From Camillea tinctor (taxonomy: Eukaryota; Ascomycota; Sordariomycetes; Xylariales; Xylariaceae): 64,000 nt of DNA. The notes under the pieces are model-generated. The model was given only the letters and a program-made list of their open reading frames with translations. It did no database searches and was not told the origin of the DNA. Below are positions 1 through 64,000 of the stretch, in pieces. The stretch lies in the NCBI GenBank assembly GCA_022578605.1, contig MU394067.1:496001-560000 (forward strand), written 5' to 3'. How positions within the stretch are numbered: position 1 is the first letter of the stretch; each line of letters opens with the position of its first letter. Made by a program: the position numbers and the translations under genes.

Positions 1-1278
1 TTCGCGCGTCGAGACCCCAACCCCACCGTCGAATCCGAGCGCGACTCCTTCAAGCGTGCAGTCGGACAAGAAAGACTAGGCGAAGCTATTGTGGCTCTAT
101 TTGATTTACTTGCAACCAGGTTTCCGCAAGCGGAGTTTGAGTCAATCTTCAAGAGCGAGATTGAGTTTGAAAGATCGAAGATGCTGCGTAGCATAGAAAG
201 CTGCCTCCTGATAGCGGGCCTGGAACTGAGCCGCAAATTAATCATCGCTGGCTCTCTTATACAACAAATGAAACGCAACATGGAGAAGCACACGACGGTA
301 TTATCCAGGGCGCTCGATTCCAACCAACCCCTCCTATTCACCGCCAATTTCGGTTCGAACATGTTAGATCACATGAGAGCTGTCCTGAGTGTTTATAGTG
401 AAACCCCAGAAGACATCGCTAGATGCCTTATGTATAACGAGGACTACTACCAGGAAGCTGATGACTTAGCCTTCTCCTTACGATCAGAGTACAGCAACAT
501 GGAGCATGAGAAATGGCTCCGGACCAAGCTAGGGGTCGTCAACCACGATATCGACGTTACGAGTCTAGCGTTCAGACACAACCTCCGCTTCGAATACTTC
601 ACTCGCACCATTGAAGAAGAATATCCGAAAGGGCCACTTGTTTCAATGCGGCTGAGGAAATATATGGAGGCAAATAATCTGAGCTGGAAGGATCGAGCTT
701 CTATAGAGGACCTAGACGACGGTTGCAGCCACCTTGAGCGCTCAACCGTATTGATGTCGACGTTCCTGTGCCTGCACATAGCGGAATACTTCACTACTGA
801 GCCACACGAGGTGGCATTCAAGATACGCCAGCGGATAGGCTTTCCTAGTGAGTGACTTTTTGTGTTGGCTGCCCCGCTCCCTCTCAAATTTTTGAACCTG
901 TTCTAGGAGTGAACATGGTGGCTATTTTAATGAAGTATACTAAGTTCATATATGAGTTCTGGCTCTCGGGGCACATCATGATGAGCACGACAAGTTGCGT
1001 AATATAATAATAATTATTATTAACCTCTTCATCTGATAGTGCTCGGCGACATACAATACCAAACGAAATGCAGACCCCACCGACTTTTCTTGCTATATTC
1101 CCTTCTGAATATGGACAGAACGATAAGGTCGATCTTTTGGGAATACGCGGGGGATTTAGGAATCCCACCCTTCTGGGGCTCACTTTTCGAATTGTCTGTT
1201 GGGCTCAACAGGGTCAGTGAGGAGGATAGTGACGAGGATAGCGACGAGACCGACAATGGCTCAGGAAAGGAAGAATGA
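1..1278 (+). CDS. Unrecognised protein, 3' part (5' end outside window)
   Basis: Frame 1 is open from the first base of the window, so the start lies upstream. The open frame would end at 855. A strong donor (GTGAGT) occurs at 848, and an acceptor TAG at 1038-1039 sits about 16-20 nt after a TTAAC-like branch. Joining 1-847 to 1040-1278 keeps the frame for 79 more codons, so the inferred intron is 848-1039 and at least 361 residues are present. The body is alpha-helix-rich by composition, with Leu/Glu/Arg-rich stretches and no signal peptide in view. The inferred tail is very acidic, with Glu/Asp/Ser runs. I recognise no family. If the intron is not used, the protein simply ends at 855 after residues FPSE. 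Confidence 0.5.
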
Positions 1279-4111
1279 GCATTATAAGAACACAGGAAAA
1301 GCGATGATACGGGAACTAGGCATAAAAATAGACTCTGGCGATGGGCAAGCTGGATCGGGAGGTGGGATTCAGGAACAGACACCGAACCCGACACTCCAGA
1401 CGAGGCAATTTCCCAGGACTATCAGGAAGCCGGACCGCGATGGAGTGAAGGAAATCGTCAGACTAGCTGTTATAATAGCGGGAGATATGAAGCGACCGCA
1501 GACCTCTGATCAGGAATTTTCCAAGAAAGGCAATGGATATAGCGCATCACTAGTGTTATTATCACATTATATCGAAGCGTATATTGAATATCAGAAAAGA
1601 AACAACAACCTCACAAGCCTTTTTTTTCTAATGTGAGATGGTATCGTTTATCGTTACTGAGTCCCGTGTAAATTCAAAACGTGATTGCGTGAGTATTCGG
1701 CCATGCAGGACTGAAAGGAAAAAATATCGGACTGAGTAGAATTGATATCGTACCGCTGGGTCCACTTCACCTACGTAGGTTAGATAAGTAGGTACCTGGG
1801 CATCTAACAGCGAAATGATGACCGAAGTACACTCTTCTCGCCGGCGAACTGAATCGAAATAACCTAACTGGTGGAAACATGAGACGAAGCCCTGACCATT
1901 CGTCTGAACTTACATTATGAATGAACCCTAATTCTTAACTCAAATTTACAGTTTTTGGAGTTCAGATGGTCCTGGAAAAGCCTTGGAAGTGCTTACCATA
2001 CATCTATAGTAGGTGTGTATGCAGTGTGTTGGGGAAGGACAGGGGAGGGGGTGAACGTCATAAACGTGATTATAACGGATAGCAGCACCCTTGGGTACAT
2101 GTATCTTAGGTACTACCTTAACTGCAATATCATACAAGCGTACCTCCTCTCGGGCTCCTTGAAAACCGGCTGACTCGTTTCCAAACCATGTTCATTATTC
2201 CCTTGGGAAATTCCCAAGAAAACTACCTAAATCCACCAGCTACATAGCTCTTGGCCTATGCAATTGTTATTTTCTTCCTCCAGTTTCTCACCGGTACTTA
2301 CTTACTTGCCTACCTACTCCGGGGACACTTACACAGCAAATCTGACTAAGACGCCAACAACGTACCGAAACACATGCCGCGTAAGGTTCACAGAACATGA
2401 GATAGCCAAGCTCTGGTACAAAAGCCTACTTACCTATGTCCCACCTGTACACCTAAAGCTAGGCAGATTCTTGAGGCCGAATACTATAGATGTAGCTGAG
2501 GTAATTAGACTCCAACGAGGGAAATAGAAAAACGGGGTCCGGACCGCGGAGGTTACTAGATCCAGTAACTTCCTCGCCTCCTGATTGGTCCGGGCTCGGA
2601 TTCTTGGCCATCGGGGGGGAAAAAAAAAGGGGGGGGGGACCAACCAACCAACCAACCATTCACCCGATGCGATGACTTCTTGACCGACCCAAGGCTGGTC
2701 CAATGCGCAAAAAAAAAAAAAAAGGAAAAAGGAAAAGGCTTATAGTCCTCGGTGAACGAATCAGAGCAGCAAAGTGAGGAGTATAGCTTTGCCATCGTAA
2801 TAGCCTACTAACCTAGAGATATGGAAGACATACCGGCCACACTCAGCGGTGTAAGACGTTAAGAGACTAGAAAACGCTCATCAGACCACGCCACCCAGTC
2901 TTCTAGGTTAGTTAACCGTCGAGTTAAGCATATACGTCTGAGCCCTACTATAGTCCCTAGTTCGCCAGCTCAGTCCGCGCAGCAATGCATAGTATATCTA
3001 CCGTCGCGTCAGGCTTAGGTAACTAGTTAGGTGAGCGAAGAAGACAAAGAGAGGAGGTAGGTATGCAGAAGATATTCACACATTTTGAAAAGAAATAAAT
3101 CACAGCACCTTATTCTCTATTACCTCCTATTTATAGTAAATACACGCAAAGACAGAGTATCCCGCAACAAACCACGCATAACCTGTAGACCTCACAATAA
3201 ACCAACAAACGGATCGATCAGAAGGACGTTTTGAACGTGATTATAAGATTAATTTTTATGCAGCATATATATCTTTCTTTTTCCTTCCTCATCTCTTCTC
3301 TACCATCTCTCATAACCCTTCTCATCATCCCCCATCCTCCATTCATCCACCCCTCTATCCCTCATTCCTCACTTCCGTTTCCATACATACGTACAAGCTA
3401 AGTACAGTGAGCACCTAACATATCAATAGCAACACATAACATAGATAGGTAAGTAACAATACAAGGGCGTGTGTAGGGGATGATCCCATCTTTCTTCAAG
3501 CCTCTTCTCCCTTCCCGTCCTCAAAGCGAAACAAGAAAGGAAAAAAGGGGGAGAGGGAAAATCTGAAAACTGTAGTTTCCATCTAAGTAACTCCCCTGAA
3601 GATAGGTAAAAATGCGCAATTCCATGCCAACCGCCCCTTTCCATCCATATCCCTTCTTCGCCCCTCTCTAGAAACCCTCCCTCCCTAAACCGTCCTAGAC
3701 CTTGAACCTAGAACCCCGGAGTCAGAGTGACTCAAAGAAAAAAAGAAAAACCATCCTTTTGTTTTTTTCCGTTGGTGTTTTCGCCGTGTATCTAATGCAC
3801 ATGAAAAAAAGGGGTATATGACCCCTCAGTAACTTTAAAGGTAGTGGTAGGTGGTATGTAGAAAAGAAAAAAATGGCTTCGGGTATGGGCTGAATGATAG
3901 CCTAGAGTCGCGCGGAGTCGAGTTGTGTCGAGTTGGACCGGGGTTAAAAAAGAAAAAAAAAGAAAAGAAAATGCTTGGACCCTAAAAGCCCCCGTACTAT
4001 TCTCCCCCAAACCAGTCCTAAAACTCCTGTATAATGCCACGAAGCAGCAACTCCCATAGGTGATATATCAATATAATAAAAAGAAAAATGAGAAAAAAAA
4101 TAATGGGGGCA
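1279..4111. other. Intergenic region, no supported gene
   Basis: About 2.8 kb with only short shadow frames. It contains a perfect 12-bp palindrome ACCTACGTAGGT at 1769-1780, a G/A homopolymer cluster near 2617-2639, a short CCAA tetranucleotide repeat at about 2640-2657 and an A-tract at about 2710-2723. The part nearest 4112 is probably 3' UTR and downstream sequence of the minus-strand gene. Confidence 0.5.
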
Positions 4112-7100
4112 TCAACCAATAACCACCTCCTGCGTAACGAGTCCGAATATCCAGCTCGCTTCCATAACCGACGCGCATTGGAAGCACCACTTATTCACAT
4201 TACCCCCGGTATTGCCACCCTTGGGTGCTACTCCCGTCTCGCCGCTCTCGTCCTTAACCTCCTCCCAGACATTGAGTAGGATACCTCTGCTGCCTAGGCG
4301 CGAGAAGCAGCGGCTCCCCAGTACGACGTCAAGCTTGACCACCGCTTTATCCGCGTCCTTATCTTTCTTCGGTATGCTGGTGACGATGATGCGCTTCTCC
4401 ATGCCCTGGTACTTGCGCAGGTTCTGTCGCGTGCCCCGATCGGGACGTGCCACTTCGAGGTAGCAGTTACCGTGGTCCTCCCACTTGCTGGCTGATATAA
4501 GCAGGTGTAGTCGGATCTTTAGGTTATTCGTTGTCAGGCTCATCTTCATCGTACGGCTGCTGTTAGCGGCGCTGACAGACGGCGAGCGTGGCGGCGATTC
4601 GGATGAGTAGAGTGAGTTTTCGCGGCTGCCTGATCGGGACGGCCGGTCGACTGACGACATAGCGATGTTAAAGGAGTTACCAGCGCCGCCTAAGATCCTC
4701 TTTAGGAACGACGTGGCAGAGATGCTTGAGTGTGATATGCTGCCGGCTGATTGCGAGGGCGCACGAGCCGATGCTCGGTAACTGTTCTTTCGGCCAAACC
4801 AGCTGCGGTGCTGGCTGGCTGCTTCATCATCTGTTTCAACAGCACGGTGTTGTCCAAAAGATCGGACACGGGTTTCCTCTTCGAGTGCCTTGTACTTGGC
4901 ATTGTCCATACGAGCTCGGTGAGCTGCCATATAGAGGGTTTCGCACTCTTGGAATGAAGGAGCTCGGAAACGGAAGAACGAGGTTTCAACCTTAGTTACC
5001 TTGGAGTACAGCCTAGCATAGCTTAGTACGGGAGATCTTATTTCGAGGTCCAGAGCTGTGCTGTTTCGTAGCATGACTAAAGGCGTGAGGTCTAATGCGA
5101 TGAGCGGCCGTTCTTCATCTTGCCGTGGGTCATCTGATGATGTGTGTGACCTCCGGAGGGGATAAGCCTCGATTAAGCCAGGTGTAGTGACAATGGAGCA
5201 TACGTCAGGCCAGAGATCCTTCCAGCATCCATGTTTGTTGTCCCAGTAAGAGATGGTGGCAAGAGATTTGAAAAGGTAATCTGGGTGTTGGCTGGCACCT
5301 GCAGACATGCCAGCCTGAGAGGCGGATGCCGAAGGAGTGAGACTGACTACGCTTTCTGAAATGAGAGAATCTGTGGGTATGTCGGTCTCTCTCTTGATAC
5401 TAATGGCCGGAGCAGTATTTGGCATATCAGCCGCCTCTAGTTCGTCATCCGATGACTCGTCTGAGATTGAGATGTCATCCTCGGATTCCGATGTTGAAAA
5501 GGAGCTCTCCGAAGAAATGTCGGATGGGTGGTATTCGTGCTTCAGCGGAGAAGAGGTACGTCGCTTGAGAGTAGGATGGCCCTTCTCAGGAGGAGGGGCA
5601 AGCGTTGGTGACTTCTGACTGCCCAGGGTTCGATGAATTGGTGGTGGTGGTGCGCCATCTTGACGGAATGGCGTGCTGTTAGGAGACGCTTTACGTAGCG
5701 TAAGAGGCTTAGGTCGTAGGTCTTCTCGTAATGGCAGTGAGTGGTCCTCATAGTCATCCTCTGAGTGGGCCTCTGGCGATCCATGTCGTGGCTTCATGTA
5801 TGAGTCTTGTGTGGGTGTTCGTTGGGGAGAGTGGGTGGATGTCTTCGGGGAGGAAGATGTTGGAGTCGTCGGAAAGCTACCATTCCGACGATGGTATCGT
5901 GATGGGGTTTTGGGTCTCTCCTCATAATCATCCGTTACCTTGATTGGCGCAGGAGAAGTTCTGGATTTCTGTCGTAATGATCTCCTTTCACCCAAGGGAG
6001 CATCGCCGGTTGATGCCTTTTGTGATAGAACGGATGATTGTCTTCCTAATGGTACTCCTGCGCTTAGCTCAGGTGGCATTGGATCGCTGCCCAGGATATT
6101 CAACCAATCTAGCACCTGTTCCTCACTATCGGTGGTCAACGTTATGAGTTCGTACCACTCGTTGTTGTATCCTCTAATCATGACAACTAATTGCAGTCTA
6201 CCATCTCCTCTTCTAGCAGAGTAGTGACCGCCAGTAACGGGAGCGAACAGTAACCATGAGCGGCCTTCGCTGCCGGCCTCTCGAATGAGAAGATCTCCGG
6301 GATCAGTCTTGTAGTATTGATTATCACGGTAGATGAGCTCAACTTGACAATCGATGCGCTGTCCATTCGAGTGTCGAAGGTTTAGCGAAAACTCATCTTT
6401 GGCGTAGACTTGGCGGAAACGATCAATCCTGACGTTGTCAAGAGCTCCCATAGTTCTCAAGTCTCTAACTCGACTCGTATCTGTATATTTAGCATCGTCA
6501 TCAACTACCCTTGCGACTTCTTCTTTATATCTTCGTCGCGCTTTGAGCTGAAGCGCTTCCCATTTCGAAGCAAGGGCTTCGTACTGGTTGGTACCTGTAA
6601 CGGCACGGTAACCCTGTATTTGTTAGTTTCATTCTGCTGTACACAGAGGGGGTTTGTATTGGGGGTTACCTTGATGAATCTTGCAATCCACTTAACGCGA
6701 ACTAGCGGACGCTTGAGAAGATGGGCTACATCGATACGATCTCCATGTTCGTTGACAACGTCACCTTGCTCATTACGAGGCATTGCATTCACAAGCGAGT
6801 CCATATCGTCTGGGGATGCTGGAGCTAGGTTTACGATAATTCCTTGAAATCCAAGTCGCCACACATCTAAGTAGCTTTCGTAGATGCCTTGTACACTCTC
6901 GAGCCATTGTGGGAGTCGGTGGACATCGGATAAGGGGCAGCGGCGGTGCTGATTCTTCAACTTTTCGAGGAACACGCCCATGTTGACGACGGCCTTTGAC
7001 ATTTTATCCTCTTTGGGGTTGCTGCAGGATGGTCCGAAGAGATCTTTTGCTGAACTCCCGTCCCCGTAGACGAGATGGGTTAAAAGGACAGGAATAACGC

Positions 7101-10100
7101 CGTCCACGACGGTCTTCAGCTCACGCTGGTAGAGATCTTCGTCGTTTGCAAATTCTTGCAAGAGACCTTCCACTGTAGCATGGTCTAGGTGGTTGGTCGG
7201 CCTCCGGACGCTGCGTGTCGCTCGAAGGCTTCTGCTACTGCGAAGAGTAGCAGTGTTGTCCGGCAAAGACAGTACTGACACCAAATCTGAGTGCTTGGTG
7301 AGACGTCTTTTTAGGCCAGGGTTTTGGCTTCTCTTACGAGATAAAGCAGTGCTTCTCGTCAACCCAGTGGTATGAGTTATAGTTGTATCTGAGACCATAG
7401 ACGAGATCTCGGATTCTAGAGTGCTAAACGCATCATCACCACCGGACACGATTGTTGACAGCTCATGGAAGCCGTTGGTAGGCGGCCTCCGCTTTGGATA
7501 GAGAGGAGGTGGTACCGCTCTCACAGGCTCGATTGTAACGGAAGAATCATCGTCACTATAGTCGTCGTCTTGTTGCTGGCTCCTCCTCGTGCTATGGTCA
7601 TCGTCGTGCTGTTGGCTCCTTCTTGTGCTATGATCATCATCGTACTGTTGGCTTCTTCTCACGCTAGAAGAACGACGCCGCTCTTGATAATCATCGATGT
7701 GCGGCTCGTCAACATGTTTCACTTCTTCATAACTGGAGTATTCTAGAGTTGGTGGGGTATGGCCGGTTGATTCGCCACGGAACGCATCTCTCAGCACATC
7801 TTTAAAGCCCTTCTTGTTTGCACTCTTCAAGGAGGACGAAGATACTCTGGTTGCCCTGCTTCTTCTGAGCGTGGGGGACAGCGGAATTGCTACCTCTTGT
7901 TTCGGAGTAGGCTCATCAACTTTGGGCTTCGTATTAGGCTTTGGTTCAGTATGTTTTGGCTCAGCATGACGGTCCTCCTTTTTTGCGCTCGTGGGCACGT
8001 GCTTCTGCTCAGCAGATCTACGTCGTGGCGTTGATGCCCGGCGTTTTGGTGGTGGTGTAGGCTCATCTACCCATTCGTCTTCAGACGATTTCCTTTGTGG
8101 TTCTTTTTCGGTTTGCTTTGCCCCTTCAACAAACGGATCGACCGTATCCTTTAACCAATTTTCAATATTTGGCGGTTGGTTATGGACAGGCTTAGGAGGC
8201 TCAGTTTTCTCCGTCAGAATCTTTTTGCCTTCTGTCAGCGCTCTTCTCAGGACGTTAGTAGCGCCCTTCAAGCCTGAATGCTTTGTAGTTTTAGATCTCT
8301 GCATGGGTCGACCGCCGGGACGCATCGGTAATTCCAACTCGCTAAATGCAGAATATCCAAAGGGGATGTCCGCCAACGATTTCCCCGGCGCACTGGACGG
8401 CCTTTCTGGTTCGGCTTCCGATTCACTACTAGTCCATGATTCACTATCGGAAATGTCTTCAATGACCTCAATGCGCGTCCTCTTGGTTGCGGTCTCTTCG
8501 CTACCTGTTACTTCGGTACCCGTCACATCGGTGCCCGTCATGTACGAACTCGTCATATACGAGCCCGTCGTGTATGTACCCGTGCCCGTTACCCTGCTAT
8601 CAGTTGTTCCTGTGGTACCGGTTACTTCAGTGCCAGTCACGTCGGTGACGGTTGCTGATGTCCCTGTGATCTCGGTACCAGTAACGGTGCTGGTATCGGT
8701 GTAACTTGCTGCAGGTTTCGGGCGCAGCTTCAAGGACCCCCTCGGGCCCGGTCGGGCAGATGAGCTTGCTCTTGCTGGTACTTTGGGCTTTTCGACCACC
8801 TTTTCCTCTATCACCACGATACATGGCGGGGGTGACGGTGCTTTACGTCCACTCGTCCTGCGAGTGACCGTCACCTTCGGTGTTTGCCTTACAGGGATAG
8901 CTCGAGGGGTCGCCTTAATCGACGGTTGGCGGATAGCGCGGACTCTGATACCATCATCAGGGAGCCGGGTTGTTGGTGGCTTAACTCTGATCCCTTCATC
9001 TTGCTGGGTTGCCGATGCCTTTGCTTTGCCCTTAGCTGCGGTATTAGGCGTTGAGGAAGGCATTGGTCTGATCCTGATACCGTCGTCCGGAAGTGACCTC
9101 GGTTGTGGCTTGACTCTGATACTGTCGTCTTTACTTGTACTCGCACGTATAGGTCTCACCCGAATTCCATCGTCTTGAGGTTTTGGGGACTTTGGGGGAT
9201 TGGCACGCCCTACGGTAATTTGTGTAGTCTCAGATCCTCCACTGGTAATGTCGCTCACGCTCGGCATGGATCTCACGCGACTGTGACTTGCACTACCCGT
9301 AGATCTGGCATAGCCACCCGGACGCTTGATAGGTTCGTCCGGTATTTCGACCCTGCTAGCCCAGTCCTTGATTTTCTTGGAGACGGACGGATTGGCGGTT
9401 GGGCGCAGCAGGAAGTCCTTTGGTAGTGGCATGCCGGAACCCTCGTTTGGTTTAGGCTTCGGCACCTGTTTTTTAGGAGGACTCTTCCCCTGATTCTTGA
9501 CCCAATTGGTATCGCTAACGACGCGCTTCTTAGGCGGGCTACTCGATCGCATCTCCTTTTGGTTCTCCTCATTGTCGCCAGCGGCGCTCTTTTGCTCGAC
9601 GGCAAGACCTTTTGGGTGTGGTTTTCTCTTCTGTCGCATTTTTATCCTGACCCGATCCTCCTCTGTCACACTCTCTTCCTCAACCTGAATATTGACCTCG
9701 CTAGGTTCGGTTGGGGTCGCGAGAGGATCTGCTTTTGCCATCGCCTCCGCATTTGCTTTCTGCCACTTTTTTACACGATCATGTACACCCCCAGGAGCCT
9801 GCACACGTAGCAACGCCGCCTGGCGCATCTCCTGTTTGACCAGTTCCAAGCTCTGTCTTCTCTGTCGGGCGGCTTCCCGGGCGGCTTGTCGGTCGGCGGC
9901 GACGCGGGCTGCAGATGGTCGACCCAGTAAAAAATCACCTAGTAGCGTAGGGTGAGCCTTCATCGTAGCTGCGCGTGGACGGTTGGCGGGCGCTTTCTTG
10001 GGACCGGTATTCCCGTCAGGCGTTGACGCCTCAGGGGTTGGCCCGCCGGCGGCGGCAGCGGCAGCATCATCTTCGGGGTTAGATTTCTGGCCCGTTGCAG

Positions 10101-10167
10101 TAGCATCAGAACTAGAACCCTGGGGACCCGAAGGATCGCCTTCTTCGGTGGGGTTCGGGGATGTCAT
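4112..10167 (-). CDS. Giant disordered protein with DH-like and PH-like regions
   Basis: Two exons, 10167-6670 and 6613-4112, encode 1999 aa. The 56-nt intron (6669-6614) has GTAACC, an ACTAAC branch and a TACAG acceptor. Residues 1 to about 990 are low-complexity Ser/Pro/Lys/Arg-rich sequence. They include five D-[DE]-[GS]-I-R-[VI]-[RK] repeats near residues 330-410, Val-Thr-Gly-Thr-rich sequence near 490-556 and three RRSQQ..DDD repeats near 835-865. Residues about 999-1166 form a helical block resembling a Dbl-homology (RhoGEF) core. Residues about 1225-1350 are beta-rich and resemble a PH domain, and a second PH-like block lies near 1610-1720. Similar large fungal proteins have been annotated in databases as SRm160/300-like, probably because of their composition. 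I infer a scaffold or GEF-like role at the cell cortex; exchange activity is unproven. Confidence 0.8.
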
Positions 10168-10170
10168 GTT

Positions 10171-10295
10171 CTGGTGAACGTAATGATAGGTTTTAGTACC
10201 TCAAATCGTTCCCGCGCCAGCCGGATTGGCGGCTGTGGCAAAGCAACACCGCGATGAATTACTCACCTGAACTCATGATATCTAGAAGACGGCAT
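10171..10295 (-). promoter_or_regulatory. 5' UTR intron and short upstream ORF before the DH/PH-like gene
   Basis: On the minus strand a donor TCAG|GTGAGT (GT at 10266-10265), a TACTAAA-like branch and an acceptor CACCAG (ending 10171) define a 96-nt intron that ends three bases before the main ATG at 10167. An ATG at 10295 opens an 11-codon upstream ORF across the junction. Its TGA stop overlaps the main start as ATGA. In unspliced RNA this upstream ORF stops inside the intron instead. Confidence 0.5.
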
Positions 10296-13200
10296 GACGA
10301 AGGAACGTGGCTGGGAAAATGACGAAAGTCCGGATTGGACGGTAGAAAGTTTTAAAGGTCGGTAAGGGAGTGTATTATAAAGGGGAGCAGGTTGTCGAGA
10401 AAAGTGACCAATGAGGTCCCAAGACGCAAGTAGAAAAAGGAATGGATATGCGATGAGGTGCAAGATGAGTGACGACGAACGAACAAACAAACGAGCGAGC
10501 AGCAGATGGGCGAACGAACGATTTTTCTTTTTCTTTTCCTTTTTTATTGCTTTGGATGTTGTTTGGTAGAAGAGAGAAAAAAAAAGATGTGTAATTGAAT
10601 AGACGTAGATTAGGTTTGGATCAGAAGTTAATGTGGGAAGGAAAGCAAAGTTTGGGTCCGTGTATGCAGCATGGAAGTGCCCATCTGGTTCTTCAAGTTC
10701 TGCGGAAAGAGCTGATGGCTTCGCTGCATGTGTGTCTGTATCTGATTTGGTTGCTACGTCGTCTCGACCACTATAGCAACAAAAGGGAGGTGGGGGTAAA
10801 CAATGCCATGGGAAGGTGGCCGGGATCGTTCTTGTTGTGCCAGCCACAGCTTGCTCAACCCCTGTAACCTTGCAGCGCTTGCAGCTCTAAATAGGTGCTC
10901 CGTACATCATGTACGTACTCCTCTAGTGCAATGTACCTCCCACACTACCGTAGCGCAGCGCAGCGCGAAAACTGGGAAAGCAAGCCTAACGAATTAGCTG
11001 CTTCATTTTCTTTGCTTAGTCCTGCCAGTGCCCCTCCTTCGCCCTGGGATCCCTGCAAGAAGAATCCATTATTGATACCTCTCCTTAGGTAACTGCAGTG
11101 TGTGTTATTCCGTAGGTTAACTTAAATAGTATGTATACACTATCCATTCTTGGTGGCTTCCATTGTTCTTCCACTTAATATGGGCTAATGGACTATGAGC
11201 TATCCGAGACAGGTAGAACGACGTGTACAACCATATGCAACAACAACAATCATCATCACCGCTTTACTATGTTAAACTGTCTTGAAAAGTCTTGAAAAAG
11301 AGAAAAGGAGAAAAGGGACGGGTATCTCTCCCTCTTCTTGTGTACTGGTCCCCATCCAAATCGTGTTTCCATTGCAATCGTCATCACTGAATGGCAGCTT
11401 TGTTGGTTCACCTACCGCAAAAGTTGGAAGTCGGCTGACCTCTCAACAGTGGGAGGCTTTTCCTGATGTCATCCTTGAATCTTACACACCATCAATGTCA
11501 CCATGAATAGTTGGCAGAACCAAGCACTTTGCTGCTTTAGTGCCATGTCGAACAGCGATTGAGCGGCCTCTTATCATCCATCGCGTTGTTGCGGCTTCAC
11601 TAGATCCCGAGCCTGACACGCCGTTTTCCCATATACGTTTTGGGCATTTTGAGGGGCAACCATGGAACACGCTTCTGAGACTAACCCTTGATGGTTTGTG
11701 ACTACGATGGCATATGTAGCCAATCGTGATCTCCTCGGGCTTCTTCCCACATCCAGTGGCTTAACCTAGTGCCATCTTATTCACTCTTTACTCCGTACAT
11801 TATTTCCATCTAAGCGTTATAACACACATTATATTTCTGATAGCACATTCCCTTCCTTTTTTTCCTTTTTTTTTCCTTTGCGACCACCAAGCTGGATCTA
11901 TGAGGCGCGTGGCACCAGACACGCATTTCACCGAAGTACGGTATGTATACAGAATCTATATTGCATCTTATCCAATCAGCGGTGGCAGACTCAAAAAGGG
12001 GGCATATACCAAACTTCAATTAATCCCTAAAAGACGTACAGTGCATCTCACCTGATTATCCAATCGCCTGTTGTTGTTTCTGTTATTGTTGTGGTAATCG
12101 AATCTACCGTCCCGCAAATGCCCAATTCATCATGCACGTAGGTATGTAAAGAGCATATCGCCTTGGTATCTTGGATACTTGTCGGTGTCTAGACTCTATA
12201 CATGAAATGGCATTTACAACTCAGCAATTCGACCTCCTTACATGGGATATCCACTTTTCCTATACGAATCTCAACATTTGTAGGTTAGATAGATTTCACA
12301 TGGCCGCAATGCCACCTGCGAAACTACACTTGCGCGTCGCCGCTATCGCACTAAAACTGCCGCATATCCGTAGACATCTCACGTATATCAAACAAACAAA
12401 TAAACAAGAAAGTAGGTAGTTAGTAAGTGCGCCATGGAGCTACTGCACAAGCGGCGATTCATCAACTTTCTTGCTAGAAGAGCCGTGCCACTGCGACGTC
12501 TTGGCTACGAGATAGTGACTATGTACTGGGTGCACTAGACAAGTCGGTATCAGACCGGTGAGGGGTGTTGTTTATATACACGCTATGACAACATCTCCCT
12601 ATAGTAGGATTGACTTTGGTCTCTAAGCGACAGGTAACCTCTAGTGATAAGATAGAGTAAATCTAGCCAAGGCTTCTCAGGTGAGATTCGGACAATAACA
12701 ACGCGTTATATAGATCACCATACATCGTAACATTTTGCCTCAAGTTCTGGATCCAGGCGCCGGGACACTGAAGAACTCCCGGAACCTAGCGGAGCTAGCG
12801 GCTCAGACAGGGGATAGGAGGCACTTCACTCACCTTAGGTTGGTCACGACATCGCTAGACCAGCCCTAATGTACAGTGCAATCACTAACACCTTAGGTTA
12901 TTAGTGCCTGCAAATCACCAAGGATTGGCCTGACCTAACCCATATATACGCAAATAGTCAGTATCTAGTTGTCCAAGCCTGGTCAATTTATTTAAAGTCG
13001 TTCGGCTCATGGATGAACTACTGACGTAAAACGTGGACCTCGAATATGTTGGCCTATATCATATGGTCTCTGTGCATTTCCATTATACGTACAACCGTCC
13101 AGTATAATAACAGATGATTAATCTAGCTACCTCCTTTCAAGTGCCGAGAGGTATACTAACACATTTCCTAGAGAACCAAATCCCTGTTTTTAGTGTTCCC

Positions 13201-14110
13201 CTGAACTTGTCAACATAGTCCGGGGAACTCCAGTTATCCCACCCATTTAGTCGTGCTTCCTAGTACAGCTTGGAGAGACCTCACAGATATGAAAAGTCCG
13301 CTCACTCCCGAACCTAGATAAAAATGATTGGTTAAACCTCTTCCTTCCTTTAGGCACCCAACCCATCTTCATTTTTATCCTCCAACCTAGTGCCACATTC
13401 TCGGCCGCGTATGTCTGCATAGTAGTACTAATGCACCTCATTATGCTCTTAATGTCGACACTGCCGGTATTTCGCCTGGCCGGCGTCACTCATGATGATT
13501 TCCCCTATCACCGAGGCCAGAATGATGCCCTTAAATATAGTTTCGTACTGCTCTAGCTTGCTACTGGGTGTGAATAGTTGACGATGTACGCGTTAGAAGA
13601 GTAGAGGAGTTATTGCGGTATAGAGCTCAATAAGTACATAGTTAATACTTTGTACTTTTAAACCCAACTTCTAGAGAATGTCTTCAGTTCGGTGGGGAGA
13701 GACATTATCGCGGTGAGAGGGTTATGAGGAGAGTAAACTACCATCAACAATTATTTAAGATAGAAAGGATGATGATAAGATGGAGTAAAGGACAATTAGA
13801 CCCATAAGGGGTTCGGTCTAGAAGGAAGATAGACGACCATATCGACGACGTAAATATTGAACAACCCCGGGCCATGCCACCCTATATATTATCATAGAGG
13901 GATACGATATTGTTGATTATGAACGTAATGTTCTATAGGTCTAAATCGAGAGGTGGCTAGATATCTAGGTAATATCTATATTCCTCTGAGCATCAGACAG
14001 GGAATTATCGAAGTCTTCAAAACCTAGAACATAACACACGTAACCAGTGTCCCACAGATGCCGGTAGAGTAATCTACACGTATTTTGCCCTCCCCCTATC
14101 CTATCCAATC
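10296..14110. other. Intergenic region, no supported gene
   Basis: About 3.8 kb. The part near 10300-10900 probably holds the promoter and leader of the minus-strand gene. A 194-codon minus-strand frame there (10263-10847) has poor composition and ends at the 5' UTR donor. The rest is AT-richer sequence with frequent stops and no recognisable RNA gene. Confidence 0.45.
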
Positions 14111-14941
14111 TTACAACTTAGCCTTCCCAGTCTGGCTCTCCTTCCACAATTCCAGTCTCTTCGCCGCCGCCTCCTTCCTCTTCTTTTCGTCGACCTTCCA
14201 CGCCCCCAACTCCGCCGTCTCCTTCGTATCCAGCAACGCCACGCTCTCGCGGTACATCTCCGCCTTCAACACGCCATACACCCCCGTAGTCCCCTTCTTC
14301 ACGAGCCCTCTCTCAGCAACCATCTTCAGCGCCTCCTCCAGGCCCCCCAGCGCGTCCACGATCCCGGCCGCCTGCGCGCCCCGCGCGTCGAACCGCCGCG
14401 CCTCCAGCACCAGGTCCCGGTACGCGGCCGGCGCGAGCTTGATGCGGAAAATGGAGCTCATGGGCGGCAGCAGCGGGGCCCCGAACTCGAGCTCGTTGAC
14501 GCACGCGTAGCCCTTGCCGGAGTCGGTGAACACCCGGTAGTCGTGGTGCATGGCGAGCATGAGGCCCCCCGCGAACGCGTGCCCGCCCACCAGCGCCACC
14601 GTCGGCATCGGGTACGTCAGCAGCCGCCGGAACAGCGGGTACAGGCTCTCGTCCCAGAACCCCGGCGTGCGCACCGCCAGCGCGAGGTCCAGCCCGTTCG
14701 AGTAGAACTTGGTTATCCCCGAGGAGGTGAGGACTACGCCCGCGGGGTGCGAGAGCTCGATGGTGTCGAGCGCGGCGATGAGCGCGCGGCAGAAGGACGG
14801 CGTGAGCCGGTTGTCTGGCGGGGAGGTGAAGGTTAGGAGGTACACTTGCGGCGCGGGCTGGGTGCAGACTATGTTGCCGCCTGGGTGGGATTCCAGGGGC
14901 GCGATGGGGATGGTGAAGAGTTCTTTGGGGGAGGATGACAT
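14111..14941 (-). CDS. Peroxisomal enoyl-CoA hydratase/isomerase family protein
   Basis: Intronless, 276 aa, starting at an ATG in a good context (CCACCATG). It has the crotonase fold: the first oxyanion-hole segment KFYSNGLDLA (about residues 78-87), the second GGHAFAGGLMLA (119-130) and the acidic segment NELEFGAPL (149-157), which supplies the likely catalytic Glu. The motif pattern resembles plant and fungal Delta3,Delta2-enoyl-CoA isomerases (ECI) more than classical hydratases, because it has one acidic position and an SNG-x-DLA motif. The last three residues are AKL, a good PTS1 peroxisomal import signal. Likely role: moving double bonds during beta-oxidation of unsaturated fatty acids. 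The gene has high GC at third positions. A plain hydratase is possible but less likely. Confidence 0.85.
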   Translation of the reverse strand: MSSSPKELFTIPIAPLESHPGGNIVCTQPAPQVYLLTFTSPPDNRLTPSFCRALIAALDTIELSHPAGVVLTSSGITKFYSNGLDLALAVRTPGFWDESLYPLFRRLLTYPMPTVALVGGHAFAGGLMLAMHHDYRVFTDSGKGYACVNELEFGAPLLPPMSSIFRIKLAPAAYRDLVLEARRFDARGAQAAGIVDALGGLEEALKMVAERGLVKKGTTGVYGVLKAEMYRESVALLDTKETAELGAWKVDEKKRKEAAAKRLELWKESQTGKAKL

Positions 14942-16309
14942 GGTGGATAGATAGATGATGGATGAATTAGTGGGTAATTAGATTAGGTATGCAGATGTGG
15001 ACAATGGAGAATAGATATCCAAGTAACCTAGTACTCAATGGTGGATTAGGGATATTACAATCTAGGGCGAATGAGAAAATATCACTGTTCGATGGATGCA
15101 ATAAAACTAGAATTCATCAATAATTGAAGTCATCAAGAATCCCAAAGGACATAAGGTTCTTCCATTAAATTGTCTGGTTACACAGGAAGGAAGGTTGATC
15201 TTCCCTTGTCTTATGAATGACACGGGAACCTCGGTATATTGACTAAGCCTCGGGTAACCCCACTTATTATTAGGGTGTTGAGTGCCATAGCGATGATGGA
15301 TTCTCATAGGTATCATGGAATGGATTTTTCGTTTCCGAACTTGATATCTGCTATACGTATGCTCTTCCGATTCCTGGAGCGGCGGAGGGAGAAGAATTCT
15401 AACACAATACCGTTGGTTACACTGCATAGTCTCAAGATTCTCGATCGTATCACCGCTAACTTATCACATGCGCATGTACGACTTATAACGGTATTTCCCC
15501 ATCGGGATACCGCCTTTTTCTGCCACGTTAGTTCTCTCCACTATAAGAACGTCGTTTCTGGATAGTTGCATAAACATATGTATTGACAGACTTGGGGTGG
15601 CCCGGAGGTAAGTAATTCTCTTATTTTTTTTGTCATTGTATAGCCAGGATCGAGAGACCAACCCAGAACAGAATCCCAGAACAGAATCCCAGGCTCCAAT
15701 GACTGCTGTTCCCATACAATGGCAGTTAGACGCACAGAGTGTGTGGTAGAAGAAATAGACCGAGAACCATGTTTCATTTTCTTATCATAGCTAATTTGAT
15801 GCTGAACACAACTTATAGTTTAAGATTTATATGGGTTAACGCAATCTTTCGCGATATTTCAACTATATCATCTTAGGTTGCATACTCAGGTTACTTATAT
15901 ACCAATCCCGGGGATGGTGTAGCCTTGTAGCTGTAGATTGTTGGGATATTTATGAAGGTGAAAGGCGATATTATAATGTTATAGCAAAAGCCAGGTACAT
16001 TTATCGTATAAGCCTAGTAAAAGTTCTCTCATTCTTTAAGGATATTCTTTAAAAATACAAGATTCTATAAATACCAGGGTAAGTAAGTACCTACGTATCT
16101 ACCAAAGTACATGAATGATAATATTGGTAGGTGCCGTGTAATAAGATTTCTAGCAGAGGAAGGAAGCCCCCCGCGCAAACACAATTAGTCTATTGTTTAC
16201 CTTATCAACAATACCGTTCCTTCCCATTCACCAACAATACAATGTTTGCTCCATTCAATAATGCGATCTGAATTCTGCCCGTCCCTCACACCGCCCTAGG
16301 AAATCTGTC
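14942..16309. other. Intergenic region, no supported gene
   Basis: No coding potential that I trust. A short direct repeat of CAGAACAGAATCC lies near 15663-15690. The right end is the upstream region of the U2 gene. Confidence 0.45.
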
Positions 16310-16317
16310 TATTTAAG
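16310..16317 (+). promoter_or_regulatory. TATA-like element of the U2 snRNA gene
   Basis: TATTTAAG lies about 60 bp upstream of the predicted U2 5' end. It is the only TATA-like sequence in the proximal region and fits a polymerase II snRNA promoter. Assignment is by position only. Confidence 0.4.
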
Positions 16318-16373
16318 ACCTGCGCCCCCCCGCGCACCTCTTCCAAATTTCCTTTCCCTCTTTTTTTCTTTCC

Positions 16374-16640
16374 TCAGCTCTCTGTAAGTACACACTCCGA
16401 CACCCTACCATACCATTCCGCATCACGATGGCTAACCAGGCTCTACTATACAGTTGCCTTTTGGCTTAGATCAAGTGTAGTATCTGTTCTTTTCAGTTTA
16501 ATCTCTGAAAGAGTCCCATGTGGACTCAATCGTGATTATTCTAATTTTTGTTTATCCCGGGAGCGCGCTGTCCTCTGTGCTTGCGCATGACCCGCTCCCA
16601 CAGTGTCCCTGGTATTACACTGCCTCCAGGCGATGCGAAT
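16374..16640 (+). ncRNA. U2: U2 spliceosomal snRNA with a 70-nt intron
   Basis: U2 base-pairs with the intron branch site in the spliceosome. Sequence from 16454 matches fungal U2: TTGCCTTTTGGCTTAGATC of stem-loop I, the branch-recognition GTAGTA (16477-16482), the stem IIa CTGTTCTTTTCAG segment, a GAGTCC/GGACTC hairpin (16510-16527), an Sm site AATTTTTG (16543-16550), stem III GGGAGCG/CGCTCCC (16559-16565, 16593-16599) and stem IV CCTGG/CCAGG (16608-16630). The bases directly before 16454 do not match U2. They are the end of a perfect intron: GTAAGT donor at 16384, GGCTAACC branch (A at about 16435) and TATACAG acceptor ending 16453. Removing 16384-16453 joins AGCTCTCT to TTGCC and restores the conserved 5' end. 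Exon 1 is about 16374-16383. Both RNA ends are approximate. Spliced length is about 195 nt. Confidence 0.9.
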
Positions 16641-17477
16641 CCCCCGATTTTCATTGCTATCTCTGGCTTGCCCAGGGTTGCGAAGAAGATTGTCTCGACA
16701 TATTTATATGGGTGCCTACCTTTTTAGTGACCTTGAATATCTGATATGTCACTTATATGCCTAGGTAGGAATATTTATTCACACTTTGCCAGTAAACATT
16801 GATCATGTTCTATCTAGCCCCGTGAGCTATGGAGAGGAATACCGCGACTTTCTACGATTGTTACACACGCACCTCTCACGATGCTTGGGTGTAAGGTTTA
16901 CGATATTTTTCTAATTGTGTATCACATATTGCGATGGACCTATCACAACTACTAAAATATTATGCGCACAAGCAGAAACGACGCAATGCTTGTCGACTTG
17001 AGTTAATTTATAGCATCAATTACTAGAAAGACTAGCAGCTCTATAGAAACTGACCTATAAGCTAAATCTCCCATGTGAGGCAACTCTTTGAGCCCCGTTG
17101 TAGAAAAGAGTACATGCGTGTAATGTTGCTACCTTATGAAACCCCCTTCCTGCGATTGTTTGTGCAGGAAACGTCATGTAAGGTCGCCTTCATCACTGAG
17201 TGCTCGTGATGCACTATCAAGGCTCTCCTTCCTCTTCTTCCCTCCACTTCTCGTTGTGTGCATAAGAGGATGTGTTCGGCATTCTCCTTACGTTATCGCC
17301 GTGTATATGCGATAAGTAGAGAAGGCTGAGAGAGGGTAGAGGAGGAGTAGAAAGAAAAGAAAGATAGAAAAGCAATGAAAAGCTTCTCTCAGCCCAGTCA
17401 ACCTCCCAAACACCAGTTTTCCGTTACTTTGACATGATCATTAGAATCGCCCTCCAATCGTCTTAGTCGATGGTTGG
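16641..17477. other. Intergenic region between U2 and the GTPase gene
   Basis: About 0.8 kb, holding the 3' flank of U2 and the downstream region of the minus-strand GTPase gene. No further gene seen. Confidence 0.45.
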
Positions 17478-19161
17478 TTACTGGAAGCAGAGCATTGAGG
17501 CAATGTTGCTACCCGATCCGCGCGCCCTCTCTTTCTCCTTGCCCTTCTCTTTGGCTAGTTTCTTGGTTTCCTCTTCTGCGGCACGCTCGTCGAGAACAGT
17601 GCGCGCGGCTTCGGTGAAGACCCGGTTGACGCCTTCGCCTGTCTTGGCTGAGCACTCCAGGTACTTGATGGCTCCCATCGTGGCTGCCCCGAAAGTGCCC
17701 TACGTGATAATTGTCAGACTCCTCTAAGTAATAGCGCCTTATTTGTGTTCGTGGAGAAAATACGGTTGTAGGATAAAGTGTTGGATCACATACCTCGGCG
17801 GCGGGAATGCGAGTTTCAAGCTGACCTAGAGGAGGTACTCGGAGTCCTTTACCTAGACGCTCGTCTTTCTTCAAGCCGACCAGGATAAAGGGGACATTGG
17901 GGTAATACTTCTGGACTTCGTCAAGCCACTACGATTTTATTGTTAGTAGACTAACTTCCTAAAAGGGGAAAAGGTGAGGGGAGATAAATGCACGCGCGGT
18001 GTTTGGATGATGCTAGATCGTACCTGTGTCTTGGCATGTTTGTAGCACTTCGAGCTGCTGACATCAAAGCAGATGAGCACCACGTCCCAGACCATGTAAG
18101 AGAGTAGTTTCAGTTGGTTCAACTTGATGTTGCCGCAAGTGTCCCACAGCTCAAGCTCAACCTCCTGGCCATCAATCCCGGCAACTTTAGTGAACATCTC
18201 GTATCGAGTTGGCTTATAGCTCTAGTATAATCATTAGGTTAGCCAATGTTCTGAATAAGGGAACATCCAGAGAGAAAGGAATGGGATTGGAACTTACCAG
18301 GGTGAACGAATCGCGATAGTAGCGACTGATACGACCAATATAATTAGCAGAGGTCACACTGTCTCTCTCTTGGCTAGATGAAGAAAATAAAGTACAGGAA
18401 TAAGATGAAATTGATTCAACATACAGAAGCAAGCTTGACTTGCCACATTCCGAGTCACCGACAAGAATGATTCTCATCCTAGGTCGGTCCGGGATGGAGG
18501 TGGGGGTGATAGGCAGCTGAGTTGATTCTCGACGTGAGAGACTACCGGTGGAGTACCGGTTGGACTTGGAGCGGATTGAACCCGAGCTCACAGCACGTCG
18601 ACAAGCATTCGATACACGGCGTACAATTTCACGACCGGACGAGCGGATCCGTGAGCCCTGCGAAGTCTGGCTATCATGACGGGATAATACTGAGCTGATC
18701 CGAGTGCGCTTGTCGCGATGGGCATCTCTATCGGGTCCTTCTTCGTCCAAGTCGTCGTCTGAGTAATATTGTACCTAGGTTGACAACAATGTTAGACATT
18801 GAAATAAAAGTGATGATGGAAAATATAACGATGCTGCATAAGTAAGTAGGTAGAGGCAGGCGACACGAATGTGTATATCTCAAATATGAATGCTGATTAG
18901 GCAAATACGCACCAGATCAGGCTTTGGTGTCTGGATACGAGCTGGAGTAAATGATCTTTTACGCTTGATGGGACTAGGAATTGTACTGATCCAGAGACGA
19001 AAAGGATCATCTTCGGGCTTCCAGAACTTGGAAACATTGGGAGGGGAGGCCTGTCCCGTCGTTTCATGGGATTCTTCAGGCTCGCTAGCCTCCAGCACAA
19101 GGTCCTCCTTAGAGGGATCAGTGAAGGTGTATGAGAACCTTCTCGCATTTGGGTCCGCCAT
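17478..19161 (-). CDS. Atypical Rho-like small GTPase with long N-terminal extension
   Basis: Six exons: 19161-18913, 18774-18425, 18325-18298, 18221-18024, 17928-17794 and 17699-17478, giving 393 aa. All junctions are GT-AG and the summed length keeps the frame. Residues 1 to about 182 are a Ser/Arg/Glu-rich extension. The GTPase domain follows: P-loop GDSECGKSS (from about 189), switch I in YRDSFTLSYKPTRYEMF, G3 WDTCGN, G4 GLKKD and G5 ECSAKTG. Rho-type features are the YKPT switch I and the GLKKDERLG segment. Oddities: G3 is DTCG rather than DTAG, and the protein ends MLCFQ, so it lacks a standard CaaX box (the Cys is third from the end). Cortical signalling by GTP binding is likely; effectors are unknown. 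It may be an atypical, possibly constitutively GTP-bound, Rho relative. Confidence 0.85.
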
Positions 19162-20245
19162 TGCGGCTGGCCTTATAGCGACGAGAGGGACGACAATGAA
19201 GATGATAAGCTTAGTGATAGGTAGGGTTAGTAGAATAATAGAAAAGAGGAGGAGGTTAGTATGGTAGTAGACAAACGATGGGAAAGGAAACAAAATAAAA
19301 TGAAAAAGAATTATGTGCAGATAAGGGGAGAAAAGATGAACTAGGAAGGCAGGAGAGGGGAGTTGACTTCTTTTCCCACAGAACTTAGAGGCTGCTGCGT
19401 TGACAACAACTACGATAAGTACTTGTTGACTTGTTGCCAGGGGAGATATCTGGTTACACGATAAGCAGCGCGAACAAACAAATTTGCATGCAGGCTTGCA
19501 CATTTTGTCATCGTAGATTGGGCACTCACTACATGAGTAATATGGTAGAGTGATGGAGAATTTTATAGGGGTAAATCCCAAATATACTGAAGATAAGGTG
19601 TGCTAAGGTGTGGCCTAAGCACCATTGTTAAGGTCAATATCACGATATCAAATTTTCACTCAATGCCAGAGTCATTCCATGGAATGATAGCATATAGGAG
19701 ATACCAAATAGCACTACATGGCAGCTCCACGGGGGCAACAGTGGAAATATGACCCATAACTAAGTTTTCAGAGAGGGTGAATGACTGCTATAGGGCTTGT
19801 TGGTCATTCAATGAGTGTGGCAGTTGGTATCTTCCCTCCTCTCCCACTGTGTATACATATGTCGTATACCTAATCACCCCTAGAAACAGGACATCTTCCC
19901 CACTCGCACAATAGAAATTTCTCCTACATTGGAAAAAAAGGCAAAAGAAAAAAAACTATTTAACTCTTCAGTGTAGACTCTCAGATTCTGTACACACTTT
20001 TCCACCTGCAACAGCAACAACCTATCTAACCATAGCTTTCCACCACTAGAGGTTAACAACGCTCTTATCGTTCCTCACCACGCCAAAGCAACAAAGATTC
20101 ATATCAGCATCACAGGTCTAACATTTGCGTAAGTCATTGCCACCCTTGTGCCTTATCCGAAATTTGTTTTGGGATACTTAGGTAGTCACTATTCTCTTCA
20201 ATCACTATGCTAATTATATGATCCAATGATTATCTCTAGTTCAAC
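19162..20245. other. Divergent promoter region with probable 5' UTR intron
   Basis: Lies between the minus-strand GTPase and the plus-strand RRM-like gene. A GTAAGT donor at about 20129 and a TCTCTAG acceptor ending at about 20239, with a GCTAATTA-like branch, suggest a 5' UTR intron ending a few bases before the ATG at 20246. Confidence 0.4.
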
Positions 20246-21770
20246 ATGGCTTCACAACCTGTAGTCACGTTCTCCTGGCACAGACATGCTATCAATTGGC
20301 TGTCTCTGTTCCATGGCGAGGTGACCATGATGATGGTCCCCCTAGCTGAGGAGCCAAATGGTATCCCTCTTGCCCCTGGACAAGATCCTGATACCCGTCT
20401 TGCTCTGGCTACCGAGATGTACCATCGTCTTACCGAGGCCAATCTGGGCCCAGTCTACCTAGTCGATATATTTACTGTATTTCCTCGGCCTGAGCAGGCT
20501 GCTGCTACATTTCAGCAGTTTGGCAATAGGCCATGCCTTCACATTGCCCATGTTAGTTACAGCATATCTCTTATTCGTAAACACGGAATATTACTAATTG
20601 TCCTTCTAGCTGGGCTTATATATGGCTTTTATTTTCCCGGGACAATTCACGGAGATAGTAACGGGTCCATTCACGGCGATTCTTGACCAGAATTCTACTA
20701 CCTACCTTACTCCTAATGTTCAAGCCCCGACAAGTCCGACAAGTGCAGCTCCCGAGGTTCCCCGCGCTACCCAAACTCCTCAAGCTGCCCAGGCTCCTCA
20801 AGCTGCTCAGGCTCCTCGAGCTCCTCAGGCTCCGGCTCCCGAAGCCCCAGCACCACAGATTCCAGCGCCTCGGACTCCGGTCCCGCGAACCCCGGCACCC
20901 CAGACTCCGGCTCCTCGAGTGCCGGCTTACCGACCCCCAGCTGCTCGAGGTGGAGCCGTCCAGGGCCGTAGACAGGGTCCCTTCACCGGAGCTCCGGTTC
21001 TCGGAGGCCCCGGTAGCACAGCTGTCGTCGCCCGGGCACCTGTAAGTCAACCACCAATGGCTTGCAGCAAATCCGTAGCCTGCAAGTCTACAACTTCTCA
21101 ATCTACAGGCTCCGGCGACGTGGTCCCAAGCGACCTCTCTAAGGTCAAGCGCCAGTACGAGCATCCTATATACCCCAAGTACCACGGCAACCCCCGGATC
21201 CTCGAGAACTGGCCCAAGGACATCCCGGAGGACGAGAACACCGCGCTCTGGATCGACTCCCTCCCCCCCGACGTCACCCACCACGACCTCCTGAAGCAGA
21301 TCCGCGGCGCCGGCCCCATCAAGCAACTGCACATCAACCCCGCCACCGAAGCGGACCCCCACGTCGCCGCCAAGATCATCTTCTTCACGCGCCGCGCCGC
21401 CGAGGCCGTCGTCGCCGCCGCCGCCGCCGGCCGCTTCTGGGTCCGCGGCAGGAAGCCCCGCGTGACCTGGAACCGCTACCGCGTGCCGGGCGAGGCGCCC
21501 GCCGGCCGCTCGCGCGTGCTGGTCATCCGCGGCCCGCGCCACATCGTGAACCGCGCCGCGCTCGAGGACTTCTGGCGCCGCCACTTCTGGTGGGATGTGG
21601 ATGAGGTGGAGGAGCGGCCGGGTGCCGGCTTCGTGCCCGGTCGCGCCGTCGTGAGGTATGCGTTCGGCAGCTGGAGGTGCCAGGCTGCGGCGGCGAAGCT
21701 GAAGCTTGAGAGGGAGTACCCCGATGAGGTCACCGTGGTTTATGGGGAGGATCCGTGTGGGCCGGAGTAG
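20246..21770 (+). CDS. RRM-like protein with Pro/Ala/Gln repeats
   Basis: Two exons, 20246-20551 and 20610-21770, encode 488 aa. The 58-nt intron has GTTAGT, a TACTAAT branch and a TTCTAG acceptor, and both sides are in phase 0. Residues 1-130 show no known motif. Residues about 145-260 are degenerate repeats of APQAAQ, APRTP and APAP type. The C-terminal half contains LWIDSLPPDVTHHDLLKQI, an RNP2-like strand and helix start, followed by an alternating alpha/beta pattern suggesting one or two degenerate RRM folds. RNA binding is inferred, not shown. The C-terminal half (from about 21120) is strongly C/G-rich at third positions while the 5' half is not, which hints at a domain fusion or different selection. 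The family is not one I can name. Confidence 0.7.
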
Positions 21771-23305
21771 AGGGCGGCTGGGAATGTGAGGGAGTCATGT
21801 GCGTGCTCATGTTGTTGTTCTGTACGTGGGGACTCTGTACGCGATGATTTGTTGCTACTTATTGTGAGGTAATGGTTATTTGTCTAGCTGGCTGCGCACC
21901 TTGTCTGAATCTACCAGGACTGGAGGTTTATTTGTCTGTTTTATTTCTTATGTTCTATCGACAGCAGCTAGTTATAGATGTACCTCGTAGCAACAATATA
22001 TATCTTATCGGCAAATTTCCTGGTGTGGTGTGATAATGTCTTCTTCGGCCCCCTCCCTTTTTATGTGAAGTTCATCTGTGGGTAAACCTCACGGAATCTA
22101 GACGTAGCATATCAACATGGTTTGTCGTTGTAAAGTGGAGTTGGGGTACGGCCCGCTACCGAGACCCCGGACGGCACTACATACATAACTAGTATCCATC
22201 CTGACCTAGATTGCTTACCTGTAGCTAGGGGGTCAGTGGAAGGAAGGTGTTACAAGTACCCTAAGGATATAAATGGGGATTCACACACAGTCCAGATACC
22301 TAGCACAACCATCATCTTTACATCTAAAACATCCTTTTTCTACCTGTGGAGGTCATCCCGGCCGCACAGACGATTTAGCTATTTGTAAGCCCGATGATGG
22401 ATTGAACCGGATTTGTGATAGGATGTGTAAGTTGGAAAACTGCTGATTGCATCTACTATATGCTTACGGGTTACTAGTTTCACATACAGCTTTAGTAATA
22501 ACGTATGGAAAGCTACCCCCAGACCCTCTTATAAGATACCTTGGACGTTTTGGATAGATTCGTACCTATCTCGTACCCAAGTTCCGATTTACACCTAGGA
22601 GATATTATATTCCGATGTTGACTTCTTCCCGCCTGAATCTGTGGAGCATAACACATTCCCGTCTCTCACGAAATAGGAGGTAGGAGTACGAGGCAGAGTG
22701 TCTACTTGGTTAGGTTACTTACGCCTGGGATGTTATTCGTTCACACATTATGTCGTCATGGTTAGTATGTGAACATATGATCTTACCTAAGGTTACATCT
22801 ATTATACTACAGTGAAGTGCGGAGTTACTTAAATAAGACGCAGGCGATTTTAGAACACTAAAGCATCAAGGCGCAGTTACTAGTGTTGAATAGTAAACCA
22901 CCAATTTGGATCGAATCGTTGTTTATCTTGGATAATAGAAATATACCGTGTACATTTGTTACTTCGGGGTCCAAAGCATACATAATTATACAGGTTACGT
23001 GTTTGATTGTTAAGACAAATTCGATATATTGGTGTGTATAGCTACCCCCTGATATTGTAGGCATATAATGAATTGTAAGTGGCTTACAATTTGTCGGGCC
23101 AAAGATCGATCGGTTTTACCCGCTTTGCGTGGGTCTAGCTGATTTATAATCATTAGAACCTCTTTAGGTCGGCGTGCTACTCAGTATTTTCTATATATTT
23201 GGAGAGGAGGTAGCTTTCGTCTCATAGTTCTCTGCCGAGTAATACTGCTTCCTACCTGGTATGACACAGAGAATCGCAAAACTTGCAAAACAATTATCAC
23301 TCAAA
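21771..23305. other. Intergenic region, no supported gene
   Basis: About 1.5 kb of AT-richer sequence with many stops. Short frames on the minus strand near 22858-23064 have no support. No RNA gene seen. Confidence 0.45.
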
Positions 23306-24425
23306 ATGGCCGAACAATCCGACATCCACTTGTACACTGCCCAGACCCCGAATGGTATCAAGGTGTCTATTCTGCTCGAGGAATTAGGACTAAAGTACAA
23401 GGTTTGTTTGGTCCTCCCCCCCTTTCGATGAGGCATGTTGTAGTCACTAACGTTTTCGAAGACCACTACGATTGAATTCAGCAAGAATACCCAGAAGGTA
23501 ACTAGCCGAGGTTGATCTAGCGATTGACCAAGAGGCATCTGTACTGAACTACGACAATAGGAACCGTGGTTCTTGGAGATCAACCCAAATGGCCGTATTC
23601 CTGCCCTGACAGACACCTTCACCGATGGCAAGCCCATTCGCATCTTTGAAAGTGGTGCCATACTGCAGTATCTAGTTGACCGCTACGACAAGGACCACAA
23701 AGTGTCCTACCCCTTCGGCAGCAGAGAGTACTACGAGGTCAACAGCTGGGTAAGCACTCCGTCTGATATACTATAAACTCTTGAGTCTTGCGCTCATGTA
23801 AAGTAGCTTATGTGGCAAATGGGCGGCTTGGGTCCGATGCAAGGGTATGTACTATGTAGGCTCCTGAAATTGTACCGGAGAGATAGACTAACATTTGATA
23901 GACAACTGAACCATTTTAACCGTAAGTGTTATGTGGTAGCTGTCTATACTGGTTGGTGATTATTTTTTTAATGCTGAATCTCTCTAGGATACGCACCTGA
24001 GAAGATCCCGTATGGCATTGATCGCTACAAGAACGAGACCCGTCGTCTGTACAAGACCTTGGACACTCACCTTCAGAACTCTACTTCGGGCTACATTGTC
24101 GGTGATCGATGCACCATCGCCGACATCTCCTGCTGGGGATGGATCGTTGTCGCTAGTAAGTCATCGTGTTCTCCTTGATGTGACGCCTGCAAATGACTGA
24201 CCGGTTATCACAGAGGGTTCTGGTGTCGATATCAACGAATTCCCGACCCTAGCTGAGTGGGTACAGAGGATGCTCAAACGCCCAGGAGTTGAGAAGGGAC
24301 GCCATGTGCCTTCTAAGCATGGCTATGAGGATCAGCTGAAGATGACGGAGGAGGACTTCGAGAAGAAGGCTGCAGCTAATCGGGGCTGGATTCTGCAAGG
24401 AATGAAGGAGGATACCAAAAAATGA
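23306..24425 (+). CDS. Glutathione S-transferase, URE2/GstA-like
   Basis: Seven exons: 23306-23401, 23462-23497, 23561-23749, 23807-23844, 23902-23921, 23988-24155 and 24214-24425, giving 252 aa. All introns are GT-AG, most carry CTAAC-like branches, and the frame closes exactly. The N-terminal thioredoxin-fold domain has [20 protein letters not shown] (about residues 9-28), [13 protein letters not shown] and the glutathione-binding [16 protein letters not shown] segment. The all-helical C-terminal domain includes [17 protein letters not shown], the conserved GST N-capping region. It conjugates glutathione to electrophiles or reduces peroxides in the cytosol. The NPNGRIPAL signature places it with fungal URE2p-like GSTs, which serve detoxification; a nitrogen-regulatory role like yeast Ure2 is not implied. 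Exons of 20 to 38 nt make it easy to mis-annotate. Confidence 0.93.
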
Positions 24426-25318
24426 TTGATCGGTTGTAAGAACTGATTGGGTTCTTACTAGTTGGTATGCCAGTGTAGGTTCAGGTACACCTGGTTGAAG
24501 CTTAGTATTAGGATGAACTCAAATAGGTAGTATGTATGGTTTATGGTTATCACATAAGCTTGGCAATAAACTTTCTATCCAAAGTGTTAAAGAATAACTC
24601 GTGATGGTATTCATATTAGTATTTGAGCCCTTCTAGTCAACGTTATGGTGATATACCTAACCATAAAGCCTAATAATTAAGTAAATAGCTAGGTAGTGGT
24701 AATGGGTGCATTGTTTCGAGTTGCATATGTACCAGATTTAATGTAAGAGATATTTTTCGCTTGCTAAGCTACGAGTTTCAAGGGAGAATAATGACTTCAA
24801 ATGTTCTTGTTAGTGATCTTGATATAGGCTATGGACATGGATATATATACTAACCTAGTTAGGTACCTAAGGTTAGAGACGCTTTGTACTCCCCCTTTCC
24901 CCTATTTCGAGGAAGCAGTAGTAGCATGGTACTAAGGTAAGTAAAGCTCTCTTAAAAAAAGGGAAGGGGAAACTTTAACGACCTTTCTTTCCCAATTAAT
25001 ACCTGACCTGCAGCGCCTGCAGCGTTGCCTTGTAAACCTAAAGTACTTGTCAACCCAATATTCCTCCTATATGCATTATTAGTGATAAAATGATGGATTA
25101 AAGTTGTTTATTTATTTAACCTGCAGTGCAATCACGTGGTCTTCCCACCAAATTGAGGCCCAAGCTCCACTTCTCTAGTCTTAAGACAGAAAAAAGTTCG
25201 CCGCTTTTGAAACCCTTTAAATTCTGCCCAGTTCAACTCCATCAACTACCAACTCGTCGCGTCGCATTTCTAGTCCCTCTTATACATCTCCACATCTCTT
25301 GTCGCCGTTGCCTTCATT
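24426..25318. other. Intergenic region with palindromic TAGGTACCTA motif
   Basis: About 0.9 kb, holding the GST 3' flank and the BBP promoter. A perfect palindrome TTAGGTACCTAA at 24859-24870 lies inside a longer imperfect inverted repeat (24850-24876). No gene seen. Confidence 0.45.
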
Positions 25319-27534
25319 ATGTCGTGGAGAAACCAGGGCATTACCGGATCCAACAACATCCCTCTGGGGAAGAGTAGACGCTTTGGTGGCGAGGACGAAG
25401 AAGATGTTAAGAATGAAGGCAGCATTGATGACTATTCTAACGGCGATCGCGATTTGAAGCGCGGTCGCAGCCCCGAACCCAGTACGTTCCTCTCTCTCTC
25501 TTCCTTTTCTAATTTAGTATCCATTTGCATCATTCATATTCTATCGGGATTCGGATAAATGGCAGACTAACCGAACTTGTAACCATTGTAGGAACCGATG
25601 CCGATGGCCCTCGACGACGAAAGAAGCGGAACCGATGGGGTGATGCTTCGGAAAACAAAGCTGCCGGGCTTATGGGTCTTCCGACAGCTATCGTTGCCAA
25701 CATGACCAGCGAGCAACTCGAGGCTTACACTTTACATCTGCGTATCGAGGAGATCAGCCAGAAGCTGAGGATTGATGATGTCGTTCCTGCTGATGGCGAT
25801 AGGTATGCTCTATATTTACATCCTTACTCTATGAACGGTTTCCCCCGAGACCGCCAAGCACATGAAGCTAACCTGTATATTCCTAGATCCCCTTCGCCGC
25901 CGCCGCAGTACGATAACCACGGTCGCCGTGTCAACACCAGAGAATACCGCTACCGGAAGCGTCTCGAAGACGAGAGACACAAGTTGATTGAGAAGGCTAT
26001 GAAGACGATTCCTAACTACCACCCACCGCAGGATTACCGCCGGCCTACCAAGACCCAAGAAAAGGTCTACGTGCCGGTCAACGATTACCCGGAGATTAAC
26101 TTCAGTGAGATTGCTAACCCTCTAACCTTTCTAACTATACTTCTGCCCCCTCTCGTTCAGGATTTTGCTAGCAGCGCCATCGTATCTCGGTGGATGATAT
26201 TTAAATCCTGGCTACATCTAATCCTATACACGTGCTCTAACCTTATTCCTACATGTACTAACACCTAGCTTCTTCTTCCTAAAGTTGGTCTACTTATCGG
26301 CCCTCGTGGCAACACATTGAAGAAGATGGAGACAGAATCCGGTGCCAAGATTGCCATCCGCGGAAAAGGTTCCGTCAAGGAAGGCAAGGGTCGGTCTGAT
26401 GCCGCACATGCCAGTAACCAGGAGGAGGACCTCCATTGCTTGATCATGGCAGATACCGAGGAGAAAGTCAACAAGGCCAAGAAGCTGATCCACAACGTCA
26501 TTGAAACCGTAAGCTTCCCGCTGGGGTTTTGTTACCGAATATGCACTAATGCTAGTCCAGGCCGCCTCTATCCCTGAGGGTCAGAATGAGCTCAAGAGAA
26601 ACCAGCTTCGTGAGCTGGCTGCTCTCAACGGTACGCTGCGTGATGATGAGAATCAGGCTTGCCAGAACTGTGGTCAAATCGGCCACCGCAAGTATGATTG
26701 TCCCGAGAAACAGAACTTTACTGCCAATATCATCTGTCGTGTCTGTGGCAACGCTGGCCACATGGCTCGTGATTGTCCGGATAGACAGAAAGGCGCTAGC
26801 TGGCGCAATGACGGACCTCGCGCAGCGGGCCGCATCGGCGGAGGAGACGCCGTCGACCGTGAATATGAGGTAAGGATTTCTTTCTACGGATCCTGCGGTG
26901 CTATGCAAAGGGTCTGCTTGATGCTAACGTCTCTCAGCAATTCATGCAAGAACTTGGTGGCGGATCTAGCGGACCGCCAGCTCGGATTGAGGCCGGTCCT
27001 GGCTCTTACAACAATGGGGGAGGCAGTGACGCTAAGCCCTGGCAACGAGGACCGACTGGCGCTGCCGCTCCGTGGCGCTCTCGCAACAACGACCATGGCA
27101 ATGAAGGCGGCGGTAATGGCGGTGATGGCGGCGGCGGTGGTGGTTCTGCCCCGTGGCGTGAGCGTAACCGAGGCGGCGATAACCGTGGAGGTTCAGACTA
27201 CTACGGCGGTCGAGACTATAACAATGGTGCCGCCGGCGGTAGTGGTGCTGGTGGTGCCTCTGCTCCTGGTGCTGCTCCTTGGCACCAAGCACCTGCAGCT
27301 CAATCCGGCTATCCGAGCTACCCCGGCTATTCTGGGGCCTACGGTGCGGCTCCCGGCATGGGCCCCCCGCCTGGTCTCCCTGGAAATTCTCTCGGTGCAC
27401 CTCCCGGACTGCCTGGTAACCTTAATGCCTTGATTCAACAGTACGCCGGTGGTGCGGCACCACCTCCGCCGCCTGCTGGCGATGCACCTCCACCCCCTCC
27501 GAGTGATCAGCCTCCTCCCCCTCCTGGTGCTTAG
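25319..27534 (+). CDS. MSL5: Branchpoint-bridging protein (BBP/SF1)
   Basis: Six exons: 25319-25481, 25592-25802, 25887-26104, 26285-26508, 26561-26869 and 26938-27534, giving 573 aa. BBP binds the intron branch sequence in the early spliceosome and bridges to U2AF before U2 snRNP joins. Visible features: the RRRKKRNRWGD segment (SF1 helix-hairpin/ULM region), LPTAIVANMTSEQLEAY, the YPEINF-IGLLIGPRG KH domain (GPRG loop near residue 203), and two CCHC zinc knuckles (C306-C309-H314-C319 and C331-C334-H339-C344). The C-terminus is Gly-rich then Pro-rich, ending in PPPPP runs as in other SF1 proteins. Intron 3 (26105-26284, 180 nt) is much longer than the others, ends in an AAG acceptor and contains several alternative branch and acceptor sites. 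Identification is firm; intron 3 use may be alternative. Confidence 0.95.
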
Positions 27535-28668
27535 AATGTGTTGGCTAGAGGACCGACTAGCCTGCTATTTACTAACAAATTTCGTTACTAATCCTTGTTA
27601 AAAAAGAATTACTACTTGAGGTCATCGTCCTGATAGGATTCACTAACTGCACATGTATGCGTTGCTTTAACATCGGCAGGCTCGTTCAATCGGTATCCTC
27701 ACGTATGGAATAATATCAGACTGCGGTTTTCTTTCCTTTTTAGCAAAAAAAGAACACACAAATAAGATAGTCACCCTATGTGGTGGTCTGAATATGTATG
27801 AATAGGACTAATCTGTAAACAGTGATAAAAACAGAAAATGATAGTTGATGATGCTGCTACCGTATATATGTCTTATATATTTGGTTTGAAACCTTGTGAG
27901 ATATTACACGTATTTCCTATTAATAGCTACTAGACTGTTATGTATGCAAGAAGTATGCATGCAGTAATATTCTCCTATAAACAGTACACAGGGAAGGGAC
28001 ATGGCTAGATACCTCCTATGTTTGGTTTAACATGTAGGAGGTAACAAGACTATGACTTAATTGTAGCGTCTTAAGGGTACCTATATACATGCTTAAGTAG
28101 GGGATGGATAAGGGAGCTAAGGCAAGGAGCTCGGGCCAGGGCCCCGCATTGGCGTGCTTCTAGTGTAATAACGCAGGTCATCTCCAAGGTTACAGGCTGC
28201 TTCTTCAACTTGGACCATTCCATCCTTTTTTTCCCCCTTCTATATTTCAGCTGTAGTCTAGTGTAGACATCGAAAAGCCTCCTGTACCTATTCAACACTG
28301 GTCTTTCAAGGCAATTCGCTGGCCGCGGTTTCAATATGGCCCAAGCCAAACTCTCCTTCTAGTTCAACGTCCGAGAATAATCATCAAGTTCATCCCCCTA
28401 CGTATTTGTTTTCCTTGCATTGGTGTCGCTATCGTGTAGTATTACATGTCCTATTGTTCGATTGTTCTTCTATCTCCCCCCCTGGGCGTTCCGTTTCCCC
28501 ACCTAGATCTCTTCCGAGTCCCTTCACTGGCTTTCTTCCTAATCTACAGTGCTACGCTTCTGCAGTTTGCTGCATGCTGGCCTCTTCCCGGTAGGCCGAT
28601 TGCAAAATAGCAGCTGCACATATATATAGGTTATATATATATACATCCCTACCTGGTAACCGACAACC
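27535..28668. other. Intergenic region between BBP and PFF1
   Basis: About 1.1 kb. It holds the BBP 3' flank and the PFF1 promoter. A TA-rich alternating tract lies at about 28619-28646, directly before the PFF1 start. No other gene seen. Confidence 0.45.
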
Positions 28669-31600
28669 ATGGCCATACCGAACCCTGTCGCCTTCAAGCC
28701 GTTCGCGGTCACCTTCTGGACCACTATAATATATCTCGCCATTCTGATTCCGCTTCTCATCATACACGAAACCGTACCCTCTCCGCCTAGTAAACCGACT
28801 TTATACTCTGGCCTGAACCTGACCAAATCATGGGTTGACCTAACTAAGCTGTCGCGCTACTACCATCCATTCAACAGCCGTGAGAATGACGACGTGCACG
28901 ATTGGCTTCTACACGAGCTGGGGGAGATTAAGAGAGGGAACCAGGCCGATGATAGCAATGTGGTCGTTATTGAAGATATGGTCTCCAATATTACGGCTTT
29001 TGATACCGTCTGGGGAGCCTCAACAACTGGCACGTACTTTGAGGGCACCAACATAATGGTCTATATCCGTGGCCAGGATGACCCGCCTGGAAAATGGTGG
29101 GAGGATGGTAGACGCGGTGCTGACAAGGTCATCGGAAAGGGCGGCGTCTTGCTCAATGCTCATTACGACTCGTATGCCACACTCGGGTGATCTGTATATG
29201 CGAGGTTTGGTTCCAGGTTTGCTAATAATTGTGATCCAGGGTTTCCACTGGCTATGGAGCAACCGACGATGGAATGGGATGCATCACCCTCATGGCGTTG
29301 GTTGACTACTTCTCGCGCCCCGAGAACCAGCCGAAGCGAGGCATTGTTGCTTTGTTCAACAACAACGAGGAAGATTTTCTATGGGGAGCTCAAGCTTTCG
29401 GATATAGCCCCTTTATGCCATTCTGTCATACCTTTCTGAACCTCGAAGGCGCCGGCGCTGGCGGTCGTGCCTTCGTGTTTCGTACTTCAGATACCGAGGT
29501 CACAAGGGCTTACCAAGGAAGCCCGGATCCATTTGGGACTGTCATCACCTCAGATGCCTTCGGTATGGGTGCTATCAGGAGCAATACGGACTACATAGTG
29601 TTCAATGGAATCTTCGGTATAAGAGGTCTTGACATGGCTTTCTACCGTCCTCGAGCGCGTTATCACACGAACCAGGATGATGTCACCCATGCTTCCAGGG
29701 CTAGTCTTTGGCATATGTTGAGCAATTCTCTCCACACCGTGACAAAGCTCTCAGGAGATACAGGTCGTACCTTCATCGGTGAGCCAAGTGATGGCAACCG
29801 CAAAAAGGTGTTCAACGGTAAGGGCAGCGATGCTGTTTGGTTCGACCTTTTCGGAAAGTCGTTCGCCTTGTTCGAATTGAGGTCTCTATTTGCATGGTCC
29901 CTGACCCTCCTAATTGCCACGCCACTAATCCTCCTCGCCCTCACATACCTACTCAGTAAACAGGACAAGTACTACTTCTTTTCCGTGAGAACGTCTGCTT
30001 ATGAGGGGGCCGTCTTCAACCCTGTCCTGCTTGGTGGTCGCAAAGGGATCATCAGATTCCCCTTCGCTTTCCTCGTAGCGGGGGGGCTAGTGGTCGGCTC
30101 CGCCTATTTGATCACCAAGATTAACCCCCTCATCGTTTATAGCAGCGAGTATACGGTGTAAGTCATCTTTGTTGTTTGAATCTCGATCTAGGATCTAACG
30201 GGAAAACTAGATGGGCAATGATGATATCTCTCTTCTATTTCGTCTTTTGGACTATAATGGGCAGTGCGAATTTTGCAAGGCCCAGTGCACTTCATCGAGG
30301 GTACACCCTTATGTGGTTGTTCATCATTGGATGGGCCATGCTAGTCGCCAACACTGTCTTCGAAGACCGCTACCGGATTGGAGGCGGATACATATTCGTC
30401 TTTTTCCAAGCAGCAACCTTCCTCGCTTTGACTATTAGCCTCTGTGAACTGTTTGCCTTGCCAACGAAGTTTTCATATGCACAGCGGGTCCATGAAGAAC
30501 ACGATATCAGAGATCACTTCGACGCTGTTCCGCATGCTGACAATCTCATATCCCCGAGTCGTGAGGAATTGAGTGGAGATGAGAGTAGCAATGAAGATGA
30601 ACAACACTCCCCTGCCACCGAACGGACTCCTTTGGTCGGCGCTAGCCCTAGCGGCACGCGCAAAACTACTTTTGCCACAACCTATCGACGCTCTATTTCA
30701 GCGCTCGTAAACAAGGCACGGTCGAATGGGAGTGACAAGGACAATCAGTATGAATTTGAACAGCCTTGGTCAAGCAGTCTTCCGAGCTGGGCGTGGATTT
30801 TTCAGTTACTTATCCTTGTACCGTTCTTGACCATCCTCATCGCTCAGAACGGGCTTGTATTGGTCTCTGCTGTCGCGCAGACTGGAGCTGACGGTTCCAG
30901 CCTACTGACACCGTACCTTCTCATGGCATTCTTCAGTATATTCCTGGTGCTCCCGATTACCCCCTTCATGCACCGAGTGACACATCATATTCCTTTATTC
31001 CTGATTATGGTATTCATTGCAACTCTAATATACAACCTTGCGGCTTTCCCGTTCTCACAAGACAACCGGTATAAGATCTATTTCCAGCAGACTGTCGACC
31101 TGGATACAGGCGACTCCACGGTCCATTATGCCGGAATCCGAGAATATGTCGAGAAGGCCGTTGCTGAGCTGCCGTCGGCCATGGGCAAGAAATTGAATTG
31201 TGACGCGGGAAGCCTACGTTCCGGACTTGCTACTTGTTCTTACGATGGTTCGGATATCCTACCTAACGTTGTCGACACGGGGCTTCCCCCGCGCGAGGGA
31301 CTAGATCAATGGCTGCACTACAACATCACGCGCGCCGACGGCAAGAACGCGGCGCGCTTCGAGATCGACGGCAGGGAAACGAGATCCTGCGCGATCGCGT
31401 TCGAGAAGCCGATAACCTCGTTCCACGTGCTCGGGGCCAACGAGCCGGACGAACGCTTCGGCAGCGCGCCGGACGGCGGGCTGAGCAAAATCAAGCTGTA
31501 CCGCCGCGACTGGGAGACGCCGTGGGTCGTGGACGTGAAGTGGGAGGAGCAGGGGGATCAAGAGGGAGAGGGGATCCAAGGCCGCGTGCTGTGCTCCTGG

Positions 31601-31726
31601 GACGATGTTAACCAGCAGGGCGCCATCCCCGCGTTCGACGAGGGCATCAAGTTCGCGCCTACGTGGGTCGCGCTCACGAAATTGACTTCGGGACTGTGCG
31701 AGGCGGGTAAGGCGTTTAGGGCTTAG
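28669..31726 (+). CDS. PFF1: Vacuolar membrane protease, M28 family
   Basis: Three exons, 28669-29186, 29240-30157 and 30211-31726, encode 983 aa, the usual length for fungal PFF1. A first membrane helix ([17 protein letters not shown], about residues 20-36) precedes a lumenal M28 zinc peptidase domain. Zinc-ligand motifs in order are AHYDS (His), GATDDG (Asp), NNNEED (catalytic/zinc Glu pair), NLEGAG and RYHTNQDD (His). Several further membrane helices follow (for example from the [19 protein letters not shown] and FVFWTIMG segments), then a lumenal C-terminal domain. Intron 1 splits the codon after the HYD motif and intron 2 lies in a membrane-domain loop; both are 53 nt. The protein is an integral vacuolar membrane metallopeptidase. 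All metal ligands appear intact. Confidence 0.95.
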
Positions 31727-34700
31727 AATGGTATAGCATGGCATGGGCGAAGTGGAAAGTGAAGAGGGAAGAAAGGAGGGGGAGGGAAGGAAAAGGAATA
31801 ATACCAGATGAGATGGGAGAGGGGGATTAGGGGGGGAGGTGTAATTGTAGGGATCACTTGGTTGGGTTGGGTTGGCTTAGGGTAGGGTAGGGTAGGTAGA
31901 ATTGATTGAATAATTCACGTCGCGTGGCGGTTGTCTTGATTGAAAAAGATTCGATTGAATGGAAAACAAAAATGGAATAAAATAGAATGAATCGGGCTGT
32001 GAGGTAGGCGGGATGGGCGAAGAGAGGCGTAGCGGGTAGGGCAGATATTATATCGTATCAAGCTAGAGCTGGATTCGGATTGGGGAACTGCGCATTCTAA
32101 GCGGGACGAGTTCCACGCGAAGCGTGCGCAGAGATGCCGGGATAGGCATTGCCTCGGTTAGCTGCCTACGGTAGGTGGTTTATCTACGGTAGGTGTTGTA
32201 CGGACGGCTTTGTGGATCTGCAACTAGGTACGCAGTGACGGCTGGGATATAAGTATCTACCCGGGGTAGGCCGACTTACCTCGGAGTTGGGGGGTGGGGA
32301 GGAGCTGGGAGATAGGTTAGGGGGCTAGGGGGTTTAACGGTATAGCTAAGTTTGGATGGGTTATAGGCCTCCTGCTGTGGGATCGTTGTAAAAACGTCAC
32401 CTACTTAGCTCGGGGCAGGGAGGGGAGGAGGGAGGGGGGTATATGGGATATATGGTATGGAATGGAATGAATGGGAGGTCTGGGAGGTTGGTTAGGGACA
32501 CGCTTTTTTACTTGTGGGAGTGGGATTGGGATGTATGGGGGGATTGTATGGGGGATTGTTATGAACTGCTTGCTTTGCTCTTGCGGACTTTGAGATATGC
32601 GACGGATGCGCTTGTGCTGGTAGGGAATGGGGGTTAGAGTCGATAACTGGGCATATAGAGAGGTAGAGAGGTGTGGCGAGTGTGTATAGGTTATCTGCGT
32701 ATCTGTCTCTGCCTCTCTTTCTGGGAGGTAGTTATTTGAAATGTGGCGTGATGTGTGTCGAGGGAGGTGTCTGTGTAGGGTGCTGGATCAGATCGATAGA
32801 TCTGCTGGGGAGTATTCATCCGGACTGCCCTCCGGACCATGCGGTTCGTCCGGCTAAGTAGGTAGACAGGTGAGGACGACGAGTTGATATAACCTAGGTA
32901 GCTAAAGAGCTTCCCCGAGACATTCTCTTTCTCTCTGGATATGCGTGTATATTGTGGGTAGACAACTGACTGGATTACTGACCGGCGGCTTGTTTTACAT
33001 CTCCTGGGAAAAGAAATCTCCATCCCGGGTCAAATCTGTTGGGGATCTAGCGTCCTACCTACCTTTTCACATGATATTTCTTCTATAGAGCAGCAAGCCG
33101 GGGAATGAATGGGAGGGGAGCAATAGATCTCAAGACCTGTCTAGACTTCAATCCAAGGGTACGTTGTCATTTTCTGCTCTGTGTGTGTGATTCTATCCAG
33201 AGCTTGCCCTCCCAACTCTTCCACCAAATAGAAAGAAAGAAAGGAAGAGAAAAAGAGAACACCGTTGACAGATAGTCTCGAAATAGAAATGATATGCTAA
33301 CAAGGAAGAGAGGATGGGAGTTGCGACTTCAGATGCTGGCTGCTGCACTACGACGTCGAGGTGCCGGCGCATCTACTTCCGAATCGGGAGGGATGTGGAC
33401 TGGTTGGCCGGTCGGTCTACAGCGACGCGAACGATCCCATCTCAACAATTCGATCCGCGTTCTAGACGAAAGTTGCCTGGGGGGATTTTGCCTATACACA
33501 GTGTCTTTGGTATAGTGTGTCTTTGTAGAGTAGTATGGATTTAATATGGATTAGTATAGAATGGTAGTAACTGGGGGTAGCTGGATGGATGTAAATATCG
33601 GGAGAAGGGGGGAGGGGGAGGGGGTTTTAATCAAACAATCTTCTTGTAGCCGGCGATCTGATTCGCTCGTGATAATCCCTACCTACAGTAACGAACGAAA
33701 GATTGTTTGTCAGTGAAGATGGGTGGACAATTTATATAAGTTAGGTAGGGAGGAAGGTAAGAGAAAAGGAAAAGGGGGTCCAATGGTCAACTTATATAAA
33801 CATGACAAGATGTTGACGAGGGAGGCGATGGATACCTTTGATAAAACTCGAGAGATGCGGGAGTGGGCGACTGGATAAATTAAAAAGAAAACGGGTGATT
33901 GAATATGTAAATGAAACGGTGGGGGAGAGTACAGGTTCTCCGATTCTCCTCTCTTCCCAGGATGAGATAACTTTTACAGCGGCATTGGGGGGGAATCTTT
34001 AAGATCTTCTCTTATTTCTATTTTTGCTCTTCTTCCCACTTGTATCCGATCCTTGCTACTATGAGTAGCAAACACTTCAAATTATTTGTTTCAAGATGTA
34101 ATCAATAATTGCTTTTTTCTTGCTTATTTTATTCCTTCATTTGCTTCAGAGAAATTATATGATAGGTTTCCTTGCCCATGTCATCAATAATGGATCAAGG
34201 GAGTTAGGGTGTACCAGACACGAGTAAGGATCATGCTTAAGTGAAGTAAGAGAGAAGAATATAGAAAGTTGAAAGGTAGTATGTATTATATATATGAGGT
34301 GAGAGAACCTTAATTTAGATACTCCATGTTACCCGAAATGTGTTAGTTGTTTTGAAAAAGGAAATATACCAAAAAGGCCAGATGAACACCTGAAGGTCAG
34401 GAGTAGATACATGTTGATGATGATTGCTTGAGTTGACCGTGATAATCATACATAATAATATACATTCAAAAAGTACATACAACTTGAGAAGATGACACAT
34501 AACTTGCAAGACTCCGTTGTGTCAGTGTAACAACTTGAAGCATGAGCCTTTACTGGAGTTGAGATACGTTGTTAAGTAGTACAGTCGGTACTTGAGGCTG
34601 TTTTGTTTCTTTTTTTCTTTTTTTTTTTTGCCTTCTCTATCTTGCGGTGCTGCCGTTACCCATTCACCAACTTAAATCTTACCCTTGTTCATCAACCCCT

Positions 34701-35479
34701 CCACAGGGTTCTGCATGTATGTATGTTATGTATGTAGTGAGACCAAGAGGTATATCTGCCCGTTCCTGCATTTGCACACATGAAGGGAGGCTGTTACATA
34801 TACACAAATTAGGTAGGTGACGTTAAGCTGAGCGAAGGAATCGAAACAAGCCTTTTTTCGCTTATAACACAATATCCCGGTCTGGTCTAGCCCGGAGCCC
34901 GTTAATATATCTTTACCTAGCTTCCTATTACACTAACGTAGTACATACTGTGGTTTGTTTGCCTTTCGGTATTTGTAGATCCACTGTCTATATATGGTCG
35001 GCTAAGTCTTGGCTTACTACGGCTTCTCCCTTTCTTTCCCAATTAGCTTAACTAGGTAGGGCTGTTTCTTTCTAGAAAAGAGGTGTGTGTGAATCATCTA
35101 TAATAGACACAGACAGGGAAGTATATATGTAAGTGAGTAAATATAAGTATTAGGTGAGTATAAGTTATATATATGTACGCACCCAGCCGATCTTCCTGCT
35201 TCCCTCTCGAAACCCGTCCTCTCCTTCGCTTGCATGCATATATGATACCTCATACAATACTTTATATGTAACAAAGAAACAGCTCTTGTTTCTTTATTTT
35301 TATAAGAAAAAGAATATTCCATTGCGACGTCATTGCCAGACCATATACCCCGGAGTATAATCACTCTATCTAAGCCCAGCCAGCCAAGCACTTATTCCCA
35401 TCCACCTTTCACCTTAGCATTCTAGGAGCTATCTTGACCCCAAACGTATATTCCCATAAATCTATCTGGTTCACCCGCA
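31727..35479. other. Intergenic region, no supported gene
   Basis: About 3.7 kb. It is G-rich on the plus strand near 31750-32640, with repeated GGTAGG, GGGTT and GGGTAGG words, and AT-richer towards 35400. A minus-strand acceptor-like site and a short coding-looking tail near 33637-33690 could be the end of an unseen exon but has no partner. The right end is the promoter of the secreted protein gene. Confidence 0.4.
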
Positions 35480-36217
35480 ATGCTCTCCCGTGCCCTCATC
35501 CTCGCTGCCCTCTCCACCCTCGGCCTGGCCGCCAGCCCTTGCACCACCGGGACGCCCACCGTGACCGCCGGCTACACTATTGACTACGCCCCGGCTAAGC
35601 CGACCATCGCCTTTGAGGAAGGGTACAAGCCCGAGCCCGCGTGGGCGAGCAGCCATGTCGCAGCCACATATGTGAGCTTTCCCCCTCCATATTTCCTCTT
35701 TTGCCTCTCTCTATTCACGATCTCCTTATCATATTCATCCTATACAAGCTTCCCCCCCTATATAATCACCACCGTTACTATACTGCCTTATAAACCTAGT
35801 AGCATGATGCTCATATCAAGCCTCCGGTCGCCTACTCGCCCGATAACTAACAACAAAAAAACATAGTCCTTCGGCGTCCCCGAGCCCATAGAAACCGGCT
35901 TCGCCTACGCCCAGTTCAAGTGCCAGCACTACTGCGCTAACAACGGGGCCGGCGGTTTCTTCGTGGACTACCCCGGCCCCGACGCCACGGCCGGGTCAAA
36001 CTGTGTTTGCTTTGACGACCTGTTAGTAGTTCTCTTACCTTACCTTTCCTGGCTTCTGGGCTTTTCTTTGCTCTCTTCCCCTACCCCCTTAACACCTGAT
36101 GTATAATGGTATAGGCGGCGGTTATGTGCTAACGTGAAATCCCGTAGAATCGACCCGGATACCTTCGTCACTCATAACGAGTCCTGGGTCGGCGCCTGGA
36201 ATCCTATCTGCAAATAA
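35480..36217 (+). CDS. Small secreted cysteine-containing protein (effector candidate)
   Basis: Three exons, 35480-35671, 35867-36021 and 36148-36217, encode 138 aa. The introns have GTGAGC...CATAG with an ATAACTAAC branch and GTTAGT...CGTAG with a GTGCTAACG branch, and the frame closes. The N-terminus is a clear signal peptide (MLSRALILAALSTLGLAA, probable cut after LAA). The mature part has six Cys: one near residue 21, a KCQHYC pair, an NCVC pair and one in the final ICK. Even spacing of Cys pairs suggests disulfides. No domain recognised. The second exon is GC-rich at third positions while the introns are AT-rich. Function is unknown; an extracellular or host/competitor-directed role is inference. 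Confidence 0.8.
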
Positions 36218-37063
36218 AAAAAATATTGATCGTGGTATATTTGAAAGGTTGAAAGGATGGTGGTGTGGATCGAATTGGTAATGAAAAGAAACAGGGACTG
36301 GTACATAAGGGATTGAAAAAGAAGACCGTCGGGTTCGAATACTTCTTTTTCCATGTATGCTCTTCTTCCTTGGTTTTATGTAATGTCCCGTGGGACGATG
36401 GATTATAACTTTTATCTTGGCGTTCTGCGTAAGAAGAGGGCTTGCGAGGTAGCGTGATCAGGGGAGAAGGGGGTATATGGCTATGTGGGTATTAACTCAC
36501 CGAGGTATGCACCTCTAGCAGGGTACATAGGCTTCGCAGTCATTTGAACGTACTCAGTGGCCTTAATGCCTTCATGTATATATCCCTTTATTTTATACAT
36601 TGTTACTTAACATCAGTTACCCTCCCTATGAACAAATTCACAGAATAGGTAGTCTAGCCCAAGCCATTATAGAAAACCAAAAAATAAAAAAGAAGCATCA
36701 CACTGTGTTGGTTGCAAAGGTGTATGTGGGAAACTCGATGTAAATTTATCTACCGCCTTTCCCCTTAATCTATTTTCTCTGTAACTCCAAGGTAAATGCT
36801 GCCCTAAACACTTATAGTGATAGGGGTGTAAACGGATATCGCGAAGCTCAAGTATGTATATCTAAAGGAAAGCAATATGAAACCAAAAAAGTAAAAAGGG
36901 GGTATCAAAACCTTTTCCGGACCCCCCCCCCCCCCTATCATTCTCCCATTCACCTCATCCTGTCGTGCATAATTCTCCCGCGAATTACCAAAACACGTGA
37001 TTTTTTCTTTCTTCCTCTAGTTCCGTTTGCTTTTTCCCCCTCGTTTAGTCAGGCGTCGTCCCT
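36218..37063. other. Intergenic region, no supported gene
   Basis: About 0.85 kb with a C homopolymer of about 15 at 36922-36937. A GGGTTCGAAT-like B-box match near 36330 has no tRNA fold around it. Confidence 0.45.
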
Positions 37064-37475
37064 CTACTTCTGCACTCCCTTGCCCTTGCTGTTGCTGCTG
37101 CTACTACTGGCATTGGTCCTGTCAGACGGTACGCTGGTGTCCTGTTTGAGCGGCTGGTACGTCGACTGCCTCCGCCCAGACGTGTCGATCGTGTTCACCT
37201 GCGCATACCCGCCGAAACTGACCTGCTTGGGCGGGCTGTTCTCCTTGGAGGAGCTTCCTCCCCTCTTGAGGCAGGAGGTTGTCGGTGGACTGCTCGACGA
37301 GCTTGATGGCGGGGCTTGTCGCCTTGCTGGGGTGGCGGGAACGGGCTGCTAGATTGGGAGTGAGTTAGTTGTTCGAGATAAGCTGTGGGAAGGGAAGAAG
37401 GGGGCTGAGAATGGGGAAGTTACGTACTGGTCCGCTCATTTTAGGTTGCGAATGGCCGCGTGGATAACCAGGCAT
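37064..37475 (-). CDS. Small basic Ser-rich protein with RVxF-like motif
   Basis: Found by splice reasoning. An ATG at 37475 opens 16 codons to a donor CCA|GTACGT (exon 37475-37428). A CTAAC branch and TAG acceptor lead to 37348-37064, which stays open to TAG, giving 110 aa. The product is Ser/Pro/Lys-rich and probably disordered. It contains SCLKRGG, then KENSPPKQVSFGGYAQVNTID, where KQVSF fits the RVxF docking motif for protein phosphatase 1. The acceptor is a tandem TAGCAG (NAGNAG), so isoforms with or without one Gln are possible. The plus-strand frame over the same DNA lacks an ATG and is a shadow. I cannot name the family. The uninterrupted frame across a well-formed intron is the main support. 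Confidence 0.6.
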
Positions 37476-39331
37476 TGTGTTGTTTATTTGTTGTAGTGTG
37501 GTTGGTAGTGATAATGGTGACGATGTCGATGGTACGGTTGGTTCTGTTATCAAGTAGATTGATGGATGGGAAGTGGGAGAGGTGAGGGTACTGTGGTAGG
37601 CTGCCCCCTTATATATGTTTTCAAACTTAGGTAGAATAGGTATGGCATTCAATGTGAATCCCCCCAGAATGAAGTTCACGATGCATTCATTTGTACATAG
37701 TAAGGGTCTATATCATAGCTTCAAATATTCACCATCTCCCAATATTACTATATAGTGAGTGACATAGTCTAAAATAGCGTCTTCCATCTCATTGAATACT
37801 TTTTAGAAGTCGAATTTATTTTTTTTAGTGGCTATGTCGTTTGTCAATTGGGCCATTTGATAGGGTCTCTGGGCCAACCATTTTTACCCCTATTCGCGAT
37901 GGTACGGCACTGTTCAATCACAAATCGTAGAGTAGCGCTTGTCGAATGATAACAGCGTGAGCTAAGTACGGAAGAATAATTTTTGCAATTACATTTTTGG
38001 AATTTCCTGCTTTAAAACTACTAACCTCGATTTCGAATGCTTTAATATCTAATGCCCTCTATGTGAGTCTAAACCCGGACTCTGAAAATAGGTTATTCCC
38101 ATATGAACTGATTACCACTATTTCGCCATCAATGAATCTGAGAAGATTTAATCTATAGCTGCGCTGCAAAGCGGTGCGGGAAATATAAATCTTACGTGAA
38201 ATACGAAATCGATTTTGTTCAATCTACGACTGATTGACTAATAATTTATTCCCATTATATAAACATTACATTTACCATCTCTGGCGCTTTTATTTATCGA
38301 GAAGTTAAGTTCTTCAAACTAGGAATCACTCTCGTAGATATCAATATTAGTGTTTGTCTTTCTAACCAGCCTTATCTTTCCAAAGAGTGACAATTTCTCC
38401 GATGTGATAACTCAGAAATTCTGTTGTCACCACCAAATCATTTATTATGTTTCAATACACGGTACTTCGATTTAGTTGGCGTCCCTTGCTTACCTATCAA
38501 TGATTTACTGATCTATTTAAACTTGTGAATGATGTATCGTAATATGTAACGTGTGAAGGTGGCGAAGCGAGTGCGGCACAATATTCAGAAAAGCAACATT
38601 TCACATGGTTTGCGGGAATACGAGGCTTGATCTTTTGATCATCGCGTTACTCGTTATCACGATATGATTATGTTCTTGTTGCAGCCGCACAAAGGGTTGC
38701 CCAATCCCATAGAGTCAGATTTTACACGAGGCCACCAAGCCTCTCATATCTTAGAAGCTTATTCCTTTGCGGGTCAGCCGGGTCTGACATCACAACTCAA
38801 GGTCAAAGGAACGTTATAAGACCGACAAATGGGGCTATGCAGAAAACAATACGCGTGGATGTCTCTAACGAAGAGTAGGATCACCCAGCTTTGAAACGGG
38901 GCCAATCAATTTATGGTCTTTACATCTAGTCTGTAGTTGGGCTGTCGAATAGTAAAACACCATCGAGGCTTGTTGTTCCTCAGCCCTACATGCTATTCCC
39001 CAGGCTAATGGTAGATGCATATATGGATACCGCCTTTTTCTTGGTCTTGTGGAGGTGTAAGCTTGTCAACTTCCGCGTCCGACGTGTCACGTCTGATCAG
39101 ACATGCCGACCAAGTCCGCCAAAGGCGAACCAAGTCCTGCCGATCGTATGAGGTTTCAAGTATTATAAAGCTCTCACGATTCAAATGCTACGAGTACTGT
39201 GCATCTCTGTCTTATCGTCAAACAAGACAACAAAGAACCCTGCGCTTCCTCTTCTTGAAAAACTTTTGATTCCTAGCTTATTGAAGTCATACCTGAACTC
39301 AAACATAGACGGAGCGTTAAGATAAAACACG
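37476..39331. other. AT-rich intergenic region, no supported gene
   Basis: About 1.85 kb, visibly AT-rich from about 37680 to 38700 with dense stops in all frames. It could be an old, decayed repeat, but no repeat partner is visible in the window. Confidence 0.4.
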
Positions 39332-39858
39332 ATGAAGTTTTCCTCCGTAGCATATGTCCTTGCCGCTGCTGGCTCTGCAGTAGCCATGCCGTCGGCCGAA
39401 AAGGTGAGTTCCTAATTATGGTAAGGGACTTAAACTTTGATACTAATCTGTTTCGTCTTTAGAACACTCGATCAGTCGGAGATGTTGTCCCCAGCCTAAA
39501 GCGCGATGCATCTGGGATGGGTTTCACCCACGTTGGCTCCGACAACGTCGTACGCTCCTTCGACAGCCGCTTTAACGTGATAGACTTTGCGCAACTCGAC
39601 TCCCGCGCCCCTTCTGGAGACTGGCCTAGGACGCCAAGTAATGCCGTGTTGGAGGAAGCGAAGAGGGCCAGGGCTAATTCGGAGGCCCAGACATCTAACC
39701 CTCGAACTCGCAGTGTGTTGGCAGACAGACAGCAGCCTAGTTGTGTGAGCGAGTTCTGCCCTTACGATTCATACTGCCAAGGCCTATCGATCTACGGTTA
39801 CAACTGCACTTCATGCCTGATGGTTACAGAGACTATCGGTAACTGCCAAACCTTTTAA
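39332..39858 (+). CDS. Small secreted protein with cysteine-rich C-terminus
   Basis: Two exons, 39332-39403 and 39463-39858, encode 155 aa. The 59-nt intron has GTGAGT, a TACTAAT branch and a TTTAG acceptor. The signal peptide is MKFSSVAYVLAAAGSAVA, with likely cleavage before MPSAEK. A possible Kex2 site (LKR) near residue 37 suggests a propeptide. The middle is Arg/Ser/Ala-rich, and six Cys are packed into the last 35 residues (CVSEFC, YC, NCTSC, NC), consistent with a compact disulfide domain. No family recognised. It lies between AT-rich flanks. An effector or antimicrobial-type role is a guess from architecture only. Confidence 0.8.
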
Positions 39859-40436
39859 ATTAGTTAGCAAGATAGCGATGGAAACACAATAACCGCCCAT
39901 CTATACGCCATTATAGTTGTTCAATCATGTATCCTATTACGGTAGATTTGGTATAGGAGGAGGCTGAGAAAGACTACATACCGGCAGGTTATATACTATA
40001 CCCTCTAGATTTGATATTCACATTATTTTCTTTATATTGAGATTCCAACCTACTTTGGAAGACTTTTTTGAAATAACGCAAGTAATTGAAAATAGCATGC
40101 GGAAATGCCCGAAGATGTGCAGAGTAGTGTATAGAATGTTAATTCATTATATTTAGATTGTCTTAATTAGTACGCTGTCTTGAATAAACGAGCTTAAAGC
40201 TGGAATTCTAGTATTATCTCTCTTATATATAAGCAAGAAGATGGTATCAAGACATATATATACACCTAACCTATGTGTATGAGTTGAAGGCGACGCTAGT
40301 GGATGCATGCGTCGTCTAGTTCTGGTAGGGTCCACTAGAGATGGAAAAAGAAAAAGCCCGGAAAAGAAAAAAAAGGGGGAATTCCTTTCCGAAGGACATT
40401 TATAATGCAAAAAGAATTTCATGTTTTCTGCTATGC
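39859..40436. other. Intergenic region with tRNA terminator
   Basis: About 0.6 kb of AT-rich sequence. A T-run on the minus strand at about 40409-40413 is the likely polymerase III terminator of the tRNA. No protein gene seen; a 176-codon minus-strand frame here runs through the tRNA and is spurious. Confidence 0.5.
40409..40413 (-). terminator. Polymerase III terminator of tRNA-Arg
   Basis: A run of five T on the minus strand about 24 bases after the tRNA 3' end, the expected polymerase III stop. Confidence 0.6.
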
Positions 40437-40528
40437 TGATCAAGATGGGGATCGAACCCACAATCTTCTGATTAACTAAACTCAATATGAGTTCGTAGTC
40501 AGACGCCTTGCCATTGGGCCACTCGACC
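40437..40528 (-). tRNA. tRNA-Arg(ACG): tRNA-Arg (anticodon ACG) with a 20-nt intron
   Basis: Cloverleaf on the minus strand. Acceptor 40528-40522 (GGTCGAG) pairs with 40444-40438 (CTTGATC, two G-U pairs). D arm GCC/GGC is at 40519-40505. Anticodon stem TCTGA/TCAGA is at 40503-40499 and 40471-40467, with loop C-T-ACG-A. T arm GTGGG-TTCGATC-CCCAT is at 40461-40445, and the discriminator A is at 40437. The intron (about 40492-40473) lies one base 3' of the anticodon, the canonical position. The mature length is 72 nt without CCA. The A34 would be edited to inosine to read CGU/CGC/CGA codons. Confidence 0.9.
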
Positions 40529-42594
40529 ATTTGAGAGATGCTGGTAGATCCCTGCAAGTGAAAACTCTGCGATCGACTTTCTGATGCTCGATGGAAACAA
40601 TAAAGGCTTAAAATAATCCATATACTTCCCATATAAGTGGGAATAAGATTTTGAAATATTTCGGCAACATGAAAAATACACAACTTAGATGTTCACCAGT
40701 AAAACCATTGTCTAGAGTTTTTCAAGTTTACAATAACTCTAGTTTCTCGCGATCTGATTACGCAGTCTTCAAGAACTGCTGGGTTTAACATGGTGCATCC
40801 TAGATACGTACCTGCTTTAGGGCACCTATAAAGTCAAAAAGGGGCTCATTAATTGCCACAACACACAACACTGTCAAGTTTTATATGTATGGTGATTCAC
40901 GATTTGGTATAGTCCAATGATAGGCAAATCATTTGGTTAATATGGGGAATCACAAAGGAGTTATGTCCAAGTTGCGTACTTTATCTAGCACTGTAAAGAC
41001 ATTTGTTTATACTTCGGGTAGGTATTGAAACCAAATCACTCACATTTAGTACAAGCTCTCATCGACCAGACATCGTACTACACATGATGAACAAGCCAAA
41101 TTTCATAGAGGCATCAAGTGTTTAACTCGAGACAACAAAGTATCGTTTCGAGCAGGATAACTGGTTCCAGCTAGTGTACCACATATTTCCTATCATTGTT
41201 CCATTACTGGTCCGACGAGCCATGGGTCCAGAGAAGTTCGGATAATTTCCGTTTGTAAAAGACACGAGTTGTATCAGCATTTCGCGCTATTCGCGGCTCT
41301 ATTTCCTAACATTTTTAAGTTGAGGAGTTGAATGTAGTCATACTGCATAGGTGCAAACTGTTTAAATCTTCGCAGATCGCAACCCACTGTTGGCCGTGGC
41401 TGTTGTAATGTGAGGCGTGCGGCGGTGAGGATTGGATGGTGCAAATAGTCTGTTCATTGGTGTACTTTTAGTTCCGGTCACCAAAATGTTAGAGAGCGGG
41501 AATAACAACTCAGATCAAAAATCTAGGTAATATCTACCTACTGTGGTGCAAATCTGTTTACTTAGAATCTTCGGCGTCTCTCGAATCTACGGTTCACCAA
41601 CCAATGCAACTACTTATTGGCTATTGCTATCACACTATAGTCAGGGATGGCTCGAGCTCCGACCACGTTTTTTCTCTGCATTGAGGAGGTAAAATTAATG
41701 ACGGTGTTATCCTTTTTCATTCAGAGTTCTGCCAGAATTTTTCGAAATTTTTAATGGACGACGCGTCTACGAAGTCTCTTTTTAGTAACTCAAAGCCGTA
41801 TAGCTTGAAGAAATGACGTCTTATGTGGAAATGCTTCACACCAACTATACAAAATCTTCACGAAAATCAGACGGAGGCTAGGGCTGCTTACTAGTGTCTT
41901 CAGCTAGTATCACGACCAACATACCACGTACGTGCAAAAATAATGCCTAAATAATCCACTATGAAGTCAGCCCTGGAGACTGAACGGACATAAAAGCTTG
42001 CATAAGGGTTATACTCGCGCTGGACCCGTTGTTAGAAGCACCGAGAGGAGAGACAATGGGTCAATGTATCCCCCCTGGTCGCCGTATTCTCGGGCGACGG
42101 ATCCGGCCTGCTCTATGTGGGTCACGCTTGTTGAGGCTCTAGCAGCAGACCCTCACTACTCACCTCTGGCCTGACGATCTCCGACTTCAACCCCGTATGG
42201 AGTGTTTGCGTGGTGTTGAAAAGAAAATCAAATCATGAGAACACTCGCACGATTCAAAGTCTGGTCAAATGGGGGGTAAAATGGCTTGACCGGCTTTTAT
42301 ACGATGCATCGTCAGGAGAGCTGAGCGGTTATGTCGGAGTTTGGCTCGCCTTGATGCATCCACGGCGAGATCACGGCGATATGGTGGACCGCGACCCAGG
42401 TGGTCCACTGTTGTGACGACCATCGTCTAGTGGCTCTTGCACCACGATCGGGAGGAGGTAGTTATCGTATCAGCTATGATACGGACACAAAAGATACGGC
42501 TTCGGCACTCTCTCATCTGGAATTCGCCTCATCCAGATATCCTCACTCCTTGTCTGTCTATCATCACAGCCCAGCCTACCTCGCATCTTTCATC
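40529..42594. other. AT-rich intergenic region and MFS promoter
   Basis: About 2 kb, AT-rich with dense stops from 40700 to about 42000. The part after 42100 is more GC-rich and is probably the promoter and leader of the transporter. No gene seen. Confidence 0.45.
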
Positions 42595-44253
42595 ATGGAG
42601 GCCATCGGAAACAAGAAAGCCGAGAGCAAACGGCTAGACCTTAGCGACTCAGAAACCCCCGAAACACTTACTCCTGACGTCCAGTCAGAGGTTGGCCATG
42701 TCGAGAAACAGCCAGAGGCCAGATACGGCCGCGTCGTAGGCGGCCGATATATCGAACTAAATAAGGAGACAAATCTTCATGGCGACCATGGGCCCCTCAA
42801 GACAGTCGATGTGGACATGCCCCTTACCCTCACGGAGCTCGTCAACAAAGACGGCCAGGACTACCTCGTCCTAAGCTTCGCCCAGGGCGACTGCGAGAAC
42901 CCATTCAACTGGGCACCATCGCGGAAAATATTCGTCTGTACTATGCTGAATCTGATGACACTGTTCATCGGTCTAGCCACGACCGCGTACAGCTCCGGCA
43001 TCACGAGCATGACCACCGAATTTGGCGTCCCGACAATCCTGGGCCAGCTCGGCCTCTTCACCTTCAACGCCGCGTGCGCCCTCGCGCCCCTTTTCCTCGC
43101 GCCCTTCTGCGAGCTGGTCGGCCGGAAAGTCGTATACGCCGGAGCGTACCTGTGCTTCTCGCTGCTGTTCATCGGCCTGGCGCTCGGCCAGAACATCACT
43201 ACCATCGTCATCCTGCGCATGCTGCTCGGCCTCTTCGGCTGCGTCGGCACCATCCTCGTCGGCGGCACCTTCGACGACATGTACGAGCCGCACCTGCGCG
43301 GCCCCCCGATGGCTATGTTCACGTACGTCGCCATCCTCGGCACCGTGGGCGCGCCCATCTACGCCGGCTTCATCGACGAGACCATCGGCTGGCGCTGGAT
43401 CGAGGGTATCCAGGGCCTGTCCAACATCCCCCTCCTGATCTGCGTGTTCCTGTTCTTCCCCGAGACCCGCGGTGGCGCATACCTGCACAAGCGCGCGAAG
43501 CAGCTGCGCAAAGCCACCGGCGACGAGCGCTGGGCCGGGCCCGACGACCTGGACACGCGTTCCGTCAAGGAGATGCTGAAGGTGTCGTCCGTCAAGGCCA
43601 TCCGCATGCTGGCGACCGAGCCCGTGGTGCTAGCGTTCGGCATGTGGATCGGGTTCGCGTGGTTCGTGACGTTCCTGTTCCTGAGCGTGATCCCCATCAC
43701 CTTCCAGGAGAACCACGGCTGGTCCGAGGGCATCGCTGGCCTGCCCTACATCTGCCTCTGCATCGGCACGACCATCGGCTGGGCCGCGCACCACCTGCAG
43801 ATGCGCAAGTACGACCAGATCCGCGCGGACCCGAGCATGAAGGCGACGCCCGAGCACCGCCTGTACGGCGCCATGTTCGGCGCTGTGTGGCTGCCCATCG
43901 GGCTCTTCATCTACAGCTTCACGCAGTACGGCTTCGTGCACTGGATCGGCCCCTGCGTCGGCCTCGTGCTCATCGCCGTCGGCATCTTCTTCGTCTTTGA
44001 GAGCACATACAGCTACACGGCCGACTGCTACGGGCAGAGCGCGTCGTCGGCGATCGCGGGTCAGGGTCTCGTGCGGAACATGCTTGGCGCTGTGTCGCCT
44101 CTGTTCGCTAGCGCTTTCTTCCACAACCTCGGCAGTCAGTACGCCGGTCTCCTGCTCTCGCTTGTGGCCACTGGCCTCAGTATGATTGCTTTCGTCATGT
44201 TCGTGTTCGGTCCTAAGCTGCGGGCAAGATCGAAGCGCGCTCTTGTGTATTAG
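42595..44253 (+). CDS. MFS transporter, DHA1-type
   Basis: Intronless, 552 aa from the first in-frame ATG (42595). The frame is open further upstream but has no ATG. A cytosolic N-terminus of about 110 residues is followed by twelve predicted membrane helices. Motif A is visible as FCELVGRKVVYAG between helices 2 and 3, and RMLLGLFGCVGTILVGGTFDDMY matches the helix 4-5 region of DHA1 drug:H+ antiporters of the TPO1/FLR1 type. FNWAPSRK before helix 1 is also typical. Likely function: proton-driven export of drugs, polyamines or secondary metabolites at the plasma membrane; the substrate is not predictable. It is the same strand as the TauD-like gene 1.5 kb downstream, but nothing ties them functionally. 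Confidence 0.9.
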   Translation: MEAIGNKKAESKRLDLSDSETPETLTPDVQSEVGHVEKQPEARYGRVVGGRYIELNKETNLHGDHGPLKTVDVDMPLTLTELVNKDGQDYLVLSFAQGDCENPFNWAPSRKIFVCTMLNLMTLFIGLATTAYSSGITSMTTEFGVPTILGQLGLFTFNAACALAPLFLAPFCELVGRKVVYAGAYLCFSLLFIGLALGQNITTIVILRMLLGLFGCVGTILVGGTFDDMYEPHLRGPPMAMFTYVAILGTVGAPIYAGFIDETIGWRWIEGIQGLSNIPLLICVFLFFPETRGGAYLHKRAKQLRKATGDERWAGPDDLDTRSVKEMLKVSSVKAIRMLATEPVVLAFGMWIGFAWFVTFLFLSVIPITFQENHGWSEGIAGLPYICLCIGTTIGWAAHHLQMRKYDQIRADPSMKATPEHRLYGAMFGAVWLPIGLFIYSFTQYGFVHWIGPCVGLVLIAVGIFFVFESTYSYTADCYGQSASSAIAGQGLVRNMLGAVSPLFASAFFHNLGSQYAGLLLSLVATGLSMIAFVMFVFGPKLRARSKRALVY

Positions 44254-45719
44254 TGAAAAGAGAATGATGTGGTTCATATAGAGCCCTATACGATGTATGG
44301 TAGCGGGTATATACGTAGTATGAATGAGTACACGAATCTATATTATTAAGAAATATCTTTAATCATGTTTTCGAGTGTGACCTTAGTCCCTTATCTTCTT
44401 AAATAAATACCGTACTATCATAAGCCATGATCACAAGGCCGCCTTGCAAAGGGCAAGTGTCAAGTCTTTCGTTGTTCCACGTTAATCCTAAGCCATTCAC
44501 AACTCCATAGTGACTTATCTAACCTAGTGTTTCGAATATTGCGAAGACAGACTGAGGTGGTGCTTTGGCTCCTTGGGAAATCACAGCTATATACTAATAT
44601 AACTGATGATGGCGTACAACATGGCGCAGAATGTGTTCTCTCGTGTTTCCTTCGAGGTTGTGACTTTTCTGAATAAGAGGAGCACTTAATGACACGATGC
44701 GAACCAGTTATGTTGTCTTCAGTAAGTTTAGAAAGTAACACATTTCAAATAGACTGATTACCTATAAGTTTTTAGGAGACTATGTAGATTAAATAGAGTA
44801 ACCTTGATATGTAATGATGCATCATATCCCCCACGCTTTCGTCCCTGAAGCACCATGGGGAAATTCCACAATTTGAGGATCGTTGGTGGGTGGAGTTATC
44901 AAGATCTAAAGCCCCATAGTATTAAGGGGTCAAGTATTAAAAGTGCATGGTCGTTTAGCTCGGAGATAACATTGCTTATAAGTTAGTATTTCAACTTTTT
45001 TGAAGTGAATAAACGAATACCGTAATTGTATGCATGCATATCAATATGATATCCCACGCCTGTGAGTCACCGGCCAAAAAGCAAGGTTTATAGGTCAGCT
45101 TCTGTCTCCTCTCCTTAACCGCATTCTGCCAAGCATCTAGACAATATTGGTGTAAGTACCTCAAGTTTCTTTTCAAACGACCAAGTTGCAAAACTCATTA
45201 TGATATCTCCAATATTCTAGACCTCTTATCTACCCGTATACATAATTCTCTCCGATGTGGTAATCTGGCCGATTTATGGTGTAATAAGATAGCATTTAAA
45301 TGTGCAATTGTTGATTGGAGGAGAGGTGGTATACTGTAAGGCGAAGAGATGAGGGGAGTCTGCACTCATAGCACAACAAAGCTTAGAGTACGGGATAGCC
45401 CTTGCTCATACCTGACATTCCGGACTCCGTAGGAATCCGCAGCGTAGGCATTGCTACAGAGAATAGTACCTAGTAAGTTGACGGAATTATAGAATTCCTT
45501 GCGTGCTCCATAGACCAATTGCGTGATCATCCCCGGCCTATACTACAAGACTCAGACCGATAACCGCGGGGTAAACTCGATACTGCTACGCAAGATAATG
45601 CGGGATGAATAGATGTATATAAACGTATAGATGACGAACATTGCGATTGTAGTTGGTCCTTAGATTACCATTCAACTCCATCCCTACTCCACAATACACT
45701 CACGATTCTAAGCGCAGCT
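44254..45719. other. Intergenic region, no supported gene
   Basis: About 1.5 kb of AT-richer sequence. Minus-strand frames of 93 and 66 codons have no recognisable content. The right part is the promoter of the dioxygenase gene. Confidence 0.45.
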
Positions 45720-46943
45720 ATGGCACCCGCCCTCACATTAGACAAAGTCGCTGACTCTCTCCCCATTCATACGGGGAAGGGAAACTCATATCCAAAGCCT
45801 TTGAAGCTATCCGGAGCCCTTGATAAGTTCACTTACGAAGAGGTAACCCCCGTGATCGGCCGCGAGTTCCCTACTACCAACATTGTTGATGATTTACTTC
45901 ATGCGGAGAACTCCGACGAACTACTCCGTGACCTTGCCATCACTAGTAAGTGTTCTCTTACAAGGATAGAAGGATATATGTATTAAGTTCTATATAGTTT
46001 CACAACGTGGCGTGGTATTCTTCCGAGCTCAGGACAACCTGACCGATGGACTTCAGAAGGAGTTCGTCCACAGGCTCGGCCAACTCAGCGGCAAACCCTC
46101 TGACTCAACTCTACACATCCACCCAATTCTCAATGACACATCTGAGTTTGGCGTAGGCGATGCCGAGATCAGCACCATCAGTTCGCTCCAGCGCAAGAAA
46201 TATTACGACCACGAGCGGCCGGTGGACTCGCGCCGGTACGACGCCGCGCAATGGCACTCAGACATCCAGTTCGAGCCCGTCCCGGCGGACTACACGTCTC
46301 TCCGCCTAACCCAGCTTCCGAAGACGGGCGGCGACACACTCTGGGCATCGGGCTACGAGATCTACGAGCGCTTCTCGAAGCCGTACCAGAAGTTCTTCGA
46401 AGGGCTGACCGCGACCTTCATAGGCGACGGGTTCCACCGTGTCGCCGCCGCGCGCCCTGACAAGATCCAGATCTACGAGAAGCCGCGCGGCAGCCCGCTG
46501 AACGCGGGCGCCGAGCTGGCCGCCGTCCACCCCGTCGTGCGGACGAACCCCGTCACCGGGTGGAAGAGCATCTTCGCGCTCGGACCCTTCCCCAAGCGCA
46601 TCAATGAGCTTGCGCCGCAGGAGTCGGATGATCTCCTAAAGAAATTCCGCGACGTGATCCTGGAGAACCATGATATACAGGTCCGGTTCAAGTGGCGGAA
46701 CAAGAACGATATCGGTAAGCGAGCCACCACTACTAAAAGTCTGACCAAGGGGGAGTTCGTGATCTGTTGCTAATACGATTGATAGCTATCTGGGATAACC
46801 GCAGCGTGTTCCACACTGCGACGTTTGACTATGATGGACTGGGCGAGCGGTTTGGTAACCGTGCGGTTGGTATCGGAGAGCGGCCGTACCTCGATCCCAA
46901 CAGCGTCTCGAAATCTGAGGGCCTAGCTGCTAGTTCTTCTTAA
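45720..46943 (+). CDS. TauD/TfdA-family 2-oxoglutarate dioxygenase
   Basis: Three exons, 45720-45945, 45998-46714 and 46786-46943, encode 366 aa. The introns are 52 and 71 nt, and the frame closes at TAA. The family couples oxidation of a substrate such as taurine, a sulfonate or an aryloxy acid to 2-oxoglutarate decarboxylation with Fe(II). The iron ligands are visible: His and Asp in WHSDIQFE (H162, D164) and the distal His in RSVFHTATF (H324). Arg residues in GERFGNRAVGIGERP (336-347) include the likely 2-oxoglutarate carboxylate binder. GGDTLWASGYEIYERFS is the conserved stretch after the HxD strand. The active site looks complete. The exact substrate cannot be read from sequence; fungal paralogues often act in sulfonate scavenging. 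Confidence 0.92.
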
Positions 46944-47308
46944 ACGGGTATATATATATGTGTGTGTGTTTCTAAGGTATAACGCTGGAAACCAGCAAAT
47001 TGTGTCATGAACTTTTTCTATACGATTAAGTCAGTTAGCGACCCCCTATAAATAGCCACAAGTCACCTAAAATCCGAAGTCATTCGCAATACACAAGGGA
47101 GAAGCAGGAATGTGTAAATGCTGTTGCGGTGATCCGAGTATAGGAACCTAGAAAATAGGTATTTAAGCATAGACATGGTCTCAGTATTAGTGTAGCAGGG
47201 CCAAAGTCATTATAACTACCAAATTTGTAAAAATACATCCAGAGAGCCGCACAGGTTTGATACCCCCTTAACCTACCTACATCAACACAGAATCATGATA
47301 TATCTACG
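46944..47308. other. Convergent intergenic region
   Basis: About 0.36 kb between the 3' ends of the dioxygenase and the MYND gene, presumably 3' UTRs of both. A short alternating TATATG/TGTG tract is at about 46951-46970. Confidence 0.5.
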
Positions 47309-48595
47309 TTACTTCCTTTTGGATAGATCCAGCCTAACCAATATCCCTTTGATTCCCGGGTCAAATTTGTTCTCCAGATGTATCGTAGCAAACTGCAACA
47401 ACCTGCCCTTCCGGCACGCCTCATCGAGTTGCAGCGGGTCCACGGCAGGAATCAGCCGACGATAAAACTCATACATCATCAACCGATCCCTCGCATTCAA
47501 ACCCGGGCGTATCCCATACGCTTCCGCCGCCTCCCTAATCACCGGCACCGTATCCACCGCGTTCACATCCCAGATCGCGAGGTAATGGCACAGCCGCCAC
47601 ACAAGCGGGCGCTCGCGCGGCGGCGTCGACAGGAACTTGCGCAGGTGCGGCCACTGCGCGTCGGCCTCGGCGCCGTAGCCGTACTTGTCGAACAGCAGCG
47701 GCAGCAAGGACGCGCTCCAGAAGGACCAGAACTCGCGGAACGAGCACGTGGGGCGGTCGGCGGGGCCGTCGTACGGCATGTGCAAGTCGGCCGCGCGCTC
47801 GCGGTGCACGCGGTTGCCGCAGAGCAGGGCGTTGTAAAACGCGCCGAGCGCGCCCTCGGCGTGCGCGAGGGCGCGCTGCTCGACGACGCCGCCGCCCCAC
47901 CGCGGCGGCACGCACGCCGCGAACCCGAACTGGTACCACATGTCCTGCGCGTACTCCGTCGGCGGCGGGTGCTGGTTGCTCGCCGTGACGGCCACGAAGA
48001 GGAAGCAGTACCGCTTGGCCGCCGGCGCCAGCTGCGCGTACTCCGTGCCCTGGTCCGCGCCCTCGAGGTACGGCCGCGCCGCGTCCACCATGCGCTGCAT
48101 CTCGTCGGCGCCCGCGTCGGGGCTGGGGGCCGGCGCTGCGCCGCTGAGCACGTGCGGGTTGCGCAGGAGCCATGGGAAGTACCGCCCCTGCGACCGCGGG
48201 GGGATGGTCGCGTATTGCTGCTTGATGTTCTCGAGGAGAGTGCCTTCGCGCCGCCACTGGTCGACTGTCTCGCTGGACACGTCCATGTGGATGAACAGCC
48301 CGATGTATACGCCGAGCAGGTACGGTTTCTCGGAGCTCTTGCAGCGGTTGAATCCGTAGTCTTCCAACACCTCGATTTCGTTGGGGAACTCGTCCGAAAG
48401 ACAGGACCGGTAGAGGTAATCCGCGGTGGTGAGCGGCCGGGCGTTGCATTGGAACAAATGGTAGATGCCCATTTTACTCTGGCAGGACAAGCTACAAAAC
48501 CAATCTGTGCCACATAAGGAGCAGTGTCTGTCCGTCATTTCTTCACATTCCTCACACTCCCCTTGTGATTCCTTGGTCTCAGAGGGTTCAGCCAT
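47309..48595 (-). CDS. MYND-type zinc finger protein
   Basis: Intronless, 428 aa, start ATG at 48595. The N-terminus carries a complete MYND zinc finger: C14-C17, C25-C28, C34-C38, H46-C50, with spacing C-x2-C-x7-C-x2-C-x5-C-x3-C-x7-H-x3-C. The remaining 375 residues have no recognised domain. They contain many aromatic and Trp residues (MWYQFGF, FREFWSFWSASLLPLLF) and look globular and helical. MYND fingers usually mediate protein-protein contacts with proline-rich motifs. The central third is very GC-rich at third positions. It lies 104 bp downstream of the deaminase-like gene on the same strand. No SET motif seen, so methyltransferase activity is not suggested. Confidence 0.8.
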   Translation of the reverse strand: MAEPSETKESQGECEECEEMTDRHCSLCGTDWFCSLSCQSKMGIYHLFQCNARPLTTADYLYRSCLSDEFPNEIEVLEDYGFNRCKSSEKPYLLGVYIGLFIHMDVSSETVDQWRREGTLLENIKQQYATIPPRSQGRYFPWLLRNPHVLSGAAPAPSPDAGADEMQRMVDAARPYLEGADQGTEYAQLAPAAKRYCFLFVAVTASNQHPPPTEYAQDMWYQFGFAACVPPRWGGGVVEQRALAHAEGALGAFYNALLCGNRVHRERAADLHMPYDGPADRPTCSFREFWSFWSASLLPLLFDKYGYGAEADAQWPHLRKFLSTPPRERPLVWRLCHYLAIWDVNAVDTVPVIREAAEAYGIRPGLNARDRLMMYEFYRRLIPAVDPLQLDEACRKGRLLQFATIHLENKFDPGIKGILVRLDLSKRK

Positions 48596-48699
48596 CTGGG
48601 ATGGAAGCGATTCTTCATCGGAACTTGTGCTATATTCGGGGGAAAGTGGTCTAAGCCGCGAAAATAGTTAGCATTGGAAATGTGCCTTCTAGTGTATAT

Positions 48700-50233
48700 T
48701 CACCTTTGCATGTCCTGTCCGGATGCTGCGTGCTGCCTTTCAATGTTCAGACGGTTTGCTATCAGCGAAGCCAGATGCTCATCATCCGTGGCGGGGATAG
48801 CGGTTGCGATCGAAGAACCACCAATAGTCGACTCTTTGGCGCGGTGTATGAGTTTACCTTGACGACCAAGGATTATCTCCTTGACATCGTTTTCGAGCTT
48901 CTGCACCGCGGAATGAATCGATTCCACGGCCTTTGTGCTTAGGTTATTCAACTCAGGGACAACCCACAATCCGTAAACCTTCCCATGGCAACCCCGGGTA
49001 GTGAAAGACCCGATGTTCGATATTAACGAAGCACACAGGAGACAAGATCGCTTGCTACAACCGATGTATTTGAAAGCATCATCAAATGATGAGGCTCTCC
49101 GAGCTAGGTCGAGAACCAGCTGGACCTCAGCATGAATTTCATCATCCGGAGCTTTAAGTTTATCGAATCTTCCGACCAGCTTTGATTTTGTGTTGACATG
49201 CACTTTGCCTGCCCCTGAGCTCATCAATGCATTCGTCTGGTCGTCTGTGAACGGCAAGTCCAGCGACTTGAACGCTTGGCCAACTGTCCAAGCCCGAGTC
49301 TTCAATGTCTTCTTTTTCTTCTTTGAGGATGCTCTTGCCAGGGACTCTAATTCTACGCAACGTAATCGCAGCTGGTCGAACCCCTCAACTCTTTCAGCAG
49401 CCCGGATAAAGGTCCAGAAGGCCCCGCGTAGTCTCCCAAGGAGGTTGATGGTTTCGTAAATCTTCCGGCCAACGGACGGCTTGTTTGGATTGATGCTCTC
49501 GAACTGAGAGATGGTGAATAGCTTCCGGATTGCGTAAGCCTCGGGCAAGAGGACATTATTTACATCAGTTTTGTCGTCGTGCAACAGAACAAAGAATTTA
49601 TCAACACAGTCGATCGCTTCATCGTTTTCCTCTAAGCGGCGTTGCTTCAACTGCTCCAGTTGCTTTGGGTCTAGAGCTTGTCGAAGATCCGAGATATACC
49701 CATTAATTCTTGTTTCATACTGATCAACAAGTAACCCCCAGAGCTCATCATATTCAGCGCATGAGGCGCAGGCTGGTTCCATTCTAGTTAGTGAGATGTT
49801 AACTCTAAAATATCGGGCCAACTTTACGTCTAATATTTGGGATCTTCCTAAGAACCTTTTCGAAGACCTCAGTAAACTCTTTGTCCTTCGGCTTGATCCC
49901 GCGGTTCTTAGCAACGCTAATTTCGATCCTATCGGGGCTCTGAACCATCAAGGCGGCGGCGACGTGTAAGCCGCCTTTTGCCGATGACAAAACCTCAGAT
50001 AATCTATCTAAGAACGCACGTTTGATCTCGTTCTCATCGTGACTCGTGAGTTGCTGCCCGACAACCGAGTCGTTGTCATCAGGGGGCTCGACAACGTCGA
50101 GGTCTTCATCGTGGGGTTCAAATGTGACGGGGTCACTTGCTTGGCCTCCATGTCGAAGGCTGAGCAGCTTGGTGTACGCTTCGAAGCGCTGTCGATCTAA
50201 GCCGTCAAGCTTCCAGTGGAATGTGTCGCCCAT
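48700..50233 (-). CDS. OTT_1508-type deaminase-like protein
   Basis: Two exons, 50233-49828 and 49772-48700, encode 492 aa. The 55-nt intron has a GTAAAG donor, a CACTAAC branch and an ACCAG acceptor, the one choice I found that keeps both frames. The C-terminal half has the deaminase signature: HAEVQL (H349, E351) and GCSKRSCLLC (C374, C379, C382), the zinc and proton-shuttle motifs of the fungal OTT_1508-like deaminase family. The N-terminal part is helical and charged, with CASC near the exon junction. The family is expanded in filamentous fungi, and its substrate (free or polynucleotide base) is unknown. Upstream of the MYND gene on the same strand. Catalytic residues appear intact. Confidence 0.75.
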
Positions 50234-51140
50234 GGGGTTAGACTTGGTGGTATTCCAGGCACAAATATGAAGGCGATGATGCTCAGTTGGAGCTAGTTAG
50301 TTGTTTTACATTTCATTTCTTTCAGGAAGGTAAATCCCACTACAACGGTATCATCCGTCCGCAACGTAGACTTCAACCGCCGTTTGCCCAGCGATTTCTG
50401 CGCAGGTATGAACCCCGGCTCCCCGACTCCACAGCTATGTGACAGGTCGTGGGGGTCAGGACCACGGCGGTAACTTCAAACATTTTGTGGAGGGGAAAAG
50501 GGGGGAAGCTGTTGCGTATTAATCGATCTAGAATCCGTCTGCTTATATCAGCTGACTTCACTCATGACTACGCAGATGCGTCTTTCCTAGCGCTTGTTTC
50601 ATAATATTCACATTCTCCATGACTATATAGACCCAAGATGGAATTAATCCTGAAGATGTAATATACGTGTCAGCTCAGGGTAGTAGGAAAGTATTGGAAG
50701 GCCTTAAAATTTATTTTAAATCGTTTTTGTATAACTCTTATCCTTCCGCATTATTACTTTTGTGTGAAGAATTTATAAAAGACTGACAGCATGTAAATTG
50801 CTATTTCGATTTTCGAAAAGCCCAACTCTAGTAATCCTACACATTACTAAGCACAGCCTGATACGGGAACACATTACGACTAACTATAGGGATGCTTCAA
50901 GGACGGTATGTGCCAAAATTATATATATTACTGCGCCATCGCTGATAATTGGGGATACGTATCTCAACGTCTCCCTATCCCTTCCAAAAGCAAGAAACAC
51001 TAACTACCTCTATCCGCCGAGAAGGCAGCTGCCGGGTAACGCCCCCCTTCAAACCCCAGACCCAAGTCCCAAAGAAATATCTCCCTACTTGATGCTGTGA
51101 TTTTCTCGTGCGTGTATGAACCTCTCGACTGAGAACCTCT
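50234..51140. other. Intergenic region, no supported gene
   Basis: About 0.9 kb. It holds the promoter of the deaminase-like gene and the 3' flank of the small gene at 51141. A 100-codon plus-strand frame (50798-51100) has no support. Confidence 0.45.
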
Positions 51141-51790
51141 CTAAGTACCTATTTTCTTTAACTGATCCTGATGCGCCCTTCGTTGTCCCTCGGCCCGCCT
51201 ATTCGCAATGTTAACACCTATACCCTCGACAAGAGAAGGGGAGAGAGGGGGGGAGAGCAGAGCAGAGCAAAGCAAGGCAAACTAACTGATCAGCTTCCTC
51301 CTTCTCCGCCGTGGTCTGCGCCTTAGGCTCAAGGATCGGCAGCTTTTGGTCCGGGTTGTTATTGACGGGGGGTTGCGAGTTGTCCGTCTCGGCTATATTT
51401 GCACGTGCAAAGTCGGTAAGGTTGTTTTTTTTCTCCCCCCATATTGGCTGATAATTGCGTTCCCCCATTTTCTTTTATCTTCCTGTTGCAGGCTAGGGGA
51501 CAGCTGAGAGGAATGGAAAATGGATGATGTATTAAAGATAGATGATGCCTGCAACCTACAAGCGGGTGGAGATTGCCTAGGATGCTCCAGCCTGCAGCAC
51601 TTCCTCCTTCTTTATATATGCCATGCCATAGCGGGAGTGGATACTCGGGACAGGAAACCATAAATATAGGAAGCTTTTCTTTTCGTGGGGAAAAGGGGGG
51701 GAAGGAGGGAGGGGGAAGCAGAATCAAATAACGTGCTGAGTGGAATTACTTACCCGGTGGGTTGGGGGTGCCGGGGTTGGTGTCAGACAT
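51141..51790 (-). CDS. Tiny three-exon hydrophilic protein
   Basis: Built by hand from splice sites. Exon 51790-51754 starts MSDTNPGTPNPP and has a GTAAGT donor. Exon 51392-51287 follows an ATATAG acceptor and reads through ETDNSQPPVNNN, KLPILEPKAQTTAEKEEADQ and a GTTAGT donor. Exon 51198-51141 follows a GTTAAC branch and AATAG acceptor and ends QLKKIGT. The total is 201 nt, 66 aa, with phases agreeing at both junctions. The protein is polar, Pro/Asn-rich then Lys/Glu/Gln-rich, with a probable short C-terminal helix. No family recognised. Intron 1 is long for this genome (361 nt) and other acceptors exist, so the middle exon's start is the least certain part. The promoter side is marked by a downstream-facing ATG context CACTATGTCT. 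Confidence 0.5.
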
Positions 51791-53652
51791 AGTGAGGACG
51801 ATTGAGTGAGTTTGTTGCAGAAATTTTCTTTTCTTAATATGCCAGGTGGCTGCGTAGCTAGTATGTATGGTGATCGGGTTTTTCTTTTTATTGCTCGGTG
51901 TGACTGAAGTGGATGAGGGAGAAAGATCAGGATAGGAGCACTTTCGAGAGGAGGTGAGGGTTTTATAGAGATTCTGGTTTGATGGCGCTCGTGATGTTTT
52001 TTTTTCTCTCCCTCTAGGGATAACTCATAGGTCTTGATGGTTTCTGTATCACTGTTGACATATGTCGATATAGGTGAATCATTTTCTCCTCATATGAACA
52101 GAATCTGACACGACCTTAAGTATCCAGGTTATTGCCCTTGTGAGAGGGTATAAAACTGCAACTACATACGATACCGTTGTATATTCATAGAAACGCCCTC
52201 TTTGTCTTTAAAGAGGCACGGAATCCCATGTACATCTCATGATCGATCGGTTCTAACACTTTATTAACACGTTACAGTTATAACTTCCAAGGTTGTTGTG
52301 TAAGGGAATGTGGGCTTTGTTAGGTTTAGCTATCATGAATTGATAATAATGACCAACTACTGTATAGTGAACTCGAACGTATATATGGTTATACCTGTAT
52401 TGATGTATGCTCATCAAGATTCAACGGTGGTTCACTCAAGTTTCAGGGTCAAGTAAAACTCACTCGTGAAGGCAATGATTAGATTATATTTTATAGAGAG
52501 TAGGAGTAGGAGTTATATTCAAGTAAGCTTGGCCTATGTCATATACCTAGGTGACAATACCTGCATAGGTACTAGGTCAGTTAAAATAAATAGACAGCCT
52601 CGGCTTGAGTATTCTGCTCGCATTTAGTTTCAAACTTAGAAGGCATGAAGACGTACTGTTGGTTTAATAGCCGGCTGACAGACCGGGGTAATGTTCAGGG
52701 CAGTGTGAGTGTGAGTGTGGATGTAGATGTAGATGTGGATGTGGATGTGGATGATACACTTTGCGCCGCCTTGCACAATCACAGGCGAACCAAACTTCTT
52801 TGACTTTGATGTTGCCATTTTCATATGAGTTGTCTCGCTTTCTCGTGACATGATTGGCTGACAGAGAATCTTACTCTCCCCACCTTCGGGTTCCTGTTGT
52901 ACCATTGAAATTTCTTTTCTTCCATCCGCATCTAAGGGTATCTAGCGGGGTGGGGTCTCTCCCGTACGATTCAGCCTTACCTTACTTGTCCTGGGCTTGG
53001 AATTTACTTGGGAGGCGGCCAGGTTAGTGCCGTGTGGTAAAGCTACCTAAGAGAACTTCCTTTGCCTCGATCGTTTTAAAAACGGTAAAAATAAAAAGAA
53101 GGGGGGCAAAATAGATGCAATGTCATGACACAAGTAGTAGGCAGAGAAAGAAGTAAAGGAAAAAAGACCAAAAAAATAGTCAGGGGAAATAAAAAAACTT
53201 TTCTATTGACATGAATCATTTAAGTGATGGTTTGATGATTGTCAAGACAACAAACGAGTAATTTTTTTTATAAGTCCATATGACCATAGATTGAGGAGTA
53301 AGAAGTAGTACTATGTAGGTATTACTACTTCCGTTTCCATATGCAACCCCACCTCTTTCCTCTCCTTTCTCCTCTCGGTATACCTAGTATTACATGGCAA
53401 GAATGAAGGAGAATGGTGTGTGTTACAAGCATATGGTACCTACTATGTACTGTAGCTTGACCCCACCAGTAAAGGGAATGTACATAGCAACAAAATGCAT
53501 TTTCACCTTTAATTGTAGATATCTCCTACCTGGGATTTCTCTAACTTTAAAAAAGCTTGGGACAGGTGCCTGCCTATGTACAATATGTATCTGGTGTACT
53601 ACCTACCTTTAGGGCAGTGCAGTGCAAGCTGCTGCGGGAGGGTGCTGTTGCC
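51791..53652. other. Intergenic region, no supported gene
   Basis: About 1.9 kb. It contains a hexanucleotide-type microsatellite at 52703-52754 (below). A minus-strand frame over it (52636-52905) owes its His/Ile/Thr repeats to the microsatellite and is not supported. Confidence 0.45.
52703..52754. repeat. GTGAGT/GTGGAT/GTAGAT microsatellite
   Basis: About 52 bases of six-base units (GTGAGT, then GATGTA and GATGTG variants). A simple tandem repeat with point variation between units. Confidence 0.8.
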
Positions 53653-53670
53653 TTCTAGAAATTTGGAGAA
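53653..53670 (+). promoter_or_regulatory. Heat shock element upstream of HSP90
   Basis: Alternating pentamer units TTC-TA-GAA-AT-TTG-GA-GAA, with three perfect GAA/TTC units and one near-match. This is the HSF1 binding pattern. It lies about 970 bp before the ATG. If the predicted 5' UTR intron is real, it is a few hundred bases from the transcription start. Confidence 0.6.
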
Positions 53671-53672
53671 TT

Positions 53673-53718
53673 GGAGGAGGGGAGGAGGGGAGGAGGGGAG
53701 GAGGATGGAGGAAGGAGG
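53673..53718 (+). repeat. GGAGGAGGGGAGG repeats in the HSP90 promoter
   Basis: Purine-only tract made of repeated GGAGG/GGGG units, immediately after the heat shock element. Four or more G-runs close together could form a G-quadruplex or a nucleosome-poor tract. Confidence 0.6.
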
Positions 53719-54111
53719 CTGTTGCTCTTGCTGCAATGGGGTTTTGGAATGCAAAGTTACTTTTGCTGCATCCGTCCAATCAATAAGCTCGAATGCGTTG
53801 GTGTGGAGGTAAGAACAACCAATCAGAAAGGTTTCCCGTTCTCTCTCCGTAGAATTCGATAGAAACCACCAGAGCATGGGGTCCGTGCACGGAAAGTAAG
53901 AACCTTTAGAAGCAGGCAGAACGGGTCTTCATCTGGAAGTACTTTTTTTCTTTTCTCTTCCTTCCCCATCTCTCTCACCATCTCTTCTTCTCTTCATAAA
54001 CCACCGAGAATCCCTCTTCACTTCTCAAGAATTTCTTCTCTTGTGAAGAACCAATACCGTTGATACCCCTTCTCCTTCTACGTTGAACGCCTCTTTTTCT
54101 TTTCTTTTCTG

Positions 54112-54567
54112 GTAAGCATTCATCTATTTCACCCATCCCATCTACACATCTACACATTACAACCAGCTCCCCCGCAATCAGCCTTGTCTCTTTCTCTACC
54201 TGGGTTTTTCCCTCTTCTCGCCCAAGGAAATCTCTGAACCAAGCCTACAATTATTATTCGCAAAGTTGAATATTTTGGCATTCAAGATTTCTGGTCTGCC
54301 AACCAACTACGTTACAGACGAGTCGGGTGCAAGACTGAGAAGTTGCAAGACTCTATACAAGTCTCTGCCCCGCCCCCGCTGTACATCCCACCTTTTGATT
54401 TATTTTTAATTGTGCACCACCACCACCATAGCAACCACTTACTTGCACCTTCCCACATCTCTATTCATACCTATCCCGGGAATCAAGCAAACAAAACAAA
54501 ACAAAACAAAATAAAATAAAAACGAAACAACCTAAACAATAACAAGACTAATATTCTAATTACTCAG
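54112..54567 (+). other. Probable 5' UTR intron of HSP90
   Basis: Donor TCTG|GTAAGC at 54112, branch-like TCTAAT near 54555-54560 and acceptor TACTCAG ending 54567, about 60 bases before the ATG. The region is stop-rich and pyrimidine-rich, as expected for a leader. Only RNA reads could confirm it. Confidence 0.4.
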
Positions 54568-54626
54568 AGTTCTCCTATCTCTCTCTTACACTCCACCACC
54601 ACACACATACACATCACTCATTCAAG

Positions 54627-56820
54627 ATGTCGGAGACCTTCGAGTTTCAGGCTGAGATCTCTCAGCTCCTGTCTCTCATTATCAACACCGTCTACTCCAA
54701 CAAGGAGATCTTCCTTAGAGAATTGGTGTCCAATGCCTCCGATGCCCTCGACAAGATCCGATATGAGGCTCTGTCCGACCCTAGCAAGCTTGACTCTGCT
54801 AAGGACCTCCGCATCGACATCATCCCCGACAAGGAGAACAAGACCCTTACCATCCGGGATACCGGTATTGGTATGACCAAGGCTGTAAGTAGTTACCCAC
54901 ATAATCCCTTGCCTTTGCTTCTGCACCCTACTTTGTGACCCGTAACTAACCTTACATGAATAGGACCTTGTCAACAACCTGGGTACCATTGCCCGATCTG
55001 GTACCAAGCAGTTTATGGAGGCTCTCACTGCCGGTGCTGATGTCTCCATGATTGGTCAGTTTGGTGTTGGTTTCTACTCTGCCTACCTCGTTGCCGACCG
55101 GGTTACCGTTATCTCCAAGCACAACGATGACGAGCAGTACATCTGGGAGTCGTCTGCTGGTGGTACCTTCAGCGTCCGCCCTGACACCGAGGGTGAGAAA
55201 CTTGGCCGTGGTAGCAAGATGATTCTCCACCTCAAGGATGAGCAGTCTGAGTACCTCAACGAGAGCAAGATCAAGGAAGTCATCAAGAAGCACTCCGAGT
55301 TCATCTCCTACCCCATCTACCTCCACGTCAAGAAGGAGACCGAGAAGGAGATCCCTGATGAGGATGCTGAGGATGCTGAAGAGGTTAAGGAGGGTGAAGA
55401 TGACAAGAAGCCCAAGATCGAGGAGGTCGATGATGAGGGTGAGGAGAAAGAGAAGAAGAAGAAGACTAAGAAGATCACTGAGACCTCCATCGAGGAGGAG
55501 GAGCTCAACAAGCAGAAGCCCATCTGGACCCGCAACCCCCAGGACATCACCCAGGAGGAGTATGCTGCCTTCTACAAGTCTCTCTCCAACGACTGGGAGG
55601 ACCACCTTGGTGTCAAGCACTTCTCGGTCGAGGGTCAGCTTGAGTTCCGTGCCATTCTGTTCGTTCCCAAGCGTGCTCCCTTCGACCTCTTCGAGACCAA
55701 GAAGACCAAGAACAACATCAAGCTCTACGTCCGCCGTGTCTTCATCACTGACGATGCCACCGACCTCATCCCCGAGTGGCTCGGCTTCGTCAAGGGTGTT
55801 GTCGACTCTGAGGATCTCCCTCTCAACCTGTCTCGTGAGACCCTTCAGCAGAACAAGATCATGAAGGTCATCAAGAAGAACATTGTCAAGAAGGCCCTAG
55901 AGCTCTTCAACGAGATTGCTGAGGACAAGGAGCAGTTCGACAAGTTCTACAGCGCCTTCTCCAAGAACCTGAAGCTGGGTATCCACGAGGACTCGCAGAA
56001 CCGACAGGTTCTTGCCAAGCTTCTCCGCTTCAACTCGACCAAGTCTGGCGATGAGCAGACCTCGCTGTCTGACTACGTCACCCGCATGGCTGAGCACCAG
56101 AAGAACATGTACTACATCACTGGCGAGTCTCTCAAGGCTGTTCAGAAGTCTCCCTTCTTGGACGCCCTCAAGGAGAAGAACTTCGAGGTTCTCTTCCTAG
56201 TTGACCCTATTGACGAGTACGCCATGACTCAGCTGAAGGAGTTCGAGGGCAAGAAGCTCGTTGATATCACCAAGGACTTCGACCTCGAGGAGACTGAGGA
56301 GGAGAAGAAGGCTCGTGAGGCCGAGGAGAAGGAGTACGAGGACCTTGCCAAGGCTCTCAAGAACGTTCTCGGCGACAAGGTTGAGAAGGTCGTCGTCTCT
56401 CACAAGCTCGTCGGCTCTCCTTGTGCCATCCGAACTGGCCAGTTCGGTTGGTCCGCTAACATGGAGCGTATCATGAAGGCTCAGGCTCTCCGCGATACCT
56501 CGATGAGCAGCTACATGAGCTCCAAGAAGACCTTCGAGATCTCGCCCAAGTCTCCTATCATTAAGGAGCTCAAGAAGAAGGTCGAGGCCGATGGCGAGAA
56601 CGACAAGACCGTCAAGTCTATCGTTCAGCTTCTCTTCGAGACCTCTCTGCTAGTCTCTGGCTTCACCATTGACGAGCCCGCCGGTTTTGCCGAACGCATC
56701 CACAAGCTTGTCTCGCTCGGTCTTAACCTTGACGAGGAGGCTGAGGTTGAGGAGGTCCCGGCCACTGCCGAGACTGCTGCTGCCGAGACTGGTGACAGCG
56801 CTATGGAGGAGGTTGACTAA
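54627..56820 (+). CDS. HSP90: Heat shock protein 90
   Basis: Two exons, 54627-54884 and 54964-56820, encode 704 aa, the normal cytosolic HSP90 length. The ATP-driven chaperone dimer matures kinases, receptors and many signalling clients. The N-terminal GHKL ATPase domain has [21 protein letters not shown] (ATP Glu and Asn), DTGIGM and [15 protein letters not shown] (lid and nucleotide loop). A highly charged Glu/Lys linker spans about residues 215-265. The middle domain has [19 protein letters not shown], including the catalytic-loop Arg. The C-terminal dimerisation domain ends MEEVD, the TPR co-chaperone docking tail. The single 79-nt coding intron follows the DTGIGMTKA motif. Codon use is strongly biased to C/G endings, as in highly expressed genes. 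Heat shock control is supported by the upstream element. Confidence 0.98.
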
Positions 56821-58257
56821 ATTCCTTAGAGCGGGATGGTTCATGCACGGGACACGAAAAGTTCATTCGGAGTTTGGATGGTTTCAGGTTTTTTTCTCTT
56901 GCCAACGGTGTATCGTCTAATGGGCGCGCATACTTCGTAATACATCACATACCCTCGATGATTTTAGAGCCCGTTGCCTTGCACGGGTTTTTAAGACCTA
57001 TGGTCAGATCCATTAGGTCTCATGTACTCTAACTCACTTGATGCCCTTTACGAACAAAGACCGGGATAAATTCGGTAGATGAATAAAAAAAATATCTTAA
57101 CTAGTTTTCTTAATGTGCTAATGTGATCATTTGCTCGTAGACAGCGGAGTTTACCTCCTAGAATAGCTAGAGATTGACTAGATAGGAACGTGAGCATGTT
57201 CTAAATCCCATATATACTATCGTATCTCTCTTGGGAATAATGTAAGGTTATACATTAGTAAAAGTTTGTTCAGTTACTCAAATTATCGCGCCTAGATTAG
57301 ATATTATCCTTTCTTTAGGTTTTCAAAATATCGAATCATGTCACTAATTTTGTCTCTTGTGAAAAGTACTAAGAGGGCCTGGGATGCCATTAACATACAC
57401 GAAATAGCCTCTTCCTCTCTCTTCGTCCCGGTATGGTCTTCGCCAAATGTTGATATTTCGGTCTCCTCTCTCGCTTCCTCCTTTTTTCCTTGTGGTTTTT
57501 TTTCTTTCTGGTTTTTTTTTCCCTTGTTTGTTTCTTTTTGATGATAAACTGTGGGTGTTTTCTTTAATATTATCTTCTTTTGGCTTTGAACTTTAGTTTA
57601 GTTTTGTTTCAGTTTGTGTTGTTGCGTTTTCTTACAGCTGAGTCGATGGAAAGGGGGGAGGGGGGATACTGCGAGCGCATAATGAGACTGGTGACGGGGA
57701 GCGGGGGGTGATGGTGAGGATAAAATGAAGATGGAGATGAAGGGTATTAGGTTGATTAGCTCAGGAGATCGGTTCTAGGGGGCAGGGTGTGTGGTCTTGA
57801 TAGGAGCACGCGTGTATGTGTATAGTAGGCCAGGTTATGGTAGTATAACTTTGTATAATTTAGGGAGGTGGGAATACTATCCCCATCTCCGCCCCCGTCC
57901 CCGTCCCTATGTTCTGACGGGGGTTGTTTTCATGTCAGTCACCCTACCTGCGGAGCTGAGATTATGATCGTTGGTCATTGATTGTTGGTTTTAGGTTGGT
58001 GATGATTGTGTATGGAGTGAGAGGAAGATGGGAGGAAGGGGAAGGGAGGGGGAAGGGAAAAAGGAAATGGGGGTCGGCTTTACGGTTTGGGGGTTACTTG
58101 TGGCTAGATACTATGGCCTGTGATGTATAAGTGCGATAGGGTGGTAGGAGAGGAGGGGGGGTGTGTGAGGTGCTATATTGATATTTTAAGTCTGAGATAG
58201 GGAGAGGCTCGTCAGAGTATGGTGACAGGGAAGGGGACAGAGCAGAAGGAGAAGGAG
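56821..58257. other. Intergenic region downstream of HSP90
   Basis: About 1.4 kb: HSP90 3' flank, then T-rich and later G-rich low-complexity sequence leading into the gap region. No gene seen. Confidence 0.45.
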
Positions 58258-58413
58258 GGGGGGGGGGGGGGGGGGGGGGGGGTTTTGGGGTGGGGGTGGG
58301 TGGGGGGGGGGGTGCGGGGGGGGTGGGGGGGGGGGGTGGGTGGTTGGGGGGGGGGGGGGGGGCCCCGGGGGGGGCATTGGAGTTGGATGTGGAATNNNNN
58401 NNNNNGGCCCGCG

Positions 58414-58492
<79 letters not shown>

Positions 58493-58500
58493 CCCCCCCC
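58258..58500. other. Assembly gap flanked by poly-G and poly-C
   Basis: Ten N at 58396-58405. To the left is G-homopolymer with scattered T; to the right (from about 58414) an almost pure C run of about 75 bases. Gly/Pro-only frames across it are not genes. This is very likely an assembly or sequencing artefact, so the true sequence length here is unknown. Confidence 0.9.
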
Positions 58501-59382
58501 CGTGTTGTGCTGTGCTGCTCTTCTGAAGGAATCCGGGGTTCAGACCCCTATTTATAGATTAGGGGTATGCTTCGGGAGAGGGTTAGGGGGGTTCAAAATT
58601 TTGTACTTTATGTGTTAGGTTAGGTTGACGTCCTAGGATTCAAGGCAAATCTAGGCTTAACTAGAAAGCGCACGATATATTGAGTAGACATCTGTGTGAG
58701 TTGCTCTCTACCCCTATTCAAGGAGGATTCTCACCACATCTTCTTTCGTTATGCTTCAGTCTCCCCAACTGTACCTATACACGCGTTCATTCTTATAGCA
58801 ACTCTTTACTAACCTAGTGGATTCTGAAAGGAGCAGTGAAGAGTATGCTAGACGATCTTTTCTTTCCGCGGAAGCGTGGATGGTACGAGGTCTGTGGCAA
58901 ATATGAGGAGACCAGAGACGTGACCGCTATATATTAGAGAGCACAAGGAAAGAATACCTCACATCCTCCCAAGCACACACAGAACAAGCACCAGAGGAAG
59001 GGTGAATGTGACTACTTAATTCATGAACCGTACTATATAAAAAAGGAAATAATACTGAGATTGCTATGGGGCGAAAAAGAAAGGGGGAAAGAAAAAGACA
59101 GATAGGAAAAGTAGAGAATTCGAGAGTCAACAAAAAGAAAGATCAAAGCTTCTCTATCAACTACTCCCTTTTCGCATTGCAGTCTCCCACACGAAGCCCC
59201 TCATTAAGCCAGACCCAAGTGCCATCAATCTGAGTTCTCCATCCCCCCCCTCCCCCTTTACCCCTATTTCTACCCCTATTCTCAACCCACGCCTCAAGGG
59301 TCCTCGTCCTGCCGGTCCTCGACAGAGCACATATAGGTGTGATACAACACCCGATCCCATTCTGAAATCCCCAGTCTCACAC
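58501..59382. other. Intergenic region downstream of the NACHT gene
   Basis: About 0.9 kb with no supported gene. The right end is presumably the 3' UTR of the minus-strand NACHT gene. Confidence 0.45.
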
Positions 59383-62300
59383 CTACGCATGATTGACATG
59401 GTTTGTTGACGCGCATCCATTCTGTGTTCTGAGCCAGAAATACAGCCCACAAGCCACGATGGGTGCAGCCGCGGCCAAGAGGAGCAATACAGGTCCAGAG
59501 AGATCCCTGTGCGGTATAGCATCTATTTCGGCTTTCTTGTCTTCCCCCTTGAGGTCATCGTCGCGGGGTGCTGTGTCCTCCTTGGCTTGGCCGCCGTCCT
59601 CTTCGAGGCTATTGTGGGGAGCATGCTCATCGTCATCATCATTAGGACTCTGGTTGGGAGAGTCCTCGAGCATGCAGGCCGCTGCTTCCTTCTCTTGGGA
59701 GCGTAGAATTGCTAGGATAGAGTCTCTGTTTGGAGGGTTACGGCGGTTGACGAAGTCCTCGAATGTGATTTGTTCGCAATCGGTCGACCACCCGTATTCC
59801 TCTGGAGGTCTATGTGGGATCAAAATCGCATTGACCCCGGTTTTCTTGGGCTTTATGTACATCTCCTTCTCATCAATATCTCCTTCAACGGAGTATCTGC
59901 CCCTTACATTACGGATGATATGACATTTCTGAGGCTGTTTAGGTTCCTCGAATGAGATTAGAGCGGTGGGCTTCGCACCACATTTAAGCCATTGCTCGAT
60001 CCCATACCAAGTGAAATGTCGATGTTTATAGTACTTTTCTGAAATGTGATATGACAAGCAGAAGGTCATCCACAACGAGTCAAACGGTGCGATCTTTAAC
60101 CTCCCCTGTTTCATGAGATCTCTACAATTAAAATCAATGGCACGGTCGTAGAGCATTATGAGAGCATCCGTCATGTCCCCCAAACCAGCAAGTGTACCAG
60201 AGTACACGAAGGGAAGTAAGTAATTTAATTGTTCACAACCATAAACAATAAAAGAATGACGAGTGACCTTCCAAGAAACGAATTGGGAGAGACCACAAAT
60301 CAATGATTGAGCAACAATATATGAAACAGGCCCTTTAGCCCACGCCACGGGAATCTCGTAGGATACAATAGGACCCAAAAATCTAAACTTGATATCGGAG
60401 ATCAAAAAATTGCGGTTCTCTTTGATAATTTCATCGATATAATCCAGTAATTCCAATGTACCATCAGAGAGGCGTTTGTTTGAAACGGACAATTGGCTCA
60501 AGAGTTTCGGTATTTGGTCTTTCAAGGCATTCCATTTTAGTTCATCCAGAGATTTCGATTCCATGACATTCTTCTTGATCCGTCCAGCAAGCATCCAACA
60601 CATAGCCGTTTCAACGTCACTATCTATGATTCCCAAAGACTGTGCGCTTTGAGGCAACCGTGTTCCCAAAAACTCAACAATAGAGCGGTGATTTAATTTC
60701 ACTTCTGACTGATGATCAACATGAAGGAAGCCAGCCCAACGCCCATTTATCCGAGAATTGGTTTTCGGGGCCAGCTTTCTCAGGTCCTTGCATAATATGA
60801 CAGTGTACGGAAACTGAACGACCATCAAGAAGAATGCCATACTGTCGAATAAGAATGGCAAGTATTAGAACAACACTCCAGCGGTAACATTTATCAATAG
60901 AATCCCAAATCTTTTCGAATAGATCCTCTACTTGCTTTGGCATAGCTTGAAGCCGGCCTTTCAATGTAGATAGAGAATCCGCGTTGGCGATTCCTTTCAA
61001 GATCGACTGTACAACTAAAACAGTCCAAAGGAAAACCCCATCAGCTCTTTTCACGATCTCGCGAACTAGACTGGCGCAGCCTTCAGGATGCGTAGCAGCC
61101 ATTCGGAGATAGTTCTCATTTTCGAGTAAGGTGCTCAGTACACATTTATGTATATCAAGGGCTGTAAGCTCGTGTAGGCGGATTTTATTGCCTAGAGAAA
61201 TATTTTCGAATTCTGGAAGTTCTCTGCTGGAGACGCACATTTTGATTCTTCCGTTTGACCCATCTGACCATCGCCGAAGCTTTTGTACTAAAGAAGTGTA
61301 CATACAGTCATGGCCCTCCTCTAATTCGTCCAAGCCATCAATGAAGAAACATATTTTCTTCCCTTCTAATATATCTTCACTCCCGAGTAATTTCTGGAAC
61401 GCAGCTGAGTGTTGCTTTTCGGACAGGGTCATCGTTGAAGGATATGTGTGCGTGTTCCCATCTTGAAGAGTGATACTTGACCATTGAGGGAAAAGGACAG
61501 ATACTAAATCAGGTTGATTGTCAAGAACGTCATATAGAATGCCGCGTATTAGGCCTCTCAGTGAGTTTTGACGCCAATCTCCTGGCTTCCAGAAAAAAAA
61601 CTTCGAACACACCAGTCGTTTCCCCTCTGCCCATTCGCAAAGGAGCTCTTTAGTGCGTTTGTGTTCCGTGATGAATTTCATCAGGACTGACTTTCCAGAT
61701 CCTGGCTTGCCTGAGATATGAAAGATCCCTGTACCGTGTTGCAACCATGTTGTGAATCTTTTGCGAGCCTCAAGTCGGGAAGAATTATCCACCTCGTTTG
61801 ACATGGGATACTCATCTTTTGATGAGGTATAATGAGCTTCAAATAGCCAATTATAAGTGGTATCGGCTGCATTTTTCACCGTATCGTATCTTTCACCGGG
61901 AGGTTGTAATGCTTCAAGTATCCGTCTTGCAAGTATGTACTGCTTGGCTTTTATGGAGGCATCCCGGGCTTCTTTAACCTTTGCCGTACTGAAGTTGTGG
62001 GACACATTCTGGAGAGCGTTTCGAATGTCGCTTTGGGTATTGCCGAACTGATCGAGAATCCGAGTGATGTTCGCCACCTGCTGGGAAACATCACTGACCA
62101 AAAGAGAATCTAATTGGCGCCGACATGCGTCCAACTTCGCCCGGTGTTGCTCTAAGTCATCCTTATATTTCCAAGATTTCAGTACAGCACCAGCGGCAGC
62201 TCGAATGCTTCGTGACTTTTTGGCTTTGCATTTGCCAAGGACCAGCTGTAGGTCGCCGAGAACATAACTAGTTTGCGACAGGACGTTACTAATTAGCTCA

Positions 62301-62512
62301 TCGTGGTCGGGCTGATTTGTCTGTGTGAGGTTTCTTCTATCGTCCTTCCATAAGGCGATAAGCTCCTCGGCGTGTTGAATAGCATGTAGGTCTTTGTCGT
62401 CTTGGCCATCTGCAGAGTCATAGATACGCTTGCAGGCATTGAAGATTTTTCTCGACCGATCGACTAGGTCAATCACGTTGCAAGAGAATGAAAGAGCAGC
62501 AAAGGGGTCCAT
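59383..62512 (-). CDS. NACHT-domain (NLR-like) NTPase with SesA-like N-terminus and C-terminal membrane helix
   Basis: Two long frames overlap: 62512 to about 60716 and 60861-59383. Joining 62512-60843 to 60778-59383 (GTATGG donor, CCTGAG acceptor, 64 nt) gives 1021 aa in frame, but no good branch site is visible, so a frameshift is a real alternative. Residues 1 to about 110 (starting MDPFAALSFSCNVIDLVDRS) resemble the SesA/STAND N-terminal effector domain. The NACHT domain has Walker A GKPGSGKS (268-275), Walker B FFIDGLDEL (389-397) and CVSSRELP (sensor-like). After the junction, RINGRWAGFLHV and VKLNHRSIVEFL match the winged-helix part that follows NACHT. No ankyrin, WD or TPR repeats are seen. 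The end has an acidic linker and one hydrophobic segment, LLLLAAAAPIVACGLYFWL. The likely role is non-self recognition or programmed cell death signalling. Confidence 0.75.
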
Positions 62513-62771
62513 TTATGCTTGGGGTGGTCGTGGCAAAGAGGAAGAGACGAGAGGAAGTCAAAGGAAGATTGGGCTCCCTCGATTATTATTTTTTCTGACA
62601 AGGCTGGGGTTGTGGCAGTGACAGACACATGGCCAATGAGATGCTATATGATCCAGATACTAAAGCGGACAATGCAGCAGATATGCGTGCGTGGTAATCT
62701 CCAAGTTTGCACTGCAAGAACTTGGAACCTTGAACTCTGATTGGACTGTCTTCGTGATGTCAACCTGGGTA

Positions 62772-64000
62772 TCACGTGGTTGAGCTATGTTCTTGTTGGG
62801 GGTCTGGAAATAAATAGCCCTGTAGCCTCCAAAGCTTGTACTGCAGACGGGTGGTATTTGTGCCTGCCAGATAAAACATCGTGCCCTCGTTCAGGCCTAT
62901 GCTTTCTGTCTTAAGCTTCTCAGCCAGTTCTGCGCCTAGAAGCAAAGGCATGTTGTGCACAAGAATCGTTTCTTGTATGGCTCCATTTTTGACATCATAT
63001 GTGGCCAATGGTCCTGGCTGCTGTCGTGCACTATCAGGATCTGTAGCTTCGCCATTGTCACCAAACCACAGCACAGCACCTTGGATAGAAACATTCAGGT
63101 CATCCCAATTGGTGAACGGGACGATATGGCGCTCGGAAACGCGGTCCACGCCCATATAGAAGCTGACCTTGGCCAAGTGGTGTATGAAGCTGCAAATGTC
63201 GTCACGCATCAAATCCAGCATGAACTCGTCCATATCCTCGCGCCAAATCGCCTTTTTCTGTAAGTTCTTATAGGGGGAAGTTAATGGGCCATATATCTTC
63301 TTGTTGTGATTGTCAAAACCGGATTTCTTCACCGTGAAGGAATGGATGAGGTCCTTCCTTGCTAGGACGTGGCCGGCGGGGGCGTATATCAGCTTATCCC
63401 CTTTGTCGGGCTGACCTGCGGCTGGGGAGCTATCTTCATCCCATGACGGGTTGTACTCCTTCGTACCTAGCTTGTTCTTGGTGCTGTTCTCATCCCGAGC
63501 AAGATGCGGAGGAGGCTGCCCTGGCGCTAAGCTTCGGGGCACCCACCAAGGCTGCTGGGTCTCAGGATGAGAGAGGAGCTTAAACTCTTGCAGGAAGAAC
63601 CTGGGCAGTCGAGTCTTGCTTGCTGTGCAAAGTCTAATGGATGTCGCCAGAGCCTTCGCGAATGGGTTACGACTAACCATTCTCTCCATTTCAGTCCTAG
63701 GCCTTCGCGGGTCTGCCTTTTGCTTATGGTGCCGCTGTTTTGCTTCCCAGTAGGAAGGGTCCATGACCGGTGACAGTGGTAATTTTCTTCCTCTTGTCGT
63801 TTTGATAGTTTTTTCGGTTTGATTAATGTCAAGGGAGCCAGAGCCAGCAGTACCTATCCCGTCTTTATTTGAGACAATGGCCTCTTGGTTAAGGCTAGCA
63901 TTGGGAGATGTGCTCTCATTCTGAGCTGTAGAAGCTTTGGTACCATCCTCATCGCCATGAGTATTGCTTGTGGTGTATTGACGAATTACGTATGGCTGGA
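62772..64000 (-). CDS. Probable mitochondrial protein, 3' part (5' end outside window)
   Basis: The frame is open from the right edge of the window to TGA at 62772, about 409 residues. An internal ATG at 63764 exists, but the frame is open upstream, so the start is likely outside. The first visible residues read PYVIRQYTTSN, which resembles a mitochondrial presequence end (RQY|TTS). A polar Ser/Thr/Asn linker follows, then a conserved-looking core: SRNPFAKALATSIRLC, LPRFFLQEF, PWWVPRSLAP and a C-terminal region with LLLGAELAEKL. The core pattern is like fungal mitochondrial proteins of unknown or ribosome-associated function, but I cannot name it with confidence. It is 259 bp upstream of the NACHT gene's start on the same strand. 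Confidence 0.6.
   Translation of the reverse strand, partial: QPYVIRQYTTSNTHGDEDGTKASTAQNESTSPNASLNQEAIVSNKDGIGTAGSGSLDINQTEKTIKTTRGRKLPLSPVMDPSYWEAKQRHHKQKADPRRPRTEMERMVSRNPFAKALATSIRLCTASKTRLPRFFLQEFKLLSHPETQQPWWVPRSLAPGQPPPHLARDENSTKNKLGTKEYNPSWDEDSSPAAGQPDKGDKLIYAPAGHVLARKDLIHSFTVKKSGFDNHNKKIYGPLTSPYKNLQKKAIWREDMDEFMLDLMRDDICSFIHHLAKVSFYMGVDRVSERHIVPFTNWDDLNVSIQGAVLWFGDNGEATDPDSARQQPGPLATYDVKNGAIQETILVHNMPLLLGAELAEKLKTESIGLNEGTMFYLAGTNTTRLQYKLWRLQGYLFPDPQQEHSSTT

Follow-up and report, generated by a model that had tools for sequence, protein, structure and literature searches.

A copy of the U2 snRNA gene in the fungus Camillea tinctor, a member of the Xylariales, appears to be alive and to have gained a 70-nt spliceosomal intron, a reading to which we give a probability of roughly 85%. 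The copy lies in a 64,000-nucleotide stretch of contig MU394067.1, hereafter the window, and to judge from its letters it probably needs the splicing machine to become part of the splicing machine. The elements of the locus are listed below.

16310..16315, plus strand: TATA-like box TATTTA, 66 nt upstream of AGCTC
16376..16383, plus strand: exon 1, AGCTCTCT, the U2 5' end (+1 approximate), the same in all five U2 genes found
16384..16453, plus strand: intron of spliceosomal type, 70 nt, GTAAGT...TACAG, from the sequence and from boundary and excision tests
16384-16389, plus strand: GTAAGT donor, from the letters
16432..16436, plus strand: branch-site motif CTAAC, with the branch A at 16435, 18 nt before the intron end
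Ending at 16453, plus strand: acceptor TATACAG, from the letters
16454..16644, plus strand: exon 2, the remaining U2 (distal stem I, branch recognition, IIa/IIb, Sm-type site, III, IV), from Rfam and the alignment, with the 3' end as in the Rfam match
16477..16482, plus strand: U2 branch-site recognition sequence GTAGTA, unchanged in all five copies
16543..16550, plus strand: Sm-type site AATTTTTG, from the letters and the copy alignment
16647..16692, plus strand: 3'-flanking hairpin, from covariation and a covariance-model hit of 60.3 bits

The Rfam U2 model (RF00004) matches the unspliced sequence at 16448-16644 of the plus strand with 127.7 bits, well past its gathering cut-off of 46 bits, and permissive filters return the same match. 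The features by which a member of this family is recognized are present in the window copy, namely the GUAGUA branch recognition sequence, the Sm-type site and the stems IIa, IIb, III and IV. The first positions of the model fit poorly: ATACAGT is used for them, and three positions are deleted before TGCCTTTTGGC. The original prediction had placed the missing 5' end 70 nt upstream, which is borne out, as AGCTCTCT at 16376-16383 matches the four intronless paralogs described below. At the locus, AGCTCTCT from 16376 is followed by GTAAGT, the 70 nt run on to a terminal TACAG at 16453, and TTGCCTTTTGGCTTAGATC, which begins with TTGCC, continues the gene. Counting from AGCTC, the intron follows nucleotide 8 and precedes nucleotide 9. 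All landmarks that had been claimed, i.e. GTAAGT, CTAAC 18 nt before the acceptor, TATACAG and the U2 sequence from 16454 on, are found in the letters, and the GT donor, branch motif and AG acceptor stand at the usual distances.

In the assembly (44,688,122 bases in 154 contigs; all gene counts given here are lower bounds), five U2 matches to RF00004 were found, with 159.4, 156.0 (the copy on C24), 132.1, 129.8 and, for the window copy, 127.7 bits. A search with a 20-base U2 pattern, allowing up to three mismatches, returned the same five loci from the genome and three further ones with three mismatches, which we take for chance matches, a reversed control pattern having given four. The sequence AGCTCTCTTTGCC is uninterrupted in all four other copies (C2, C24, C6 and C37) and is precisely what deleting 16384-16453 produces; over the first 60 alignment columns the window copy minus the 70 nt is identical to C2 and C24. 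Two of the copies are divergent: C6 has ATCATGTGTAGTA in place of ATCAAGTGTAGTA, and C37 carries TCAT for TTTT in loop I. The exactness of the excision was evaluated with a profile of the four intronless copies, covering the first 100 nt of each and used in place of the Rfam model. This profile scores the unspliced sequence at 86.1 bits and the exact GT..AG excision at 96.2 bits. Among 2520 trial deletions of 60-80 nt, 2221 of which gave a hit, the exact excision was the best, followed by a runner-up at 94.2 bits, and the intron boundaries cannot be moved by even one base in either direction. The claim of a spliceosomal intron in U2 therefore holds in the sense that comparison with four intronless paralogs makes the intron exact and complete in its signals, from which its splicing is inferred. 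The locus should be described as one intron-bearing copy among five found and not as "the" U2 gene.

How this distribution arose is best approached from the copies themselves. In a tree of the five, calculated from exon 2 and the 3' flank, the window copy groups with C24, while C2 and the C6/C37 pair lie on the opposite side (ultrafast bootstrap values of 81 and 94). A single gain explains this most simply and is weakly favoured, given five sequences, modest support and the possibility of gene conversion. The intron may instead be ancient, the four remaining copies having lost it, for instance through gene conversion by an intronless U2 cDNA. Such losses would be compatible with a live, intron-bearing window copy, and other fungi do have introns in snRNA genes (U6 of S. 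pombe, PMC10484740, and a U2 case); the tree, on which one gain stands against at least three losses, nevertheless makes this history rather improbable.

The original prediction had located the intron in stem-loop I. It lies at the base of this stem-loop and at the same time inside the U2 strand that is predicted to pair with U6 as helix II, which it splits. The 3' part of U6, CAAAGAGAAGCT, is complementary to the spliced U2 sequence AGCTCTCTTTG with one bulged A, giving 11 pairs and -12.1 kcal/mol. Of the unspliced alternatives, exon 1 alone forms 8 pairs with U6 (-8.0 kcal/mol) and the intron end plus UUG forms 4 (-1.5 kcal/mol). With longer strands, in which further pairs join, the values are -15.7 for the spliced form, equal to that of an intronless copy, -9.5 for exon 1 and -5.1 for the intron end. 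Since exon 1 would let an unspliced RNA keep 8 of the 11 pairs of helix II, the loss of pairing would be partial rather than complete, although stem I would be broken as well. Folded as an isolated 30-mer, stem I reaches -7.7 in the spliced form, and the 3' part of the unspliced form reaches -4.4.

Downstream of the U2 sequence, the window copy shares a hairpin with other small RNA genes of this genome. An element of the form TTTCATT...hairpin...TGAAGAAG follows five U2, four U1 and two U4 genes. The motif search caught 10 of the 12 genes of Pol II type; U2 on C6 was missed and added by hand from the copy alignment, and no such hairpin is visible behind U5 in this search of the given Pol II-type genes. 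In the named structure, which was derived from the same sequences on which it was evaluated, 97.1% of the cells are paired against 81.3% after shuffling and at most 67.7% in slid versions; likewise its covariation score is 0.581 against 0.255 when shuffled, a value reached in 0 of 500 shuffles, and slid versions stay at 0.166 or below. A covariance model built from the 11 sequences and run on the window and 17 loci recovers all 11 of its training copies, with the window copy, itself part of the training set, on top at 60.3 bits. The model also matches behind both U3 snoRNA genes, which were outside the training set (50.6 and 31.9 bits). Up to an E value of 1 it finds nothing at the U5 or U6 loci and no further match in the window; two weak hits with E values of 0.35 and 0.56 are likely due to chance. 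The shared hairpin probably serves small RNA genes of Pol II type as a signal for 3'-end processing. By analogy with yeasts, an enzyme of the RNase III type probably cuts it.

Several properties of the window copy bear on whether it is alive. Within exon 2 (columns 1-192, counting positions at which the other four copies agree), it has 0 private changes, as has C24, while C2 has 4, C6 has 9 and C37 has 12; as the window copy and C24 are close relatives, the count is lowered for both. The 3' hairpin of the window copy contains one private change. Its stems are intact, with 6 of 6 pairs in IIa, 6 of 6 in IIb and 16 of 16 in the 3' hairpin. Of the 63 pairs that RNAalifold predicts for the consensus, 15 have both partners changed without loss of pairing, and because this fold includes long-range pairs outside the accepted U2 structure, only IIb, III and the 3' hairpin are relied upon. 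The TATA-like box lies 66 nt upstream of AGCTC, compared with 53, 58, 63 and 77 nt in the other U2 copies. With its TATA box, paired stems, conserved exon 2 and 3' hairpin, the window copy looks alive, so far as this can be read from sequence.

The gene could also be a decaying copy, broken by the insertion, whose intron is removed inefficiently while the four intronless genes do the work. These four could indeed supply all U2, exon 1 is very short, and 8 of the 11 helix II pairs would survive without splicing. Decay is hard to reconcile, though, with the lack of private changes at the conserved exon 2 positions, the full pairing of IIa, IIb and the 3' hairpin, the intact splice signals and a TATA box at a normal distance from exon 1, and we regard it as improbable. 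The original prediction had named, as evidence that would speak against it, an intact intronless U2 elsewhere combined with silence of the window copy. The first half was found, in four of the five copies; the other half, silence, is what the TATA box, the stems and the 3' hairpin argue against.

Very improbable, in our estimate, is an RNA whose 5' end lies inside the 70 nt, that is, an unspliced U2 with a different beginning. RF00004 is able to place ATACAGTTGCC as the 5' end of the unspliced window copy. Such an RNA would keep only the 4 pairs (-1.5 kcal/mol) with the U6 strand and lose the lower stem I, the spacing of the TATA box is kept relative to exon 1 and not to exon 2, and the conservation of AGCTCTCT would have no reason. 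That the 70 nt are an assembly artefact has a smaller chance still, as a random error would not set GTAAGT, CTAAC and CAG exactly at the boundary that restores U2, and the 70 nt are found nowhere else in the assembly.

If the window copy is indeed alive and spliced, RNA polymerase II would transcribe a pre-U2 from it. The U1 and U2 snRNPs would bind GTAAGT and CTAAC as they do in a pre-mRNA, the U2 coming from the four intronless copies; since these exist, splicing of the window copy poses no chicken-and-egg problem. Splicing would then join AGCUCUCU to UUGCC and so complete stem-loop I at its base as well as the helix II strand that pairs with U6, and the 3' end would be formed through the shared downstream hairpin. 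The sequence, the exact excision, the paralogs, the predicted pairings and the covariation are observed; we infer transcription, splicing and function in this scheme from the exactness and the conservation.

To see whether the intron is normal for this genome, it was compared with the U6 intron (60 nt) and with five introns from three protein-coding genes of the window: one of 79 nt in HSP90 (frame 55015-56820), mapped with a Camillea tinctor protein to which the frame is 100% identical throughout its length; one of 56 nt in a DH-domain gene, mapped with a Biscogniauxia protein; and three of 110, 52 and 68 nt in SF1, placed by the reading frame between flanking peptide words. In a protein search with another gene, the best 120 of 465 matches included no Camillea entry and were headed by Biscogniauxia mediterranea at 86%. 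A 180-nt SF1 intron and a 53-nt candidate at a PFF1 frame junction were set aside from this comparison. The donors of the comparison introns are GTAAGT (U6), GTAAGT, GTAACC, GTACGT, GTAAGC and GTAAGG, their branch A lies 9 to 21 nt from the intron end, and the lengths range from 52 to 110 nt in the protein genes, with 60 nt in U6. The U2 intron, with GTAAGT, CTAAC, a branch distance of 18 nt, CAG and a length of 70 nt, fits the other introns of the genome. On the exon side, its donor is preceded by CTCT, unlike the usual AAG. An AG 4 nt past the branch A needs to be skipped if the acceptor at 16453 is used, and with the A as +1 exon 1 would span only some 8 nt, a shortness that may weaken splicing near the cap.

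A strict signature (GTAAGT, CTAAC and YAG within 50-120 nt) occurs at four places on the two strands of the window: the U2 intron, the mapped HSP90 intron, a candidate at the junction of two PFF1 reading frames, and 18297-18222 on the minus strand. In 60 Markov resamplings the same signature occurred 0.75 times on average. Since it reached a maximum of 5 there, the signature alone proves little, and it is the exact placement within U2 that counts. One of the set-aside introns, in SF1 at 26105-26284 (180 nt), contains several CTAAC motifs and inner AG sites and is possibly nested or alternative. SF1/BBP is the branch-point binding protein; its gene, at about 25400-27534 and recognized by Pfam SF1-HH and zinc knuckles, lies about 9 kb from the window copy of U2.

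Mobile sources of the intron were considered as well. A genome search with the 70 nt, at E values up to 10, found no second copy but only the intron itself, on which basis membership in an introner family or in a family of sequence-similar stwintrons was rejected. No inverted repeat of at least 8 nt is present, which speaks against a symmetrical (stw)intron of the Hypoxylaceae kind; the self-complementarity of the intron, 6.0, was equalled or exceeded in 454 of 500 shuffles. A DNA-transposon-like introner was likewise dismissed, as no target-site duplication was seen at the intron borders and 16344-16493 contains no direct repeat of at least 8 nt.

The other spliceosomal RNAs were inspected for comparable interruptions. 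The sole U6 match found (C10:489447-489606) contains a 60-nt insertion, GTAAGT...CTAAC...CACAG, between ACAGAGAAGAT and TAGCATGG, directly behind the ACAGAGA box and at a site which we take to be beside helix I. This intron holds GTTCGAATC, which resembles a Pol III promoter B box; in S. pombe, a B box likewise lies within the U6 intron. The matches to U1 (4), U4 (2), U5 (1) and U3 (2) cover their models and show no intron-sized gap, a call that for U5 and for U1, which scored below the gathering score, rests on match length and sequence; both U3 matches have insertions in a variable region, of at most about 31 nt in one copy. Intron-bearing genes thus make up 2 of the 13 spliceosomal snRNA genes found (4 U1, 5 U2, 2 U4, 1 U5 and 1 U6). 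Among the U1 genes, a divergent copy on C144, a contig of 17 kb, starts with CAAACTTACCTTG for CATACTTACCTTG and lacks the TATA-like motif searched for.

In both interrupted genes, U6 and the window copy of U2, the intron falls inside or beside a region of U2-U6 pairing. It is conceivable, albeit tentatively and on the unlikely side, that the spliceosome reverse-spliced the intron into the U2 strand of a U2/U6 duplex and that the product was copied back into one of the five genes. The insertion site in helix II makes such an entry at the RNA core of the spliceosome testable. Were this origin true, the copy would need U2 to make U2, coupling the supply of U2 to splicing capacity.

The U2 intron of the basidiomycete yeast Rhodotorula hasegawae reportedly sits just downstream of the branch-recognition region. 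It resembles the Camillea intron in being an mRNA-type intron inside a U2 gene; it differs in its site, as the Camillea intron interrupts the 5' strand of helix II and stem I and does not lie past branch recognition. Camillea is moreover a filamentous ascomycete, and the intron is present in one of the five copies found. The R. hasegawae case was described by Takahashi et al. (1993, Mol Cell Biol 13:5613), as cited in PMC2586383. Introns of mRNA type are well known in U6 genes. The U6 intron of S. pombe is thought to have arisen by reverse splicing near catalytic nucleotides (PMC10484740). Introns of this type resemble the one in the window copy in that they interrupt an RNA of the spliceosome near its catalytic core, and U6 of Camillea is interrupted in the same manner; U6, in contrast, is a Pol III gene of which one copy was found here, whereas U2 is of Pol II type and has intronless paralogs. 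New introns of the stwintron and introner-like kinds, without target-site duplication, have been described in Hypoxylaceae and Xylariaceae (PMC8469720, PMC12403724), from which the Camillea U2 intron differs in being single-copy and without an inverted repeat, no nested structure being apparent in it. In the accessible text of these articles, the word snRNA occurs 0 times in the former and twice in the latter, in its introduction only.

The original prediction knew of no well-described U2 intron in this fungal group; the open-licence literature searched likewise yielded none from an ascomycete. A 27-base U2 pattern was found at 0 places in the viral and 0 in the prokaryote record collections, both of them non-fungal. 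What appears to be new is the intron site, relative to the one reported for R. hasegawae, the fungal group, and the restriction to one U2 copy out of the five. The gain of introns in general is illuminated by cases in which the intron-removing RNAs are themselves interrupted, and here four uninterrupted U2 copies in the same genome provide a natural control for the interrupted one. The window copy would also be a U2 gene that relies on U2 for its own product.

Two further observations were made elsewhere in the window. A tRNA gene at 40435-40529 on the minus strand has an intron-like insertion, and its anticodon is ambiguous in ARAGORN. The 2-kb step 32001-34000 stands out from the rest of the window by a strong GC skew (0.333).
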